Source of the DNA: Deltaproteobacteria bacterium ADurb.Bin207
GTDB lineage: Bacteria; Myxococcota_A; Polyangia; Polyangiales; Polyangiaceae
Direction of reading: 5' to 3'
Length of the DNA stretch: 64,000 nt
Assembly: GCA_002070115.1 (NCBI GenBank)
Contig: MWCO01000001.1
Location: 1 to 64,000, forward strand
Shown: one piece after another, positions 1-64,000 of the stretch
How positions within the stretch are numbered: position 1 is the stretch's first letter
Layout: every line of letters starts with the position of its first letter
The notes under the pieces: generated by a model
The model's input: only the letters and a program-made list of their open reading frames with translations
Told to the model about the DNA's origin: nothing
Database searches by the model: none
Made by a program: the position numbers and the translations under genes

Positions 1-142
1 GCAGCAGGCCATCGTCGGTGTACTCGTGATTGCTGACCAGCAGGCCGCGACGGGAGGACGGCACCGGGCCGCCACCGAAGATCGGCCGCGTCGGTTCATC
101 GAAGGGGAAAAAGTGCATGTAACCGCCGGTACCGGTGTCGGT
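1..142 (-). pseudogene. Fragment of a PhoX-like (DUF839) alkaline phosphatase, joined to rplF
   Basis: Read on the minus strand, these bases form one open frame whose translation includes the stretches YMHFFPFDEP and RRGLLVSNHEYTDDGLL. The GLLV-NHEYT motif after an FFP(L/F) motif is typical of PhoX-type secreted alkaline phosphatases (DUF839). The frame runs off the left edge and stops matching near position 142, where sense-strand rplF begins. No such gene belongs inside a ribosomal operon, so this is most likely a piece of unrelated DNA joined here by misassembly, or less likely a real rearrangement. The family call rests on about 45 residues. Confidence 0.6.
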
Positions 143-526
143 TCCGCACGCATGCAAGGGTTGACCCGGGCTCTCATCGCGAACATGGTTCGCGGAACCT
201 CGGAAGGGTTTTCCAAAACCTTGCTGCTGGTGGGAACCGGATACCGGGCAGAGGTCAAGGGACCCGAACTTCACTTATCAGTGGGGTTGTCCCATCCGGT
301 GGTATTCCCCATCCCTGAAGGAATCTCGGTGACGGTGCCGAAAGACTCGAAGGGAGCGCAGATCGTCATCACGGGCGCCGACCGAGGTTTGGTCGGTGAG
401 ACGGCAGCTCGGATTCGCAGCACAAGGCCGCCGGAACCGTATGGTGGCAAGGGCGTTCGCTATCAGGGCGAGCAAGTTCGTGAGAAAGCCGGCAAGGCCG
501 GCAAGGGCGCGAAGGGCGCCAGGTAA
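2..526 (+). CDS. rplF: Ribosomal protein L6, 5'-truncated
   Basis: This is the large-subunit protein uL6, which binds 23S rRNA near the factor-binding site. Recognisable L6 sequence begins around position 143 (ARMQGLTRALIANMV) and continues through the GYRAEVKG and PPEPYGGKGVRY motifs to the stop at 524-526. The C-terminus carries a short Lys/Gly-rich tail. The N-terminal third of L6 is absent; the upstream in-frame residues (a GTG at 26 is the first possible start) do not resemble L6 and are the antisense of a phosphatase fragment. The intact gene should begin outside this window. The next gene, rplR, follows after 29 bp, as in the spc operon. Confidence 0.85.
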   Translation, partial: QQAIVGVLVIADQQAATGGRHRAATEDRPRRFIEGEKVHVTAGTGVGSARMQGLTRALIANMVRGTSEGFSKTLLLVGTGYRAEVKGPELHLSVGLSHPVVFPIPEGISVTVPKDSKGAQIVITGADRGLVGETAARIRSTRPPEPYGGKGVRYQGEQVREKAGKAGKGAKGAR

Positions 527-555
527 ATGGCTGATCCCAGCGCGGAGTCTTGACG

Positions 556-927
556 ATGGCTATGAGACTGGTCGGACGCGACAGGCGCAAGGTTCGCATT
601 CGTAAAAAGGTCACGGGCACTTCCGAACGCCCGCGATTGACCGTATTTCGTACTGCGCGGCATATTTATGCGCAGGTCATCGATGACGTGAAGGGCTGCA
701 CCTTGGCGCATGCTTCCACGTTGTCGGTCGATGTGCGGGACGCGAATGCACAGGAAGAAAAGAAGCTCAAGAAGACCGAGAAGGCCACCCAAGTGGGTGC
801 CTTGATCGCGAAGATCTGCTTGTCGAAAGACATCAAGCAGGTGGTTTTCGATCGAAATGGTTTCAAGTATCACGGGCGTGTAAGCGCTCTGGCTGCCGCG
901 GCGCGAAAAGCCGGGCTGAAGTTCTAG
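556..927 (+). CDS. rplR: Ribosomal protein L18
   Basis: The 123-residue uL18 protein binds 5S rRNA and helps attach it to the large subunit. The N-terminus is basic ([10 protein letters not shown]), followed by RPRLTVFRT and HIYAQVIDD, and the C-terminus ends in [12 protein letters not shown]...AARKAGLKF, all typical of bacterial L18. I chose the ATG at 556 because a GGAG lies about 8 bases upstream; a TTG two codons earlier is possible but poorly placed. It sits in the normal spc-operon position between rplF and rpsE. Confidence 0.95.
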
Positions 928-940
928 GTAGCGAGGAATC

Positions 941-1486
941 ATGCAATTCGATCAGACACTTCAGCTCGACGAAGAAAAGCTCAAGGAGCGCGTCATTCAC
1001 ATCAACCGTGTTGCCAAGGTGGTGAAAGGTGGTCGTCGCTTCAGTTTCTCCGCCCTCGTCGTGGTCGGTGATGAATCAGGTCACGTCGGCGTAGGGCTTG
1101 GTAAGGCCAATGAGGTGCCGGAAGCCATCCGAAAAGGTAACGACCAGGCACGCAAAAGCATGTTTCGGGTGCCCCTCGTGGGAGGGTCGATCCCCCACGG
1201 AATCATCGGTCGTTTCGGAGCTGGGCGCGTGATGCTCCGCCCCGCATCGGAAGGTACTGGCGTTATCGCCGGTGGTGTGGTCCGTGCCGTCGTCGAATCC
1301 GCTGGAATCAAGGATATCCTCACCAAGTGCATGGGGACCACCAACCCGCATAACGTCGTTCGCGCAACCATCGAGGCTCTCCGTACCCTGGCGTGTGTCG
1401 AATCGGTTGCCGCCAAACGTGATAAGAGTGTGGAGGACGTCAAACCCCACACGCAAGATGCAACGCAGCAAGGGGTCGCGCCGTGA
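941..1486 (+). CDS. rpsE: Ribosomal protein S5
   Basis: This 181-residue small-subunit protein (uS5) acts in translational fidelity and binds 16S rRNA near the decoding region. It has the double-stranded-RNA-binding S5 N-domain ([17 protein letters not shown]), the conserved [19 protein letters not shown] segment and the C-domain motif [22 protein letters not shown]. The C-terminus is somewhat longer than in E. coli. Its stop codon overlaps the GTG start of rpmD, so the two are probably translationally coupled. Confidence 0.97.
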
Positions 1487-1671
1487 AACCCAAGCTCAAG
1501 GTCCGTCAGGTCCGCAGCCTCTCCAATCGACCTTATCCACAGCATCAGGTGATCGCTGGATTGGGGCTCCGTGGAGTGGGCTCTGAAGTCGTCGTGGACA
1601 ACACACCGTCGTTCCGCGGCATGGTCAAGAAGGTCTTGCACCTCGTGCAGATCGAAGAGGTCGAGGGATAG
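1483..1671 (+). CDS. rpmD: Ribosomal protein L30
   Basis: This short uL30 protein of 62 residues has the usual bacterial layout: [21 protein letters not shown], a Gly-Leu-Arg segment, then [22 protein letters not shown]. The start is a GTG overlapping the rpsE stop (GTGA), so reinitiation after rpsE is likely. It lies between rpsE and rplO as in other bacterial spc operons. Confidence 0.95.
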
Positions 1672-1673
1672 CC

Positions 1674-2165
1674 ATGGCGGACATTCTTTCTAGACTCCAG
1701 GCCCCGAAAGGGGCCAACCGACCTAAGACTCGCGTTGGACGCGGTGTGGGTTCGGGACTTGGAAAAACCTGCGGCCGGGGCCAAAAGGGTCAAAAAGCCA
1801 GAAATACTGGCCGGTTCAGCAAAAGAGCGTTTGAAGGTGGGCAAACCACGCTCCAGCGACGATTGCCAAAGCGTGGATTTGTCAACGTTTTTCGCGCTCA
1901 GGTGGCGATCGTCAACGTGGGCGACCTCGAGCGTTTCGAGTCGGGGACGACGGTAGACGAGGATTTGCTTCGACGATCGCGATTGGTTCGCGGCAAGTTC
2001 GATTTGATCAAGGTGCTTGGACAGGGCGACCTTGGCAAGGCATTGACCGTCACCGTGCATACGTTCTCGAAGTCCGCCATCGAGAAGATCGAAAAGGCGG
2101 GAGGCAAGGTCATTCCCTTGATTCCTTTGGAAACGCCGGAAGCCGGGGAGGCGTCTGCCGAATAG
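1674..2165 (+). CDS. rplO: Ribosomal protein L15
   Basis: The 163-residue uL15 is a late-assembling large-subunit protein. Its N-terminal extension, which threads into rRNA, is seen as TRVGRGVGSGLGKTCGRGQK followed by FEGGQTTLQRRLPKRGF. The globular C-domain ends in GKALTVTVHTFSKSAIEKIEKAGG. The ATG follows rpmD by two bases, and secY starts 12 bp after the stop, matching the conserved L30-L15-SecY order. Confidence 0.96.
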   Translation: MADILSRLQAPKGANRPKTRVGRGVGSGLGKTCGRGQKGQKARNTGRFSKRAFEGGQTTLQRRLPKRGFVNVFRAQVAIVNVGDLERFESGTTVDEDLLRRSRLVRGKFDLIKVLGQGDLGKALTVTVHTFSKSAIEKIEKAGGKVIPLIPLETPEAGEASAE

Positions 2166-2177
2166 GCGACGAGAATC

Positions 2178-3509
2178 ATGGCATTCGCCAACTTCGCGAA
2201 CATACCGAAGGTGCCAGAACTCCGAAAGAGGTTGCTGTTCACCCTCTTTATGCTCGCGATTTATCGCGTGGGAGTTTTCATTACCGCTCCGGGCATCGAT
2301 CGAAATGTCATGCGGTCGGTCGTTCAGCGTCAATCGGGCGGATTGCTGGGGATGTTCAACCTCTTTACCGGCGGGGCGCTCGAAAACCTCTCGATCTTCG
2401 CGCTCGGGATCATGCCCTACATCTCGTCGTCGATCATCATGCAACTGCTCGGCACCGTGTATAAGCCGATCGATGATATGCGACGAGAGGGCGAACAAGG
2501 TCGCCGTAAACTCGATCAATACACACGGTACGGAACCGTGGTGCTCAGCATCTTCCAATCCTTTGGGATCGCAATGTATCTCGAGGGCCTGAACCATCAC
2601 GAAATGGGAGGGAGCGGCGGGATGGGAGATGTCGTCGCCAACCCAGGCTGGGCATTTCGATTGATGACGATCATCACGCTTACCACGGGCACGGCGTTCA
2701 TCATGTGGGTAGGCGAGCAAATTACGGAACGAGGCGTTTCCAACGGGATTTCGCTGATCATTTTTGCCGGTATCCTGTCGGATTTGCCGTCGGTTGCCGT
2801 CGGTTACGTGCAACAACACGAAGGTAACCTGCAGCCCCTGACCATCGCGTCGATGCTCGCGTTGATCGTCGGCACCGTGGCGGTTGTCGTGTTTTTTGAG
2901 CGGGCTCAGAGAAGGATCCCGATCGTTTACTCGAGACGTCAAGTAGGCCGTAGGGTTTATGGGGGTCAGACGGCGCATCTGCCGTTGAAGGTGAATTCGG
3001 CAAGCATGATTCCCGCGATTTTCGCTTCTTCGTTGCTGATGTTCCCGGCAACGCTCGCGAATCTGAATATCCCGGGGATGAACAATATCCAGGCGGTGCT
3101 CAACAAGGGTGGATGGGTGTTCAACACGTTTTACGCGTTGCTGATCATCTTCTTCTGCTTTTTCTATACGGCCGTGACGGTTCGTCCGGTAGATATTGCG
3201 GAGAATCTTAAAAAGCAGCAAGCCAACGTTCCAGGGATTCGCCCTGGCAAACAAACCGCCGAATATATTGACCGGGTGCTGACCCGGATCACACTTGGTG
3301 GTTCATTGTATGTGGCTGCGGTGTGCTTGATCCCGAACATCGCAAGCGCATGGTATAACGTGTCGTTCCGATTTGGCGGCACGTCCATCATGATTGTGGT
3401 AGGGGTGGCGCTCGACTTATCTTCGAGCATCGAATCCCACCTCATCACTCACAATTATGAGGGATTGACGGGACCCAAGGTGTCACGCATTCGTGGACGC
3501 CAGGTTTGA
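2178..3509 (+). CDS. secY: Protein translocase channel subunit SecY
   Basis: SecY forms the protein-conducting channel of the Sec translocon in the inner membrane. The 443-residue product has about ten hydrophobic segments. Family signatures are visible: PGID near the first loop, GGALENLSIFALGIMPYISSS in TM2, the QGIG-like amphipathic region, and the cytoplasmic loop with ERAQRRIPIVYSRRQVGR. TM10 is followed by a short basic C-terminus (KVSRIRGRQV). It lies directly downstream of rplO. The adk and map genes that often follow secY are absent here, and infA starts three bases after the stop. Confidence 0.97.
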   Translation: MAFANFANIPKVPELRKRLLFTLFMLAIYRVGVFITAPGIDRNVMRSVVQRQSGGLLGMFNLFTGGALENLSIFALGIMPYISSSIIMQLLGTVYKPIDDMRREGEQGRRKLDQYTRYGTVVLSIFQSFGIAMYLEGLNHHEMGGSGGMGDVVANPGWAFRLMTIITLTTGTAFIMWVGEQITERGVSNGISLIIFAGILSDLPSVAVGYVQQHEGNLQPLTIASMLALIVGTVAVVVFFERAQRRIPIVYSRRQVGRRVYGGQTAHLPLKVNSASMIPAIFASSLLMFPATLANLNIPGMNNIQAVLNKGGWVFNTFYALLIIFFCFFYTAVTVRPVDIAENLKKQQANVPGIRPGKQTAEYIDRVLTRITLGGSLYVAAVCLIPNIASAWYNVSFRFGGTSIMIVVGVALDLSSSIESHLITHNYEGLTGPKVSRIRGRQV

Positions 3510-3512
3510 GGC

Positions 3513-3767
3513 ATGCGACCAGGAGGAAATCGGAAGGATCGGACGACACAATACGAGGAAGGTAAGCTTGAGGCACGAGGGTTGGTGACGCAGGTGCTAC
3601 CCAACGCGATGTATCGGGTCTGCTGTGAAAGCCAACGGGAAGTGCTAGCAACGGTCAGTACGAAATTGCGTCAGCACATGATCAAGATCCTTCCAGGTGA
3701 CCAGGTGACCGTCGAATTATCGCCGTACGATCCCAATCGAGGCCGGATCACATGCCGGCACAAGTAG
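3513..3767 (+). CDS. infA: Translation initiation factor IF-1, N-terminally extended
   Basis: IF-1 is an OB-fold protein that occupies the ribosomal A site during initiation. The core is clear: [12 protein letters not shown], then [19 protein letters not shown] and a final RGRIT. At 84 residues it is about 12 longer than usual, because a basic N-terminal tail ([13 protein letters not shown]) precedes the domain. Within the core it reads [18 protein letters not shown] instead of the more usual ENG.EVLAHISGKMR, so it is a diverged version. The ATG at 3513 is the only reasonable start; a strong AGGAGG at 3521-3526 lies just inside the reading frame, which is unusual. Confidence 0.9.
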
Positions 3768-3777
3768 AGAGGCAGTT

Positions 3778-3897
3778 ATGAAGGTTCGGCCATCCGTGAA
3801 GAAGATTTGCGACAAGTGCAAGATCGTCAAGCGCAACGGCGTGGTGCGCGTGATCTGCAAAAAGAATCCTCGCCACAAGCAGCGCCAAGGCGCCTGA
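3778..3897 (+). CDS. rpmJ: Ribosomal protein L36, zinc-binding form
   Basis: This 39-residue bL36 starts [15 protein letters not shown] and ends [12 protein letters not shown]. The zinc ligands are present (Cys11, Cys14, Cys27, His33), so this is the C+ form. A GAGAGG lies just upstream of the ATG. Its position between infA and rpsM is the standard one at the junction of the spc and alpha operons. Confidence 0.95.
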
Positions 3898-3932
3898 GCC
3901 GACCCCGATGATCGAGCAGGAGTAGGGATTCT

Positions 3933-4313
3933 ATGGCACGTATTGCAGGTGTTGACCTTCCGCGGCGCAAACACGTTGTGTATGCGCTGCCGTATATTTA
4001 CGGAATTGGACGAAAGCTGGCTCGCGATATCTGCGAAAAAGCGCAGGTTTCTCCGTCCAAGCGTGTCGAGGACCTCGCGGAATCCGAGATCAAGGCGATT
4101 CGCGAGATCATCGATGGCGAGTACAAGGTCGAAGGCGATCTGCGTCGCGAAGTCCAAATGAACATCAAGCGATTGATGGACTTGGGATGCTACCGCGGGC
4201 TACGACATCGTCGTGGCTTACCCACGCGTGGGCAGCGTACCCACACCAACGCCCGCACCCGTAAGGGACCGCGTAAGGGCATGATCTCTCGCTCCCGGGC
4301 GAAGAAGAGTTAG
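3933..4313 (+). CDS. rpsM: Ribosomal protein S13
   Basis: The 126-residue uS13 lies in the head of the small subunit and contacts tRNA and the large subunit through its C-terminal tail. It begins [19 protein letters not shown] and has the helix-two-turn-helix region ending in the invariant [20 protein letters not shown] segment, followed by a basic tail. A GGAG motif lies upstream of the ATG. It heads the alpha-operon gene order S13-S11-S4-RpoA-L17. Confidence 0.97.
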
Positions 4314-4328
4314 ACGGAGTACCGCGCG

Positions 4329-4733
4329 ATGAGTACGACCAAAGCCCGCGGCAAGGGCGTCAAACAGAAGAAAAAGGTCAAGAAGAACATCGGTTCTGGG
4401 ATTGCCCATATCCAGTCGACGTTCAATAACACAATCGTAACGATCAGCGACGTCAACGGCAACGTGGTGTCCTGGTCCAGCGCGGGATCCCGCGGATTCA
4501 AAGGCTCCCGCAAGTCAACTCCGTTCGCCGCGCAGCTCGCTGCAGAGGAAGCTGCTCGACGCGCCATGGAGCATGGTGTGCGTTCTGTCGCCGTGTTCGT
4601 CAAAGGACCGGGTGCTGGCCGGGAGAGCGCTCTTCGCGCTCTGCAGTCCGCCGGTTTCAAAGTCACTTTGATTCGCGATGTAACCCCGATTCCCCACAAC
4701 GGATGCCGCCCGCCCAAGCGGCGTCGCGTGTGA
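4329..4733 (+). CDS. rpsK: Ribosomal protein S11
   Basis: The 134-residue uS11 sits on the platform of the small subunit near the mRNA exit channel. Its core has the conserved segments [51 protein letters not shown] and the C-terminal [16 protein letters not shown] Lys-rich N-terminal extension of about 20 residues precedes the domain, as in many bacteria. It is 15 bp after rpsM. Confidence 0.97.
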
Positions 4734-4751
4734 TCGGCTGAGGACTTATTC

Positions 4752-5381
4752 ATGGCTCGATATATCGGCCCCGTTTGCAAACTTTGCCGTCGTGAAGGCG
4801 AAAAACTCTTCCTCAAGGGAGAGCGCTGCCAGACCGAAAAATGCGCTTTCACTCGTCGTTCTTACCCACCTGGGCAGCACGGCCAAGGGCGCATCAAGTT
4901 GAGCGAGTACGCCATCCGTTTGCGCGAAAAGCAAAAGGTGCGTCGCGTATATGGAGTGCAGGAACGACAGTTCCGCCTCTATTACGACCGCGCCAACCGT
5001 ATGCGTGGCGGCACCGGTGAGCAAATGCTCGCTTTGCTCGAGCGACGACTCGACTCCGCCGTGTATCGCATGGGATTCGGCGTTACCCGAAGAGAAGCTC
5101 GACAGCTCGTGAAGCATAACCACATCTTGGTCAACGGACGGCGAGTCAACATCCCGAGCTATATCTTGCGTATCGGAGACAAAGTCGAGGTGCGCGAGCG
5201 AAGCCGTAAACTCAAGCTTCTCGAATCCTCCATCGCCATGGCGGAGGCTCGCCCCGTCCCTGGCTGGATGGACCTGGATCGCGGCTCGTATTCGGCGGTC
5301 ATCAAGTCGAGCCCCCTGCGGGAGGAACTCAACGAGCCCGCTATCCGCGAACAACTCATCGTCGAGTATTACTCACGGTAG
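4752..5381 (+). CDS. rpsD: Ribosomal protein S4, zinc-binding form
   Basis: The 209-residue uS4 is a primary 16S rRNA binder and in many bacteria also the translational repressor of the alpha operon. The N-terminus carries four cysteines (Cys9, Cys12, Cys26, Cys31), marking a zinc-binding C+ variant. The S4 RNA-binding domain is seen as [20 protein letters not shown] followed by [14 protein letters not shown]. The start ATG and the order between rpsK and rpoA fit the standard operon. Confidence 0.97.
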
Positions 5382-5484
5382 GATAGATACCCAAACGCGG
5401 GCAGGGAACGAGCCGCCTTGAACGAGCGGGTTCGGCAAGATGGCTGGGATTCCCGCGCGAACCTTCAAACGAGGAGATGCACGG

Positions 5485-6507
5485 ATGGAACAACTCATTG
5501 CGCGCAATTGGCGGGAACTCATTCGTCCCAAAGCTATCCAGATCGACGCGGAATCCCGCTCCGATGTGTACGCCAAGTTTACCTGCGAACCCCTCGAGCG
5601 AGGGTTCGGTATCACCGTCGGAAACTCCCTGCGCCGCGTGCTTCTATCGTCGCTGCAAGGCGCTGCTGTTACGGCGGTCCGGATCGATGGCGCATTGCAT
5701 GAGTTCACCACCATCCGAGATGTCGTCGAAGACGTGAGCGACATCATCCTCAACATCAAAGAGGTCGTGTTCAAAGCCCATCGACTCGACAACTTCGTGG
5801 TTCGAATCGATAAAGAAGGACCAGGCCCCGTTTGCGCCAAGGATATCCATTTGGTCGATGGACTCGAGGTGCTCAACCCCGACCACGTCATCGCCGTATT
5901 GGATAAAAAAGGCCCGCTTTCGATGGAGCTTACCGTCGGAATGGGCCGGGGATATGTGCCGGCCGAACGCAACAAAACGGCCACCATGCCGCTGGGCACC
6001 ATTCCGATCGATGCCCTCTTTTCTCCAGTGCGCAAGGTCAACTACACGGTGCAGAACGCGCGCGTCGGTCAGGTCACGGACTACGATAAATTGGTGCTCG
6101 AAGTGTGGACCAATGGTGCCGTGCGACCCGAAGATGCGGTGGCGTTCGCTGCAAAAATCCTCAAAGAACAGCTCACCATCTTCATCAACTTCGAGGAAAC
6201 CGAAGAAACCTCGTACGTTGCGCCAAGCGATAGCGAAGAGCCTATCAACGAGAACTTGTTCCGATCCGTCGATGAACTCGAACTCAGCGTTCGTTCCGCA
6301 AACTGCATGCAGAACGCGAATATTACACTCATCGGTGAGCTGGTTCAGCGCACCGACCAGGACATGCTCAAGACCAAAAACTTCGGGCGAAAATCGCTCA
6401 AAGAAATCAAGGAAATCCTCGCGAGCATGGGCCTTTCCCTCGGAATGAAGATTGACAACTGGCCACAACTCCTGGAGCGCTATAAGGCGCAGCAGAGCCA
6501 GAACTAA
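5485..6507 (+). CDS. rpoA: RNA polymerase alpha subunit
   Basis: The alpha subunit nucleates RNA polymerase assembly and contacts UP elements and activators. The N-domain dimerisation motif [19 protein letters not shown] and the C-terminal domain ([15 protein letters not shown], then [19 protein letters not shown]) are both present. I start at the ATG at 5485 because a GAGGAG lies 8-9 bases upstream and the product (340 residues) then begins at the usual NWRELIRPK segment; an ATG 45 bases earlier would add a non-homologous leader. rplQ follows after 18 bp. Confidence 0.96.
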
Positions 6508-6525
6508 ACAAGAGGACAGCTCGCC

Positions 6526-7062
6526 ATGCGTCACTTGAAAGCAGGCCGGAAGTTCGGCCGAAACCCCAGCAGCCGTCGGGCGATGTTGCGAAACCTCACG
6601 GCCAACCTCATCACTCACGAACGCATCGAAACCACCGACGCCAAAGCCAAAGAACTGCGCCGCGTCGCCGAAAGACTCATCACCAAAGCCATTCGCCTTG
6701 GGGATGTCGCCTACAACAAACCAGGGGAAACCCCCGATCGACGCCAGATCGCACGGCGTCTTCACGTGGCGAGACAAATCCGCGCCTTCATCCCTCGCTA
6801 CGGAATGGTCGCCAACGAAGAAGGGGCGATGCAACGCATCGACCTGGTCGAAAAAGTCCTCATCGACCTCGCCAAGCGATTCCAAGGACGACCGGGGGGG
6901 TACACCCGCATCATCAAACTCGGCCCCCGCCGCGGCGATAATGCCCCCATGTCTCTCATCGAATTCGTAACCGAAGGCGAAACGACCGCGACTAGCGAGC
7001 CCGCCGCCGAACCCGCCGTGGCTGAAACCGGCCCAAATAGCACGCCTGAAGCCACGACCTGA
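6526..7062 (+). CDS. rplQ: Ribosomal protein L17
   Basis: This is bL17, a large-subunit protein near the peptide exit. The N-terminal region (MRHLKAGRKFGRNPSSRRAM, then LTANLITHERIETTDAKAKE) and the GGYTRIIKLGPRRGDNAPMSLIE segment are diagnostic. The product is 178 residues, longer than the 120-130 usual in E. coli, because of an insertion around residues 60-90 and an acidic Ala/Glu/Pro-rich C-terminal tail of about 30 residues. It ends the alpha operon; no clear intrinsic terminator follows. Confidence 0.96.
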   Translation: MRHLKAGRKFGRNPSSRRAMLRNLTANLITHERIETTDAKAKELRRVAERLITKAIRLGDVAYNKPGETPDRRQIARRLHVARQIRAFIPRYGMVANEEGAMQRIDLVEKVLIDLAKRFQGRPGGYTRIIKLGPRRGDNAPMSLIEFVTEGETTATSEPAAEPAVAETGPNSTPEATT

Positions 7063-7145
7063 TCGCGCTGCCCGCCTTCGAGTCTCCCCATCTATCCACA
7101 AAGACTCCCCCCCGTCCGACGGCCAAACATTCGGTCCGTGATGGG

Positions 7146-7160
7146 GTAACTATCGATATT
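7146..7160 (-). repeat. AT-rich intergenic motif, copy 1 (imperfect)
   Basis: On the minus strand this reads AATATCGATAGTTAC. It resembles two other intergenic sites at 24310 and 41951, which share AATATCARTAGGTTAY, but lacks one G. It lies between the 3' ends of two convergent genes. The role is unknown and the match could be chance. Confidence 0.3.
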
Positions 7161-7205
7161 TATTAGGGAAATTAGATCCGCCGCGCAAGAAAACCAGCGC
7201 TGGGA

Positions 7206-7994
7206 TCAGGCGTCGCACTCGGTCACGAGACTAAATAGCTGCGGCACGGTGGCTCCTTGCCCCGGCTCCGGTCCGGTGCCAAGAGGATCCAAAACGAAAA
7301 GAGGCGCGTCTTTCCATGCCTCGGCATCGATGACCCCAAGCGAAAACTTCTCAACAATACCGTCGTGCGTCACGGTCACAAGACGACGACCCGAAGCTTG
7401 AGAACTGGTTTTCGTGATCGCGTACGTGGCAGAAACCACACGCCAGGAGATTTCTCCCGTGCTCTCATCATAGGTCTGCTCACCCCACACCGCGGAGCCA
7501 TTGGCGCCAAAATCGACCTTCACGCTGTAACCGTACGCCCCTTGAGAACGCGCCCAAAATGAGACTCCCTGCTCGAAAAACTCCTCTACATGACTCCAAT
7601 TCTGCCACGGGGAATCCTTGATCACGAGCAGCTCGCCCGTGAGACTCCGAAGCGTCAAAGAGGGAGCAAGTGCCTGACGAAGAGGCGCCGCCCACGGGCT
7701 GGTGCGAATCACATCCCGAAACGCACCGCACGTCATGACCGCGCGCGACGCATTATCCGCAATCGCCCACATGAATCCGTTCTCGCTTTGGCATACCCCG
7801 TAACGCAATCGATCCTTCGAATCGTCGACCGCTCGCTTGTAGTATTCAAAGGCCTCTCCGTAGTTGGCGCCACACGCCGTGGCCGCATACTCGGTGGAGT
7901 CGACGGCTTCGAACCCTTCATCCTGCACGCCCATGGCGCATCCCGCCGCTAGCGGACACAGGGCGATAACCAGAGAAAATAGACTGTGTTTCAT
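7206..7994 (-). CDS. Putative lipoprotein of unknown function
   Basis: I do not recognise a family. The 262-residue product starts MKHSLFSLVIALCPLAAGCA, a lipoprotein signal peptide with lipobox LAAGC, so it should be anchored in the outer or inner membrane. An in-frame start 43 codons upstream would bury the signal peptide and is rejected. The mature part has a few cysteines, aromatic-rich stretches (SPWQNWSHVEEFFEQG, FWARSQGAYGY) and no visible catalytic motif. It is divergent from the S46 peptidase gene, with a 206-bp shared upstream region. Confidence 0.7.
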   Translation of the reverse strand: MKHSLFSLVIALCPLAAGCAMGVQDEGFEAVDSTEYAATACGANYGEAFEYYKRAVDDSKDRLRYGVCQSENGFMWAIADNASRAVMTCGAFRDVIRTSPWAAPLRQALAPSLTLRSLTGELLVIKDSPWQNWSHVEEFFEQGVSFWARSQGAYGYSVKVDFGANGSAVWGEQTYDESTGEISWRVVSATYAITKTSSQASGRRLVTVTHDGIVEKFSLGVIDAEAWKDAPLFVLDPLGTGPEPGQGATVPQLFSLVTECDA

Positions 7995-8200
7995 GAAAAT
8001 ATCCCACATGTCGTAAAGTGTACGCGCGAGGGGGTTAGCACGTTCCTCGTCGCATAGCAATCCCTTCCTACCCTCTTTCGACAGCCGGGACGCACTATGG
8101 AATTTCCCTTGTAAATCCACCAATTAGCTGGGGTTTTGCGATGTCACCGAAACGACTAGGGTGGTGCGAAGCCGTTCAACCACCGGAGCGAGGTGACGCC

Positions 8201-10378
8201 GTGAAGCGAATATTTGGGATAACGTGCTTGGCCTGTGGCTGCCTTGGGCTTGGCTGTCATGGTGGCGTCCATGGCAACGCGCAAACCTCTTCTGCCATCC
8301 GTTCCACAACGGCATCGATGGTCGCATCGTCGACTCCGCCCGACGAATCAACTCCACCGCTATCGTTTTCCTCCGATGAGGGGATGTGGTTGTTGAACCA
8401 CTTTCCTTCCGAAGTCCTAGAGCGCCGACATGGCTTCGCACCCACCCAGGCCTGGCTCGATGAAGTGATGCGCTCTTCCGTGCGTTTGGCCCGAGGCTGT
8501 TCCGGTAGTTTTGTCTCCTCGCGCGGCTTGGTCATGACCAATCATCACTGCGCCGTGGGTTGCATCCAGCAGTTGTCGACTACCCGCAAAGACTACATAA
8601 AAAGCGGTTTCACCGCGAAACAGGCAACCGATGAACCGCGTTGCCCGGAGATGGAAATCAATCAACTCATCGAGATCACGGATGTCACCGATCGTGTGAA
8701 TGAAGCGACGAAAGGGTTGGACGAGACAAAGGCCAATGATGCGCGCAAACAGCAAATGTCGGCCATCGAGAAATCCTGTGCTACGAGCGATGCCCTTCGA
8801 TGTGATGTGGTCACGCTATTTCAAGGTGGGCGCTATCATTTGTACAAGTATCGTCGGTATCAGGACGTGCGCTTGGTGTTTGCTCCCGAAGTGTCGATAG
8901 CGTTTTTCGGTGGCGATCCCGACAACTTCAACTTCCCCCGTTACGACCTCGATGTGACGTTTCTTCGGGTGTATGAGAACGGCAAGCCAGCTTCCACGCC
9001 CTCGCATTTTCGCTGGTCTCCTCATGGCGCCGAGCAGGGGCAGTTGACCTTCGTATCCGGTCATCCCGGTCGGACGTCACGCATGTCGACCGTATCTCAA
9101 CTTGCTTATATGCGAGATCATGGCGTGCCCGCGGTGCTGATGCGATGGCTCGAGATTCGCGGGGCGGTGCGTGAGTTTCAGAAGCGTGGTGTGGAGCAAG
9201 CGCGGGTTTCTGGCACGACTTTGTTTGGCGCGGAAAACGCGATCAAAGCGCTTCGTGGGCGGCAGCAAGCGCTGCTCGATCCGATGTTCTTCTCCCAGTT
9301 GCAACAGAAAGAAAACCAATTGCGGGATCGAGTCAAAGCCGATGCGGATCTCGAGGCCAAGTATGGGGATGCCTGGGATCGAATTGCCGCGGTGCAAGCG
9401 GCGAAGCAACGATTGGCGAATGAATACGCGTTGGTGGAAGCAGGGCAGGGGTTTTGGTCCACGTTGATGGATCATGCGCGAAAGATTGTGCGCGCGTCCG
9501 ATGAGTTGCCCAAACCCAATGAGCAACGCCTTCGTGAATATGCGGATTCGAATCTCCCCGCCCTCCAGCAGGAGCTGTTTTCCACCGCACCCATCCACCA
9601 AGAATTCGAGGAAATGAAACTTGCGTTGTCGCTCACTCGGTTACGGGAATTGCTCGGTACCGACCATCCTGTCGTCAAAGCAGCCCTGGGAAATGAATCC
9701 CCTGAGCAAGTGGCAAAAAAAACAATCGCCGGCACCAAACTCACCCATGTCGACGAACGCAAGCGGCTATACGAAAGCGGAAAGACCGCTGTGCAAGCCT
9801 CTTCCGATGCGGCGATCGTGCTGGCTCGAACCATCGACCCGTGGGCTCGCCAGATCCGAGAACGCTTCGAACAACAAGTGGAAGCCGTCGAAACACGAAA
9901 CGCCGAACGAATTGCCGCGGCGCGATTTGCCGTGTTCGGCACGAGCGTGTACCCCGATGCCACCTTTTCTTTGCGCCTGGCTTTTGGTGTGGTGCAGGGA
10001 TGGACCGAAAACGGACAGCAAGTCGGTCCCTTCACGACCATGGCCGGCGCTTTCGAACGACATACCGGCGCGCCTCCCTTCGACCTTCCCGCATCATGGT
10101 TGACCGCTAAAAGCAAAATCAATGGCTCCACCCCCATGAACCTCGTCTCCACCCACGACATCATCGGTGGCAATTCCGGTTCACCCATGTTCGATACGCA
10201 GCGGCAGATCGTCGGATTGATCTTCGATGGCAACATCCATTCCCTTGGCGGGGATTATGCCTATGACCCGCGCTCGAACCGCGCTGTTTCCGTGCATAGC
10301 TCGGCCATCCTGGAAGCCCTCGACAAGGTATACGATGCCCGTTCGTTGCGTGAGGAGCTATTGGAAAATAACCAATAA
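8201..10378 (+). CDS. S46-family peptidase (dipeptidyl-peptidase 7/11 type), lipoprotein
   Basis: S46 enzymes are serine exopeptidases that release dipeptides from the N-terminus of peptides in the periplasm or at the cell surface. This 725-residue protein has the family blocks in order: DEGMWLLNHFP near the N-terminus, the catalytic-His block MTNHHC (residues ~113-117), the Asp block FFGGDPDNFNFPRYDLD, and the catalytic-Ser block GGNSGSP with Ser659. Start: the GTG at 8201 has a GCGAGG about 7 bases upstream and opens a signal peptide with a Cys (LGLGC) consistent with lipidation. The upstream ATG at 8141 would add 20 non-signal residues. Substrate preference cannot be told from the sequence. 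Confidence 0.9.
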   Translation: MKRIFGITCLACGCLGLGCHGGVHGNAQTSSAIRSTTASMVASSTPPDESTPPLSFSSDEGMWLLNHFPSEVLERRHGFAPTQAWLDEVMRSSVRLARGCSGSFVSSRGLVMTNHHCAVGCIQQLSTTRKDYIKSGFTAKQATDEPRCPEMEINQLIEITDVTDRVNEATKGLDETKANDARKQQMSAIEKSCATSDALRCDVVTLFQGGRYHLYKYRRYQDVRLVFAPEVSIAFFGGDPDNFNFPRYDLDVTFLRVYENGKPASTPSHFRWSPHGAEQGQLTFVSGHPGRTSRMSTVSQLAYMRDHGVPAVLMRWLEIRGAVREFQKRGVEQARVSGTTLFGAENAIKALRGRQQALLDPMFFSQLQQKENQLRDRVKADADLEAKYGDAWDRIAAVQAAKQRLANEYALVEAGQGFWSTLMDHARKIVRASDELPKPNEQRLREYADSNLPALQQELFSTAPIHQEFEEMKLALSLTRLRELLGTDHPVVKAALGNESPEQVAKKTIAGTKLTHVDERKRLYESGKTAVQASSDAAIVLARTIDPWARQIRERFEQQVEAVETRNAERIAAARFAVFGTSVYPDATFSLRLAFGVVQGWTENGQQVGPFTTMAGAFERHTGAPPFDLPASWLTAKSKINGSTPMNLVSTHDIIGGNSGSPMFDTQRQIVGLIFDGNIHSLGGDYAYDPRSNRAVSVHSSAILEALDKVYDARSLREELLENNQ

Positions 10379-10381
10379 ATA

Positions 10382-10393
10382 CAATATGTTGTC
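10382..10393 (+). repeat. Short AT-rich motif shared with an inverted copy at 61587
   Basis: The 12-mer CAATATGTTGTC lies just after the S46 peptidase stop, between two convergent genes. A near-identical copy (CAATATGTTATC, minus strand) lies between two other convergent genes at 61587-61598. This is a weak, short similarity that may be chance. Confidence 0.2.
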
Positions 10394-10462
10394 GCTCGGT
10401 TGCCAAGACGGCGCCAGCGTGGACTAGGCCCGCACGAACACCGAACCGAATCATTACCTCGG

Positions 10463-11365
10463 CTACCACGTGACGAGTACCGCTCCTACGAATGCCATGG
10501 CGACGGCCGCGCCTTTTCGTAAGGTGACTTTTTCTTTTAAAAAGATGGCGGCGAGCAAGACGACAAATAGCGTGCTGGTTTGATTGAGTATGCTTGCGAT
10601 GCTGGCCAACGTGAGTTTCAACCCAGCAATCCATGTGATCATCGCAAGATAACAGCCGATGATGCCTGCGGGTACAGCGACGCGCCAATGGCGACTGGGG
10701 CGAAGAATCGCGAGCACACTTGCGCGATGCCGCGGCAGAAGTCCTTGGATGGCGATAAAAGCGGTTCCGGCGACGAGGCGCATGGTGGTCACCCACCATG
10801 CTTGCGCGTGCTCGAGTACGGGTTTGGCGATCACGAGTCCGACGGCCATGAGAAACATGCCGAGTACGCCAAGAGCCACGCCCACGGTGATTTGTTTTCG
10901 GGATTGTGGTTCGGAGGGCAGCGAAGGATCCCACGTTCCTACCAAGATAGCCGCGGTCATGATGAGCATCGCTACGAGCACCGCGCTCGAAATCGATTCC
11001 TGCAAATAGACGAAGGCGCAAAGGATGACGAACGGACTGTAGAGGCTATCGACGATTGCGGTATTGCCTGCCCCGAGGCGATTGAGGCTTGCGAAAAACA
11101 GCGAATCGGCGATGCCAATGCCGACGATGCCGCTGATGGCGAGTGTCAGCAGATCGGTGGGTGTCGTTCCTTCGGGATAGAAGGACACGCCAACCAGCGG
11201 CAGCGTGATGAAGAACAGCACGAGCCCCACCAAATTCTTGAATAAATTCAAGGCAATGGGTTCGATTCGTTGCCCGCTCACCCGAAACAGGATGACACCA
11301 ACAGCCCAGATGAGCGCACAACCGAGCGAGAACAACTCGCCTTCGGATAAAAATCCAAGGGACAT
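10463..11365 (-). CDS. EamA/DMT-family transporter
   Basis: This 300-residue membrane protein has about ten hydrophobic segments in two repeated halves, the pattern of drug/metabolite transporters of the EamA family. The first repeat begins LFSLGCALIWAVGVILFR and ends with the segment around SLNRLGAGNTAIVDSLYSPF; the second ends ASIASILNQTSTLFVVLLAAIFLKEKV, a typical EamA C-terminal motif. The substrate cannot be predicted. It is oriented against the S46 gene. Confidence 0.85.
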   Translation of the reverse strand: MSLGFLSEGELFSLGCALIWAVGVILFRVSGQRIEPIALNLFKNLVGLVLFFITLPLVGVSFYPEGTTPTDLLTLAISGIVGIGIADSLFFASLNRLGAGNTAIVDSLYSPFVILCAFVYLQESISSAVLVAMLIMTAAILVGTWDPSLPSEPQSRKQITVGVALGVLGMFLMAVGLVIAKPVLEHAQAWWVTTMRLVAGTAFIAIQGLLPRHRASVLAILRPSRHWRVAVPAGIIGCYLAMITWIAGLKLTLASIASILNQTSTLFVVLLAAIFLKEKVTLRKGAAVAMAFVGAVLVTW

Positions 11366-11424
11366 CGAGGTTGGGGCGTACCGGTTTCACTTGATGAAAA
11401 CAAGTGAATCCATGGGGGGTTCGC

Positions 11425-12480
11425 TTACTTCCAGAATCGCCACCACTGCGATTCCGTCTTGTCTTGCTCGGGGGAATGGGCGCCGACGAGATTGTCGTGC
11501 AAGTCGATGAGGGAGGCTCGCTGGGAGGCAGATTCGACCAACGCATCGTGATCGATCTCGAGCGCTGGCGCGATCGCGTCCCGAAATCGATTTCTCTGCG
11601 CCTCATTGAGGCTAGCCATTCGAGAAAGAGCATTGGTGACATGGCGCGCGATAGCGCGATGTCCGTTGGCATCGACGCCGCGATTTCTGAGTTGCGTGAG
11701 TTCGTGATGGATGGCGCGTAACCGTGCTTCCGGTCCTGCTCGTTGGCTGAGCGTGCGCGCCGCAGCCACCAGTTGTGTCATCTCGGAAAGGTGCTGTTCG
11801 TAGCTGTCGATCCAGAAGATGCCGCCCATGGCACCCAGAAAATAACCCATCACCCGACTCGACCCGAGCCGGTGTTGCACCACCCATTGGTCCACGGCGC
11901 CCAGAAAACCCGGCAGCTTGTCTCCCGCGAGGGAATTGAGCTGTGGTGGACCTTCCTGGAGTTCTGCGAGCATCAAGTAGCATTCCAACCCACGCTCCGC
12001 GTAGGCGCGAAAACGGCTCAGTCGTCCCGACGCCGCCTTCACCACCTCCATGACGTGCGCCTCGTCCATCCCAAGCGCCGGCGCTAAAAGATCGCGCAAA
12101 AAAGACTCCTCATTATCCGAAATCACATCGTCCGCGACCACGATCGCCACACTAGACTGCAATATTTCCTGGGCAAGATGCGGACGAATCGTGGGATCTT
12201 CTTGCTCAAACAGCTCCTCCAGCTTGCGGATGACCCTGCGGACCGCTTGATCAATCCCATGTTTTTCAATGGAACGAGTCAACTCGTCGACTTGTCGCCG
12301 ATTGTCCTTTTCGTCCCACTTCGCAAGGTTGAGCAAGGAAAGCGTCATGCGTTCGGCTGGCGCAAGAACACTGTCGATATAGGCCAAGACGACTTGCAGC
12401 TCGAGGAAGGCTGTTTCCCACGCCTCGACGCGGTCGGGGCTCTTGGGGTGATGTTGGGAAACCAGCAGCGAGAACGACAT
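11425..12480 (-). CDS. TerB-like domain protein
   Basis: The 351-residue protein appears cytosolic and largely helical. Two regions look like TerB (tellurite-resistance-type) helical domains: LAYIDSVLAPAERMTLSLLN near residue 35, and IVVADDVISDNEESFLRDLL near residue 115, which has the acidic metal-binding look of that fold. I start at the ATG at 12480, which has GGGAGG 5 bases upstream; an ATG six codons earlier is weaker. The C-terminal half is helical and unassigned. The role is unknown; TerB-like proteins often act in stress responses. Confidence 0.55.
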   Translation of the reverse strand: MSFSLLVSQHHPKSPDRVEAWETAFLELQVVLAYIDSVLAPAERMTLSLLNLAKWDEKDNRRQVDELTRSIEKHGIDQAVRRVIRKLEELFEQEDPTIRPHLAQEILQSSVAIVVADDVISDNEESFLRDLLAPALGMDEAHVMEVVKAASGRLSRFRAYAERGLECYLMLAELQEGPPQLNSLAGDKLPGFLGAVDQWVVQHRLGSSRVMGYFLGAMGGIFWIDSYEQHLSEMTQLVAAARTLSQRAGPEARLRAIHHELTQLRNRGVDANGHRAIARHVTNALSRMASLNEAQRNRFRDAIAPALEIDHDALVESASQRASLIDLHDNLVGAHSPEQDKTESQWWRFWK

Positions 12481-12564
12481 ATGAGCCTCCCATGACACGG
12501 ACCATCGCTGTCCTGCCCATCATAATCGGGCGTGGAAGAGCAAACAATGACCCGTGGACCACCC

Positions 12565-12589
12565 GGCAAAACAAGCAGCAACCCTTGCT
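12565..12589 (-). terminator. Weak candidate intrinsic terminator after the cystathionine gamma-lyase gene
   Basis: On the minus strand, AGCAA-GGG-TTGCT forms a short five-pair hairpin a few bases after the stop codon and is followed by GCTTGTTTT. The stem is short, so this is tentative. Confidence 0.3.
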
Positions 12590-12593
12590 CCCA

Positions 12594-13748
12594 TCAATCC
12601 CGAAACGCCCGCTCCAGGTCCTCACGAAGATCTTCGACCGCTTCGATTCCGACCGATAGCCGAATGAGCCCATCATCGATCCCGAGCTTCGCACGCTCTT
12701 CCGGCGCCACCGAAGCATGCGTCATGATCGCTGGATGCTCGATCAAACTTTCGACTCCCCCCAGCGATTCGGCGAGGGAAAACACCCGACACGATGAAAT
12801 CACGCGGGCGGCTTGCTCGAGATTGGCGTCGAGGCGCAACGTGATCATGCCACCAAATCCGCTCATCTGTTTGCGAGCGAGTTCATGTTGCGGATGCGAT
12901 GTAAGCCCTGGATAGATAACGATTTTTACGCGGGGATGAGTCTCCAGCCACGTCGCCAATTCCAGCGCGTTGGATTGATGGCGATCCATGCGCACATGAA
13001 GAGTCTTAAGCCCCCGCAGCACCAAAAATGAATCCATCGGTCCCAAAATGGCGCCCGCCGAGTTCTGGATGAACGCAAGCCGATCACGAAGCGCCTCATC
13101 GTTCGTAACCAGCAGACCTCCCACCACGTCGGAATGACCGTTCAGGTACTTCGTCGCGCTATGAACCACGATATCCGCGCCAAGGGCGAGCGGCTTTTGA
13201 AAATACGGAGTCATGAAGGTGTTGTCGACGACCAGAGGGATGCCGCGCTGCTTGCAGGACCGCGCGGTGGCCTCGAGATCGACGAGTTTGAGCAAGGGAT
13301 TGGTAGGGGACTCGACCCACACCAATCGCGTTCGATCAGTCAGCGCTGCCTCGAGTTCGCCCGGTCTGGACAGATCCGCAAACGTAAAATCGATGCCGTG
13401 GCGTGCCCACACTTTTTCGAATAATCGTCGGGTTCCACCGTAGACGTCGTCCATGCTCACCACGTGATCGCCCGACGACAACAGATGCATGACCGCATCG
13501 GTGGTGGCGCAACCGGAGCTGAAAGCAAGGCCGTGGCGACCGCCTTCGAGAGCGGCCACGCAGGCTTCGAGCGCGGCGCGCGTTGGATTCTGCGTTCGAG
13601 AATACTCGTATCCCTTATGTTTTCCCGGTGCTTCCTGCACGAAGGTCGAGGTCTGGAAAACGGGCGTCATGATGGCTCCCGTGGTCGGATCGGGCGATTG
13701 TCCCGCATGGATGGCGTTGGTCTCGAATCGCATGATGACCTCTTTCAT
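12594..13748 (-). CDS. Cystathionine gamma-lyase / gamma-synthase family enzyme
   Basis: This 384-residue fold-type I PLP enzyme belongs to the Cys/Met metabolism family. Seen are YEYSRTQNPTRAALE, the GLAFSSGCATT cofactor-binding loop, DDVYGGTRRLF and the PLP lysine in SATKYLNGHSDVVGG. The family contains both gamma-synthase (methionine synthesis) and gamma-lyase (cysteine from cystathionine), and sequence alone does not separate them. Its start overlaps the stop of a cystathionine beta-synthase gene (ATGA), so gamma-lyase in a reverse transsulfuration pathway is the more likely role. Confidence 0.88.
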   Translation of the reverse strand: MKEVIMRFETNAIHAGQSPDPTTGAIMTPVFQTSTFVQEAPGKHKGYEYSRTQNPTRAALEACVAALEGGRHGLAFSSGCATTDAVMHLLSSGDHVVSMDDVYGGTRRLFEKVWARHGIDFTFADLSRPGELEAALTDRTRLVWVESPTNPLLKLVDLEATARSCKQRGIPLVVDNTFMTPYFQKPLALGADIVVHSATKYLNGHSDVVGGLLVTNDEALRDRLAFIQNSAGAILGPMDSFLVLRGLKTLHVRMDRHQSNALELATWLETHPRVKIVIYPGLTSHPQHELARKQMSGFGGMITLRLDANLEQAARVISSCRVFSLAESLGGVESLIEHPAIMTHASVAPEERAKLGIDDGLIRLSVGIEAVEDLREDLERAFRD

Positions 13749-15103
13749 CGCGGTGGGTTGGCAAGATGGGTGATCAAATCGATCTTGGTGACGATGCCGA
13801 TGACGCGCCCGTCCTCGATCACGACCGCGACGTTATCGTCGGCCAATACTTTTTCGACTTCATGAATCGGTGTGCGTAGCGATACGACGCCTTGCAGCGC
13901 GGCAGGTTCGATCGGCTGATCGAGATTTCGATCGCCCGAAAGCAAGGAACCAAGCACGTCGGACTCATGGACCATGCCCACGGCGCGCCCTTGCCCATTG
14001 ACGATAGGTAGCTGGGAAAAGCCGTGTTTTTGCATTCGCAGGACAACCTGCCGCGTGGACTCTCCCACGGTCGCCACGACAACCGGCGGTTTGTCCTGCA
14101 GCAGATGCTCCACGCGGGCCACCGAGGGATCCGGTTCGAGAAAGCCCATGTCCCGCATCCATTCGTCCGAATAAAACTTCGAAATATATGCGCGTCCCCC
14201 ATCGGGAAGGATCGCCACCACAACCTTCCCCGGACCTGCTTCTTTTGCGATTTGCAGAGCCACATGCACGGCGGCTCCCGCCGATCCTCCGCCGAAAATA
14301 CCTTCCTCGCGCGCAAGACGCCGCGCCGCGATGAAACATTGCCGATCGTTGACTTGCCGAACATCGTCGAGAACCGACAGATCGAGAGCAGCGCACGCCA
14401 TATCCTCGCCGATGCCTTCCACCTTGTAGACATGCGGTGTGGAAAGCTTTCCGGTGTGAAATAGGCTGTGATACACGCTGCCTTCCGGATCCACGCCTAC
14501 GTTTTTGAGGGTGGGCACTTTGTCTTTGAGAAACTTACCCGCGCCACTCATCGTGCCGCCGGTGCCCAGACCCGCGACGAAATAATCAATATTTCCCTCG
14601 GTTTGATCGAGAATCTCGGGACCCGTGGTGTGGTAGTGCGCCTCGATGTTGACGGGATTGTGGTATTGATTCGGGAAAAACGCGCCAAGCTCGCCCACCA
14701 ATCGTTTGGCCGTCTCGTAATAACTGTCTGGATGATCCGCGGGAACGTTCGTGGGGCAGATATGAACTTCCGCTCCAAACGCTTTGAGCGTGTTGACCTT
14801 TTCCGCGCTCATTTTGTCGGGAATGGTGAATACACACCGATATCCTTTGAGCGCGGCAGCCATGGCGAGCCCAACGCCCGTGTTGCCCGACGTATTTTCG
14901 ACGATGACGCCGCCGGGCCGTAGCTTTCCTTCCCGCTCGGCCTTCTCCAAAATATACAACGCCATACGGTCTTTGATCGAACCCCCCGGATTCATGTATT
15001 CCGGCTTGACTAAAACCGTGGCGTCGCGCGGCCCTACCATTCGACTAAGCCGAACCAGCGGCGTGCGGCCAATCGCGCGTAAAATATTGTCGTGATAAGA
15101 CAC
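13745..15103 (-). CDS. Cystathionine beta-synthase with C-terminal CBS pair
   Basis: This fold-type II PLP enzyme condenses homocysteine with serine (or an activated serine) to cystathionine. The catalytic domain has IGRTPLVRL, the PLP lysine in NPGGSIKDRMALY, the SGNTGVGLA phosphate loop and the GGGSAG block. Residues ~330-452 hold two CBS motifs (VGESTRQVVLRMQKHGFSQ and TPIHEVEKVLADDNVAVVIE), as in enzymes regulated by adenosyl ligands. I start at the GTG at 15103, with GGAG 8 bases upstream; the frame extends 51 codons further but would overlap the divergent epimerase gene. It is translationally coupled to the gamma-lyase. Confidence 0.92.
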   Translation of the reverse strand: MSYHDNILRAIGRTPLVRLSRMVGPRDATVLVKPEYMNPGGSIKDRMALYILEKAEREGKLRPGGVIVENTSGNTGVGLAMAAALKGYRCVFTIPDKMSAEKVNTLKAFGAEVHICPTNVPADHPDSYYETAKRLVGELGAFFPNQYHNPVNIEAHYHTTGPEILDQTEGNIDYFVAGLGTGGTMSGAGKFLKDKVPTLKNVGVDPEGSVYHSLFHTGKLSTPHVYKVEGIGEDMACAALDLSVLDDVRQVNDRQCFIAARRLAREEGIFGGGSAGAAVHVALQIAKEAGPGKVVVAILPDGGRAYISKFYSDEWMRDMGFLEPDPSVARVEHLLQDKPPVVVATVGESTRQVVLRMQKHGFSQLPIVNGQGRAVGMVHESDVLGSLLSGDRNLDQPIEPAALQGVVSLRTPIHEVEKVLADDNVAVVIEDGRVIGIVTKIDLITHLANPPR

Positions 15104-15243
15104 TGCCGTTTCTCCTGTCCCGAAGATGTCCGCTCCCTGGGGCTCGACCCTTCGAGCGTCAACCGCCGACGATACACCTGCCACGGTCGAATCCCCGTTC
15201 TTGGAGGTGTTCACCGACAGCGGTGATGCTATGACGCGCCTCG

Positions 15244-16233
15244 ATGGATACTCCACGTCTCGAAGGAAAAGCCCTCATCACCGGCGCTAGCGGATTCATT
15301 GGGGGACGATTGCGCGACACCCTGATCGACCAAGGCGTCGATGTCATCGCCGTACGACGTAAAGGCAGCCCTCCAGCGAAACGAGGCCGCTCTATCGAAT
15401 TATCGTACGATGACCGCGACGGCATCGCGCGCATGATCCGCCACGAAAAACCAGATTGGGTCTTTCACGTCGCCGGCGTCACCAAAGGCGTTACCTACGA
15501 CGATTTCCGCAACGGAAACGTCATGCCTACGAGAAATCTGCTCGAAACGGTGCGTGACGAACATCCCGCGGTCCAACGATTCGTTCATGTCTCGTCATTG
15601 ACCAGCTACGGCCCCTCCGCCCCGGACCAGCCTCATGTCGAATCGAGCCCGCGACGCCCCATCGAATACTACGGGGAGAGCAAACTCGAAGCCGAGCGCA
15701 TGGTCGAAGCGGAACACGGTGTGCCCTGGACCATCTTGCGGCCTGGCGGTGTGTACGGCCCCGGCGATGTGGATTACTTCGAATTATTCAAACAGATCGA
15801 ACGCGGTTTCGATGTGTACTTCGGAAATAAAAACCGTGTGTTTTCAGGTATTTACGTTGATGATTTCGTCTCTGCCCTCCTTTTCTCCGCGCAGCATCCG
15901 GACACGGTAGGCAAGGGGTATTTCGTTTGCGATGGCGTTCCCGTGACGTGGCAGCGTTTTCAACAGCAGATCGTCAAGGCTTCCGGAAAGCGCGTGCGCA
16001 CGCTCGATCTTCCGGAAATCATTGTGGATATCGCGGCCTTGGGAGGGGAATGGATGACCAGGCTCGACCACAAACCGCGCCTGTTCAACCGTCAAAAGGC
16101 CAAGATGGGCGCGCAGCCCGCGTGGACCTGCAAAAGCGATGCGCTGCGGGCCTTGGGCTGGACCTCAAATACCACCATCGAACAAGGGATTCCCGCAACC
16201 CTTGCCTGGTACCGCGAACACCATTGGCTTTGA
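15244..16233 (+). CDS. NAD-dependent epimerase/dehydratase family protein (extended SDR)
   Basis: The 329-residue protein has the extended short-chain dehydrogenase layout: the nucleotide-binding TGASGFIGGRL at the N-terminus, a VHVSSLTSYGPSAP segment with the catalytic Ser, and the YxxxK motif in YYGESKLEAE. GGVYGPGDVDYFELFKQIER and a substrate-binding C-domain follow. Homologues act on NDP-sugars or on hydroxysteroid-like substrates, and the sequence does not decide between them. It diverges from the cystathionine beta-synthase gene. Confidence 0.85.
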   Translation: MDTPRLEGKALITGASGFIGGRLRDTLIDQGVDVIAVRRKGSPPAKRGRSIELSYDDRDGIARMIRHEKPDWVFHVAGVTKGVTYDDFRNGNVMPTRNLLETVRDEHPAVQRFVHVSSLTSYGPSAPDQPHVESSPRRPIEYYGESKLEAERMVEAEHGVPWTILRPGGVYGPGDVDYFELFKQIERGFDVYFGNKNRVFSGIYVDDFVSALLFSAQHPDTVGKGYFVCDGVPVTWQRFQQQIVKASGKRVRTLDLPEIIVDIAALGGEWMTRLDHKPRLFNRQKAKMGAQPAWTCKSDALRALGWTSNTTIEQGIPATLAWYREHHWL

Positions 16234-16248
16234 GAGCAGGACGAACTC

Positions 16249-16848
16249 ATGTCGCATCCGTCGCACAGACGTGCTAGCTCCGACGTGTCCCGCATGACCC
16301 GCACGTCTCGGCTATTACAGGTTGCCACGATCTCCATGGTGATGATGGGGGCTGGGTCTGCCCATGCGGACGTTTCCTCCTGGCTTTTCGTGGGTGGGGG
16401 GGCGCACTGGCTGAGCGAACAGAAGAGCGGCTATGAGATCGCTCCGGCGATGCAGCTCGATCTCGGGCTCGGAACGCCACCGTCGGGACCGGTTGTCCTT
16501 GGCGTATTGACCCGTTCGCTCACGCATTTTGGTCGTGGAACCGACCTTGCCCTTGCGTTGCGGGCCACCACGCGGGAGTTTTCGAGCGGCGGTTTTGGTC
16601 TCGCCCTCGACGCCGGTGCTTACAAACGTTGGTGGGGCATGGAATCAGCCGGCCCCATGGCCTCCTTACAACTCGGCGCCCCCTACGGGTTGCAACTCTC
16701 GCTCAACGGCGCCTTGGGGTCCGACGACCATAAAACTTTTGGAATCACGTTCGGTATCGATTTGCTTCGCCTCACCGTTCATCGTCTCGCGGGAGAACAA
16801 TGGTGGAAAAACCCGCGCCCGGCATGGCGTCCGGATACCGCTCCGTAA
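16249..16848 (+). CDS. Secreted protein, probably outer-membrane beta-barrel-like
   Basis: No family is recognised. The 199-residue product has a basic N-region, a hydrophobic segment (VATISMVMMGAGSAHA) and a probable signal peptidase I site after AHA. The mature part alternates glycine/aromatic and polar residues (SWLFVGGGAHWLSE, ALALRATTREFSSGGFGLALDAGAYKRWW, GLQLSLNGALG), the pattern of amphipathic beta strands in small outer-membrane barrels. An AGGA precedes the ATG; a second ATG at 16294 would also keep the signal peptide. It follows the epimerase gene by 15 bp. Confidence 0.6.
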   Translation: MSHPSHRRASSDVSRMTRTSRLLQVATISMVMMGAGSAHADVSSWLFVGGGAHWLSEQKSGYEIAPAMQLDLGLGTPPSGPVVLGVLTRSLTHFGRGTDLALALRATTREFSSGGFGLALDAGAYKRWWGMESAGPMASLQLGAPYGLQLSLNGALGSDDHKTFGITFGIDLLRLTVHRLAGEQWWKNPRPAWRPDTAP

Positions 16849-16917
16849 TCGCCTATCCCCTTCTTTTCTCAAACGGATTGGCCCGTTCTTTCGCACGGTG
16901 ATAGCTTCCGCCGCACC

Positions 16918-18012
16918 ATGATCGAGCTTCCCAAAAAGCTGCGCGTCGCTGTCCTCGGTGCCACGGGTATGGTCGGCCAACGATTCCTGGCCTTGCTCGA
17001 ACATCATCCGTGGTTCGACGTGACGCTGGTTGCCGCCAGCGGGCGTTCCGCTGGCTTATCGTATGCCGAGGCCGTCCACGATCGTTGGGCGTTGCCATCA
17101 CCCCTTCCCCCGTCTTTCGCTTCCTTGCCTGTCGCGGACGCCTCCAGCGTCAGCCAGATCGCCGATGAGGTGGACTTCGTGTTTTGCGCGGTGGACATGC
17201 CCAAAGACGCGATCGCGCGTCTCGAAGAAGCGTACGCAAAAGCAGAAACTCCTGTAATTTCAAATACTTCGGCTCATCGCACCACACCCGATGTGCCCAT
17301 GATCATCCCTGAAGTCAATCCGGAACACGCCAACGTCATTCCCGATCAGCGAAAGCGATTGGGCACGACGCGCGGGTTCATCGCGGTGAAACCCAATTGT
17401 TCGGTGCAAAGCTATGTGCCCGCGATTCATCCGCTGATGGACTTTCGCCCTCGGCATGTGGTCGTGAGCACCTATCAGGCCATCAGTGGCGCCGGTAAAA
17501 CGTTCGAATCCTGGCCGGAGATGCAAGACAACGTCATCCCTTTCATCGCTGGCGAAGAAGAAAAGTCCGAGCAAGAACCCAGAAAAATCTGGGGACGCCT
17601 CGCCCACGGGGTCATCGTCCCCAGCGCGCAACCCGTGATCAGCGCCCAATGCATACGAATTCCCGTGACCGATGGACACCTCGCCACTGTGTTCGTGGCT
17701 TTCGAAAAACGCCCTTGTCGCGAGGAAATCCTGGCTCGATGGCGGAACGGCACCAGTTTGCCCCAACGGCTGGGATTGCCCACGGCTCCCTGCCCCTGGC
17801 TCACCTACTTCGAACAAGATGCACGGCCGCAGACCAGACTCGACCGCGACCTCGGCAAAGGCATGGGCATCTCCGTGGGACGCCTTCGGACCGATTCCAT
17901 CTTCGACATTCGTTTCGTTGCCCTATCCCATAACACCGTCCGAGGAGCCGCCGGCGGCGCCGTGCTGACCGCGGAATGGCTCACCCACGAAGGCTATATC
18001 ACCGCCAAATAA
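16918..18012 (+). CDS. asd: Aspartate-semialdehyde dehydrogenase (archaeal/fungal-type subfamily)
   Basis: The enzyme reduces aspartyl phosphate to aspartate semialdehyde for the lysine, threonine and methionine branches. The N-terminal Rossmann motif VLGATGMVGQRF, VAASGRSAG, the catalytic-Cys block VKPNCSVQSYVPAIHPL and the His block RIPVTDGHLATVFVAF are all visible. The 364-residue length and the GQRF...HPWF wording fit the subfamily seen in archaea and fungi rather than the E. coli form. No clear Shine-Dalgarno precedes the ATG. The gene ends 10 bp from a convergent gene. Confidence 0.93.
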   Translation: MIELPKKLRVAVLGATGMVGQRFLALLEHHPWFDVTLVAASGRSAGLSYAEAVHDRWALPSPLPPSFASLPVADASSVSQIADEVDFVFCAVDMPKDAIARLEEAYAKAETPVISNTSAHRTTPDVPMIIPEVNPEHANVIPDQRKRLGTTRGFIAVKPNCSVQSYVPAIHPLMDFRPRHVVVSTYQAISGAGKTFESWPEMQDNVIPFIAGEEEKSEQEPRKIWGRLAHGVIVPSAQPVISAQCIRIPVTDGHLATVFVAFEKRPCREEILARWRNGTSLPQRLGLPTAPCPWLTYFEQDARPQTRLDRDLGKGMGISVGRLRTDSIFDIRFVALSHNTVRGAAGGAVLTAEWLTHEGYITAK

Positions 18013-18022
18013 CCTCTCGCCC

Positions 18023-20200
18023 TCAAGGTCGGTGCCGCACCCATACCGCGGTCGTCGCGTCCTCCGATACCTGCATCGTCGCACCGCTGTCTCCCACGCT
18101 TACCGCAAGGAAACTCAAGCCTCCCCGGCGCATCGAGGCGGGGTGTTGTGACCATGGCATGAGGCGATGAATCGGTCCTTTTTTCGACGAGTCCCGCACA
18201 TGCTCCCATCGCAGGGTGGGACCAAGGAAGCCTCCATATTTCGTATCCAGCACCGTGGGGGCAAATGCCGTTCGTGGATCCTTGGCTGTCGATGGCGCAA
18301 GCTTTCCATCCAGGTGAACCAGAAGTAGCGCCGTGGCAAAGTCCACGTACCAGGTAGAAACCGGTCGCCCATCCAAAGGGTGGATCCGATCCCATCCTTC
18401 TTGTCCCGCGGTGAATGCTTGTAGATAAGCCTTTCCTCCACCATCTTGGATGGTCGCGCCCCCATCGCTCACCACCATCGCCCCTGCCTGGTCGAATAGA
18501 TACTCCTGCACGAGGGTTCCGAATCCGTACGATGCCAGGTTGGCGGTGGCGTCCGCGAGATACGACGAGGCCGTCAAGCGCGCCAACGACGCTTCCTGCG
18601 GGTGTTCGAGGGCGGTTGTCACCGGCCATGCATGCGATTGCCCACTCCAGCCCATCACCAGGCTAGCCAATCCCTCCACCGCGTATATATCCGCTTCGAC
18701 CCAGGGGGGAATCGATTCCGGATCCGACAAAAACGGCTCCAGCCGCTGACTCAACACGATGAGCTGTGCCACCTCATGCGACATCAAGGTGGATGTTTCC
18801 CACACGGGCGCAGACTCATCGATACCGTGGGCATAAACGACCTCTCCATAATCATAGGACACGGAAAATGTCCCCGGCGCAAAGAGCGTGGCGGAAGGAT
18901 GACAGAACGCTTTGACAGCATCGGGGAGCACGTCCGTGAATAAAATATCAATCTTTCCATTGCCATCCACATCCGTCGGCTCGCCCACCATGGCCTTCGC
19001 GCGGGGAAGCACGGCATGGTCGAGACGATCCATCAACTCGTCCAACACGGTGTCGGGGACCAATGTCCCGGCGGAAGAGGTGCTCTGGTCTTCCCACACC
19101 CGCACGTGTTGACCGGAGGCACGCAGTGTTGCCGTGCGCGGGATGGTTTCTTCCCCTCCGGTTTCATAGCGAGGAACAAAAAAAGTACGTGTTTCCGCAT
19201 CGTTAGGTTCCGGCCCAGGCCGTGGGAAGACCGTGGCCGTTCTGCCTTTGCTCATGGGATAACCTCGCGACACGGCCGCGGGATCGGAGACCTTTTGCGG
19301 TTCGAGATGACGAAAGGTGGTAGTGACGGGATCCGAGATGGAACCATCGAGGTGCAGCGGATAGTCAACGAATTCATCGTTGGACGTGTCCGTATTGACC
19401 ACGACCACGGCGTATCTGCCTGGACTCACGGAAAACGGGCCATCGCTGCTCGTCACGCGGACCGTTTGTCCAAGGGGCATGGTGGATTTTTCACAAATAC
19501 CTTTGGAACAAGCTTCGTCGTCGGCGCAGGTCTCGATGATCTCTAACGACGTCCCGCTGGTATCGCAAACGAGGACTTGAAGGTAATCGTTGCTGCATTG
19601 CCTGTCGCCCGGTGAGCACAGGCGTGCCACGCATGTGGAACCAGTGGTTGTGGGAACACAGACGTGATTGCCTGGGCATGGTGTGTTGATGAACGAGAGT
19701 CGATCGGGTGCGCACGTCGAGCGATCGGGATCCGTCGGACCTTTTTCACAACGAGATTCTCCGGAGGCGCAAACCGGATCCACGCATGCCCCGCTCGAGG
19801 CGTCGCAAACTTGCAAGCCCGCACAAGGTTCGAGCGCCCATCTTTTTCCATCGGCCGCGCATACCGCACGAGCGGCGGTTCCTGGACTTCCTTCGCAACG
19901 GGCGGAGCCTGGTTCGCATCCCGTATCCACGCTTTCGCAAGACCCGGTGGTAACGTTGCACGTTGTCCCCGTCGGACACATTTGCGAAAACCAGCCGCGA
20001 CCGTCGGCCCGGCATATCTCCACACTCCCGTCATGTTGCGAAGAGCATCGTTGGCTAGCCGGTGTACAAGCCTCGCCGGGAATCGCCGGGGGCACATCCA
20101 TCGGGTTTGGATCCGAAGACGTGCATCCGAAAAAGGGGATGCACAAGCTGAGCCCCAGACAAGCAGACAAGCAAGCGCGATGACAAGAATACACTTTCAT
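18023..20200 (-). CDS. Cys-rich secreted lipoprotein with degenerate M30-like metallopeptidase domain
   Basis: The 725-residue product starts MKVYSCHRACLSACLG and has a probable lipobox IPFFGC. Residues ~30-230 carry about five repeats of a Cys module (CxPGxxRC ... C...W...C...C) with several Cys pairs each. The following part has DVDGNGKIDILFTDVLPDA, then SHEVAQLI around residue 475 and WVEADIYAVEGLASLV, which resembles the layout of M30 (hyicolysin-like) peptidases: a DVDGNGK segment, HExxH, then W..EG. Here the zinc motif reads HEVAQ, so the second His is missing and the domain is probably inactive or binds metal differently. The family call is tentative. I start at 20200; the frame continues 46 codons upstream without a signal peptide. 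Confidence 0.6.
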   Translation of the reverse strand: MKVYSCHRACLSACLGLSLCIPFFGCTSSDPNPMDVPPAIPGEACTPASQRCSSQHDGSVEICRADGRGWFSQMCPTGTTCNVTTGSCESVDTGCEPGSARCEGSPGTAARAVCAADGKRWALEPCAGLQVCDASSGACVDPVCASGESRCEKGPTDPDRSTCAPDRLSFINTPCPGNHVCVPTTTGSTCVARLCSPGDRQCSNDYLQVLVCDTSGTSLEIIETCADDEACSKGICEKSTMPLGQTVRVTSSDGPFSVSPGRYAVVVVNTDTSNDEFVDYPLHLDGSISDPVTTTFRHLEPQKVSDPAAVSRGYPMSKGRTATVFPRPGPEPNDAETRTFFVPRYETGGEETIPRTATLRASGQHVRVWEDQSTSSAGTLVPDTVLDELMDRLDHAVLPRAKAMVGEPTDVDGNGKIDILFTDVLPDAVKAFCHPSATLFAPGTFSVSYDYGEVVYAHGIDESAPVWETSTLMSHEVAQLIVLSQRLEPFLSDPESIPPWVEADIYAVEGLASLVMGWSGQSHAWPVTTALEHPQEASLARLTASSYLADATANLASYGFGTLVQEYLFDQAGAMVVSDGGATIQDGGGKAYLQAFTAGQEGWDRIHPLDGRPVSTWYVDFATALLLVHLDGKLAPSTAKDPRTAFAPTVLDTKYGGFLGPTLRWEHVRDSSKKGPIHRLMPWSQHPASMRRGGLSFLAVSVGDSGATMQVSEDATTAVWVRHRP

Positions 20201-20319
20201 AACGAACCTCGACCCCATGCCCCTTGGCGTGGCGATAAGAATAAGATGAGTGGAGCGTAGCATGGCCGCCCGTTGGCGCATCCAGCCGTGGGAATCCATG
20301 CGCGAAACGAGTTGGGGAC

Positions 20320-20353
20320 CACGACAGCCAGGTGGCAAGTCTCGCTTGTCGTG
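20320..20353 (-). terminator. Hairpin after the M50 protease gene
   Basis: CACGACA at 20320-20326 pairs with TGTCGTG at 20347-20353 around a 20-base loop, 19 bp beyond the stop of the M50 gene on the minus strand. There is no T-tract, so it may be a transcript-end hairpin rather than a full intrinsic terminator. Confidence 0.3.
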
Positions 20354-20371
20354 CTGTCGTTATCTTGCCAT

Positions 20372-21385
20372 TCAATACTGCGAAAGAGGCGTGGGCATGA
20401 AGAGCAACACGAACAGTAGCAAAGTGCCAATGGCGATGGCTTTTCGTCCCCGGCTCAATTCTCCTGGCTCCGTGGGAGGGTGATTCCCTCCGGACAAGGC
20501 TCGAAGCAGAAAGAGAAACCCAAACCACACCAACCAAAACATCGACATCTCCGCGGCGCGACCCACGGTTTGCCCAAGGGGTTCCGTCTGGAAATGGCGT
20601 AGGAAGTGATAACCAAAATTCACTGCAAATACAGCTAGTAAGCCATAATGCACCATACGCGCGATCGCGTTTTGACGAGGACCAATGAGCGCGTACGCCA
20701 CATGACCTCCATCGAGTTGACCCACGGGCACCAGATTGATCATGGTGATCAACAGTCCAACCCATCCCGCGAACGCCGTGGGATGAAGGAATACGTCGCT
20801 CCCTTCCGGAATGGGTCCCACGGTCAATCGTTTCAACAAGGAATACAGCAGGCATTGCCCTTCGAGCAGCCCCGAACCCGTGATCTCCTTCACCTCGGAA
20901 TGCAGCAAACCCCAAACGAGGATGGGCACGGCGAAGACCATGCCCGCCAACGGTCCGGAGGCTCCGATATCGAGCAAGGCTTTTCGAGAACCAATGCGTC
21001 CTTTCATGGAAATGATGGCTCCCATCGTTCCGAAAGGACTGATCGGCATGGGAATGAAATATGGCAAAGAGGCATGAACGCGATGCCAACGTGCCGCGAT
21101 GTAGTGTCCAAATTCATGCGCGAGCAAGATCACCATCAGCGGTACGGCGAACGTCCATCCCTTCCATAGATTCGCCAGTGTCAGGGGTTCATCGCCGAGC
21201 AATAGCTCTTGATTGCCGGCGAAAAGCACGCTGATCACGGTGGCGACAAACAGGCCGAGATGTATCGCATAACGATTCCGACGAGGAGGCTCGGGAGGTA
21301 CGCCCGAAACGGGCTCCGGGGATGCGCCTTCGAATACCGAACGCTGGACGTCGGGCGCTGGCGGAGGAAAGTGCGGTGTACTCAT
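20372..21385 (-). CDS. M50-family site-2-type intramembrane metalloprotease
   Basis: Site-2 proteases cut membrane-embedded substrates, often transmembrane regulators. The 337-residue protein has a Pro-rich N-terminus followed by several membrane segments. The zinc motif HEFGH (in ILLAHEFGHYIAA) and the second-site motif NLVPVGQLDGGH are both intact, so it should be active. Its start overlaps the stop of the SctL/FliH-like gene (ATGA), which points to coupled synthesis. The substrate is unknown. Confidence 0.88.
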   Translation of the reverse strand: MSTPHFPPPAPDVQRSVFEGASPEPVSGVPPEPPRRNRYAIHLGLFVATVISVLFAGNQELLLGDEPLTLANLWKGWTFAVPLMVILLAHEFGHYIAARWHRVHASLPYFIPMPISPFGTMGAIISMKGRIGSRKALLDIGASGPLAGMVFAVPILVWGLLHSEVKEITGSGLLEGQCLLYSLLKRLTVGPIPEGSDVFLHPTAFAGWVGLLITMINLVPVGQLDGGHVAYALIGPRQNAIARMVHYGLLAVFAVNFGYHFLRHFQTEPLGQTVGRAAEMSMFWLVWFGFLFLLRALSGGNHPPTEPGELSRGRKAIAIGTLLLFVLLFMPTPLSQY

Positions 21386-22068
21386 GGATAGATTCGATTT
21401 CCCAACTCCTGTCGGATAACCTCGACGAGCCGATCGAGTTGCGGCGCCAACTCGCCATCCAATTCCCCCAAATCACTCATGAACCGCAAGCTTCCTCGTT
21501 GTCTGCTGTCATCGGCCCTGATCTCGATTCGTTCCGGAGGCATTCCAAACGTTGTGACGTGCTTCGTCAACATGGGCACATCGTGTGGATGGGCATGGAT
21601 GACCACCCGATGGGACCTCCAGAGATGAACCATCGCCTCTTTTGCCATGTCGGCGATCAACTCCGGATCAAGCTCCAACGATTTTCCCAGCAGCCTTTCT
21701 GCAAGCAATCGAGCAATGGCGATCGTTCTTTCCGTGGACTCGACGTCGAGAGTTGCTTCACGCCGCTCGAGGTTCAACCAGGCAGCGGCCAGCTTGGCAG
21801 CCCCATCCGCGACTCCTCGCTGTTCGGCTTCTCGACGAACTTCCTCGGCATCTCGTTGCGCCTGTTGCATCAACTCCTGTGCTTGTTGCCGCGCGACGGC
21901 AAGTATTCCCGACCGTTCTTCCGAAATCTCCAACCGCTCTCGTCGAACGATTCTTCCGCGCGCCCCTTGGGCAACCATACCGCATGCGGGCAACGTCGGA
22001 AGCGATGAAAGAGTCAGCGAAGTCATCGATGGTCCGTCACGCACGATGCGTCCCCGTCCTGGTGTCAT
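21382..22068 (-). CDS. FliH/SctL (YscL, HrpE)-family stator-like protein
   Basis: This family binds and restrains the secretion ATPase of flagellar and type III export systems. The 228-residue protein has a long heptad-like, charged N-terminal helix (residues ~45-95, AQELMQQAQRDAEEVRREA), then the family C-domain with LAERLLGKSLELDPELIADM and the ending GSLRFMSDLGELDGELAPQLDRLVEVIR. No ATPase or other export gene lies nearby. It overlaps the 85-residue gene upstream and the M50 protease downstream by ATGA junctions. A GGAG 6 bases upstream supports the ATG at 22068. Confidence 0.75.
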   Translation of the reverse strand: MTPGRGRIVRDGPSMTSLTLSSLPTLPACGMVAQGARGRIVRRERLEISEERSGILAVARQQAQELMQQAQRDAEEVRREAEQRGVADGAAKLAAAWLNLERREATLDVESTERTIAIARLLAERLLGKSLELDPELIADMAKEAMVHLWRSHRVVIHAHPHDVPMLTKHVTTFGMPPERIEIRADDSRQRGSLRFMSDLGELDGELAPQLDRLVEVIRQELGNRIYP

Positions 22069-22322
22069 CGAAGGCTCCAGCTTTCGAGTTGTACCGACAG
22101 CTTTCCCAAGTAGGCGGCTAGCGCTCGGGCTCGACGATCCCGGTCCGTGTCACGCAGCATGCGAATCAGATCTTCGATCGGTTTGAGATTTGCCGGATCC
22201 TGCTTATGCGTTTCCAAAAAATCTATTGAATTTTCCAATAGATAGAGTGTCGCCGCGGCAACTCCCGCCGCCTCGTGATCCTCGTTGCACTGACTCATCA
22301 ATCCCATGTCATGACCGCTCAT
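22065..22322 (-). CDS. Small protein of unknown function in the SctL-protease operon
   Basis: The 85-residue product has no recognised domain. It is predicted to be mostly helical (AAGVAAATLYLLENSIDFLE, IEDLIRMLRDTDRDRRARAL), without a signal peptide. Its stop overlaps the start of the SctL-like gene (ATGA), so it is likely to act with that protein, perhaps as a partner or chaperone. Its middle is locally AT-rich compared with its neighbours. Confidence 0.6.
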   Translation of the reverse strand: MSGHDMGLMSQCNEDHEAAGVAAATLYLLENSIDFLETHKQDPANLKPIEDLIRMLRDTDRDRRARALAAYLGKLSVQLESWSLR

Positions 22323-22379
22323 CGTGGCTCACGCTCCATCCCAAATCCCTAGCATGAGGTGAAGCGTCGTTCGCTTTTT

Positions 22380-23228
22380 CTATGTCTCGCCTACCCAGCC
22401 GTAATATCCCGCGTTGTTGCCATGAACCTTGCCCTCGGCTTGCAGTTTTTCCAAATGAGCCAGCAACGACTTTTTCGCCAAGGGCCAAAGTACCACGGAT
22501 GTATCGTCGTAAACCAAAGCAAGCATTTCATCGAGCGCAACGAAAGCGGCTGTCGACCGCAACACATCGATGATCTTGTTTTCTCGCATCATTCGATGGG
22601 CATGGGTAGCGCGAAGAAAGCGCGAAGGTTGCTCGATGGGTTCCCCATGCGCAGGAAGACCCACGCGAGCCTCCAAAGCTGCCAAACGCTCTAATTGCTT
22701 CAGATACTCACGCATATCCCCATCGCTCGGCTCTATCAGGATCGTACTTTTCGTGGCAACCATATCCCCAAGCAACAACACACCCAGGTCACGCTCGAAT
22801 AGGCAAAGATGACCCGACGCATGACCCGGCGTATGCAATACCTCCCATGTTTGCAACGGATCATCGAGCACGATTCGGTCGCCGTCGACGAGGCTCTTGT
22901 CAATCGATAGATGGGGCATCAGCGCTTGCGTGGCTGCATGGGCCCAGAGCGGCAAACCAAGCTCTTTTTGCATCACCGCGGCCGCGCCGATATGGTCGGG
23001 ATGATGATGCGTGATCACGATGGCGAGGGGGCGACGACCAACCCTTCGCATGGCTTGCACCCAGTCGATCATCGCTTTCTGCTCGGTCTTATCCTCTGGC
23101 GCGGGTTCCACGATCAAGACTTCGCTTCCGCCGAGAGCATAGGCATTCGTATGGGTCGCGGGAGGCAAAGTCCTGGTCCGAGTCGGAAAACACTCGATGC
23201 GAAAGCCGAAATCCCGTGGACGTGTCAC
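22380..23228 (-). CDS. Metallo-beta-lactamase-fold hydrolase (LACTB2-like)
   Basis: The 282-residue protein has the MBL zinc signature THHHPDHIGAA, a downstream HTPGHASGHLCL block and LLGDMVATKSTI. After the MBL domain, the C-terminus (HAHRMMREN...VVLWPLAKKSLLAHLEKLQAEGKV) looks like the winged-helix tail of LACTB2-type enzymes. I start at the GTG at 23228, preceded by an AGGA; the frame is open further upstream but would overlap the zinc-ribbon gene. It may belong to the leftward operon that includes the SctL-like and M50 genes. Confidence 0.82.
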   Translation of the reverse strand: MTRPRDFGFRIECFPTRTRTLPPATHTNAYALGGSEVLIVEPAPEDKTEQKAMIDWVQAMRRVGRRPLAIVITHHHPDHIGAAAVMQKELGLPLWAHAATQALMPHLSIDKSLVDGDRIVLDDPLQTWEVLHTPGHASGHLCLFERDLGVLLLGDMVATKSTILIEPSDGDMREYLKQLERLAALEARVGLPAHGEPIEQPSRFLRATHAHRMMRENKIIDVLRSTAAFVALDEMLALVYDDTSVVLWPLAKKSLLAHLEKLQAEGKVHGNNAGYYGWVGET

Positions 23229-23295
23229 CTCGCCATCCTGGCGTTCCAGCGATGACGAAGCAAGGCCATCGCTTTGTGAAAATGAACGGATGCCG

Positions 23296-24207
23296 CTACG
23301 GTGGCGGATTGACCTGCGCTGGCTGCGAAGCCTTGATCGCACACGTCTGACCGTCGATCCAACGGTTCGACTCAGGTTGATTGCGAAGGGAAAAAGACCA
23401 TACCCCGTGTTTGCCCTGTGCATCCAACGCGTAAACGGCATCCATGATTTCCGTTCGTGGCAGTCCGGATGCCACAGCCGCTTGCCATGCCGCGTGCCAT
23501 ACACACAACGGTTCGGTAACGGTCTTGGTGGAAGGGTTTTCTTCCACCCTTGTGATCGGCGGTGGGTCCCGCTGAAGCGTCATTTCGACACGCTCGCCCT
23601 TGCGCTCCAATGCTTTTTCCGCACGAGGATCGCGATGCACCACCAAATATTGATATGTGACCGATGCTCCCTGGCTGTCGAGATTCACAGCTCCTTCGGA
23701 GGCCCCTCGAACAACGATCCCAAGCAAATGAACCTCGGACCGATCGCCCGGATCCACAATCCGCTCGCGAATCATGGGCAACACGTCCGTCGGATCGAAC
23801 CGAGGACCATCCGCCAACACGATGCCGTGGATGTTGAGCGGCGGCGGCGATGGTGTGGACGATACGACAGGCGGAGCCTCGAGCGGTATGGGCTTGGAGG
23901 TCGCTCGAAGGAAAAAAAATGCGCTCGCCGCAAGGAGGGCAAGCACCAACAGAGCCGCTCCCGCCACGACGCTGACTCCCATGCGAGCCACGATGCCTGG
24001 TTTGGGTGTCGCTGGGCGAGGACGAATGGGTCGTGGGCGCGCCGCGGCCACGGGATGCAAGGGAGCGTCGAGTTGCAACGCAGGTCCCTGGGGCGCCTCG
24101 CTTCGAAGCCCTGTCAGATTCGTGCCACAAAATGGACATGAGTCGGCGTATTGACCCAAAGGGCCTTGGCATTGAGGGCATCGTCCTGGGAACGGGGAAT
24201 TGGGCAT
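23296..24207 (-). CDS. Zinc-ribbon, single-pass membrane protein of unknown function
   Basis: The 303-residue protein begins with a four-Cys ribbon (CPQCQG...CPFCG, residues ~10-30) and a Pro-rich linker. One transmembrane segment follows around residues 75-100 (GVSVVAGAALLVLALLAASAFFF). The C-terminal part, probably outside the cytoplasm, contains LNIHGIVLADGPRFDPTDVLP and TYQYLVVHRDPRAEKALE and has a few Cys. The layout of cytosolic ribbon, helix and external domain suggests a sensor or anchor. No function can be given. It starts a possible leftward operon ending at the M50 gene. Confidence 0.65.
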   Translation of the reverse strand: MPNSPFPGRCPQCQGPLGQYADSCPFCGTNLTGLRSEAPQGPALQLDAPLHPVAAARPRPIRPRPATPKPGIVARMGVSVVAGAALLVLALLAASAFFFLRATSKPIPLEAPPVVSSTPSPPPLNIHGIVLADGPRFDPTDVLPMIRERIVDPGDRSEVHLLGIVVRGASEGAVNLDSQGASVTYQYLVVHRDPRAEKALERKGERVEMTLQRDPPPITRVEENPSTKTVTEPLCVWHAAWQAAVASGLPRTEIMDAVYALDAQGKHGVWSFSLRNQPESNRWIDGQTCAIKASQPAQVNPPP

Positions 24208-24309
24208 GACTCACCCAGAATAAACCGATTCACCATGAGCGGGAGCTTATGCGTGCGTCGAAGACTCCTCGGTGGGCAGCGATGCTGCTACGAATACAAA
24301 TAATACAAT

Positions 24310-24328
24310 AATATCAGTAGGTTATAAG
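24310..24328 (+). repeat. AT-rich intergenic motif, copy 2
   Basis: The sequence AATATCAGTAGGTTATAAG lies in an AT-rich island in the 282-bp region between two divergent genes. It matches the site at 41951-41969 at 16 of 19 positions. Neither is inside a coding region. The role is unknown. Confidence 0.4.
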
Positions 24329-24436
24329 ACATGTGATGCGGTCATGACACCCCTTATCTGCTCTCCTCATCAGCCACGGCGCCGTGATTCATGGTGACGG
24401 TGCGGTCGAGCGGTTCGATGGGGTTTGTCCGACATG

Positions 24437-24453
24437 ACGCTGGTCGCCAGCGT
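24437..24453 (+). other. Perfect short hairpin upstream of the ABM-domain gene
   Basis: ACGCTGG and CCAGCGT pair perfectly around a 3-base loop, about 35 bp before the ATG at 24490. It could be a leader hairpin or a regulator-binding dyad. There is no T-tract. Confidence 0.35.
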
Positions 24454-24489
24454 GTTGCTTGGCTATGCCTTGGGGTAAGGAGGTCGCCC

Positions 24490-24795
24490 ATGTACGTGGT
24501 TTGCGTAACGATCTGGGTCAAACCGGGATTCGAAGAAGCATTCATCGAGGCCACTCGGCACAATCACGTGGGTACTCGAAAAGAGCCGGGGAATTTGCGC
24601 TTCGACGTGCTTCGAAAGGCCGATGAGCCCACGCGTTTTTTTCTTTATGAAGCGTATCGGACGGAGGAGGACTTCGTCGCTCATCAGAAAACGCAACATT
24701 ACACCACGTGGAAACAAACCGTGACGGAGTGGATGAGTCAACCACGCCAGGGCGTGCGTCATCACAGCCTGTTTCCCGATGATACGGAGTGGTAA
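24490..24795 (+). CDS. ABM-domain protein (putative monooxygenase, LsrG-like)
   Basis: The 101-residue protein has the small ferredoxin-like ABM fold: VTIWVKPGFEEAFIEATRHN, EPGNLRFDVLRKADEPTRFF, then EAYRTEEDFVAHQKTQHYTTW, typical of antibiotic-biosynthesis monooxygenase and LsrG proteins. I start at the ATG at 24490, preceded by a strong AAGGAGG. Members act on small quinol-like or phospho-autoinducer substrates; the substrate here is unknown. It is 3 bp upstream of an iron-type alcohol dehydrogenase, a pairing also reported elsewhere. Confidence 0.82.
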   Translation: MYVVCVTIWVKPGFEEAFIEATRHNHVGTRKEPGNLRFDVLRKADEPTRFFLYEAYRTEEDFVAHQKTQHYTTWKQTVTEWMSQPRQGVRHHSLFPDDTEW

Positions 24796-24798
24796 GCG

Positions 24799-25977
24799 AT
24801 GAAACTCGAGGTGTGTCTTCCGGCACGAGTCGTATTCGCAAGAGGCGCCATCGATCGTCTTGGGGAACTTGCGGCTCCGTGGGGAACCAGAGCGGCGCTG
24901 GTTCGTGGAGGGAGTCATCTCGAGCGTTTTGGAACCCTCGAAAGAGTACGGTCTCAACTCAACGCCGTGGGTATTGATTGTGTCGAATTCACCTTCGTGG
25001 GAGAGCCAGACACCATCGCGGTGGATACGGCCACGCAACTGGCTCGAAAACACGCCTGTGACATGGTGGTCGGTCTTGGAGGAGGCGCTGTTCTCGATGC
25101 TGCGAAAGCGGTATCCGGGCTGCTGTCTTTGGGTGGGGAAGCGCTCGATTACCTGGAAGTCGTCGGACGTGGCAAACCCATTGCAGCGGCTTGTGCGCCG
25201 ATGATCGCCATTCCCACCACGGCGGGAACTGGGACCGAAGTGACGCGCAATGCGGTACTTACGCACAAATCCTCGCGCTTCAAAGCCTCGATGCGCAGCG
25301 TTCATCTGATAGCTCGCGTGGCGCTGGTTGACCCGCAGTTGACGGATTCCGTGCCTCCCCGCGTGACCGCATCCACGGGATTGGACGCGCTTACTCAACT
25401 CATCGAGCCTTTCGTATCCACGGGTGCCAATCCTTGGACGGACGGGATTTCGCTCCAAGGGGTGAAGCTGGCCGCCCGCGCGTTGCCCAAAGCTTGGGAA
25501 AATGGCTCCGACCAGGCGGCGCGGGATGATATGGCCTTGGCTTCCCTCATGGGGGGTGTCTGTCTTGCCCATGCGGGATTGGGAGTCGTGCATGGTTTTG
25601 CCGCACCCCTTGGCGCGATGTTTCCCATACCCCACGGTGCGGCCTGCGCGGCCTTGCTCGTTCCAGGTATCGAGGCCAACGTGCGAGCGTTGAGACAACT
25701 CGATAGGGCCCATCCTACCCTTGCCCGTTTTGCGCAACTTGGCGAAATTCTTACAGAAAAACGATTTGCCACGCCCCAGGAAGCCGTCGATGCCACCGTC
25801 GATTTCGTGCGGGATCTCGTCCATAAACTTCAGGTTCCAACCCTCTCGTCCTTCGGCGTATCCGCCTCTGACACGCCCGCTGTCGTGGCCGCCGCCAAAA
25901 AAGCAAGCTCCATGCGCTACAACCCGGTGGTCTTGTCCGATCAGGCGCTCGAACAGTGTTTTCGAGAGGCTTTATGA
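24799..25977 (+). CDS. Iron-containing alcohol dehydrogenase family protein
   Basis: The 392-residue enzyme belongs to the group III (Fe-ADH, DHQ-synthase-like) dehydrogenases. The NAD-binding motif GLGGGAVLDAAKA and PTTAGTGTEVTRNAVLTH are clear, as is the metal-binding His cluster HAGLGVVHGFAAPLG followed by PIPHGAACA. It could act as a lactaldehyde or butanol-type reductase, but the substrate cannot be told. It is probably co-transcribed with the ABM-domain gene, and the following lipoprotein gene overlaps its stop. Confidence 0.88.
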   Translation: MKLEVCLPARVVFARGAIDRLGELAAPWGTRAALVRGGSHLERFGTLERVRSQLNAVGIDCVEFTFVGEPDTIAVDTATQLARKHACDMVVGLGGGAVLDAAKAVSGLLSLGGEALDYLEVVGRGKPIAAACAPMIAIPTTAGTGTEVTRNAVLTHKSSRFKASMRSVHLIARVALVDPQLTDSVPPRVTASTGLDALTQLIEPFVSTGANPWTDGISLQGVKLAARALPKAWENGSDQAARDDMALASLMGGVCLAHAGLGVVHGFAAPLGAMFPIPHGAACAALLVPGIEANVRALRQLDRAHPTLARFAQLGEILTEKRFATPQEAVDATVDFVRDLVHKLQVPTLSSFGVSASDTPAVVAAAKKASSMRYNPVVLSDQALEQCFREAL

Positions 25978-26969
25978 CCCATTCGCGTTCCTTTTTGGTT
26001 TCCGCGGCATGGCGATGGGGGCTCGCCGTCGCTGTCATCATCTCCATCGGCTGTGCAAAAACCCCCATCGCTCAATCGCCCGACCCATCCGTCCAAACCG
26101 ATCCTGCAGCTCCCCCACCTGCCGTACCCGCACCGCCCACACCCAAAGATGCCACCGAAATTGCGCGTTCGTTGATCCCAACGGCAGTCACGGCCTCCCT
26201 CGAAATGGAACGCTTGCTACACCATCCTCTTGGAAAACGGTTAATTCGCCTGCCCGACGTGGTGTCGATTCTCGAAAGCACCGACCTCGATCCGCAAAAT
26301 GACATCTCCTCGCTGTTCTTGGCTTCGACCGGATTATCCCGGCAAGATGAGGCGATCCTTGTCATTCGTCATTCCATGACGCCCGAGCGATTGAACGAGG
26401 CGATCGAAAAAGCCATCGAACGAAGCGATCCTCCTGGGCAGTGGTTGAACAAATCCACGGTTCGCGTCGCGCGTATCCATATTCGATCCGAACCGGTGGG
26501 GCTCGTGCTTGCGGATCCGGACTTGCTCATCGTGCTGCAAAGCGAACGCATCGCCACTGCAAAGGTTTTCGACGGACCGCTGATGTATCCGCCTTCGGAT
26601 AGTCAGGATGATCTTGTGGTGAGCATGCAAAACCCATCGACAGCCCTTCGGCCCTATGTGCGCGGGATTCCCGCAACGCTAAGCGAAGCCCAGGTTCGGG
26701 TGCGGCTCGTCGACGATGGTGGCGCTGTCCTTGTCGCCAATGCTCGCAGTACGACAGCGGAACAAGCCGTGACGGACGCGGAAGAGCTGACGCGGTTGGT
26801 GGAACGTTTGACGACGGTAAAGGTATCGGTCGTTCGTATTCATTTGTTCCGTCCCGTGGTGTTTCGTGCCGAACAAGAGATGGTCGAGGCGCGGGTGTCT
26901 TTGCGTCCCGACGAAGTCCGCAAACTCATTTCGATGATGGACATGCTTATAAGTAAGGGAAATCCATAG
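25974..26969 (+). CDS. Putative lipoprotein of unknown function
   Basis: The 331-residue product starts at the ATG overlapping the previous stop (ATGA). It has a signal peptide with lipobox SIGC and a Pro-rich linker, then repeated segments such as LIRLPDVVSILESTDLDP and HSMTPERLNEAIEKAIE. The C-terminus forms a second similar alpha/beta unit. No family is recognised. It is coupled to the alcohol dehydrogenase gene, but no functional link is evident. Confidence 0.65.
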   Translation: MTHSRSFLVSAAWRWGLAVAVIISIGCAKTPIAQSPDPSVQTDPAAPPPAVPAPPTPKDATEIARSLIPTAVTASLEMERLLHHPLGKRLIRLPDVVSILESTDLDPQNDISSLFLASTGLSRQDEAILVIRHSMTPERLNEAIEKAIERSDPPGQWLNKSTVRVARIHIRSEPVGLVLADPDLLIVLQSERIATAKVFDGPLMYPPSDSQDDLVVSMQNPSTALRPYVRGIPATLSEAQVRVRLVDDGGAVLVANARSTTAEQAVTDAEELTRLVERLTTVKVSVVRIHLFRPVVFRAEQEMVEARVSLRPDEVRKLISMMDMLISKGNP

Positions 26970-27168
26970 GGAATTCTGGCCGAGGGGGTCGAGCGATCGA
27001 GGGGCGAATTCTCGCGTTTCCGTAATCGTTGTCATGAATGGGGAAACGGATCGCAGCATGGCTGCATCGAAGCGAGTGGTGAATGGATGGCGCCGGGAAG
27101 CAACCGCCCTGGCGTGGCAAACGAAACGCGCCGGGGTGGCAATGCCTTGGCGAAGGACGGAGGAATGC

Positions 27169-27612
27169 ATGAACGTCTCGACGAAAGAACTGCAAGAGCA
27201 ATTGGTGGTGGACCTGAAGAACTGGCAGAAAGCGGAGGGGGCGGCGGCCAATCAGATGGAGAAACTCTCCAAAGCCACGAACCACGAACTCATCAAGCTG
27301 GTGGCGGACGTGATTCACGCCGATTCGTTGCGACACGCGAAAGTTCAGCAGATGGTGGTGGACTCGATCGAAAAAGGCGCTCACGCCCTGTCTCCCGATG
27401 ATCTCGCCAAGGTGTGGGACATCATCGAGGAGCACATCAAGACGGAACAACACATGGTGGCGAACGTTCGCAAAGCGTTGGATTCGCTACAAGGCCGGAA
27501 AATGCTCGTGCAGCAATACTTGCTCGAATACCTGCTGTTCGATGAGCAAAAGCACGATCATCTCCTCGAGAAACTCGAGGGTATCAAAAAGGGAATGTAT
27601 CCCGACGGATGA
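27169..27612 (+). CDS. Ferritin-like domain protein
   Basis: The 147-residue protein is almost entirely helical and looks like a four-helix-bundle ferritin-like fold: WQKAEGAAANQMEKL, DVIHADSLRHAKVQ, IEEHIKTEQHMVANV and LLFDEQKHDHLLEKLE carry the His and acidic residues expected on the bundle helices. The diiron pattern is less complete than in its neighbour, so metal binding is unsure. I start at the ATG at 27169, with GGAGG just upstream; the frame extends 45 codons further without support. It converges on a rubrerythrin-like gene only 4 bp away. Confidence 0.65.
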   Translation: MNVSTKELQEQLVVDLKNWQKAEGAAANQMEKLSKATNHELIKLVADVIHADSLRHAKVQQMVVDSIEKGAHALSPDDLAKVWDIIEEHIKTEQHMVANVRKALDSLQGRKMLVQQYLLEYLLFDEQKHDHLLEKLEGIKKGMYPDG

Positions 27613-27616
27613 CCCA

Positions 27617-28069
27617 TTAGTTCTCTCGGAAGATCAAATCATCGTACAAGATTTCGAACTTGAGCTTGTGCGATGCTTCTTCGTTGGCGAGCCACAGGAA
27701 CAAGTCGCGAACGACCGGATCGTCACAAGCCGTCGCCATATCCGAATACAAACGATAAGCCGCCTTTTCTTTTTTCATGGCGATGATGAGGGCGCCTTGA
27801 AAAGACAAGTCTTGGGTTGGCTCGACATCGACGACGTAATCAGCGATTTTGAGATCGGCCACGTCCTTGTGGACCAGGGTGGGGTTTTTCCCATCCAGGA
27901 TCGATTGTAGTTTTGCTTTGTGGCCGCGCTCTTGGCTGGCAAAGTCCCGAAGCACGTTTTTAATGTGTGTTTCCGATACGTTGTCTGCCATGGCCGTATA
28001 GAAATCCACGGCTTCTTGCTCACGCAAAATGGCGAATTCGACCATCTCTTTGAATCGATCGCTGGTCAT
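27617..28069 (-). CDS. Rubrerythrin-like diiron ferritin-family protein
   Basis: The 150-residue protein has the four-helix diiron layout: ILREQEAVDFYTAMAD, RDFASQERGHKAKL, AMKKEKAAYRLYSDMA and LANEEASHKLKFE, giving the Glu and ExxH ligands of a complete diiron site. It lacks the C-terminal rubredoxin domain of classic rubrerythrins. A probable role is peroxide or iron stress. I start at the ATG at 28069 with GGAGGAG upstream; the ATG four codons earlier overlaps that Shine-Dalgarno. Confidence 0.8.
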   Translation of the reverse strand: MTSDRFKEMVEFAILREQEAVDFYTAMADNVSETHIKNVLRDFASQERGHKAKLQSILDGKNPTLVHKDVADLKIADYVVDVEPTQDLSFQGALIIAMKKEKAAYRLYSDMATACDDPVVRDLFLWLANEEASHKLKFEILYDDLIFREN

Positions 28070-28148
28070 TGTCTCCTCCACCTTTCGGGCAATGAGTCTT
28101 GCAGCTCCTGACTCTGGCGCATAGGACCATCATCAGCCTTTTGCTTTT

Positions 28149-28168
28149 CGGCATCCGGCATTCGGCAT
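28149..28168 (+). repeat. Three tandem CGGCAT heptamers in a divergent intergenic region
   Basis: CGGCAT occurs three times at 7-base spacing (28149, 28156, 28163), between the rubrerythrin-like gene (leftward) and the extensin-like gene (rightward). It might be a regulator-binding array, but it is very short. Confidence 0.25.
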
Positions 28169-28303
28169 GATGATTCGCGGTATTGGGGGGCGTGTCCAGG
28201 CGGAGTGAGTAGCGGGCAGTGTCCTTCGCATCCTTTTCGGATACGTCAGGTCATGGTTGCGGAATCCTGGCCAACGGCAGTTCGTGCGCTAGGTTGGCAT
28301 GCC

Positions 28304-29230
28304 ATGCAAACGAGGCAAACGAAGACCTGGCCTTGGGTATTGGTGTCCGCGAGTCTGGTTTTCGTCGTGGCGCCTTGGTTGGCGCAAGCCAGTGATCCGT
28401 TTTTGGTCGTTCCGGCCGCGCAAGTGGTGGAGCGATCTCCCGCGTACCGATACGCCAACGCTTCGGAACAAGAGGCACTCGACGAACTGGATCGCCGCAA
28501 GATCCTTTACCAGCGTGTGGAGCCTCATGGTGCGGTACGAACGCCGATTCGCCTGACGGGCAGATTGCACGGCGTTCATATTCATTCGGTGCTAGCGGAG
28601 CATGAACGACCGACCACTCCCTTTGAAATCTGTGATGCGCGGTTGGCTCTCGCCCTCGACGATTTTTCCGCGTTGCTTGCTCGACGGGGTATCGTGGAAT
28701 TGGTTCATTACACGATGTATCGACCTTCGGTGGCTTCTCCGGCGGCCTCTTCCCAGGCGTGGTTTGGGGAGGCTTCCAAGGTTGGGCCTCCGGAGTCGTG
28801 GTATGTCCAGGCCAAAAAAAGCCCCCATCAATCCTCCAAGAAAAAAAAACCACCTCGGCCCGCGGCCAGTGCTCAAGCCGGTTCCCGCACGAAAAAGCCA
28901 CCCCACCTCGCCTCTTCCACGCCACGGTTGAACGTCAGCCCCCCGCGTCATCCCTTGGGACTAGCGATCGATGCGGGTATTTTCATCAAGCAAGACGGCA
29001 CCATGCTCAGTGTGGCTTCGCACTTTCGTGGTCAAATCGGCGCTCAAACCTGTGGACCGGGTGTTGCGCCTCCGCAAGAGCCGAAAGCACGTGAACTGTG
29101 GGATATTGTATGTGAAGCCTACGACACCAAAATCTTCACGTACGTACTGACACCCAACTTCGATCAAGCCCATCAGGACCACTTCCACATGGACCTGACC
29201 CCTGATGTTCGTTGGTTCCTCTACCACTAG
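28304..29230 (+). CDS. Secreted protein with extensin-like C-terminal peptidase-type domain
   Basis: The 308-residue product has a Tat- or Sec-type leader (hydrophobic VLVSASLVFVVAPWLAQAS) followed by a mature part. A low-complexity Ser/Pro/Lys linker spans residues ~160-220. The C-terminal domain has HPLGLAIDAGIF, in which the His and Asp match the metal ligands of LAS-type (D-Ala-D-Ala carboxypeptidase-like) peptidases, and HQDHFHMDL near the end with the HxH ligand pair. It is related to the extensin-like C family, which acts on peptidoglycan or cell-wall peptides. I start at the ATG at 28304 to give a signal peptide; an ATG at 28253 is also in frame. Confidence 0.7.
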   Translation: MQTRQTKTWPWVLVSASLVFVVAPWLAQASDPFLVVPAAQVVERSPAYRYANASEQEALDELDRRKILYQRVEPHGAVRTPIRLTGRLHGVHIHSVLAEHERPTTPFEICDARLALALDDFSALLARRGIVELVHYTMYRPSVASPAASSQAWFGEASKVGPPESWYVQAKKSPHQSSKKKKPPRPAASAQAGSRTKKPPHLASSTPRLNVSPPRHPLGLAIDAGIFIKQDGTMLSVASHFRGQIGAQTCGPGVAPPQEPKARELWDIVCEAYDTKIFTYVLTPNFDQAHQDHFHMDLTPDVRWFLYH

Positions 29231-29269
29231 CGAGCGAATTGCTCCATACTGCCTGCTCTTGAGGGTTCG

Positions 29270-29303
29270 AAAACACAACGAACCAACAAGTGGGTGTTTT
29301 TTT
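29270..29303 (+). terminator. Weak candidate intrinsic terminator
   Basis: AAAACAC at 29270 pairs with GTGTTTT at 29294-29300 around a 17-base loop, followed by more T residues to 29303. It lies about 40 bp after the stop of the extensin-like gene. The stem is AT-rich and the loop large, so confidence is low. Confidence 0.3.
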
Positions 29304-29353
29304 GCTTCGCAACGTGTCTTTCAACAACGCACGAGGCCTATCGGAGGATATTG

Positions 29354-29725
29354 ATGGAACTCGACGATCTTGTTAGCGGTTTGATGAAACAATTGTACCG
29401 GGTCTCCAACTCCGAATCAGTGGTGGGTAAGCCCATGTCTTTTGCTGATTCGGCTGTCGTGCCCCTATGCCGGATTTCCGTGGGATTCGGAACCGGTTCG
29501 GGCGACGTTTCTGGCGAAATGAGGAAAAAGGGTGGAGCCGTCGATGTCGGTGGCGCGGGAGGCGGCTTGTCCGTCGAACCCCGTGCCTTCGTCGTCGTGG
29601 GAAAAGGTGGCCACGCGCAAATGCTGTCCGTGCGAAGAGGCGCCCGCGCGATCCTTCAGCGCGCCATCGACGTGCTGCCCGAAACCGTCAACCAAGTCCT
29701 TCCCGCAAAGGATGATGACAAATAG
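29354..29725 (+). CDS. GerW/YtfJ-family protein
   Basis: GerW (YtfJ) is a spore protein needed for germination in Bacillus. This 123-residue protein has the family layout: VVGKPMSFADSAVVPLCRIS, then VGFGTGSGD, and the Gly-rich GGAVDVGGAGGGLSVEPRAF. A GGAGG lies before the ATG at 29354. It heads a three-gene cassette (GerW, DUF2953, second GerW). In this non-Bacillus context the role is unknown and could relate to fruiting-body spores. Confidence 0.85.
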   Translation: MELDDLVSGLMKQLYRVSNSESVVGKPMSFADSAVVPLCRISVGFGTGSGDVSGEMRKKGGAVDVGGAGGGLSVEPRAFVVVGKGGHAQMLSVRRGARAILQRAIDVLPETVNQVLPAKDDDK

Positions 29726-29752
29726 TCACGAACGCAGGAACCGTAGGAACTC

Positions 29753-30418
29753 GTGCTGTGGGTAGTGCTCGCCGTCGCCGTCGTTTGCTTCATCACCTTG
29801 GCCGTGGTGATCGTGGCACCCGTGCGACTCGAAGTATCCATAAAAGGTCAGGGCGAGTTCGGAAAATTCTGGGCCGTTGCCATGGGCGGCCAACTGCTGT
29901 TCTTTACGGTTTCGTTTGCCATGGCCTACGGTATCGACTCGGTCTTTCAACTTCACCTGTTCGGCCGGCGATTGTTCCGATCCTCGCCCGTCAAACGCAA
30001 AGGTCCAACGAGCGAGCCGGCTTCACCATCGCTCGAGGTGATGTTGCAAAAAGCACGACGTTTGCGTCGCGAAGTCGAACGGTGGTTCGATCTGGACGAC
30101 CTGTTGGTGTTCGCAGTGGACTTGCGTCATCGCGTCCGAATGGAACGGCTCAACGGTCAGTTGTCCTATGCCACGCCCGATTTGGCGATGACAGGAATCC
30201 TTTTGGGTTCCCTCTATTCTTTCGCGGGATTATTTGCCCCTTTCGGAAGCTTTCACATCGAACCGTTGTGGGTGGATGTCGCAAAAGCTTCGGGCAACCT
30301 CGAGTTGGCGTTTCGGTTCTATCCCGGCAGGATGGTGCTGGACGCCATCGTATTCACCTTCAAAAAAATCAAGCTGCGGCAGCGCGAAAATACTCGATCC
30401 GTGCCCGCGCCGCCATGA
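29753..30418 (+). CDS. DUF2953-family membrane protein (YtfI-like)
   Basis: The 221-residue protein has an N-terminal hydrophobic segment (GTG start, VVLAVAVVCFITLAVVIVAP), followed by a region with LSVEVSIKGQGEF-like strands and a soluble part with WFDLDDLLVFAVDLRHRVRM and YATPDLAMTGILLGSLYS. This fits DUF2953, which in Bacillus (YtfI) is encoded beside YtfJ/GerW. Finding it between two GerW genes is consistent with a shared function. DUF2953 has no assigned activity. Confidence 0.75.
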   Translation: MLWVVLAVAVVCFITLAVVIVAPVRLEVSIKGQGEFGKFWAVAMGGQLLFFTVSFAMAYGIDSVFQLHLFGRRLFRSSPVKRKGPTSEPASPSLEVMLQKARRLRREVERWFDLDDLLVFAVDLRHRVRMERLNGQLSYATPDLAMTGILLGSLYSFAGLFAPFGSFHIEPLWVDVAKASGNLELAFRFYPGRMVLDAIVFTFKKIKLRQRENTRSVPAPP

Positions 30419-30433
30419 CGATGGGAGCGCATC

Positions 30434-30883
30434 ATGTCCGGTAAGCTCGATCAAGTCGTTGACCATCTTCTCGATGGAATGCATCAGATTTCAAAGATTG
30501 AAACCGTGGTGGGGGAACCTTTGCAAGCGGGAGACGCCATGCTGGTCCCCATCCACCGCTTGCGCGTCGGTTTCGGCGTGGCCGCCATCGGCGCCGGTGG
30601 ACATGGGGAAGCCACCGAAGGCAATTACGGAGGACGCGGTGTGGGCGGTGGCGTCCAAGTCGAACCCATCGCTGTCGTGGCCATCGCCAAAGACGGCAAA
30701 CCTCGTCTCATGGCCATCGATGGTGAACCCGAACAAATGGTCGGACAACTCTTCGAACAAATCCCCGACCTGCTCGGGCGTGTCCTCGCCCTCGTGACCC
30801 GAAAACGCGAAGAACATCATTCCGCACGTTTCGAATCCGGCGACACACCGAAAGCTGAACTACCCGAAAAAGAAGAGGAATAA
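30434..30883 (+). CDS. Second GerW/YtfJ-family protein
   Basis: The 149-residue paralogue of the upstream GerW protein has KIETVVGEPLQAGDAMLVPI, VGFGVAAIGAGGHGEA and the Gly-rich GGRGVGGGVQVEPIAVVAI. Its C-terminus is longer and acidic (AELPEKEEE). It starts 15 bp after the DUF2953 gene. Two different GerW proteins in one operon suggest a hetero-oligomer or a split role. Confidence 0.85.
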   Translation: MSGKLDQVVDHLLDGMHQISKIETVVGEPLQAGDAMLVPIHRLRVGFGVAAIGAGGHGEATEGNYGGRGVGGGVQVEPIAVVAIAKDGKPRLMAIDGEPEQMVGQLFEQIPDLLGRVLALVTRKREEHHSARFESGDTPKAELPEKEEE

Positions 30884-30899
30884 CCCTCCCCCCCCGCCC

Positions 30900-31682
30900 A
30901 TGCTCGATGGCGCCTGCATTGCGGTCGTAGTGCCCGCTCATGATGAAGAACACTTCATCCATCGCGTCCTCGATACCATCCCCGCCTACGTCGACTTCAT
31001 CTTCGTCGTCGATGATGCCAGCTCGGATCATACCTTCCGTGTGGCTCAGCAGCATGGCGACGCTCGTGTTCACATCCTGCGCCATGCTTTCAACCGTGGC
31101 GTAGGAGCCAGCATTGCCACGGGGTATCGTCTCGCCCTTCAGGCCAATGCTCACGTCGTCGCGGTGATGGCAGGCGATGGCCAAATGGATCCGGATGATC
31201 TGCTGGCCGTGCTACGCCCCGTGGTCGATGGGAAAGCCGATTATGTCAAAGGAACCCGCTTATCCCATGAGGAGGCGTACCGCATGCCTGCCTTGCGACG
31301 ACTCGGAACGCGCGTCTTTGGTTGGGCCACGAGCCAGGTGGTTGGCTATCCGTTAACGGATAGTCAATGCGGATATACGGCGATTTCTTCCAACGCCATA
31401 CGAAAGCTCGATCTGCACGGTCTGTGGCCTTCGTTCGGTTATCCCAATGACCTGCTGTTTCAGCTTCGTATGTATGACTTGCGCGTGGCCGAAGTGTCTG
31501 TTCGTCCGGTCTACGACAAGGAGCGAAGTGAGCTCAAGCCAAGACATGCCTTTGTGATCGCCTGTCTCATTGCGCGCGGCGCCTGGCGAATCCGACTACG
31601 ATCCCCATCGATCATTCGAAGGCACGAGCCAATATCTCATCGACATGGCGAAGCGAGTGCTCCAAATCGAAACAGCGAATGA
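30900..31682 (+). CDS. Family 2 glycosyltransferase (DPM-synthase-like)
   Basis: The 260-residue protein has the GT-A start VVVPAHDEEHFIHRVL, the DDASSDHT motif, the RHAFNRGVGASIATG segment and the Asp-rich MAGDGQMDP block, as in dolichyl/undecaprenyl-phosphate sugar synthases. It has no obvious C-terminal membrane segments. The ATG has no clear Shine-Dalgarno. Its 3' end overlaps the convergent purB gene by 71 bp, with the stop at 31682. Confidence 0.85.
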   Translation: MLDGACIAVVVPAHDEEHFIHRVLDTIPAYVDFIFVVDDASSDHTFRVAQQHGDARVHILRHAFNRGVGASIATGYRLALQANAHVVAVMAGDGQMDPDDLLAVLRPVVDGKADYVKGTRLSHEEAYRMPALRRLGTRVFGWATSQVVGYPLTDSQCGYTAISSNAIRKLDLHGLWPSFGYPNDLLFQLRMYDLRVAEVSVRPVYDKERSELKPRHAFVIACLIARGAWRIRLRSPSIIRRHEPISHRHGEASAPNRNSE

Positions 31683-32907
31683 GAGGCTCTCTTCCGATGC
31701 GTTCGACAACCTGCTCGTCGGACAGAAGGTTTTCTAGCAAGGAGCCGTGTCCTTCGATGGCTTTCATGGCGTTGCGCTGCACCATGACATAGGCTTGTTG
31801 GCGTGCGATCCCCCGGTCGACGAGCGCGAGCAGCACGCTTTCACTGAAGCACAATCCGGCCGATCGCTGCACGTTGCGATTCATTTGCTCGGGGTAGACG
31901 ACCAGCCCTTCGATGAGTTGCGTGGCCCGATCGAGCATGAACGCCAGGGTGGTGGTTACATCTGGCGCGATCATTCGTTCTACCGATGAATGGGAGATAT
32001 CGCGCTCGTGCCAAAGCACGATGTTTTCGAGCGCGGGAGTGACGGCCGCGCGAACGATTCGCGATAGGCCGCATAAATTCTCGCTCAAGATCGGATTGCG
32101 TTTATGGGGCATCGCGCTCGATCCCTTTTGTCCCGTGGAAAACAATTCTTCCGCTTCGGAGACTTCCGTGCGCTGCCAATGCCGCACGTTGGTAGCCAAA
32201 CGCTCGATACCAGCGGCAATCAACGCCATGGCTCCGAATAGGGCGGCATGACGATCCCGCGCCACCACTTGGGTCGGCACGGTTTCGGCTTTGAGCCCGA
32301 GAGACTCGAGGGCTTTGCGTTCGATCGCAGGAGAAAGATGCGCGTAGGTACCCACCGCGCCAGCCAATTTGCCCGTTCGAATCTCCTCACGGCTGACCAT
32401 AAGCCGCGCCAACCCCCTTTTCAATTCGCAATAATGCCCAGCAAGCACCACCCCAAAGGTGACGGGTTCCGCGTGAATACCGTGGGAACGTCCCATGAGT
32501 ACCGTGTGGCTATGCTCTTTGGAGCGACGCTTCAGGACTTCGAGCAGTGATTCGAGGCGAAGGAGCAACGCATCGGTGGCCCGTGTGAGAAGAATCGCAA
32601 AACCGGTATCGAGCACATCGCTGGAAGTCATCCCGCGGTGAAGGTAGCGAGCGGGAGCGCCGGCGAGCTGTTCGACGTGCGTAAGGAAAGCGATCACATC
32701 GTGGCGTGTGGTTTTCTCGATTTCGTGGATGCGTTGGGGATCGAGCACGAGATTCAGGTTCCGAATGGTCTTGGCCGTACCGATGGGAACGAGGCCTTCG
32801 GACTCCATGGCTTCGCAAGCTGCCAATTCGATGTCCAACCAGATGCCAAACCTGGTTTCATCCGACCACAGTATTGCGAACTCCGACGGGGTATACCTGG
32901 GGATCAT
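31612..32907 (-). CDS. purB: Adenylosuccinate lyase
   Basis: PurB acts twice in purine synthesis, splitting SAICAR and adenylosuccinate to release fumarate. The 431-residue sequence starts IPRYTPSEFAILWSDETRF and has the substrate-binding MTSSDVLDTG, the flexible signature loop GSSAMPHKRNPILSENL with the catalytic Ser, and HERDISHSSVERMIAPD. It is in the homologous family with argininosuccinate lyase but reads as the purine enzyme. The 3' end overlaps a glycosyltransferase gene. Confidence 0.96.
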   Translation of the reverse strand: MIPRYTPSEFAILWSDETRFGIWLDIELAACEAMESEGLVPIGTAKTIRNLNLVLDPQRIHEIEKTTRHDVIAFLTHVEQLAGAPARYLHRGMTSSDVLDTGFAILLTRATDALLLRLESLLEVLKRRSKEHSHTVLMGRSHGIHAEPVTFGVVLAGHYCELKRGLARLMVSREEIRTGKLAGAVGTYAHLSPAIERKALESLGLKAETVPTQVVARDRHAALFGAMALIAAGIERLATNVRHWQRTEVSEAEELFSTGQKGSSAMPHKRNPILSENLCGLSRIVRAAVTPALENIVLWHERDISHSSVERMIAPDVTTTLAFMLDRATQLIEGLVVYPEQMNRNVQRSAGLCFSESVLLALVDRGIARQQAYVMVQRNAMKAIEGHGSLLENLLSDEQVVERIGREPLIRCFDLEHSLRHVDEILARAFE

Positions 32908-33012
32908 GGCAGCCGGATGCCTGGGCTTGGTGCGGAGGTCAAGGCGTATGAGGGGGTATGTCGTTTTGGCAGGTCGTTGCTACCTCCAAGATTCGGCCTG
33001 TGCCTAATCCGT

Positions 33013-33031
33013 TCATAATGTAGGATTATGA
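33013..33031. promoter_or_regulatory. Perfect dyad upstream of purB, possible operator
   Basis: TCATAAT and ATTATGA are perfect inverted repeats with a 5-base spacer (GTAGG). They lie 106 bp upstream of the purB start in an AT-rich stretch. A repressor site for purine control is possible, but no known consensus is matched with confidence. Confidence 0.35.
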
Positions 33032-33148
33032 CCCAATTATATCGCACATGGCGCTACATTTCGGCATTGAATCCTGCATATTGCATTCGTGAAAGATGTT
33101 CAAACCTTCAATGTTGTAACTACCGAATAATATTGATCAAATAGATGG

Positions 33149-33274
33149 TATTGGGATTGCATAACAAACTGGCGCAGCGTCGGTCGAGACCACCCCCCTT
33201 ATCGTCCCTGACGTTGCCTCAACTTCTCAACGCCCGGTCACGTGCCCCCCCCCGTCCGGGCGTTGCTCTTTTTG
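33149..33274 (+). ncRNA. Candidate small RNA upstream of purB
   Basis: A plus-strand promoter-like pair (TTGTAA at 33114-33119 and TCAAAT at 33137-33142, 17-base spacer) is followed about 90 bases later by an intrinsic-terminator-like hairpin (AACGCCCGG at 33229-33237 with CCGGGCGTT at 33256-33264) and CTTTTT on the plus strand. No plus-strand gene lies upstream that would need this terminator. The start at 33149 is a guess from the promoter spacing. Nothing else supports an RNA. Confidence 0.25.
33229..33274 (+). terminator. Intrinsic terminator-like hairpin, plus strand
   Basis: A 9-bp GC-rich stem (AACGCCCGG / CCGGGCGTT) with an 18-base C-rich loop is followed by GCTCTTTTTG on the plus strand. 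It lies 19 bp beyond the stop of the leftward topoisomerase VI operon. On the minus strand no T-tract follows it, so it either ends plus-strand transcripts or is only a hairpin for the leftward operon. Confidence 0.5.
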
Positions 33275-33292
33275 TCACCCCCGCCGCGAGCC

Positions 33293-34417
33293 CTACACCA
33301 GCCAGTCGCGTTTCGTGATTTTCTGCGGGATGTAAACGTCGGTGACGAAGCTGATGTCCTTGTTGGACAGCGCTTCGATTTCCATTTTGAATCCGGCTTT
33401 GAGCATGTCCTTGATTTCAGTCTGCCAGTGCTTGGCCGCGAACCACGGGTAGGAAAGCATCTGCCGCGCCCGATTCTCATCCTCTTTTTCCAGGGCGATA
33501 CGCACATCATCGCTCAGGCCGAACGTCTTGAAATCCCGGGTGCGAAGCCCGAGAAATCGAGCGGTGGGAACCGCCATGCGCATGGATTCGTAAGCGAGGG
33601 AGATCGACCCTTGTTTGACCACGCTGAAGATATAAAGGCCCCAGGGATCGTTATCGACGAGCACATACAGCGGGATTTTCAATTCGTTATGCATGCGCTG
33701 GAGCAGTCGACGAACGCCTCGGGTCGCCTGTCCGTTTCCGGTGACCAAGATGCATTTATGTTTTTTCCAGAACTTATCTTCATTGAGGCGGTGCCAGACG
33801 GCCTCTTTTTCTACGAGCAAAATATACTCTGCTTCGCATTGCTTGAATTGGATGACATGGTTTTCCGTGATGCTCGGTATGCTCCATCCCCCTGAACCCA
33901 TGCGAGCGAGATTGATGGTATCTCCCGCATCGACGATGGTCATGGGGCCGACCATCGAGCCGCGTTTGGCGGCAAAGAGGTGCAATTCTTCGCGCAAGGC
34001 ATCGACCGTGACTTCGAGGTCTTCGATGATGGGATCGCTTTCGGTTTGATCATCGAAGGTGTTTTCCCGAGAGCCTTTGATCGTGTGTTTGGTCATATAA
34101 AAGAGATCACGAATGCTCGTGGTCTTGCCCGATTTCAGTAGTTCTTTGCAGGCCGCGGCCACCAAAAAAGTCTGCATGAACTTTTTGGCCATGTTCAGGT
34201 TGAAAAATTCGCGACTTTGGCGACGGTCCCCCAGTTCGATCAAGCGTCGGTCTTCGTTCCAGGACACGTTGGACAGCGCGCGGATGGGAATTTGAAGGGT
34301 CGGATTATCGCTCGCTTGAATCTGGGCGAGGGTCTCTGCCGCGAGTTTTTCGATTTTGCGGATGGTCTGTTGGGCTCTTTGTTCGCGAGTGTGTGTCGTG
34401 GCCATGGTGCTTGTCAT
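33293..34417 (-). CDS. top6A: DNA topoisomerase VI subunit A
   Basis: Subunit A is the DNA-cleaving part of this type IIB topoisomerase, related to the meiotic Spo11 protein. The 374-residue sequence has the winged-helix (5Y-CAP) catalytic segment with [14 protein letters not shown], where Tyr107 should form the covalent DNA link. The Toprim domain shows LLVEKEAV (acidic ligand) and [13 protein letters not shown] (DxD), followed by FLGLRTRDF. The enzyme is general in archaea and plants but sporadic in bacteria. Its start overlaps the top6B stop (ATGA). Confidence 0.92.
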
Positions 34418-36378
34418 TCCGAACGGCTTGCGAGCGTGTCATCAACGTGGGGCGAGCGTTGGTCGCCGTGGGGCGGACGATTCCGCGTCGGTTCGTCGTG
34501 ATTCATGAAGACTTGCCGCCCCTTTCGATCGTCTTCGATAGGCAAAAGCCTTCCGCTGATCGGAGCTTCACCATCCAAGGCATCGGCGGGAGGTGGCATG
34601 CTTGGGCCTTGGGGCGTGGGGTCGGGTTCCCCTTCTGATTCCGGTACCTCGATGTTGACGAAAGACGTGAGGGTCTCCAACAATGACTGGACGATCGCTT
34701 CCTGTTGTCGGCCGGTAAGCGCTGCCAAGCTTGCCCCCAGCTCAGGAATATACCGTTCAAATAGGCTTTTTCTTTTGAGCGCGTTTTCCGTGCGATGCCG
34801 TGCACGAAGGTGGGTGGCGAGTCGGCGCCCTGCTTCTTGAATTGCAAGGCGCATATCCTTGAGCAGTTCGGGATAGTGAGCCACCGCTTCCTTGGCTTCA
34901 CTCGTGAACGGCACCCACACGCTGGCGAGATGAAGAACCACCGCCACAGGACCGATCGGCAGCGACCCTTTCGGCTGTGCAAGCTGATACGCTTTCCAAT
35001 TCGTCTGGTAAACCGCTTCGGTCATCGCACAAGCTTTCGGCTGGTATTGCAGCGGCACCCGGTTGGCAAAACGCATGATTTCCGCCGGATTTTCCCGCTC
35101 CAATCGACCTCCGTAGGCGATGCCACACTCCACCACGAACGGGTTTCCCCGGTATACCGAGGGAGGACGAGTGACCGCTGTATAAAATTCAGCGTCGAAG
35201 CGGCGACGGAGCCCGGCGATGATCAACTCCTCGCCGATGGGCACGACGCAAGATGCGGGAGGGGCAAGCACGCGAACCGTCCCGAGAGCGTGGTGGATGG
35301 CCTCGATTTGTTCGGCGTCCAATTGGCTGGCTTTGGCTGAAGCCGGAACCCCCGCCTGATCGCAGATCTGCTGTGCAATCGACGCCGACACACGCGAAAA
35401 GCTTTCCACCAACGTTTTCTTGACCGTCTGCCCCCGCGCTTCGAGCATCATGCGAATCAGCAATCCAAGCTCCACACCGTGAGGATGCGGTTTGATCTCC
35501 AACGGTTCCCGAGGCAGTTCGTGTGCTGCTCGCTCGAATACCAATGGCTCCGCCATCTTCGGAAGCTTGTACGACAGAGACATGTGCGGATTCGCAATCA
35601 CCGTCTGCTCGAGGTAGGCGTCGATGCTCGTTCGTCCGCCCCGATAGGTTCCCGCCAGTTCCAATTCAACCCGGGTTCCGTGCTCTACCGCTTGCCAATC
35701 GTGTTCCGTGTCCGACAAAACCTCCGGCTTGTTGTGACGGGTATCGATTCGAAGCTCGATACGTCGAGCCATCTTTCCATTTCCCGTTTTCGAAAGAATG
35801 ACGACGGGTTTTCCGGTGGTGAGTTGCGCGTATAGGCCCGCGGCGCTGATACCGATGCCCTGCTGTCCACGGCTTTGCTTCAACCGATGGAACTTCGAAC
35901 CGTACAGCAGTTTGGCGAAAATTTTCGGCACTTGGCTTCGGACGATTCCGGGTCCGTTGTCTTGTACTGCCACGCGGTATCGGCCTTCCCCGACCTCGTC
36001 GACTTCCACGACCAAGTCCGGCAGGATGCCTGCCTCTTCACAGGCGTCGAGGGAGTTGTCGACGGCTTCCTTGATAGCGGTCAGCAGGGACTTGGCGGGA
36101 TTGTCGAATCCCAGTAAGTGTCTGTTTTTAGTGAAAAATTCGCTGACGCTGATTTCCCGTTGTCGAGAGGCCATCATTTCCGCGGTGGCGCGACGGGTGG
36201 GCTCATTTTTCGTGCGGCTGCTCCTATCCGGCGCATCGTTGGCGTCGTCGGGGGAGTGAGTCTGTTCAGTCTCGTCATCCAAGGATTTTGTGCTGGTTTC
36301 CGAAAGCGGTTGTTCGAATAGGTCCAGCAACAAAGAGCGCTGACCGTGGCTCGGATCGGGGTTCCGGGGTCGATTCAT
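34414..36378 (-). CDS. top6B: DNA topoisomerase VI subunit B
   Basis: Subunit B carries the GHKL ATPase that drives strand passage. The 654-residue sequence has a ~75-residue Ser/Asp-rich N-terminal extension, then the Bergerat fold: [14 protein letters not shown] (N box), [10 protein letters not shown] (G1) and [15 protein letters not shown] (G2), a helix-two-turn-helix-like region ([20 protein letters not shown]) and the transducer ending in [21 protein letters not shown] start at the ATG at 36378. It overlaps top6A by 4 bp. Confidence 0.92.
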
Positions 36379-36389
36379 CACAGCGTTTG

Positions 36390-36418
36390 ACGTAGGTGGT
36401 AGCCTGTACAAATGTCAA
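36390..36418 (-). promoter_or_regulatory. Candidate promoter for top6B
   Basis: On the minus strand a consensus -35 hexamer TTGACA lies at 36413-36418, and 17 bases later is a poor -10 (CTACGT). If used, the transcript would start only a few bases before the top6B ATG, so the leader would be very short. The -10 match is weak. Confidence 0.3.
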
Positions 36419-36530
36419 GCAAACGGTCGGGTGGGCCTGGTTCACCGGACATGGGAAACCAACACCATGCCACGGGTAGCGTGCGGCGCAAGACTGGAAT
36501 CTTGCTTCGAGTCGAGTATGGATAGAGTTT

Positions 36531-36992
36531 GTGCCAGCTTTATATTCATTGGTCGCGTTGACGTTTTGTCTCGATGGGCAACGGCGTGTACTTGTCGTGC
36601 AGGAATCCAGGCCGGATTGCTGGGGACGGTACTACATTCCCGCGGGTCGTGGGGCGACGGGGGAGGATCCTTTGCGGCTCGCGTGTCGGGTGACCCTCGA
36701 AAAAACCGGTATTCACGTGGAGCCTCTGGGAGTCGTGGGCTTCGAACACAATCCACCCATTGGGCAATATCCAGGGCAATTGCGCGTACTTGTGGTCGCT
36801 CAGGCCATCGGTGGAACCCTGAAACGCGTCGAAGACAGCCATTCTCTGGGTGCTGCATGGATAGCCCACGACGATGTGAGGGGTCTCAAATTGCGTTCGG
36901 ATGACTTTTTGCCTTGGCTCGATGACCTGATGTTGGGTGCTTTGCCGGTCTTGCCGGCGACCTCGTGGAGAGCGCTGGGGGGACGACCGTAG
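36531..36992 (+). CDS. Nudix-fold protein with degenerate Nudix box
   Basis: The 153-residue protein starts at a GTG and has the Nudix layout: VALTFCLDGQRRVLVVQESR, RYYIPAGRGATGEDPLRLA, and ARVTLEKTG-like helix. The canonical G(x5)E(x7)REUxEExGU reads G..E...R-V-T-L-E-K-T-G-I, so the Glu after Arg is Val and the second Glu of the EE pair is Lys. Metal binding and hydrolysis are therefore uncertain. It could be a Nudix-like ligand binder. It diverges from top6B. Confidence 0.7.
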   Translation: MPALYSLVALTFCLDGQRRVLVVQESRPDCWGRYYIPAGRGATGEDPLRLACRVTLEKTGIHVEPLGVVGFEHNPPIGQYPGQLRVLVVAQAIGGTLKRVEDSHSLGAAWIAHDDVRGLKLRSDDFLPWLDDLMLGALPVLPATSWRALGGRP

Positions 36993-37106
36993 GAGCCTGG
37001 TCCCATTGCTCCTCTTTCGTGATGGATACGTTGTTTTCTCGTAGCCCTGGTTCCCGAATACGCGCGTTACATGGTAGGTTCCCGGCTCTCTGCAAGGGAA
37101 TTCGCC

Positions 37107-38294
37107 ATGAAGATACACGAATATCAAGCCAAACAGATCTTCGCTCGTCACGGAGTGCCAATCCCCAAAGGTTACCCCGCGCTTTCTGTCGATGAGGCGG
37201 AAGCCGCGGCACGCCGTCTCGTTGAGGAAACCAACAGCCAAGTACTCGTGGTCAAGGCTCAAATTCATGCCGGGGGCCGAGGAAAAGGCGGAGGTGTCAA
37301 GCTCGCGAAAAACGGAGTGGATGATGCGCGAAAGCTCGCCGAACAAATTCTCGGTATGCAACTTGTCACGCATCAAACGGGACCGGAAGGGCAAAAGGTT
37401 CGACGCCTTTACATCGAGCAAGGGCTCGATATCGAACGCGAACTATACCTTGGCATGGTTGTGGATCGAGAGAAGCGTCGAGTTGCGATGATGGCGTCCA
37501 CCGAAGGTGGCGTGGAAATCGAGAAAGTGGCGGCGGAAACGCCAGAAAAAATCCTTACGGTCCACCTCGATCCGGTGGTCGGTCTCACCGCATTTCAGGC
37601 GCGTCAGCTCGCGTTTGGGCTCGATCTTGCCAAGCACGGAAAAGAAACGGTTTCGCACTTTGTCAAACTTGCCATGAAGTTGGCATCTCTTTTCACGCAA
37701 GAGGATTGTTCGCTTTGCGAGATCAATCCGCTGGTCGTCACCAAACAAGGGACGGTGGTCGCTCTCGATGCCAAGATCAACTTCGATGACAACGCGGACT
37801 TTCGTCATAAGACGTGGAACGAGTTGCGTGATGTCGACGAAGAGGATGCGGTCGAGCTTGATGCCAAGAGCGCGGGGCTTTCGTATGTATCGCTCGATGG
37901 CAACATAGGTTGCCTGGTCAACGGCGCTGGTCTTGCGATGTCGACGATGGACATCATCAAGCATTTTGGTGGTGAGCCCGCGAACTTCCTCGACGTGGGG
38001 GGGAGCGCAACGGAAGAAGCTGTCACGAAAGCGTTTCGCATCATCTTGAGCAGCCCCAAAGTGAAAGCGATTTTCGTCAACATCTTCGGCGGAATCATGA
38101 AGTGCGATCTCATCGCCGCGGGCGTGATTGCCGCCTCCAAACAGGTGGGTCTAAAAGTTCCTTTGGTCGTCCGTCTCGAAGGCACCAACGTGGAATTGGG
38201 TCGTCAAATGTTGGCGGATAGCGGGTTGGCGATTCAAAGTGCGACATCCATGAAAGACGGCGCGCAGAAAGTCGTTGCGGCGGCGAATAAGTAG
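37107..38294 (+). CDS. sucC: Succinyl-CoA ligase, beta subunit
   Basis: SucC provides the nucleotide-binding ATP-grasp domain of the citric-acid-cycle enzyme that makes ATP or GTP from succinyl-CoA. The 395-residue sequence starts [20 protein letters not shown] and has [50 protein letters not shown] and [12 protein letters not shown] start at the ATG at 37107; an upstream GTG would add 12 unusual residues. sucD follows 9 bp later. Confidence 0.96.
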
Positions 38295-38303
38295 AGGTCC
38301 AAG

Positions 38304-39176
38304 ATGGCAATTTTAGTCAACAAAGACACCAAGGTCGTCGTCCAAGGCATCACCGGCGGAGCTGGCTCCCAGCATGCCAAGCAGTGCCTAGAATACGGCA
38401 CGAAAATCGTTGCGGGAGTGACGCCCCATCGTGGCGGCGAGATGTGGGAAGGCAAAGTGCCGGTGTTCAACACCGTCAAAGAGGCGATTCAAAAAACCGG
38501 CGCGGACACATCGTTGATCTTCGTTCCTCCTCCCGGCGCTGCCGATGCGATCATGGAAGCGGCCGAAGCTGGCGCACGTCTCATCGTATGCATCACGGAA
38601 GGCATTCCCACCATGGATATGATTCAGGTGCGCCGTTATCTCGAGGCAAAGCCCGTGCGTCTCATCGGCCCCAACTGTCCGGGCATCATTACCCCTGGGC
38701 AGTGCAAAATTGGGATTATGCCCGGTCATGTTCATTTGCCTGGACACGTCGGTGTCGTGTCTCGAAGTGGAACGCTGACCTATGAGGCGGTGGGTCAACT
38801 CACGGCCTTGGGCATCGGTCAATCCACCTGCATCGGAATCGGAGGCGATCCTGTGGGAGGTATTGATTTTATTGATGTTTTATCGGAGTTCAACGCTGAC
38901 CCGGATACCCACGGCGTGATCATGATTGGTGAGATCGGGGGCAATGCGGAGGAGCGTGCCGCTGCTTGGATCAAAGCCAACATGAAAAAGCCGGTGGCCG
39001 TGTTCATCGCTGGTTCCACCGCGCCGCCAGGCAAGCGAATGGGGCATGCGGGCGCGATCATTGCCGGTGGAAAAGGGACCGCGGAGGATAAAATCGCTGC
39101 CATGAAAGCGGCAGGCGTTGCTGTCGCCCCTACACCCGGAGACATGGGCGTAACCATGCAGGCCATGCTGCGATAA
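38304..39176 (+). CDS. sucD: Succinyl-CoA ligase, alpha subunit
   Basis: SucD binds CoA and carries the phosphorylated histidine. The 290-residue sequence has [59 protein letters not shown] and the active-site region [15 protein letters not shown], in which the His is the phospho-acceptor. It forms an operon with sucC. Confidence 0.96.
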
Positions 39177-39403
39177 ACCGTCGTCGATGGGGCCTCCTCA
39201 CCTCAGCAAATCTGTGAAAATCCTAAAGAATATCTCCGGTGGTCGGAACAGCCCGTGCCGCTGGCTCGTGCGTATGCCTCGAGCCATCCCCCCCCGATAA
39301 AATTCCTGTAGCGGCTGCCCGTCCAAGCGACTACACAGCGGTCGCAACCCTAGGATCTTGCTTGTAAGCTAGCGAGATTCCAATTCTTTCATGGGAGGTG
39401 ACC

Positions 39404-39823
39404 GTGGCGCTCGAACGCACCCTATCCATCATCAAACCCAACGCCGTCGAGGAAGGCCATGTAGGGGCCATCCTCCATCGATTCGAACAAGAAGGCTTTC
39501 GCTTCGTCGCGATGAAAATGATCCAACTCAGTCGTCAACAAGCGGAAGGGTTTTATGCCGTCCACAAACAGCGTCCGTTCTTTCAGGACCTGGTTGCTTT
39601 CATGACGCGGTCCAAGGTCGTGGTGATTGCGCTCGAGCGTGAGGATGCGATCCGCAAGTATCGGGAGGTAATTGGGGCTACCGATCCGGCCAAAGCGGCG
39701 GAAGGGACGGTGCGCAAGATGTACGGAAAGAACTTGGAGGAGAATGCCGTACATGGTTCTGATGCGAAGGAAACGGCAGCGTTTGAGATTGGGTGGTTCT
39801 TTGCGGAAAACGAGTTAGCATAG
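39404..39823 (+). CDS. ndk: Nucleoside diphosphate kinase
   Basis: Ndk balances nucleoside triphosphate pools by a phospho-histidine mechanism. The 139-residue sequence starts [20 protein letters not shown], has the [19 protein letters not shown] loop and the active-site [16 protein letters not shown] with its catalytic His. I start at the second GTG (39404), which has GGGAGG about 6 bases upstream and gives the usual [12 protein letters not shown] beginning; the GTG at 39398 overlaps that site. Confidence 0.95.
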
Positions 39824-39873
39824 GCATTACCCGCGGGGGTCATGGCACCTTGGAGCCGACAGGTCGGTGGGGG

Positions 39874-40749
39874 ATGCAATACCAAACACGAACAACGACT
39901 CGTGAAGATGGTTTCGATACCGCGCAAGGCTATGTGCGTGATGGTCTTGCGAGTTTGCGCAACCTTGAGAACTTGCTCAAATCTCCAAAGATTGGGCCGC
40001 GAGCGCTCGAAAAAGCCGTGGCCCAGATCCACGCCGGATGCTCGCCATTCAGAGATGCTTTGGTGTCGATCGTCGATATGGTGGGAAGCCGAAAAGCGGA
40101 GCTGCCGGTGGGTAGCTTGAGCGATTTTGCGCGTGATCGTGTCGATCAGCTTTGCCACGCGGTATCGAATGCCGCCAAAAAAGACATGGGAGCCAAATCG
40201 AGGCTTCGGCTCGAAAGGCAGATTACGGAGGTTCTTCCGGACTTGGATGTGGTTCGAGAACTCATCGATTTGCTGGACAGTGCGACATATAGCGCGCCCA
40301 CGGAGTTGGACTTGAATGCCTTGCTATGGGAGACGTTGACCCATCGTGTCTCGCCGCATCCAAACCAACCTGAGGTTGTGCCGGTGGCGCTATCTCGTGC
40401 CGCGGAAGGAGCCACGGTGTGGACCGATGCACGCGTGTTGATGCCGATGATGAGTATTGCGTTTGGCTCGGTAGCGCATCAAGGGGCAAAGCAAATGCAC
40501 GTGTCGGCGGAGTTGGATGAGCAAGGGGGAGCGTCTGTCTTGTGCCGCAGGGATGACGATCATCCCGCGGCGAACCTGCCGTGCGTTTGGCCTCGTGTGG
40601 TGATGCCGAGTCGTGACGTCTTGTCCGTGGCTTCTGCGCTCACGGGGGTGACGTTATCGATGGAGCCAACGACAGTGACTCTTCGAATTTTACCGCAGCG
40701 CTCGGCGGATGACCTGGGTATGGCCGTGTCGAACCGTTTTCTTTCGTAG
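39874..40749 (+). CDS. Protein of unknown function between ndk and a Ser/Thr kinase gene
   Basis: The 291-residue protein has a helical N-terminal half (LASLRNLENLLKSPKIGPRA, DQLCHAVSNAAKKDMGAKSR) and an alpha/beta C-terminal half. The order (helices, then MPMMSIAFGSVAHQGAKQMH and VSAELDEQGGASVLCRRDDD) loosely recalls the dimerisation helices and ATPase-like fold of histidine kinases, but the N, G1 and G2 boxes are not seen. I start at the ATG at 39874; upstream residues are not convincing. It may be linked to the following kinase gene, 62 bp away. Confidence 0.5.
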   Translation: MQYQTRTTTREDGFDTAQGYVRDGLASLRNLENLLKSPKIGPRALEKAVAQIHAGCSPFRDALVSIVDMVGSRKAELPVGSLSDFARDRVDQLCHAVSNAAKKDMGAKSRLRLERQITEVLPDLDVVRELIDLLDSATYSAPTELDLNALLWETLTHRVSPHPNQPEVVPVALSRAAEGATVWTDARVLMPMMSIAFGSVAHQGAKQMHVSAELDEQGGASVLCRRDDDHPAANLPCVWPRVVMPSRDVLSVASALTGVTLSMEPTTVTLRILPQRSADDLGMAVSNRFLS

Positions 40750-40811
40750 GCTCCCACGAATTCGACGTAACCCTTGACGGCAGGGCTTGTTAGGCGACAA
40801 GGTCGATATGG

Positions 40812-41915
40812 ATGGGTAACGATCCAAAGCTTCGTATGGTTGCAGAAAAGCGTGTGGGGCAGATGCTTTGTGGAAAGTGGCATCTGGATAAGCTTCTCGA
40901 CATTGGGGGAATGGCGGCGGTGTACGAGGCCACGCATCGAAACGGCAATCGCGTGGCGGTCAAAGTATTACATCCCATCTTTCCAAAGGCATCGAGTGTT
41001 CGCGAACGGTTTTTGCGCGAGGGATACTTGGCGAATCGCGTCAACCATCCCGGGGCGGTTACCGTATTGGATGATGATACGGCCGAGGATGGAGCCGTAT
41101 TTTTGGTGATGGAGCTATTGGAAGGCCAATCGATGGAAGCGCTGTTGCAACGCAGTGGCAACGTCTTGTCAGTGCAACACGTGCTTGCCATTGCCGACCA
41201 AACCTTGGACGTTCTGGCTACGGCGCATGGCGCTGGTGTCATCCATCGGGACATCAAGCCAGGCAATATTTTTCTGACGAAACAAGGACAGGTCAAAGTG
41301 TTGGACTTCGGTCTGGCCCGTCTCAAAGAGGCCGATCCGAAAACGCAGCTCACGGGTGTGGGAGTCGTGATGGGAACGAGTTCCTACATGGCTCCGGAAC
41401 AAGCTCGTAGCCAATGGGATCGTGTCGATGGTCGGACCGACTTGTTTGCGGTGGGAGCGGTGATGTTTCGGTCCTTGGCGGGCCGGGTGGTGCATGAAGC
41501 GGAAACACCGACGGATCGATTGTTGGCGGCCATGACTAAACCCGCGATTTCCGTGGGTGAAGTGGCACCGCACCTTCCCAAGGTCGTGGTGGGTGTCATC
41601 GATCGAGCGTTGAAGTTCTCCATGGATGATCGTTGGAACGACGCCAAAGCCATGCAGCTTGCTGTTCGTCAGTCCTTTGCGCTCATGACGGCCCATGGGC
41701 AACTTTCGACACCCTCGTCCGCGCCCCCGCCGTCGGAGTCGACTTCGGATAGCATTGTGGTGGACATGACCTCGGAGGTGCATGAACTGGGTGTGGAAGA
41801 TATGATGTCCATCGCCCCGCAACTCATGGATCGACTTCCGGAGGTTTCCGCCTATCTCGTTGAGGAGATGTTGACCGAGGCTGATCGACTCGATCCGAGC
41901 GACAACGGAAAATAG
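40812..41915 (+). CDS. Serine/threonine protein kinase (soluble)
   Basis: The 367-residue protein has a complete Hanks-type kinase domain: GGMAAVYEATHRNGNRVAVK with the invariant Lys, HRDIKPGNIFLT, VLDFGLARLKE and SSYMAPEQ. There is no transmembrane segment; after the kinase domain comes a Ser/Pro-rich, acidic tail. Such kinases are abundant in myxobacteria. It may act with the unknown gene upstream. Confidence 0.9.
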   Translation: MGNDPKLRMVAEKRVGQMLCGKWHLDKLLDIGGMAAVYEATHRNGNRVAVKVLHPIFPKASSVRERFLREGYLANRVNHPGAVTVLDDDTAEDGAVFLVMELLEGQSMEALLQRSGNVLSVQHVLAIADQTLDVLATAHGAGVIHRDIKPGNIFLTKQGQVKVLDFGLARLKEADPKTQLTGVGVVMGTSSYMAPEQARSQWDRVDGRTDLFAVGAVMFRSLAGRVVHEAETPTDRLLAAMTKPAISVGEVAPHLPKVVVGVIDRALKFSMDDRWNDAKAMQLAVRQSFALMTAHGQLSTPSSAPPPSESTSDSIVVDMTSEVHELGVEDMMSIAPQLMDRLPEVSAYLVEEMLTEADRLDPSDNGK

Positions 41916-41950
41916 ACGCGTCTTGGTGGGGAATCGTATAATTATAATGT

Positions 41951-41969
41951 AATATCAATAGGTTACGAG
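41951..41969 (+). repeat. AT-rich intergenic motif, copy 3
   Basis: AATATCAATAGGTTACGAG lies between the kinase gene and mgtE, in a local AT-rich island. It matches the copy at 24310-24328 at 16 of 19 positions. It could be a regulatory or structural element; the role is unknown. Confidence 0.4.
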
Positions 41970-42122
41970 TTCGTCGGATAGTCCGAACCGAGTCTTTCCG
42001 GTCTGTCGTGCGTGCCGATGCGAAAACGGCGCGGCCGTGGATGGGAATGGGTTTCGGAATCGCCTCCTTGAAAGCGTTTTCGTTTTTCTTTCCCGGCGTT
42101 TTGTGCGCAAGGGCATTGGGAC

Positions 42123-43499
42123 ATGCGATTGGCTCACCTCATCGGTCCTGAGATTCACGACCTTCTCCGTGACAATCCGGAGGACGTGCGTGAGTTGCTC
42201 GATGAGATCCATCCCGAGGACTTGGCAGACGTTGTCCTCGAGCTTGACGATGACGAAGCGGGTGCTTTGCTTCAGCGTCTCGCTCCAGATGCGGCCGCGG
42301 ATATTTTCGAGCGTTTGCCTGAAGGACGTCAGGAAGCTCTCGTCAACAAAATCGGGTTGTTGAAGGCGGCGCGCATTGCCACGGAGATGTCCGCCGACGA
42401 TCGGGCGGACTTGTTTTCCGCGCTCCCTGACAACGTGGGGGAAAAACTCCTCGAGACTCTCGAGAAGTACGACCCTGAAGCGGCCGAAGAGGTGGAAGAG
42501 CTGACGCGCTGGCCGGAAACCAGCGCGGGTCATCTCATGACCACGGATTATATCGAGACGCATCGTGATGCGACCGCGGAAGATGCGATCAAGGAGGTAC
42601 GACGCCAGGGTGAAGACGTTGAACTCATCCACTACGTGTATGTCGTCGACCCGCAAGATCGACTCATAGGAATCGCATCGTTGCGGGATATCCTTCTTGC
42701 GGATCCGACGGAACGCATCGATGAAATCATGGTTGAAAACGTGATTTCCGTGACGCCGGAAACCGACCAAGAGCAAGTGGCCAAGCTCATGGCGAAGTAC
42801 GATATGCAGGCGGTTCCTGTCGTGGATGGACGTGGGGAGTTCCATGGGATCATTACCATCGACGACATCGTTGACGTCATGACCGAGGAGCAAACGGAAG
42901 ACGTTCACAAGCTTGGTGGTGTTCAGCCGATCGAAAATCCGTATTTTGATACCACGACGTGGACGTTCATCAAGAAGCGTGGTGTTTGGCTTATGGTCTT
43001 GTTCCTTGGTGAGATGTTTACGGGCACGGCCCTTCGGCATTTCGATCATGTGATCGAGTCCGTGGCTCAGCTTAGTTATTATGTTCCGCTATTGATTTCG
43101 ACGGGGGGCAATTCGGGAGGGCAATCCTCGACGTTGATCATTCGGGGGTTGGCGGTTGGGGAGATACAGATGGGGGATTGGTATCGGGTGTTGGTTCGGG
43201 AGATGGTGCAGGGGGTTGTGTTGGGGTTGATTCTTGCCCTGGTGGGAGCTGTTCGTGTTTTGTTGTGGGGGGATGGGTGGAATTTTGCAGTGCTCATCGG
43301 AGCGGCTCTCGTTGCCATTTCGATCATGGGCTGCACGATTGGGGGAATGCTTCCGTTGATGATCAAGCGAGTGGGGCTTGATCCGGCGACGAGTTCCACG
43401 CCCTTCATTGCGAGCCTCGTGGACGTTTTTGGAATTCTGATTTATTTCGGGCTGGCGCAGGTCATTTTGGCTCGGGTGATTGCGCAGGCGGGGCATTAG
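42123..43499 (+). CDS. mgtE: Magnesium transporter MgtE
   Basis: MgtE is an inner-membrane Mg2+ channel gated by cytosolic Mg2+ levels. The 458-residue sequence has the N-domain (HPEDLADVVLELDDDEAGAL), two CBS motifs (DRLIGIASLRDILLADPTER and VPVVDGRGEFHGIITIDDIV) and five membrane segments with the family signature YYVPLLISTGGNSGGQSSTL and DPATSSTPFIASLVD. The 207-bp leader has no recognisable Mg2+ riboswitch; it includes the AT-rich island at 41951. Confidence 0.95.
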   Translation: MRLAHLIGPEIHDLLRDNPEDVRELLDEIHPEDLADVVLELDDDEAGALLQRLAPDAAADIFERLPEGRQEALVNKIGLLKAARIATEMSADDRADLFSALPDNVGEKLLETLEKYDPEAAEEVEELTRWPETSAGHLMTTDYIETHRDATAEDAIKEVRRQGEDVELIHYVYVVDPQDRLIGIASLRDILLADPTERIDEIMVENVISVTPETDQEQVAKLMAKYDMQAVPVVDGRGEFHGIITIDDIVDVMTEEQTEDVHKLGGVQPIENPYFDTTTWTFIKKRGVWLMVLFLGEMFTGTALRHFDHVIESVAQLSYYVPLLISTGGNSGGQSSTLIIRGLAVGEIQMGDWYRVLVREMVQGVVLGLILALVGAVRVLLWGDGWNFAVLIGAALVAISIMGCTIGGMLPLMIKRVGLDPATSSTPFIASLVDVFGILIYFGLAQVILARVIAQAGH

Positions 43500-43591
43500 G
43501 CTGAGCTTGGCCCAGTGGGAGAACAGGCTCGTCGTCGATCTTCATCATCCCCATTGCGTCTGGGTGCGACGCGAGGTAGTCGCATCGAGTC

Positions 43592-44719
43592 ATGACAGTC
43601 GAGGTTCGTGAGACACGCTTGGGTGGCAATTTGCGACCCTTCCTCAATGTGGTGGACACCATATATCGTGACGATCCTTGTTATGTTCGACCTTTGGACA
43701 TGGACGTGCGGGATCGGTTGAGCTTGCGGAACCCTTTTTTCAATCATGGAGAAGGGGTTGTCTTGACCGCGTTTCGCAGGGGCAAGTGTGTGGGCAGGTG
43801 TACGGCCCAGATCGATAGGGAGCATCTGGCACGTTACAACGATGATTGTGGGTTCTTCGGATTTTTCGATACGGTGGATGATGAGCAGGTAGCCAAGGCT
43901 CTGCTCGATCACGCGGGTCGTTGGCTTCGCGCTCGTCAGATGAAGAAGATGCGTGGCCCGATGTCCTTATGTGTCAACGAGGAGCTTGGATGTCTGGTGG
44001 AGGGCTTCGAAACGCCGCCGTTTTTCATGATGCCGCATCATCGTCCTTACCAAGGAAAGCTCATCGAAGCGGCGGGATTATCGAAGGTCAAAGATCTATT
44101 TGCTTGGCATTATACCATCGGGCAGATGCCTGAACGGGCTTTGAAAGCCCATGCAGCCATTGCGCAAATGCCCGAAATCACTTCGCGTATGGCGGACATG
44201 AAGCATGTCGAAAGAGACATCCGCATCGTGATGGATGTGTACAACGATGCGTGGAGTTCAAATTGGGGATTTGTGCGGCTCACGGAACCAGAACTCGCGA
44301 AGATGGCTTCGGATATGAAGTTGATCTTGATCCCGGAACTGACGCGAATTGTAGAACTTGACGGCGAGCCGGTGGGGGTGGCGTTGGCGTTGCCCAACCT
44401 CAATCCCATGATTGGGGATCTGCATGGTAAGTTGTTGCCGTTCGGTGCTGCCAAGCTGCTGTGGCGATTGAAGGTGCGCGGTCCGCGCTCGGCGCGTCTG
44501 ATCATCCTCGGTATCCGCCAGAAGCTCCGTCAAATTCGTCGTTACGCGGCATTATCCACCTATATGTACGTGGAAATGCATCGTTCGAGCCAGCAATTGC
44601 ATCTTCAAGAAGGCGAGTTGTCCTGGACGTTGGAGGATAACTCACCGGTCAACGTTGCCATCCGCTTCATGGGTGGAAAAAAATATAAAACCATGCGCTT
44701 GTACGAACGCTCCCTGTGA
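43592..44719 (+). CDS. GNAT-like acyltransferase family protein (YghO-like)
   Basis: The 375-residue protein has the layout of a large family related to GNAT acyltransferases: LRPFLNVVDTIYRDDPCYV near the N-terminus, then GRCTAQIDREHLARYNDDCG, GFETPPFFMMPHHRPYQGKL and ELDGEPVGVALALPNLNP in the C-terminal half. E. coli YghO is a relative as far as I recall. The substrate is unknown. It has no signal peptide. It is followed by a strong hairpin. Confidence 0.7.
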   Translation: MTVEVRETRLGGNLRPFLNVVDTIYRDDPCYVRPLDMDVRDRLSLRNPFFNHGEGVVLTAFRRGKCVGRCTAQIDREHLARYNDDCGFFGFFDTVDDEQVAKALLDHAGRWLRARQMKKMRGPMSLCVNEELGCLVEGFETPPFFMMPHHRPYQGKLIEAAGLSKVKDLFAWHYTIGQMPERALKAHAAIAQMPEITSRMADMKHVERDIRIVMDVYNDAWSSNWGFVRLTEPELAKMASDMKLILIPELTRIVELDGEPVGVALALPNLNPMIGDLHGKLLPFGAAKLLWRLKVRGPRSARLIILGIRQKLRQIRRYAALSTYMYVEMHRSSQQLHLQEGELSWTLEDNSPVNVAIRFMGGKKYKTMRLYERSL

Positions 44720-44754
44720 CCGTTTGCGCGCGAGCGAGGTTTTCGCGCGGACGG
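44720..44754 (+). terminator. GC-rich hairpin after the acyltransferase-like gene
   Basis: CGCGCGA (44727-44733) pairs with TCGCGCG (44743-44749), and outer arms CCGT and ACGG add four pairs. It starts right after the stop codon at 44719. There is no T-run downstream, so termination is likely but not certain. Confidence 0.4.
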
Positions 44755-44875
44755 GTGAGAAAAACGTTATTCCATTCGATGGATCCACGAGGGTGCGTGC
44801 TGGTTCCGTGGGTGCATCGCAAAGGCAGTCGTGGCACAGTTGTCCCGTTGTGGGAAAAAGGTGCAACAGCAGGCC

Positions 44876-46033
44876 ATGACCGATCGTCGACGCTTTCTCA
44901 AACGAACCGCTTCGACGTTTGGCCTTGGTTGGATGGGATACGAGGGATACGAGCAATTCGTACGTGGGCGTGCGCCTTCGAACGGGGCATTGGTGTTCCG
45001 CAACGATGCTCCTTTGCCTTTGGATGAATACAGTCGGCGAGCCGAGTACTGGACGTTACGAGGGCGGGATGTGGAGTGCCTTTTGTGTCCCCATGGTTGC
45101 GTGCTCGGGGAAGGAGATCGCGGATTTTGTCGAACGCGTGTGGTCGACGGTGGCGTGATGCACACGGTGGCCTACGGAAATTTATGCGCTTTTGCTGTCG
45201 ATCCCGTGGAAAAGAAGCCGCTCTATCACTTCTTACCGCAAACTCCGATTGTTTCGGTCGCCATGGCAGGATGCAACTTACGATGTCCTAATTGTCAAAA
45301 TTGGCAAATTTCGCAGGCCAAACCCGAAGAGGTGATGCGCCATCCGCTGCTGCCGGAGGCGTTGGTAACGCTCACCAAGCAACGGAGTATTCCATCGATT
45401 GCGTTTACGTATACCGAGCCGATGGTTTGTTTCGAGTATGTGCGGGATACGGCGAGTCTTGCTCGGGAGGCGGGGATAAAAAACGTGTTGGTGACGGCGG
45501 GATATGTCAATGAGGAGCCTGTTCGTGAGTTGGCGAAAGTGGTAGATGCGGTTCAGCTCGACGTAAAAGGGTTTGATGAGGCGGTTTATCGGGGGCTTGC
45601 CCGTGGCCGGTTGGCACCCGTCCTTCGAACGCTGGCGCTGTTATGGGAACAGGGTGTGTGGGTCGAGGTGAGTTGGTTGATGGTCAGTGAGTGGACAGAT
45701 AAGCCGCAAGATGTGGCGACGTTTGCCAAGTGGATCGTGTCCCATCTTGGAGCGCAAGTTCCCCTTCATTTGTTGCGATTCCATCCAGCCCATCGCATGA
45801 CGCATACACCCCCCACATCGGTGGCTTCGATGCAACGAGCTTGGGAGTTGGCGAAAGACTCCGGCCTTCAACACGTGTATTTGGGAAATGTACCGTCCTT
45901 AGGGGGCGGACAAACCCGCTGTCCCCACGATGGGCAATTGCTCATCGAACGGCGCGGCTATCAAGTGGTCAAAAATCGATTGAAAAACCATGCATGTCCC
46001 GCGTGCGGCACACGTCTTGCGGGAGTGTTTTGA
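44876..46033 (+). CDS. amrS: AmmeMemoRadiSam-type radical SAM protein with Tat-like leader
   Basis: The 385-residue protein has the radical SAM cluster in AMAGCNLRCPNCQNWQIS (CxxxCxxC) and an upstream Cys-rich region (CLLCPHGCVLGEGDRGFCRT), as in the radical SAM member of the AmmeMemoRadiSam system. The N-terminus begins TDRRRFLKRTAS followed by a short hydrophobic run, a twin-arginine-like leader. The ATG at 44876 starts this leader; a GTG 45 bases earlier is in frame. The C-terminus has a Cys-x-x-Cys (HACPACGTRL). It is 31 bp before the AmmeMemoRadiSam protein A gene. Confidence 0.85.
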   Translation: MTDRRRFLKRTASTFGLGWMGYEGYEQFVRGRAPSNGALVFRNDAPLPLDEYSRRAEYWTLRGRDVECLLCPHGCVLGEGDRGFCRTRVVDGGVMHTVAYGNLCAFAVDPVEKKPLYHFLPQTPIVSVAMAGCNLRCPNCQNWQISQAKPEEVMRHPLLPEALVTLTKQRSIPSIAFTYTEPMVCFEYVRDTASLAREAGIKNVLVTAGYVNEEPVRELAKVVDAVQLDVKGFDEAVYRGLARGRLAPVLRTLALLWEQGVWVEVSWLMVSEWTDKPQDVATFAKWIVSHLGAQVPLHLLRFHPAHRMTHTPPTSVASMQRAWELAKDSGLQHVYLGNVPSLGGGQTRCPHDGQLLIERRGYQVVKNRLKNHACPACGTRLAGVF

Positions 46034-46064
46034 TAGAGTATTTGACAGCGTTTCGAGGTTGTTC

Positions 46065-46763
46065 ATGGGGCGATGGTCATGGCCATGGGGGTTGATGCTT
46101 GCGGTGGTCGGTTCCGTGGAAATCGGGTGCCGTTGCGCGGGGGATGACCCGGTGGCAAATTCCGGGTACGGTTCGGTCGTGGACAGTCGTGACTTCGATC
46201 TGACGGCGGAAGAAAAACAAGCATTGCTAACGCTTGCTCGCACGAGTGTGGAGACGTGGGTGCGTGATCACCAGCGGGTTCCGACCGACGAGTTGGTTCG
46301 AAAATTCCCAAAATTGAACACGCAACGCGCTTGTTTTGTGACGTTGCGTCGCGACGGTCAGCTTCGAGGCTGCATTGGCAGCTTGGAGCCTTATCGAGCT
46401 TTGGTGCAAGACGTACGCGACAATGCGGTATCGGCTGCCATGCATGACACACGTTTTCGTCCCGTGGAGGCATCGGAACTATCGTCTTTGCGGTATTCCC
46501 TATCCGTATTGGATATGCCCCGTCCGTTGCAAGGCGTGCCACCATCGCAGCTTCCGCAGTATCTGTCACAGCATCGCCCGGGAGTCATCATCGAGCTTCG
46601 AGGTCGTCGTTCGACTTTCCTTCCATCGGTGTGGGAGGATCTTCCGGATGCAAAGATATTTTTATCGAAATTATGCATGAAACAGGGCGCACCATCGGAT
46701 TGCTGGATGGACGCGCAGGCTCGTATCAGTACGTATGGTTCGATCAATTTTGGCGAGCCATGA
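46065..46763 (+). CDS. amrA: AMMECR1-domain lipoprotein (AmmeMemoRadiSam system protein A)
   Basis: The 232-residue protein has a lipoprotein signal peptide (GLMLAVVGSVEIGC), then an AMMECR1 domain: RACFVTLRRDGQLRGCIGSL with the conserved LRGCIG, RYSLSVLD and RRSTFLPSVWEDLPD. AMMECR1 homologues are usually cytosolic; the lipid anchor here is unusual. It follows the radical SAM partner. The Memo-domain member is not in this window. Confidence 0.85.
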   Translation: MGRWSWPWGLMLAVVGSVEIGCRCAGDDPVANSGYGSVVDSRDFDLTAEEKQALLTLARTSVETWVRDHQRVPTDELVRKFPKLNTQRACFVTLRRDGQLRGCIGSLEPYRALVQDVRDNAVSAAMHDTRFRPVEASELSSLRYSLSVLDMPRPLQGVPPSQLPQYLSQHRPGVIIELRGRRSTFLPSVWEDLPDAKIFLSKLCMKQGAPSDCWMDAQARISTYGSINFGEP

Positions 46764-46805
46764 GAGCCTCGAAACTGGAACGCACCCTTATCAGGAGCGT
46801 GGGAC

Positions 46806-47477
46806 GTGCCCTTGAACGATCGTGACTTGGCGACGGAACAGCAGATACCGCAAAGCGAGGATAACGATGATCGATTGTCATCCGCCGTCCACGCGGTATT
46901 GGAAGGAGTGGGAGCTGAGATTTCCGCATCGTTTCCAGGAATAACTCGGTTGGGGGGGCAGATTGTCGCCGTGTTGTACTTGGCGGACGGTCCTCGTTCG
47001 ATGGATACGCTGGCCGAGGAGTTGGGACGTTCGAAGAGCAATATTTTCACGAACCTTAAAGCCCTCGAAGGAGCCGGTATCGTAGAACGTCGACGTGTTG
47101 CAGGACTGCGCCACGATACGTATGCGCTGACCGGACCCTATCCGGATGTCATCATCGGAGCGTACTTGGGACGTCTTCGTCGCGTGGTGGCGGACAAGCG
47201 TAAGCTGACGCAGCGAGCGCTGATGTTGTTGGGGGATGCACCAGGACCGCAAGCGGATTCGTTGCGTCGCCGATTGCTTGATTTACAGCGAAAATACGAG
47301 CTATTTGGACGAATGTTTTCGTTGTTTGGGACCGCGATCGATGGTCCGGTGGATTTGGAGGCGTTGTTGAGTTCGATACCTGGTAAGACGCTGGAGATGT
47401 TTGTGGACATGGCTCGGATGACGCTTGGGAAGCTATCCCGATCCGGTGAGTCAGGAGGAGAGGGGAAAGAGGAGTGA
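46806..47477 (+). CDS. GbsR/MarR-type transcriptional regulator
   Basis: The 223-residue protein begins with a GTG and has a winged-helix core: LGGQIVAVLYLADGPRSMDTLAEELGRSKSNIFTNL, where the recognition helix is about 35 residues into the domain, then a wing with ERRRVAGLRHDTY. The C-terminal part is helical, probably for dimerisation, as in the GbsR family. It may control the upstream amrSA pair, or another locus. Confidence 0.75.
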   Translation: MPLNDRDLATEQQIPQSEDNDDRLSSAVHAVLEGVGAEISASFPGITRLGGQIVAVLYLADGPRSMDTLAEELGRSKSNIFTNLKALEGAGIVERRRVAGLRHDTYALTGPYPDVIIGAYLGRLRRVVADKRKLTQRALMLLGDAPGPQADSLRRRLLDLQRKYELFGRMFSLFGTAIDGPVDLEALLSSIPGKTLEMFVDMARMTLGKLSRSGESGGEGKEE

Positions 47478-47550
47478 TGAGCCGTACGTTGACACATGCT
47501 GCAACATATGCATGGTCAGATGGTGCGAGTGAGAAAGAGGGATAAGGCGG

Positions 47551-47584
47551 ACAAAAGAAAACGGCGCGTCCATGACGCGCCGTT
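47551..47584 (-). terminator. Strong intrinsic terminator of the HU-like gene
   Basis: On the minus strand AACGGCGCGT and ACGCGCCGTT form a perfect 10-bp stem with a CATGG loop, followed by TTCTTTTG. It lies about 20 bp after the HU-like stop codon. On the plus strand, the same hairpin could weakly end gbsR-like transcripts. Confidence 0.8.
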
Positions 47585-47604
47585 CGAGTTTATGGGGGGG
47601 TCAA

Positions 47605-47934
47605 TCAGGAAACGGCAACCTTGATTGCCTTGACGGGACGAGCTTTGACCGCTTTGCTTGCAGGCTTTGCAGCAAACGTCATGGGCTCTTTGGTGAAGGG
47701 GTTGATGCCCTGGCGTGCGGGACGCGCGGCCTTCTTGACCACGACGAACTTAGCAAAACCCGGGAGCACGAACACGCCGTTCTTCTTGAGTTCTTTGTGG
47801 CCGATGTCTTGAAGCGCTTCGATGGTGGCTTTCACTTGTTTGCGTGAAGAAGCCTCGCCCAGCAGATCCGCGATTGTCTGAATCAGCGCACTCTTCGTCA
47901 TTGCCTTCTTCGCTGCTGTCTTTGCCTTCGCCAT
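47605..47934 (-). CDS. HU/IHF-family DNA-binding protein
   Basis: The 109-residue protein has an HU core (MTKSALIQTIADLLGEASSR, LQDIGHKELKKNGVFVLPGF, RPARQGINPFTKEPMTF) with the beta-arm Pro region. An N-terminal Lys/Ala-rich extension and a C-terminal Ala/Lys-rich tail, both basic, distinguish it from standard HU. It is likely a nucleoid protein. An AAGGAGA lies about 8 bases before the ATG. The gene ends in a strong terminator. Confidence 0.9.
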   Translation of the reverse strand: MAKAKTAAKKAMTKSALIQTIADLLGEASSRKQVKATIEALQDIGHKELKKNGVFVLPGFAKFVVVKKAARPARQGINPFTKEPMTFAAKPASKAVKARPVKAIKVAVS

Positions 47935-48164
47935 GTCACATTCTCCTTCAATTGACCGTGTGCCTGCACGGTCTTTGCAGTGTACTCAAGCTAGACCACG
48001 GTTTTTTCCCGTAATCAAGGGGACAAACGCATTACCGGGTTGGGAGATGACGATTTTATCCTACGCTAGAAGGGGTTTCGGTACCTGGGGGCAACGTCTG
48101 TGCAGCAGTTTATGGGGTAGGATTAATTGCAAATAATATGGATTATATATAAGAAATTCGATGT

Positions 48165-50390
48165 TCAACGATTTGATTTATCATTATATTTCCGACGCTT
48201 ACGATACTCGCGGACGTTCTTTCGCGATGAAATTGGGGTGGTGGATAATTTCTTGAATGTCTTAGTATTGAATATTCTTTTGCCGATAATGACGCGACGC
48301 GTTAAATCCGTGGATACCACCTCGACTTCCAGACGAGTCCCCAACGAAATCCGGTCCCCGGACCTTCGCGCCACCCAATGAAGACCATCTTCACTTCGTT
48401 GGTAACCTCCGCTGCCCAACCCCTCCTCTGGGATGAGGATTTCGACGAATGGCTGGTCCAACGTCACCGTGACCGCGTTCATTCCCACATCCGTAACGAT
48501 ACCTGAATATCGTTCGCCAATTCGATCTCGCATCAATACACAGCGATATACATCGAATACCTCCCGTTCGACATCGACGACCTCACGTTCGCGCCGCGTG
48601 CAATGCATGGCAATGTCATGCCAGTCCGTCGCCTGAAATCGATCGGCCCTCAACCGCGCTTTCACGATCCGATGATTGACCAAATCCGGATAGCGACGAA
48701 TGGGCGACGTGAAGTGGGCGTACGCATGCGAGGCTAAACCATAGTGACCAACATTCACCGTATCGTACGAGGCCGGCGTCAGAGAGCGAAGGGTGAGTAT
48801 GCCGATGATTCCCGCCAAAGGATGATCCTGTACGTCACGGAGAAAGGCTCCCAGGCGCTTGGGATCTGCCGCATCCTCGTATTCAAAGGGAATATCCAGG
48901 GAAAAACATAGCTGTGCCAGACGCAGAAGCCGCGCTTCCGAAGGCGGAGGATGAACGCGGTAAATCACTTGCTCCTGCAAATCCTGTAGCCACTGCGCCA
49001 CGGCTTCGTTGCTCGCTACCATCAACTCTTCAATGAGCCGATACGCGCGTTTCACCCCGGGATCCTCCGCATGTCGAACCACATCCACCGGATATCCGCT
49101 ATCCGGATCGAGATGGATCTCCGGCTCTGGTGCCGTAAGCTCCAACGCCCCTCGACGCATTCGTCGACGTCGAAGCAATCGTGCTAGCTCGTCGGCTTGC
49201 TCCATCATACACGCCACTTCGGAGTTCAAACCCTCGGCGCACGCGTTGGACCATCCCATGGCCGACGCGACTTGGTGATAGTTCAGTGTGGCTCTCGAAC
49301 GCATCACGCCTTCACACAGTCGACTGTGGGTTCGTCGACCACGAGAATCGAACTTCATCCACAACGCTACGCACAATCGGTCCAGTCCTTGTTCGAGGGA
49401 GCATAGAAACGACGAGAGAGTCGGGGGCAGCATCGGTACGGCCCGATCGGGTAAATATACAGAAAAGCTACGTATTTTGGCTTCTTCGTCGAGTGCCGAG
49501 CCCGGCTGCACATATTCGGAAACATCCGCGATCGCGACCCACGCTTCAAAACCATCCTCGAGTTCACGAACCCAAATCGCGTCGTCGCGATCACGGGCAT
49601 CGATCGGATCGATCGTAACGAACGGTACGTCTCGCAGGTCTTCTCGCGCCCCGACCAAAGAGTCATCCCACGGCGACGCAAGATGCTCGAGGTTTTGCCA
49701 TACCGTTTGTGGGAATGACTCCTCGATTCCTTGTCGAAGAAGGATCTTTCGCGTTTCGACATCTGGGCTCCCCGGTGGCCCCAGCGCGGCCACCAGAATC
49801 GCTTCCGGATGCTCGTGCTCGGATTCGGGAAAGCGAACGATCTGTACCACCGCGGCGTCGCCGTTTTCTCCGTTCACGTCGCCACGCAACACGATGGGAC
49901 CGCGCACACGAGCATCATCGACTTCGAGCCAAGCGCCATGCGCTGTCTTTCGCAACACGCCTTGTACTCGATGGTTGGCCCGTTGCAGCACCTCCACGAT
50001 ACGTCCTTCGAGCCCGCGCATGGATCGTGTCATCACCTGCACACGCACCGTGTCGCCGTGCATGGCACTTCCGACTGCTTCCCCATGCACGTACACGTCG
50101 TCGGCGATACCGGCGCTGCTCACGAAACCGAATCCCCGCGGATGCATCCGCAAGCGCCCTTCTCGCACCTCCCGGTTTCGGTCTTTTCGAACGGAACCGA
50201 ACCGCTGTCCGCGAAGTCCACGAATGGCACCATCGAGCCTCAGGGTTTCAAGCAACGAAAGCAAAGCAAGATAGTCACCGTCGCGAACCTGCAAGGCTGC
50301 TGCGATTTCACGGGCGTGCAGCGCTCGCGGACTTCGTTCGTCCAGCAACTGCAGCACCTGTGTTCGTTGTGGCAAACTCGTTTTGCTCAT
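48165..50390 (-). CDS. rnr: Ribonuclease R
   Basis: RNase R is a 3'-5' exoribonuclease that degrades structured RNA. The 741-residue sequence has an N-terminal winged-helix segment (REIAAALQVRDGDYLALL), cold-shock/OB domains (RLRMHPRGFGFVSSAGIADD), the RNB catalytic block VTIDPIDARDRDDAIWV with the Asp ligands, VDVEREVFDVYRCVLM and a C-terminal S1-like part (VTDVGMNAVTVTLD). The last ~40 residues form a basic tail encoded by unusually AT-rich DNA running into the AT-rich intergenic island. It lies downstream of a Ser/Thr kinase gene. Confidence 0.93.
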   Translation of the reverse strand: MSKTSLPQRTQVLQLLDERSPRALHAREIAAALQVRDGDYLALLSLLETLRLDGAIRGLRGQRFGSVRKDRNREVREGRLRMHPRGFGFVSSAGIADDVYVHGEAVGSAMHGDTVRVQVMTRSMRGLEGRIVEVLQRANHRVQGVLRKTAHGAWLEVDDARVRGPIVLRGDVNGENGDAAVVQIVRFPESEHEHPEAILVAALGPPGSPDVETRKILLRQGIEESFPQTVWQNLEHLASPWDDSLVGAREDLRDVPFVTIDPIDARDRDDAIWVRELEDGFEAWVAIADVSEYVQPGSALDEEAKIRSFSVYLPDRAVPMLPPTLSSFLCSLEQGLDRLCVALWMKFDSRGRRTHSRLCEGVMRSRATLNYHQVASAMGWSNACAEGLNSEVACMMEQADELARLLRRRRMRRGALELTAPEPEIHLDPDSGYPVDVVRHAEDPGVKRAYRLIEELMVASNEAVAQWLQDLQEQVIYRVHPPPSEARLLRLAQLCFSLDIPFEYEDAADPKRLGAFLRDVQDHPLAGIIGILTLRSLTPASYDTVNVGHYGLASHAYAHFTSPIRRYPDLVNHRIVKARLRADRFQATDWHDIAMHCTRREREVVDVEREVFDVYRCVLMRDRIGERYSGIVTDVGMNAVTVTLDQPFVEILIPEEGLGSGGYQRSEDGLHWVARRSGDRISLGTRLEVEVVSTDLTRRVIIGKRIFNTKTFKKLSTTPISSRKNVREYRKRRKYNDKSNR

Positions 50391-50484
50391 CGTTTCGATC
50401 CTCGAGGCGCGGATTGCCCATCATTTCCCACACGTTTTTGGGGACAATGGCCCTTCGGCATGCGGTATGGGCAATGAGACTGTC

Positions 50485-50512
50485 GAAAAAAACAACACGA
50501 ACCAGGTCGTGT
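50485..50512 (-). terminator. Intrinsic terminator of the transmembrane Ser/Thr kinase gene
   Basis: On the minus strand ACACGA and TCGTGT form a six-pair stem with a CCTGGT loop, then TGTTTTTTT. It begins at the last base of the kinase stop codon. It separates the kinase from the rnr gene. Confidence 0.65.
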
Positions 50513-51990
50513 CATTGGGGAACGGTCTGTGCGAAATAGGCGCCCGCGGCGGCCGCGGCTCCCAACAGCAACACGACAATGGCAATGATGAGACCCAGGC
50601 CTTTCTTTTTTGCGGCAGGCTCCGTGGGTGTTGGAGAATCCATCGAGGGACGAGACGATTCGATCGAGGGCGGGGAAGGGGGGGATGAGGCAGGTTGGAG
50701 AGAGTTTTCCAAGGGATTTGGGCCCGTTGGCATATCCTCCAACGCCGACAGGTTGCCTACCTGCAAGTCCTGAAGCGAAGACAAGAGTTTGTCGTTGGCA
50801 CCCGTTCTGCCAATGCCATAAGGATTGTGGATTTGGATTTCGGACTCCCAATCCGTGATCATGCTGCCATCGTGAGGAGAAGGTGTTCCTGTGGGTGTCG
50901 TTCGACCGGAGGGCGAAGCTCCGCTTTGTTCTTGCGAGGTACCGAGGGAAGTGAACTCGAAGAGGGCTTGTTTGATGAGTTGGTCGATGATGTTGGCGCT
51001 TGCGGGTTTCTGTCGCTGTCGTTCATCGAGGGCTTGCTGCACCAAACGCGCAATATCCCAAGCGCCCACGGGTTGACCGTGGTGATACAAAAATCCGTTT
51101 AGATCCTCTGCCAAGGCGAGGGCATGCCCATAGCGCTGGTTCAAGTCTCGCGCCAACGAGCGCAGGATGATGCGTTCCAAGCCCGGAGGAACCTTATGAT
51201 TGATTTCGGGTAAGGAAGGGATATTGGCCTGTTGGACGAGTTTGACGGTGGCGTAGTCGGACTCACCGAGAAATAGTTTTCGTCCGGCCAGCATTTCCCA
51301 CAGGATGATGCCCACGGCGAAAATATCCGCACGCGCATCGACGTCGTGGCCCATCGCTGCCTCAGGGGCAAGATACGAAAACTTCCCCTTGATGATGCCG
51401 GGTTCGGACTTTTCGAGCTGATTGTTGGCCTTGGCGAGCCCGAAGTCCGTGATTTTTATCTCCCCATACCGGGTGATCAATACGTTCGGAGGGGACATGT
51501 CCCGATGAACGATGCCCAGGGGCGTTCCTCGGCCATCTTTCAAGTCATGGGCATACGCCAATCCCTCACAGATCTTGGTGGCGACATAGACGGCTGCCTC
51601 CAAGGGAAATGGTTGCCCCCGTTTGCGAAGCATCTCGATGATGGCTTTGAGATCGGCACCATCCACGTACTCCATCACGATGAAGTACGTGTCGTCGCCA
51701 ATACCAATATCGAACACTTGCACGACATTGGAGTGACTCAAGTGAGCGCTGAGCCGTGCCTCATCCAAAAACATCGACATGAACTTCCGCTTCTGGCTCA
51801 AGTGCGGAAGCACCCGCTTGATGGCGACTTTTTTCTTGAAGCCTTCGATTCCGGTGCTTTCCGCGCGGAATACTTCGGCCATGCCGCCCGCGGCAATCTT
51901 GTCGATGACCCGATATCGTTGCTGGTGGTGTCCGTCCGGCATGTTGGTCGTGCGAGGCACACTCCTGCGGAATGAATCGTTGCCGCCCAT
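50512..51990 (-). CDS. Transmembrane serine/threonine protein kinase
   Basis: The 492-residue protein has an N-terminal Hanks-type kinase domain: GGMAEVFRAE, KKVAIKRVLP (catalytic Lys), IVHRDMSPPNVLIT (catalytic loop in the HRDxSPxN form common in myxobacteria), ITDFGLAKAN and APEAA. A long Ser/Pro-rich linker follows, with one transmembrane segment at the very C-terminus (LGLIIAIVVLLLGAAAAAGA). The external part is only a few residues. I start at the ATG at 51990 with GGGAGG upstream; a GTG four codons earlier is less likely. Confidence 0.9.
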   Translation of the reverse strand: MGGNDSFRRSVPRTTNMPDGHHQQRYRVIDKIAAGGMAEVFRAESTGIEGFKKKVAIKRVLPHLSQKRKFMSMFLDEARLSAHLSHSNVVQVFDIGIGDDTYFIVMEYVDGADLKAIIEMLRKRGQPFPLEAAVYVATKICEGLAYAHDLKDGRGTPLGIVHRDMSPPNVLITRYGEIKITDFGLAKANNQLEKSEPGIIKGKFSYLAPEAAMGHDVDARADIFAVGIILWEMLAGRKLFLGESDYATVKLVQQANIPSLPEINHKVPPGLERIILRSLARDLNQRYGHALALAEDLNGFLYHHGQPVGAWDIARLVQQALDERQRQKPASANIIDQLIKQALFEFTSLGTSQEQSGASPSGRTTPTGTPSPHDGSMITDWESEIQIHNPYGIGRTGANDKLLSSLQDLQVGNLSALEDMPTGPNPLENSLQPASSPPSPPSIESSRPSMDSPTPTEPAAKKKGLGLIIAIVVLLLGAAAAAGAYFAQTVPQ

Positions 51991-52178
51991 GGACGTTGCC
52001 ACCTCCCGGTTTGAACGGTCAAGCTATCGACGACGGATCTCGCTTTCATGACCTTGGCTGAGCGTCTCGCGCCATCGTGTCATGTGGGCGTTATTCACAC
52101 CTATGCATGAATTCCCCTGTTTTTGGCGGATATGCCCTATCCGGACCCCCCATTTTAGGCGGAACAGGGCTGGGGCTC

Positions 52179-52835
52179 CTATTTTTTGCCAATGATCGCG
52201 TCAATGGCGGGGATGTCCTCCGGTTCGACCGCTCCGTGGACGATGCAATGCACTTTGCCTTTAGGATTGACAAGAATCTGGATAGGAAGTTCAGGCGAGG
52301 ATTCCACCCCCAGATCCGCCAACCAAGCGGCTCGGGTTTTTCCTTCCGGCAACCAAAAGCTCGTCCGTAACCCTTCCCGCGGCTGTTGCTGCAAGAAACG
52401 CAGAAACTGTCGTTGATCGTCGTCGAGGGAGACGAATACGAAGTCTGCGGTGGCTTCCCATTTTTGTTTCCAGCTCAACAATAGCGGCAATTCTTCTTTG
52501 CAGGGTCCACACCATGCCGCCCACAAATTGACCCACACCCATTTGCCATGGCCGGTGCGGATTTGCGTTCCCATCGACTCGTGCCCGGGAGCCTCGCCAT
52601 GGCCGAGCGCTTGGGTGGGAAAGTCGCGATCGACGGGTTTTCCCTTACAAATCGTTCGTCGCGGCCGTGGTGTCGAAGGTTTGGTGGAAACCGCCGGAAC
52701 CGGAACGGCCGCGGATGGGGACGCACTGACCGCATCGGCGCGTCGGAGCGAGGGAGCAGGTTTGGGGCGCTCCTCACAACAAACCAACGCGATACCCGCC
52801 AGCAGAAGCGGCGCTATAACCGGCAATCGACCCAT
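52179..52835 (-). CDS. TlpA/ResA-like thioredoxin-fold lipoprotein
   Basis: The 218-residue protein has a signal peptide with lipobox (LAGIALVCC), a Pro/Ser-rich linker and a thioredoxin domain: VWVNLWAAWCGPCKEELPLL with the CxxC, VFVSLDDDQRQFLRFL and ELPIQILVNPKGKVHCIVHG, typical of TlpA/ResA-type extracytoplasmic thiol-disulfide reductases. Its start overlaps the end of the upstream unknown gene by 22 bp. It is the third gene of a thiol-redox operon with a VKOR-DsbA fusion. Confidence 0.85.
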   Translation of the reverse strand: MGRLPVIAPLLLAGIALVCCEERPKPAPSLRRADAVSASPSAAVPVPAVSTKPSTPRPRRTICKGKPVDRDFPTQALGHGEAPGHESMGTQIRTGHGKWVWVNLWAAWCGPCKEELPLLLSWKQKWEATADFVFVSLDDDQRQFLRFLQQQPREGLRTSFWLPEGKTRAAWLADLGVESSPELPIQILVNPKGKVHCIVHGAVEPEDIPAIDAIIGKK

Positions 52836-53500
52836 GAAATGAAAGCGCTCCTGTTGATGGTTTCTTCGTCGCACTTGCTTTCTCTCGACCGTTTCCACTC
52901 ACAGAATTCTTTGGGAAGTTGGGCAAATTCTTTTCCGAGCCAGAGCATTCCCACCTGTTTTTCGAGGTTGGGATCCTTGGATTGCTCGCTGATATGGAAG
53001 AACACGGAGTTGGCTCGTTTGTGAGAAACCACCCGATTTCGTTCGATGGTTCCGGTTTTGGAACCGCGCGCCACGATGAAAAAATATCGGGCACCTTGCC
53101 GGTCGAGCCATCGGTCTTCGATCATTTGATTTGCCCCGGCATCGAGATTGTCTTTCCCCTCGTCGAACATCACGATGCCTCCCCGCTCTTTGAGCGGAAG
53201 GAACAAGGCATTGAAGTCCGCGTCGGAAATCGATGCGATATTTTTCACATCCGCGGGTTTGCATCCGCGACGTGATCCGGTGCCTACCAGGCCGCATGCG
53301 TTGAGCACGCGTTGCAGCACGATTTTGAACTCCGGGGTGCAATACGCGGCTTCCGCGTGGGAAGCGATGGCGGTTTCCGGTGCTTTTTGAGGATTTGCCA
53401 ATCGATCCGCGGCCGCGTCGATTTGGCCTCGTACCCAAAAACTGGCTCCCAGAACAAGCACCGTGCCCAATGCGGGACCTACGAAAACGTGTGGTCTCAA
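52814..53500 (-). CDS. Anchored protein of unknown function in the thiol-redox operon
   Basis: The 228-residue product begins with a signal anchor (VFVGPALGTVLVLGASFWVRG) and has six or so cysteines (CTPEF, NACGL, RRGCKPAD, EFCEW, SKCDEE, DCRL), which could form disulfides. The rest (VKNIASISDADFNALFLPLK, RQGARYFFIVARGSKTG) is not recognised. It is coupled to the VKOR-DsbA gene upstream (ATGA) and overlaps the TlpA-like gene. A role as a redox substrate or partner is a guess. Confidence 0.6.
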   Translation of the reverse strand: MRPHVFVGPALGTVLVLGASFWVRGQIDAAADRLANPQKAPETAIASHAEAAYCTPEFKIVLQRVLNACGLVGTGSRRGCKPADVKNIASISDADFNALFLPLKERGGIVMFDEGKDNLDAGANQMIEDRWLDRQGARYFFIVARGSKTGTIERNRVVSHKRANSVFFHISEQSKDPNLEKQVGMLWLGKEFAQLPKEFCEWKRSRESKCDEETINRSAFISWVDCRL

Positions 53501-54774
53501 GGCAGCACCTCCGGAGCAAGCTGCGCCAATGTGAAGCGAAGCCCCAGATCCGAATCCTCATCACAGATTCGCAGGTCCCCAAGATAAAGCTGGGGCGTGG
53601 ATACCGGAAGCTCATTGGTAACCGCGTATTGCAGGATGTTGTTGAGACGGACCGCGGTCTGCTTGGCATCGATGCATGTGTCGATGGCTTCTCCGAAATG
53701 CGTTCGAAGCCGTGCGCGCAACAGGGAGTCGCCTGCTTTGCCGAGCGATGCCAGCTCTTCTTGGTTTCGATACATCCACTCCAGAGCGTCGCGCGAGCGC
53801 GGATCGGCGCAAATGACGGCTTTGGACAGAATGCAACTGCCCGGGTGCAAAGACCGATCGAGCATCCAATTGCATGTGCTATCCAGAGGCATCAGAACCA
53901 AGGAGGCGTTGATATTTTCCATGGCGCCTTCCCCCTTCAGACGTTCGTGAAGTCCTTTGCACGTGGGGCATAAGGGGTCGGCGACGATGATCATGTCTCG
54001 TTTGGGAGATGTCGTGGCAAGAGATACGAGAGCTTTGCTCTTGGGTTGTGGGATGGTTCCGCAACTCGCCAACAGCGGTCGAAAGTCCGGCAACGCGTTG
54101 ACGTAGATAATGGCGGGAACGCCTAATCCCAACGAAGCGAGCCACAACACGATGGCACCTGGGTTTCCTGGCGGCATGGGACGAACGGGTTCATGGGGTG
54201 GACTCGGTGAGGGAGGAGGAGGGCCGCCCGCGGGGCTTGTCGGTGGAGACGTCGAAAACGCATCGAGAAAGGATAGTTTTCGAAGTTGAACCATTCCCCA
54301 GATTCCCGCAGCGGCCAGCAACGCAGAAGCCACATATAGACCCACGCATGTTTTGCAAAACACGCCGAGGCGAACGGCGGCGATGAAAGCCATGATCACG
54401 GAGACGAGCAGGGGACCAAGGCTCGAGAATCCAAGAAATTGGTAGGCTCGTTTGGAGACGTTGGCGCCTCCCACGAGCATCGCGACGGCAAAAGCGGCGA
54501 AGAAAACGTATACCCCGAGAGCAAAAAGGGAAACGGGAACGCCTCCCCACCAGGTTCCTCGGAACAACGCGCCATACACGGAGTACATGGCGGTTCGACA
54601 AGCGTTTTCCGTGTCGGTAGCTTCCGCGAGGCCCGGAGTAAACGAGCAATGCACGGCATGAAGCTGCCGATCGAGGTGTTGGATGTAGTCGTAGGTGGAG
54701 AACCCGGCGAAAATAAGCCCCAAAGCAGAGGCTACGAGGGCCAGGATGATGGGCATGCGCGATAACTTCCACAT
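53497..54774 (-). CDS. VKOR-domain/DsbA-like fusion, inner-membrane thiol oxidase
   Basis: VKOR-type proteins reoxidise DsbA-like proteins in the periplasm using quinones. The 425-residue protein has an N-terminal membrane part with the VKOR core: an early Cys pair (VHCSFTPGL, ENACRTAMYSVYG) and the quinone-proximal FCKTCVGLY. A Pro-rich linker is followed by another membrane segment, then a thioredoxin-like domain with DPLCPTCKGLHERL, a CxxC DsbA-like site. Fusions of this type couple oxidase and oxidant. I start at the ATG at 54774; an earlier TTG is in frame. Confidence 0.85.
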   Translation of the reverse strand: MWKLSRMPIILALVASALGLIFAGFSTYDYIQHLDRQLHAVHCSFTPGLAEATDTENACRTAMYSVYGALFRGTWWGGVPVSLFALGVYVFFAAFAVAMLVGGANVSKRAYQFLGFSSLGPLLVSVIMAFIAAVRLGVFCKTCVGLYVASALLAAAGIWGMVQLRKLSFLDAFSTSPPTSPAGGPPPPSPSPPHEPVRPMPPGNPGAIVLWLASLGLGVPAIIYVNALPDFRPLLASCGTIPQPKSKALVSLATTSPKRDMIIVADPLCPTCKGLHERLKGEGAMENINASLVLMPLDSTCNWMLDRSLHPGSCILSKAVICADPRSRDALEWMYRNQEELASLGKAGDSLLRARLRTHFGEAIDTCIDAKQTAVRLNNILQYAVTNELPVSTPQLYLGDLRICDEDSDLGLRFTLAQLAPEVLP

Positions 54775-54800
54775 GGTCGACGCTCGTTGCGTTCGGTGGG

Positions 54801-56096
54801 TCAACGGCTAGCGATTCGATCCACTCCGAGATAAGGACGAAGCGCATCGGGAACCCTTACCGATCCGTCTTTGCATTGAAATTGTTCCAATACCGCAACG
54901 ACAGTTCGTCCTACGGCCAAACCGCTTCCATTGAGGGTGTGAAGAAGCTTGGGTTTTTTGGTCTGGGGGTCACGGTAACGAATCGACGCGCGTCGCGCCT
55001 GAAAGTCTCCGAAGTTCGAGCAACTCGAGATTTCTCGATACGCTTGGAGGCCGGGGAGCCACACCTCGATGTCATAGGTTTTGTTGGCGGAAAAACCGAG
55101 ATCTCCGGTGCATAGGGTGATGACTCGATAGTGCAACCCGAGTCGTTGCAGCACTTGTTCGGCGTGAGACGTGAGCAGTTCGTGTTGGGATGGCGAATCC
55201 TCCGGGGTGCAGAAGCGCACCAACTCGACTTTGTCGAATTGGTGTTGTCGGATGAGACCTCGCACGTCTTTTCCGTAACTGCCCGCTTCGCTGCGAAAGC
55301 AAGGTGTATAGGCCGCATAAGCGAGGGGTAGTTGCGATGATTCAAGGATCTCGTTTGCGTGCAGGTTCGTCAGGGGAACTTCCGCGGTGGGGATCAAAAA
55401 TAGGTCGTAGGATTCATCGACCTCGGACTTGCGCGTTTTGAAAAGGTCCTGCTCGAACTTGGGTAGCTGTCCGGTCCCCCGCAGGGCGGTGTCTTTCACG
55501 AGGAAAGGAGGCAGGACTTCGAGGTATCCATGTTCGCGAGCCAAGTCGAGCATGAAGGTGGTCAGGGCGCGTTCGAGACGTGCTCCCAAGCCCATCATCA
55601 CGGCAAAGCGTGGACCGGAAAGCTTTGCGGCACGCTCGAAGTCGATGATGCCCAGCGCGGGACCGATGTCCCAATGTGCTTTCGGTTCGAAATCGAATAG
55701 GGGTTTTTCGCCCCAGGTTCGAATGACCGGATTGTCTTGCTCGGAGGAACCCGTGGGAGTCGATGCATCCGGCAGGTTGGGAATTCCGAGCAAAATCTCG
55801 GAGATCTCTGATTCGATTTCGTCTTTTCGCTTTTCCAACCCTTTGATTTCATCGGATACGATTCGCAGTTTCTCCCGACGTTCAATGAATTCAGGGGATT
55901 GTTTCGGGAGCTTGGACATCTCCTTGTTGGCATTGTTGCGTTCCGCCGCTTTGCGCTCCACGGCGCTTATGGTTTCCCGGCGTTGCGCGGCAAGTTCCGT
56001 GATGGCGTCGAGCGAAGCCGCTGTTTGAGGGTTGCGACGCGACAGGGCGGCGCGCACCTCATCGATGTGGTCTACAACATACCGTAGGTCGAGCAT
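54801..56096 (-). CDS. serS: Seryl-tRNA synthetase
   Basis: The 431-residue class II synthetase starts [19 protein letters not shown], a coiled-coil tRNA-binding arm (residues ~30-110). The catalytic motifs are visible: motif 2 in [19 protein letters not shown] and motif 3 in [19 protein letters not shown]. The gene is complete and just upstream of the thiol-redox operon, probably co-transcribed with it. Confidence 0.96.
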
Positions 56097-56115
56097 GGCG
56101 TGCGCCTAGCACTGC

Positions 56116-56640
56116 TCAGGGTTGTCGGCAAACGGAGGGAACCACACAGGGAGTGGCGCATGCATTTCCCAGGGCATGCCGTTCGATTTGCTGGGTCGTG
56201 CCACGGGGGGCTCCTGTCCCCGCGAGACAGAGTAACACCGCGTCTTCATTGGTGATTTCTGAAGATGGCTCAATGCAAAGACCGTGAGTACAGGTTCCTG
56301 TCGACAGCCCCTTCGTCCACGGGCAATCCCTGTCATGTTGACAGGTCAAGGCGCGACAGTCCGCGGGGTGGGTACCATGAGCGCCGCCTTGGACCCATAC
56401 CTCACAGACAGCCATGAGCCTCGAAGCCGTGTGAAGCACGAAAGCTGCTTTGGCTCCTTTCGGCTGGCTTGCGGATGGATTCGCCTCACCGGCGCCGATC
56501 AACGCACACGACGAGTCTTTGCACGAAGCTTCGAAGTGGCGTCCTTCGGTGTCCGTGAGATGCACTTGGACAGGTTTCGAACAACCGACGAGCGTGAAGA
56601 ATCCGAGGGGGATCCATAAGGTTGATAGTCGACGGGCCAT
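56116..56640 (-). CDS. Putative lipoprotein with Cys-rich region, unknown function
   Basis: The 174-residue product starts MARRLSTLWIPLGFFTLVGC, a lipoprotein signal with lipobox LVGC. The mature part has many cysteines (HFEASCKDSSCALIG, DCRALTCQHDRDCPW, TCTHGLCIEP, ACATPCVVPSVC), as in the Cys-rich modules common in myxobacterial surface proteins. No function is evident. It ends 19 bp upstream of serS. I start at the ATG at 56640 to give the signal. Confidence 0.65.
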   Translation of the reverse strand: MARRLSTLWIPLGFFTLVGCSKPVQVHLTDTEGRHFEASCKDSSCALIGAGEANPSASQPKGAKAAFVLHTASRLMAVCEVWVQGGAHGTHPADCRALTCQHDRDCPWTKGLSTGTCTHGLCIEPSSEITNEDAVLLCLAGTGAPRGTTQQIERHALGNACATPCVVPSVCRQP

Positions 56641-56774
56641 TGTGATCAGCCTAGCAGAGTCATGAAGGATCATGGTTTGGCTTTGGGTTGAATCACTCCT
56701 GGTTGATTTGCTGATTTGACGAAATGGGTCAACGCGTGCCATAGGCCAAGGACCAGGCGTGGACAGAGAATCCG

Positions 56775-57743
56775 ATGGGAGACGCGAATCACCTTTCAGA
56801 GCCGCCGTTTATGGCGAGCGATCCACCTCCTAGCACGGGAGGAATGCTTTGGAGAGTGGTGGGTGGCATCAAAACGATGCGTCCACACCAGTGGGTCAAG
56901 AACGTATTCGTTCTTGCGCCGGTATTTTTTTCCAAAGAATTCTTCCATGCCGATTTGCTGTTACGCGCATTCGGCGCATTTTGCGTCTTCTGTTTGCTCG
57001 CAAGCGCCGTCTACACCATCAACGACTTGGTCGATGTACAGGCGGATCGAGCCCATCCCGTCAAGCGCTACCGTCCCATCGCTTCGGGGCGATTTCCTGT
57101 CACAGCCGCAAAAGTGCTAGCCGTCGTTCTCGTGGTGATTTCCCTGGCGGGCGCGGCATGGGGACCCATCTTTTTTTTCGCGACCGCGGTCGGCTACTTC
57201 GTTCTGAACCTTGCCTATTCGTTTCGCCTCAAGAAGGTCGCATACATCGATGTGGGGTGCATTGCGACAGGCTTCGTGCTTCGTGTTCTCGGCGGGGGGT
57301 TTGCCGCCGGGATCCTTATTTCATGGTATTTGCTCGCGTGTACGGCGCTGCTGGCCCTGTTTTTAGGGTTTGGCAAACGACGCCATGAGTTGGCGCAGTC
57401 TACGCGCAAAGGTTCGAAGACGCGCGTTGCGTTGGACTCTTATTCTCCTCGTGCGCTGAATATCGCGTTGGTCTTGACCGCGAGCGCCACGGTGGTGACG
57501 TATGCGGCTTACACGCTCGATCCGGTGATTCAACGCCAATTCAACTCCGATTGGCTTTGGTTGACCATACCGTTTACGATTTTTGGGGTGGTTCGGTTTC
57601 TTCAACTCATGGCAGGACGGCCGCGGGCGGAATCACCAACCCAAGAGATGCTTCGCGACACGCTATTCGTTTTCAACATCGTGGTTTGGGCTTTGGTGGC
57701 GTTTGCGATCGTTTATCGGGTGCGCCCCGAGGTTGGATTCTAA
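56775..57743 (+). CDS. UbiA-family decaprenyl-phosphate phosphoribosyltransferase-like protein
   Basis: This 322-residue membrane protein has the UbiA prenyltransferase fold. The Asp-rich motif VYTINDLVDVQADRAHP followed by VKRYRPIASG, and KTMRPHQWVKNVFVLAPVFF at the start, match the subfamily that transfers 5-phosphoribose to decaprenyl phosphate (Rv3806c/UbiA type in mycobacteria), which gives the precursor of decaprenyl-phospho-arabinose. A related 4-hydroxybenzoate-type role is less likely. It has about eight membrane segments. It is followed by a CPBP protease and uppS. Confidence 0.82.
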   Translation: MGDANHLSEPPFMASDPPPSTGGMLWRVVGGIKTMRPHQWVKNVFVLAPVFFSKEFFHADLLLRAFGAFCVFCLLASAVYTINDLVDVQADRAHPVKRYRPIASGRFPVTAAKVLAVVLVVISLAGAAWGPIFFFATAVGYFVLNLAYSFRLKKVAYIDVGCIATGFVLRVLGGGFAAGILISWYLLACTALLALFLGFGKRRHELAQSTRKGSKTRVALDSYSPRALNIALVLTASATVVTYAAYTLDPVIQRQFNSDWLWLTIPFTIFGVVRFLQLMAGRPRAESPTQEMLRDTLFVFNIVVWALVAFAIVYRVRPEVGF

Positions 57744-57766
57744 CAGGGACTCCGAAGGAGGCACAG

Positions 57767-58486
57767 GTGGCTGGGGGCTTGCGCGCGCTCAAACAAGAGC
57801 TTGGAAAGCTGTACTCCGCCAAGAGCGACCCTTGGGTCGATCTTGGTCTAACCCTACCCATCTTCCTCGGATACCACCTGGGAGTCGTCTTTCTTCCATC
57901 ACGAAACGCCGCGGATATCGTTACTTCGCAACTCGTTCGACTCGCCAATTTCAGTATCCTGGCCTACATGGGCCTGACCGTTGCGCTCGCGGCATCGTTC
58001 GTCGGTCTGTTGGTGGTCCTCGGACGAGGAAAAAAACTGGTTTGGAAGCGTTTTGTCGGGGTCATCCTCGAAGGAGCCGTCTACGCCATCGTGATGAGCA
58101 CGACTGCCCGCTTCGTCGTGGGCTCGTTGCACCTTGCGGGGACCGCAGAACCACGATCGGCCTTTTCAGGACTGGTTATGTCGCTGGGAGCCGGGTTTTA
58201 CGAGGAAGTGGTATTTCGTGTCCTGTTGTTCGGCGCGGGACTTGCCTTGTTGCAACGAGCCATCCCACGTCGTGAGATGTTGCTAGGGGTGGGCTGGGCG
58301 ATCGCATCGGCTCTCATTTTTTCGGCTTGGCATTACGTGGGGGCGTATGGCGATGTTTTTCGCCTGTCTTCTTTCGTATTCCGTTGGGTATGCGGCCTTG
58401 CTTTCGTCGCGATTTACCGATTTCGAGGGTTTGCCCCCGTGGTTTGGTGCCATGCCCTTTACGATATTTGGGTGTTGGCTCTGTAG
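57767..58486 (+). CDS. CPBP-family intramembrane metalloprotease
   Basis: The 239-residue membrane protein has the CPBP (CAAX-type protease) motifs: FYEEVVFRVLLFG (EExxxR), FSAWHYVGAYGD (FxxxH) and WCHALYDIW (HxxxD-like). I start at the GTG at 57767, with GAAGGAGG upstream. It lies 23 bp after the prenyltransferase gene, perhaps in one operon. The substrate is unknown. Confidence 0.85.
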   Translation: MAGGLRALKQELGKLYSAKSDPWVDLGLTLPIFLGYHLGVVFLPSRNAADIVTSQLVRLANFSILAYMGLTVALAASFVGLLVVLGRGKKLVWKRFVGVILEGAVYAIVMSTTARFVVGSLHLAGTAEPRSAFSGLVMSLGAGFYEEVVFRVLLFGAGLALLQRAIPRREMLLGVGWAIASALIFSAWHYVGAYGDVFRLSSFVFRWVCGLAFVAIYRFRGFAPVVWCHALYDIWVLAL

Positions 58487-58589
58487 AATGAGGTCAATCC
58501 GCCAACGGTTCTGGGGCTGCTGACGGTCGGTTCAATCCCACCAAAGACAGCGCTTGTCCGGCACGCACGGGTGGTGTAACCGCAGCATC

Positions 58590-59324
58590 ATGAACACCCT
58601 TTCTGGCGTCCCGCGACACGTGGCGATCATCATGGATGGCAATGGACGCTGGGCCGTACAACGAGGGTTACCACGACAAGCCGGTCATAAAGAGGGAGCC
58701 AAAGCCGTTCGCGAAGTCGTTCGAGGTTGTCGAAAAGCCGGCGTCGCTTTTTTGACCCTGTATGCCTTTAGCCTCGCGAATTGGAAACGCCCAAGCGCGG
58801 AAGTCAATGCGCTCATGCGCTTGCTCATTTTCTTCGCCGATCAGGAAGTCGCAGAACTTCGCGAACGGGAAATCTCAGTGGATGTGGTGGGCCGTCCCGA
58901 AGACCTCCCCACCGCCACACGCAACGCCCTTTTCGAACTCATTCGTCAGACCGCCGGGGGAACAAAAATGCGACTGTCCCTGGCTCTCAGCTATAGCGGA
59001 CGCAACGATATCGTCTCCGCCATGCAAGGAATCGCGCGTGAAGTCGAAGCCGGTACCCTGCCCGCCGCCGCCGTCGATGAATCCCTGCTTCGTCATCGGA
59101 TGACGACCAAAGATCTTCCTGACCCGGACCTGGTGATCCGTACCGGCGGAGAATATCGCCTGTCGGACTTTTTGCCCTTCGAATCGGTCTATGCGGAATT
59201 GCATTTTCCGCAAATTTTATGGCCGGACTTCAAAGAGCAGCACTTGCAAGAAGCCTTCGAAGCCTATGCCAGTCGAGAACGACGTTTCGGCAAAACGAGT
59301 CAACAAGTTGCCGAAGAGAAGTGA
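58590..59324 (+). CDS. uppS: Undecaprenyl (polyprenyl) diphosphate synthase
   Basis: This cis-prenyltransferase makes the lipid carrier for cell-wall and polysaccharide synthesis. The 244-residue sequence starts NTLSGVPRHVAIIMDGNGRW with the diphosphate-binding Asp, followed by HKEGAKAVREVVRGCRKAGV, LTLYAFSLANWKRPSAEV and DPDLVIRTGGEYRLSDFLPF. The last block differs from the usual RLSNFLLWQ. I start at the ATG at 58590; an upstream alternative is in frame. Confidence 0.93.
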   Translation: MNTLSGVPRHVAIIMDGNGRWAVQRGLPRQAGHKEGAKAVREVVRGCRKAGVAFLTLYAFSLANWKRPSAEVNALMRLLIFFADQEVAELREREISVDVVGRPEDLPTATRNALFELIRQTAGGTKMRLSLALSYSGRNDIVSAMQGIAREVEAGTLPAAAVDESLLRHRMTTKDLPDPDLVIRTGGEYRLSDFLPFESVYAELHFPQILWPDFKEQHLQEAFEAYASRERRFGKTSQQVAEEK

Positions 59325-59368
59325 CGTAGGGCTCATCCGCGGCCATCGAAAGACTTTCTCGACGGGAA

Positions 59369-59674
59369 TCACTGGCTTTGAAGCGTGGTTTTTACCGCGG
59401 ATGCCGTTCGGTCGACGAGCTTAGCGCACAATTCGATGGCTTCGACGTAGCGATACACGCCCGCTTGTAAAGCAATCATTCCGCGCGCGTCATCTTCTTG
59501 CGATCCCATGGATAAAGCGGCGTGAACGACACGCTCTCCTCGATCCACCTCCCTTGCCAACTGATGGAAAACATCGCGAAACGAGCGGGAATTGGACGAA
59601 GGATCGATCGTTGACGTCGAGCCGGAAGAGGCAAGGATGGGACGAGCACAGGATTGATAGCGAACGATGTCCAT
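59369..59674 (-). CDS. Type III secretion inner-rod-like (SctI) small protein
   Basis: The 101-residue protein ends GMIALQAGVYRYVEAIELCAKLVDRTASAVKTTLQSQ, resembling the C-terminal segment of type III inner-rod proteins (SctI/YscI), in which an LQ..V..YS..VEL..KLVD.A...VKTTLQ pattern forms the assembly helix. The N-terminal half is Ser-rich. I start at the ATG at 59674 with AAGGAG just upstream. It follows a FliA-like sigma factor gene on the same strand. No other export gene is near; the family call is tentative. Confidence 0.55.
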   Translation of the reverse strand: MDIVRYQSCARPILASSGSTSTIDPSSNSRSFRDVFHQLAREVDRGERVVHAALSMGSQEDDARGMIALQAGVYRYVEAIELCAKLVDRTASAVKTTLQSQ

Positions 59675-59737
59675 GGGCGCTCCTTGGGTGCTCTTTTCCT
59701 TCGGCCAAACCCTGGCGTGGGTTGCGTCGAATGACAA

Positions 59738-60409
59738 TTACAATCTCGATTGCATTCTTCGCGAGAGCTTGGTGATCGCGCGTGCGAGAATGCGAGATCC
59801 CCACGACTTTGACAGCCCGAGGGATGCGGCGATCGTGTCGATATTTTCGTCGAGAAAAAAGTGACGACGAACGAAAAGCTCTTCCTGTGGCGTGAGGTTC
59901 GGGAGTTCTTGATGAACCAGTTGCATCAACTCCTGCGTTTCGAGGGAGGAATCGGGACTGTCGACGGATAAGGCGACGCGTTCGCCATCGAGTACCGACT
60001 CCTGACCGCTGAATCCAAGGGCCATCGCCGTGGCGAGAACCGCGAGGTGGTCGGATAGGCGTTGGTCCGTGTCTTCAGGAGAAAGACCACGGATGGCAGC
60101 GTCTTGGGAATCATCGAAAAATCCAGAAGCTACGACATTGGCGGCCTGAAGAGCGCGTACTTTTTCATGAGCGCGACGGGGAAGGGCGCTACAAGAACGC
60201 ATTCCGTCGAGGATGGCACCTCGCACGCGATAATAGGCGTATCGTCGAAAAGGAATTCCGCGGTCCGGCTCGTATCGACGAGCTGCCATGAGCAGCCCTT
60301 CATGACCGAAACTCGCAAGTTCACGAACGTCGATGATATCGCTCACTTCGCGGTAAAGTTGTTTCGCAACAACGTCCACGAGGGTCAACTCACGATGGAA
60401 TCTTTCCAT
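59738..60409 (-). CDS. FliA/WhiG-type sigma factor
   Basis: The protein has sigma-70 region 2 (IDVRELASFGHEGLLMAARRYEPDRGIPFRRYAYYRVRGAILD) and region 4 (ELPNLTPQEELFVRRHFFLD, IAASLGLSKSWGSRILARAI), the RpoF/FliA-like compact layout. I start at the ATG at 60409 (223 residues), where homology begins; a GTG nine codons earlier is possible. The neighbouring type III inner-rod-like gene suggests control of an export-like set, but this is an inference. Confidence 0.8.
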   Translation of the reverse strand: MERFHRELTLVDVVAKQLYREVSDIIDVRELASFGHEGLLMAARRYEPDRGIPFRRYAYYRVRGAILDGMRSCSALPRRAHEKVRALQAANVVASGFFDDSQDAAIRGLSPEDTDQRLSDHLAVLATAMALGFSGQESVLDGERVALSVDSPDSSLETQELMQLVHQELPNLTPQEELFVRRHFFLDENIDTIAASLGLSKSWGSRILARAITKLSRRMQSRL

Positions 60410-60577
60410 CACCTCCGGTGGATCGACGTGGGTCACGCTTGCACGTTTCGTTATCAGGGCAATTTCTGTCAAGCAAAGCCCACCTTGGCAGTCCATTTTC
60501 TGCCGGAACGCTCCCCCGAACGCCAGAAAACATGGAAATGGCTCTCCGGTTGGCAAGTGTGATACCGTTATCCCCGC

Positions 60578-61579
60578 ATGAATAAGGCCCGTGTGCTGGT
60601 CATCGATGGCGACGATTGGGTAGCTCGACTCCTTGCGGACGGATTGCGAGAACACGGATTCGATGTCAGCACGTGTCTTTCGGGCGGAGATGCGTTGGCC
60701 GTTGCCGCAACCATCGAAGCCGATTGCGTGATCACCGAAATGGTGCTGCCGGAACTCGATGGTCCTTCGGTGGCTCGCGCCATTCGATCGGAGAAGCCGC
60801 CGTTAGGGTTCGTGCCGATTTTGTTTCTGTCCAACGCCGACGACATGGTTTCCCGGAGCGCGGCATTCCAAGCAGGAGCGGACGTTTACCTCACCAAACC
60901 TTTTCGCTTGGATGAGGTCGCGTTGCAAGTCCGTGGGCTGGTAGCCATGTCCACCCGTTTGACAGGATCGGAGAAATCACGACGATTGCCCCCTATCGCC
61001 GCCGCCGAGATCCCCGAAAGCATCAGCCCCTCCGTTCACGCCATCGAAGGAAATGTCGCGCAAATGTCCGTCGCGACCGTACTCACCTTGCTCGAAATGG
61101 AACGTCGCTCCGGAGTGTTGAAAGTCAGCGAGGGCAAACATAAGTGCGAACTCGATATCATCGCGGGATATGCCGTGGGGGGAGCGATCGATGCTTCCCA
61201 AGTCACTCCTTTGGCCGTACTGCGGGAGATCCTTCAGTGGAAAGAAGGACGCTTTCGCTTCATCCCCGGTTCGGATGGAGCCATTCCAAACAATCGTCGT
61301 TCCATTGGCGCCCTGTTGATCGAAGCCGTTCGCCTCGATGACGAAGCCAATCGGGAGCAATGGCCTGAAGAAAGCTCCACCGCACGACGTTCTTGGCCCG
61401 CGCCCGGTCGAACGAAAAAACCTGTGACGTCGCCTAAAAAACCGTCACGCCCTCCCCCGCCGGCACGCCTATCCCAACCTCCAATGCCATCGAATATGGG
61501 ACGAGCGGCTCCAAGACCCACGGCACCGCGTCGCGCAAGACCCGCTCCTCCACCCGCACCTTCGCTGAAGAAAAAGTAG
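60578..61579 (+). CDS. Receiver-domain protein with DUF4388-type C-terminal domain and Glu at the phosphosite
   Basis: The 333-residue protein starts with a receiver domain (RVLVIDGDDWVARLLADGL, then DCVITEMVLPELDG). The phosphoacceptor position holds Glu54, where Asp is expected (usual pattern VLLD.MLP.MDG); the acidic pocket (Asp10, Asp12-13), Ser in LSNAD and Lys in LTKPF remain. Residues ~150-250 (MSVATVLTLLEMERRSGVLK, VSEGKHKCELDIIAG) look like the DUF4388 (PATAN-like) domain. A Pro/Arg-rich tail follows. It diverges from the sigma factor gene. Confidence 0.82.
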   Translation: MNKARVLVIDGDDWVARLLADGLREHGFDVSTCLSGGDALAVAATIEADCVITEMVLPELDGPSVARAIRSEKPPLGFVPILFLSNADDMVSRSAAFQAGADVYLTKPFRLDEVALQVRGLVAMSTRLTGSEKSRRLPPIAAAEIPESISPSVHAIEGNVAQMSVATVLTLLEMERRSGVLKVSEGKHKCELDIIAGYAVGGAIDASQVTPLAVLREILQWKEGRFRFIPGSDGAIPNNRRSIGALLIEAVRLDDEANREQWPEESSTARRSWPAPGRTKKPVTSPKKPSRPPPPARLSQPPMPSNMGRAAPRPTAPRRARPAPPPAPSLKKK

Positions 61580-61586
61580 CCAATAT

Positions 61587-61598
61587 GATAACATATTG
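61587..61598 (-). repeat. Short AT-rich motif shared with 10382, and dyad
   Basis: On the minus strand CAATATGTTATC nearly matches the site at 10382. Together with the adjacent CAATAT at 61581, it forms the dyad CAATAT-N6-ATATTG. It lies between two convergent genes. Possibly a shared element; possibly chance. Confidence 0.2.
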
Positions 61599-61627
61599 AT
61601 TTTGTTGAATATTTTGAATAGCAGGAC

Positions 61628-63244
61628 CTACCTTCGGAACGCGGGTTGCCCTTCCATCTGCTTGGCTCGGTCTTGCCGAACATACAAATAGTGAAAGAAT
61701 TCCGAGGGGGCGGTGTGCATGGCGGGCGTAAGGTGGGCTTCTACCAATTGATAGCCCTCACGACGATAATGCGCGAGTGTGGATAAGTGCCGGAGGGGAT
61801 AGTCTCTCGAATAATCATCGACAAATACGAAAGTGGGTCTTCGACGCATCATATAGTCGAAGGGGGCGAAGCGTTGATGACCTGGTCGAGAGGCTACGAT
61901 CGCACCATGGTGTGCCACGAATTCGTCGCATAAACCGAAGGTATCGAGGTTGGAGATGCCGGCGAAATAGGGCATGGCACCAGCCGCTCCCACGGCCATC
62001 CAATCATCGGGTTTGGCAAAGGAGGCGACCCAACGACCCATGGCGGCCCACCGCAGGGCGTAAAGCCTGGTCCAGCCGAGGGCCTCGATGCCATGAGCGA
62101 TACGCGCGGGTTCGGTGATACTTTGGGCACGTTCTTTCAACTTCCACTGGTTGAAGCCATGCAGACCGAGCAAAACGGTGGTCAAGGCAAGGAGCGCTTG
62201 CCAGGGCAAACGTAGTTTCGCCGCTGTCGTATGCATTGCCGCGGCAACAAGGACGAAGCCCAGGGGCAGAAGGGGCGCAAAAAAACGGTAAAGATCGAGA
62301 AAATCGCCGCCGATGCGGATGATATAAGGCACGAAGCAAAGCCATAAAGCAAACGAACTCCAAAGGATGAGTCTTTTGGCGTGGATGTGGGGATGCTCTT
62401 TGGGATAGGTGTGCAACCAAGGCAGCAGCAGGCCCAAGGCGAATAGAAAGACCAAAGGCCATCCAAGTTCCTGTCCCGCGAGCACGACATACGCCCATCC
62501 GCGTTTCATGAGTGCGGCGGATTCCCCCGAGGATTTGAGGTAATACGTATTGGGGAGCCAGTAGCCGTAGTAGCCGTATCGCCACAGCACGTGTGTGCCC
62601 GTCAACAAGGCGTACACCCCTCCGACGACAGCCGTTTGCCGAAGATGGGGGCGATCGAATCGCAGCACCAGCAACAAGGTGATGACGATGGTGGCGACGA
62701 GGGCACCTTCGGGACGAGCCAACGTGGTGAGTGTCAACAACATCGCCGTGACGAGGGCGTGTCGAAGGCTGGGAGCACGAGAGGCCAGATGGGCGGCCTC
62801 GGCGATGGACCACGTAAGAAGCGCGCCAAAAAGGGGAGTTTCCAGCCCACCCATGGTCCATGCGGCGATGGGACAGGACAGCGCCGTTCCCACGAGAACG
62901 AGGGCTGCGCCCTGGGAAGCCTGCGGTTCCAACTGCCACCACAGACGAGCCAGCCCGATGAGCCAAAGTACGGCCCCCACGCCTCCGAACCCTTGCATGA
63001 CCCGAACGGGATCGCCAAGTCCGTGAGCGATCGCCGCAAATACCATCCACAATGGGCTCGTATAGCCTTCCACCCGCTGGCCGAGATTGTATACCGGCTC
63101 GCCGTGCTCCCATAGCATGCGCCCATACCGAAGCGTGATGAATGCATCATCGGCAAAAAAATCGTAGGACCGCGCGTGGATCCACAACCCTGCCGCAGTC
63201 ACGATGACTAGCGAAATCAAGATGCGAAGATGCAACCGCTTCAC
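61628..63244 (-). CDS. Multi-pass membrane glycosyltransferase, AftB-like (GT-C fold)
   Basis: The 538-residue protein has at least ten hydrophobic segments. The N-terminal loop reads YDFFADDAFITLRYGRM then NLGQRVEGYTSPLW, a DDxF...EGYTxPLW pattern shared with mycobacterial terminal arabinofuranosyltransferase AftB and related GT-C enzymes that use polyprenyl-phosphate sugars. A C-terminal soluble part holds FGLCDEFVAHHGAIV and YDMMRRRPTF. The sugar donor here is unknown. It lies about 5 kb from the decaprenyl-phosphate phosphoribosyltransferase-like gene and uppS. Confidence 0.75.
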   Translation of the reverse strand: MKRLHLRILISLVIVTAAGLWIHARSYDFFADDAFITLRYGRMLWEHGEPVYNLGQRVEGYTSPLWMVFAAIAHGLGDPVRVMQGFGGVGAVLWLIGLARLWWQLEPQASQGAALVLVGTALSCPIAAWTMGGLETPLFGALLTWSIAEAAHLASRAPSLRHALVTAMLLTLTTLARPEGALVATIVITLLLVLRFDRPHLRQTAVVGGVYALLTGTHVLWRYGYYGYWLPNTYYLKSSGESAALMKRGWAYVVLAGQELGWPLVFLFALGLLLPWLHTYPKEHPHIHAKRLILWSSFALWLCFVPYIIRIGGDFLDLYRFFAPLLPLGFVLVAAAMHTTAAKLRLPWQALLALTTVLLGLHGFNQWKLKERAQSITEPARIAHGIEALGWTRLYALRWAAMGRWVASFAKPDDWMAVGAAGAMPYFAGISNLDTFGLCDEFVAHHGAIVASRPGHQRFAPFDYMMRRRPTFVFVDDYSRDYPLRHLSTLAHYRREGYQLVEAHLTPAMHTAPSEFFHYLYVRQDRAKQMEGQPAFRR

Positions 63245-63370
63245 AAGGCCATCCTAGTGACGGCATAGAATAGATCGTACAAGATTCGTGCTGGTCCCAT
63301 GACCGACATCCACGCAACTCGGGCCGTCTGTGCTACGCCTGCCTCATCTTCGCCCCCGACGATGAACACC

Positions 63371-64000
63371 ATGACACAACCCGATTCCCATCCCCTTGTC
63401 CTGTCCGTCATTGCCCCATGCTTCAACGAGGAATTCAATGTCCCAGCTCTCGTCGAACGCGTTTTGCGCGTATTCGATCGAGGAGACCTGCAAGGTGAGC
63501 TGATCCTCATCGATGACGGAAGCTCCGATGGTACTCGTCGCGTCATCGAAGAGCAGCAAAGCCAGCATCCCGATCGTGTGGTAGGCCGTTTTCATGCAAG
63601 AAATAGCGGGATTGCAGCTTCTTGGAAAACGGGTGTGGCTGTCTCTCGCGGCGCGTACGTTTGTATCATCGATTCGGACTTGCAGTACCAACCCGAGGAT
63701 ATCCTTCGGTTATTTCGAACCCTCATCGAAACCAGCGTCGATATCGTACAAGGTTGGCGCAGCGCCGTGGGACGGGAAAGGGGCACCCGGTATCACCTGA
63801 GTCGTGGTCTGAACACGATCCTCAATTCCGCTTTCGACATGAGCCTTCGCGACAACAAAAGTGGGTTTGTGGTCTGCACCCGGGAGGTCATGCAAGACCT
63901 GCTTTCCTACGAAGGCAATTACCACTTCTGGCAAACCTTCCTCATGGTCGCTGCCCATGCGAAAGGCTACTCCTACCGCGAAATCGAGATCCTTTTCGAA
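63371..64000 (+). CDS. Family 2 glycosyltransferase, 3'-truncated by the window end
   Basis: At least 210 residues are visible and the frame is still open at the right edge. The product begins with a GT-A start (LSVIAPCFNEEFNVPALVER), then LILIDDGSSDGTRRVIEE with the DDGSSDG motif, CIIDSDLQYQPEDI with the metal-binding DSD, and KSGFVVCTREVM. It resembles polyprenyl-phosphate-sugar transferases such as DPM1-like enzymes. An ATG three codons earlier (63362) is also possible. Divergent from the AftB-like gene. Confidence 0.85.
   Translation, partial: MTQPDSHPLVLSVIAPCFNEEFNVPALVERVLRVFDRGDLQGELILIDDGSSDGTRRVIEEQQSQHPDRVVGRFHARNSGIAASWKTGVAVSRGAYVCIIDSDLQYQPEDILRLFRTLIETSVDIVQGWRSAVGRERGTRYHLSRGLNTILNSAFDMSLRDNKSGFVVCTREVMQDLLSYEGNYHFWQTFLMVAAHAKGYSYREIEILFE

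What the first reader, a model, noticed from the sequence alone, without database searches (positions are those of the whole stretch)
59369..60409. Type III inner-rod-like gene coupled to a FliA-like sigma factor
Seen: a C-terminal LQ...VEL..KLVD...VKTTLQ pattern next to a compact FliA-like sigma gene. Together with the SctL-like gene at 21382, this points to scattered export-type components. Inferred: a dispersed type III-like machine controlled by this sigma factor.
Basis: partly seen in the sequence, partly recalled or inferred. Interest (0 to 1): 0.55.

Follow-up and report, generated by a model that had tools for sequence, protein, structure and literature searches.

The report
Flagellar-type sigma beside scattered injectisome genes
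A myxobacterium-like genome carries a protein-secretion machine whose genes are scattered singly around the chromosome, and a sigma factor of the kind that switches on late flagellar genes sits beside, and probably switches on, the parts that this machine exports.

Summary
In detail: 59369-59674 (-) encodes a 101-aa SctI-like protein and 59738-60409 (-) a FliA/WhiG-type sigma factor. Alone the small protein scores below the SctI cut-offs, but 28 of 41 family members hit the SctI model at E<=0.1 (best 1.6e-7), and in two MAGs its gene follows sctV. The genome also holds SctV, N, R+FliO, J, U, T, Q and L, each at its own locus; no flagellar rod/hook domain was found. A sigma homologue lies within 3 kb of sctI in 40 of 51 named loci. 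New here: sctI is preceded by a conserved sigma28-like motif, aCGCAACY-N11/12-cGGYCGA (held out, 56 of 67 sctI upstreams; background 11 of 2875 scores). The same motif precedes a second operon of this genome (tip-like protein, LcrH/SycD-type chaperone, translocator-like proteins) and the counterpart operon in MAGs. It was not found in 200 nt before eight basal-machine genes. Best reading: a FliA-type sigma re-used to time the export substrates of a non-flagellar type III system. Sigma-motif recognition is inferred; needle, secretin, SctS, SctD and any anti-sigma are untested.

The parts
59369..59674 (-). sctI-like gene, 101 aa, inner-rod-type type III subunit
   Evidence: 28 of 41 family members hit NCBIfam SctI at E<=0.1, best 1.6e-7; window protein alone 14.0 bits, cut-off 39; sole match listed in the own genome at E<=10
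59698..59727 (-). sigma28-like promoter motif ACGCAACC-N12-TGGCCGAAGG, ending 23 nt before the sctI ATG
   Evidence: score 15.4; lies in the sigma-sctI gap
59738..60409 (-). FliA/WhiG-type sigma factor, 223 aa
   Evidence: TIGR02479 97.2 bits, E 1.2e-27 (below its curated cut-off 189.6); 22 of 22 family members hit it at E<=0.001
21382..22068 (-). sctL/fliH-like stator gene of the same dispersed system
   Evidence: PF02108 51.7 bits, TIGR02499 46.1 bits

Best explanation
[quoted passage not shown] The basal machine (SctV, N, R with FliO, J, U, T, Q, L) is encoded at separate loci without the motif. The FliA-type sigma directs RNA polymerase to promoters of the form CGCAACY-N11/12-cGGYCGA, which precede sctI and an operon for a tip/filament-like protein, an LcrH/SycD-type chaperone and translocator-like proteins. 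So the sigma most likely sets when the export substrates are made, as FliA does for late flagellar genes. Shown: the genes, their families, the dispersal, the conserved pairing, the motif and where it lies. Inferred: that this sigma reads this motif, that the substrates are made late, and that they build an injecting structure.
For: Sigma homologue within 3 kb of sctI in 40 of 51 named loci, in several arrangements, and in 22 of 29 relatives' short loci, an overlapping set. Motif >=8 before 57 of 67 sctI genes against 2 of 575 other upstreams; held out, 56 of 67 against 11 of 2875. Of 58 sites >=11 in 1.15 Mb of relatives' loci 48 are sctI, and 3 of the other 10 lie 17-21 nt before substrate-operon genes that the matrix never saw. 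Own genome: motif 13.3 before the operon with the chaperone (TIGR02552 E 1.6e-19). Spacing and -10 half agree with the E. coli sigma28 consensus TAAAGTTT-n11-GCCGATAA (PMC2859248, passage).
Against: No transcription data. The -35 half (CGCAAC) is not the enteric TAAA. Own basal-machine genes and the sigma gene itself lack the motif (<=5.0). Ten of 67 sctI upstreams score below 8, among them the operon group L158, L164, L169. Three other own intergenic sites >=11 precede genes with no known type III link. Within the own family 11 of 33 relatives without this SctI still show the two-stretch SctV type (hand count). The 71-aa and 401-aa genes of the own operon are placed by position only.
Confidence: 0.72

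Rival explanations
1. The motif is a real regulatory element, but another factor (an activator or a different sigma) reads it; the FliA-like gene beside sctI has other targets.
For: The sigma gene itself usually lacks the motif (own 3.2; 22 of 24 relatives below 5, two at 6.9 and 7.2); the -35 half differs from known FliA sites; three MAGs keep the motif before substrate genes although no sigma homologue was seen on the stretches held.
Against: Two half-sites with sigma28-type spacing and -10, beside a gene whose whole family is FliA/WhiG type; pairing kept through rearrangement.
Confidence: 0.15
2. The small protein is another axial subunit (needle SctF or a FliE-like rod protein), not the inner rod.
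For: 6 of 41 members also hit the needle family PF09392 (best 7.2e-4) and 1 of 41 the needle model TIGR02105; FliE and inner-rod chains are tied in the structure comparison.
Against: SctI models hit more members and more strongly (28, 16 and 21 of 41); top PDB chain of the profile is MxiI, matched to its C-terminal end.
Confidence: 0.12
3. The system works like the needleless T3SS* of Myxococcus: a basal machine that helps a pilus lyse prey, without a translocon of its own.
For: The loci found elsewhere carry myxobacterial and deltaproteobacterial titles; CpaF/TadB-like genes lie about 9 and 12 kb from sctV on C94 (read by eye); FliO and an inner rod are also reported for Myxococcus systems (PMC12403147, PMC3459982, passages).
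Against: LcrH/SycD-type chaperone beside translocator-like proteins under the same motif as sctI, whereas T3SS* is described as lacking secretin, needle and translocon (PMC12075869, passage).
Confidence: 0.25

Closest known systems
Myxo-type non-flagellar T3SS of Cystobacterineae, incl. needleless T3SS* of Myxococcus xanthus (PMC3459982, PMC12075869, passages)
   Same: Non-flagellar export gate, ATPase, SctJ and inner rod; FliO present in Myxococcota systems (PMC12403147, passages)
   Different: There the genes are in clusters (mxan_2434-2464) and the systems are reported only in Cystobacterineae; here they are at ten or more loci, with a FliA-type sigma beside sctI and an LcrH/SycD chaperone operon
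Flagellar FliA (sigma28) late-gene control
   Same: FliA/WhiG-type sigma; -10 half GCCGA and spacing like the E. coli consensus (PMC2859248, passage)
   Different: -35 half CGCAAC in place of TAAA; the targets found are type III substrates, not flagellar genes
Chlamydia sigma28 and its multi-locus T3SS (PMC12282069, PMC10597470, PMC3459982, passages)
   Same: T3SS genes in several loci; a sigma28 is present; PMC10597470 speculates that the T3SS might export an anti-sigma28
   Different: The reported sigma28 regulon is hctB and tsp only; sigma54 is the one tied to T3SS genes

Membership tests
SctI inner-rod subunit | Match over the curated SctI profile cut-off | tested here: not met
   Window protein 14.0 bits, cut-off 39; best family E 1.6e-7, whose bit score was not shown
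SctI inner-rod subunit | Family-level homology to SctI and solved inner rods | tested here: met
   28 of 41 NF038054 and 21 of 41 PF17001 at E<=0.1; profile's top PDB chain MxiI E 0.0059, next a designed repeat protein at 0.0068
SctI inner-rod subunit | Helical hairpin fold of inner rods | tested here: inconclusive
   pLDDT 82.8 hairpin; MxiI chain 8axk_O Z 7.8, rmsd 7.0, 90 aligned, tied with unrelated hairpins
SctI inner-rod subunit | Encoded with other type III genes | tested here: met
   Follows sctV with one small gene between, same strand, in two MAGs (L056/L158 and L169); in the window itself its neighbours are not type III genes apart from the sigma
Non-flagellar T3SS | Export gate and ATPase closer to Sct than to flagellar models | tested here: met
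   SctV 693.0 vs FlhA 573.2, SctR 207.8 vs FliP 173.3, SctN 570.0 vs FliI 561.9 (narrow); SctJ 141.0 vs FliF 37.4, SctU 210.9 vs FlhB 188.1; SctT 62.9 vs FliR 36.5, SctQ 87.3 vs FliN 53.8; only SctV passes its Sct equivalog cut-off
Non-flagellar T3SS | No flagellar axial proteins | tested here: met
   PF00460 rod/hook domain: no match at E<=0.001, control rings in 4 of 14 genomes; flagellin not searched
Injectisome | Secretin, needle, SctS and SctD | not tested
Injectisome | Translocator chaperone of LcrH/SycD type | tested here: inconclusive
   TIGR02552 69.9 bits, E 1.6e-19, below cut-off 104.8
FliA sigma factor | FliA/WhiG-type sigma | tested here: met
   Best NCBIfam match TIGR02479; 22 of 22 members at E<=0.001; below that model's curated cut-off for the window protein (97.2 vs 189.6)
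FliA sigma factor | Canonical TAAA-n15-GCCGATAA promoter on targets | tested here: not met
   No enrichment of the full consensus; motif found has CGCAAC at -35

The most novel reading that the evidence does not exclude
A flagellar regulatory checkpoint survives in an injectisome: a FliA-type sigma, held by an anti-sigma that the machine itself exports, releases the rod, tip and translocon genes only once the basal body works. The motif would then list the system's unknown substrates and effectors, and the retained FliO and sigma would make these lineages living intermediates between flagellum and injectisome.
Probability: 0.22. Interest if true: 0.88.

Novelty: new variant of a known kind. 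Interest (0 to 1): 0.72.

Why it matters
It ties a FliA-type sigma to a non-flagellar type III system through a conserved gene pairing and a shared promoter motif; my eight literature searches did not show that link (open-licence PMC papers only, listings seen). Because the genes are scattered, substrates of this system cannot be found by gene neighbourhood; the motif gives a direct way to look for them in uncultured Myxococcota. It also makes a part of the flagellum-to-injectisome question testable: whether late-substrate control was inherited with the machine.

Tried and rejected
Full sigma28 consensus (TAAA...GCCGATAA): no enrichment before sigma, sctV, sctI or own T3SS genes. K-mer and dyad search before sctV and own T3SS genes gave nothing convincing, and before sigma only one 7-mer in 6 of 24, not followed; the sctI set gave the motif. 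The same training on random background upstreams put 13-16 of 67 at >=8, so training-set counts are inflated and I lead with held-out counts. The reversed-sequence control (4 sites >=11 against 23 real in 1.37 Mb) is imperfect because it changes dinucleotides; 18 of those 23 lie inside called genes. Fold comparison of the 227-aa tip-like protein (pLDDT 60.7, 4 sequences) lists many coiled coils; EspA filament 7k7k_A is at rank 47 (Z 8.6, rmsd 5.2, 156 aligned), which decides nothing; its profile showed no T3SS chain in the PDB at E<=10. Profiles of o155 and o119 gave no own hit at E<=0.1 in the 1.37 Mb held; o170, o63 and o358 gave weak ones elsewhere (0.023, 0.0044, 0.022), not in the operon. 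Assembly contamination (4.4%) as the cause of the dispersal: set aside because sctV keeps the same non-T3SS neighbours in relatives.

Full report
WHAT IS THERE. On the minus strand, 59738-60409 encodes a 223-aa sigma factor and, 63 nt further on, 59369-59674 encodes a 101-aa protein. The sigma's best NCBIfam match is TIGR02479 FliA_WhiG (97.2 bits, below that model's curated cut-off 189.6); all 22 family members that I aligned (21 relatives chosen by gene-call length, plus the window) hit it at E<=0.001, best 4.9e-39. The small protein has a variable first third and a conserved C-terminal block, consensus LLALQAGVYRYxEAVDLASKLVDRAxxAVKTxLQ.

IS IT AN INNER ROD? Alone, the window protein scores 13-14 bits on the SctI model (cut-off 39), yet it is the only match listed in the own genome at E<=10. 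Of 41 family members scanned at E<=0.1, 28 hit the NCBIfam SctI model (best 1.6e-7), 16 the SctI model TIGR02497 (best 0.0022) and 21 the Pfam inner-rod model (best 4.6e-5); 6 also hit the needle family PF09392 (best 7.2e-4). The family profile's top PDB chain is MxiI, the Shigella inner rod, E 0.0059, closely followed by a designed repeat protein at 0.0068. The AF2 model is a two-helix hairpin, pLDDT 82.8; MxiI 8axk_O (Z 7.8, rmsd 7.0, 90 aligned, 18% identity) and FliE-containing entries are among tied matches that include unrelated hairpins, so the fold does not decide. In two MAGs the gene follows sctV on the same strand with one small gene between: L158, the same contig as L056, and L169. 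I take SctI-like as settled at family level.

THE MACHINE IS REAL AND SCATTERED. Own-genome searches (6.55 Mb, 220 contigs, 97% complete, 4.4% contamination) found SctV on C94 as two stretches of one gene, SctN on C9, the only one of five ATPase matches over the cut-off, SctR on C36 with a FliO beside it, SctJ on C3, SctU on C46, SctT on C61 and SctQ on C11. SctL is in the window at 21382. Scores favour the non-flagellar models, narrowly so for SctN. With sctI and the operon below that makes ten loci. The rod/hook domain PF00460 gave no match at E<=0.001, while the control rings in four of 14 genomes. Among 20 relatives' sctV stretches plus the own one, gene calls recovered sctV in 19 of 21; a D-Ala-D-Ala-ligase-like gene recurs in 16 and a PP2C-like gene in 14 (names read by eye), and none of my other own T3SS references (SctT and SctQ not among them) was labelled beside it. 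The separation of sctV from the rest is therefore old; I did not test this for the other genes.

DISTRIBUTION. Profile A1 hits 41 of 97 genomes (own included), one match each, weakest E 3.2e-25, the others nothing at E<=0.01. The 51 named loci carry titles such as Myxococcales, Polyangiaceae, Labilithrix, Sorangium, Nannocystis or Deltaproteobacteria; one says only uncultured bacterium; 50 of 51 titles begin with MAG and the other names a lichen MAG set. The window's organism is by inference a relative of Polyangiaceae. Within the own family 23 of 26 relatives with this SctI show the SctV type that aligns to FHIPEP in two stretches, against 11 of 33 without (Fisher p 2e-5; counts made by hand, divergent partial matches counted as absent, and the match list is capped).

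THE PAIRING. A sigma homologue lies within 3 kb of sctI in 40 of 51 named loci; of the 11 others two have sctV nearby instead, and at least two (L164, L182) have sctI within 350 nt of a contig end. In an overlapping set of 29 relatives' short loci it was seen in 22. It may lie upstream on the same strand or on the other strand, so the link survives rearrangement.

THE PROMOTER MOTIF. A k-mer search before 17 sctI genes without a co-directional sigma gene gave CGCAACC and GGTCGA. A two-block matrix from 67 non-redundant sctI upstreams (of 92) reads aCGCAAC(C/T)-N11/12-cGG(C/T)CGA. Scores >=8: 57 of 67 sctI upstreams against 2 of 575 other upstreams (Fisher 2e-68); in five-fold hold-out 56 of 67 against 11 of 2875 background scores (575 upstreams, five models). 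Counted as CAAC-n14/15-GCCGA, spacing and -10 half match the E. coli sigma28 consensus TAAAGTTT-n11-GCCGATAA (PMC2859248, passage), while the -35 half differs. In the window the motif is 59727-59698 and ends 23 nt before the sctI ATG. In 20 of 36 relatives whose sctI motif scored >=8 the start codon chosen by my script lies 5-8 nt after the motif, which suggests leaderless messages. Seven of the 67 upstreams score under 3 (L158, L164, L169, L181, L185, L187, L078); the first three are the operon group below.

AN INDEPENDENT TEST. In 84 relatives' loci (1.15 Mb; chosen to limit duplicates) 58 sites score >=11; 48 are sctI. Of the other ten, three lie 17-21 nt before genes of a substrate operon that the matrix never saw: o155 in L169, o63 in L056 and in L164. 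The remaining such upstreams score 8.0 (o155, L056) and 10.9 (o63, L169); that of o155 in L164 is off the contig. In L056 the operon runs sctV, o155, sctI, o119, o170, o63, o208, an LcrH/SycD-like TPR chaperone (TIGR02552 E 5.8e-9), o358, o263. I then took stretches of the own genome. On contig C1, about 181 kb beyond the window pair, a motif (13.3) lies 47 nt before a 71-aa ORF, followed by a 227-aa homologue of o208 (9e-11), a 129-aa chaperone (LcrH/SycD 69.9 bits, E 1.6e-19, cut-off 104.8), a 401-aa protein with hydrophobic stretches (read by eye) and a 196-aa protein (weak match to o263, 0.016). The 71-aa and 401-aa proteins are placed by position; their MAG profiles did not hit them. In 1.37 Mb of own sequence 23 sites score >=11, of which five are intergenic: sctI, this operon, and three before other genes. 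The upstreams of eight own basal-machine genes or operons score at most 5.0, and that of the sigma gene 3.2.

HOW IT PROBABLY WORKS. The basal body is made from its own scattered promoters. The FliA-type sigma then turns on sctI and the tip/translocator-like operon, so that exported parts follow the export gate, as in flagella. Shown: genes, homology, pairing, motif. Inferred: sigma-motif recognition, timing, secretion and the target cell. No anti-sigma was identified.

WHAT IS KNOWN. Abby and Rocha 2012 (PMC3459982, abstract and passages) place the Myxococcales T3SS at the base of non-flagellar systems, list the inner rod among their parts and report them only in Cystobacterineae. Herrou 2025 (PMC12075869, passages) describes the clustered, needleless T3SS* of M. 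xanthus. The FliO study (PMC12403147, passages) already reports FliO in Myxococcota non-flagellar systems, so FliO is not new here. In Chlamydia, whose T3SS lies in several loci, sigma28 has two targets, hctB and tsp; one paper speculates that the T3SS exports an anti-sigma28 (PMC12282069, PMC10597470, passages). Eight literature searches (listings) showed no FliA-type sigma assigned to a non-flagellar T3SS; subscription papers were not searchable.

Noticed in passing
L010 (G000:C94) 13969-15096 and 17493-18365, minus strand: CpaF-like and TadB-like (Tad pilus) genes, read by eye, lie about 9 and 12 kb from sctV; in Myxococcus a Tad-like pilus works with the T3SS*. Whether relatives keep this was not tested.
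   Followed up: no
L191:10618-10647 (+) (G000:C11): Motif scoring 14.2, ending 5 nt before a ComF-like gene and about 600 nt downstream of sctQ; target or chance unknown.
   Followed up: no
L245:16702 (-) (G000:C36): Motif scoring 15.1, nearly as high as that of sctI, 29 nt before a called 141-aa gene of unknown relevance (8 nt before a longer frame of it).
   Followed up: no
L056:4636-5103 (-) and L056:2623-3249 (-): o155 and o208 share a homologous C-terminal end (profiles cross-hit); the own 227-aa homologue has a weak needle-family match at that end (PF09392 E 0.83). They may be related filament or tip subunits.
   Followed up: partly
L087-L116 (relatives): In the dozen loci listed several full-length FlhA-type genes are followed by an FlhF-like gene (read by eye), and 5 of 30 loci show the start of another FliA-like sigma, so some relatives with the sctI pair (for example G006, G010, G013) seem to have a flagellar FliA as well.
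   Followed up: partly
window 22065-22322 (-): 85-aa ORF overlapping the start of the sctL-like gene, no Pfam or NCBIfam match at E<=0.1; a possible unrecognised part.
   Followed up: no
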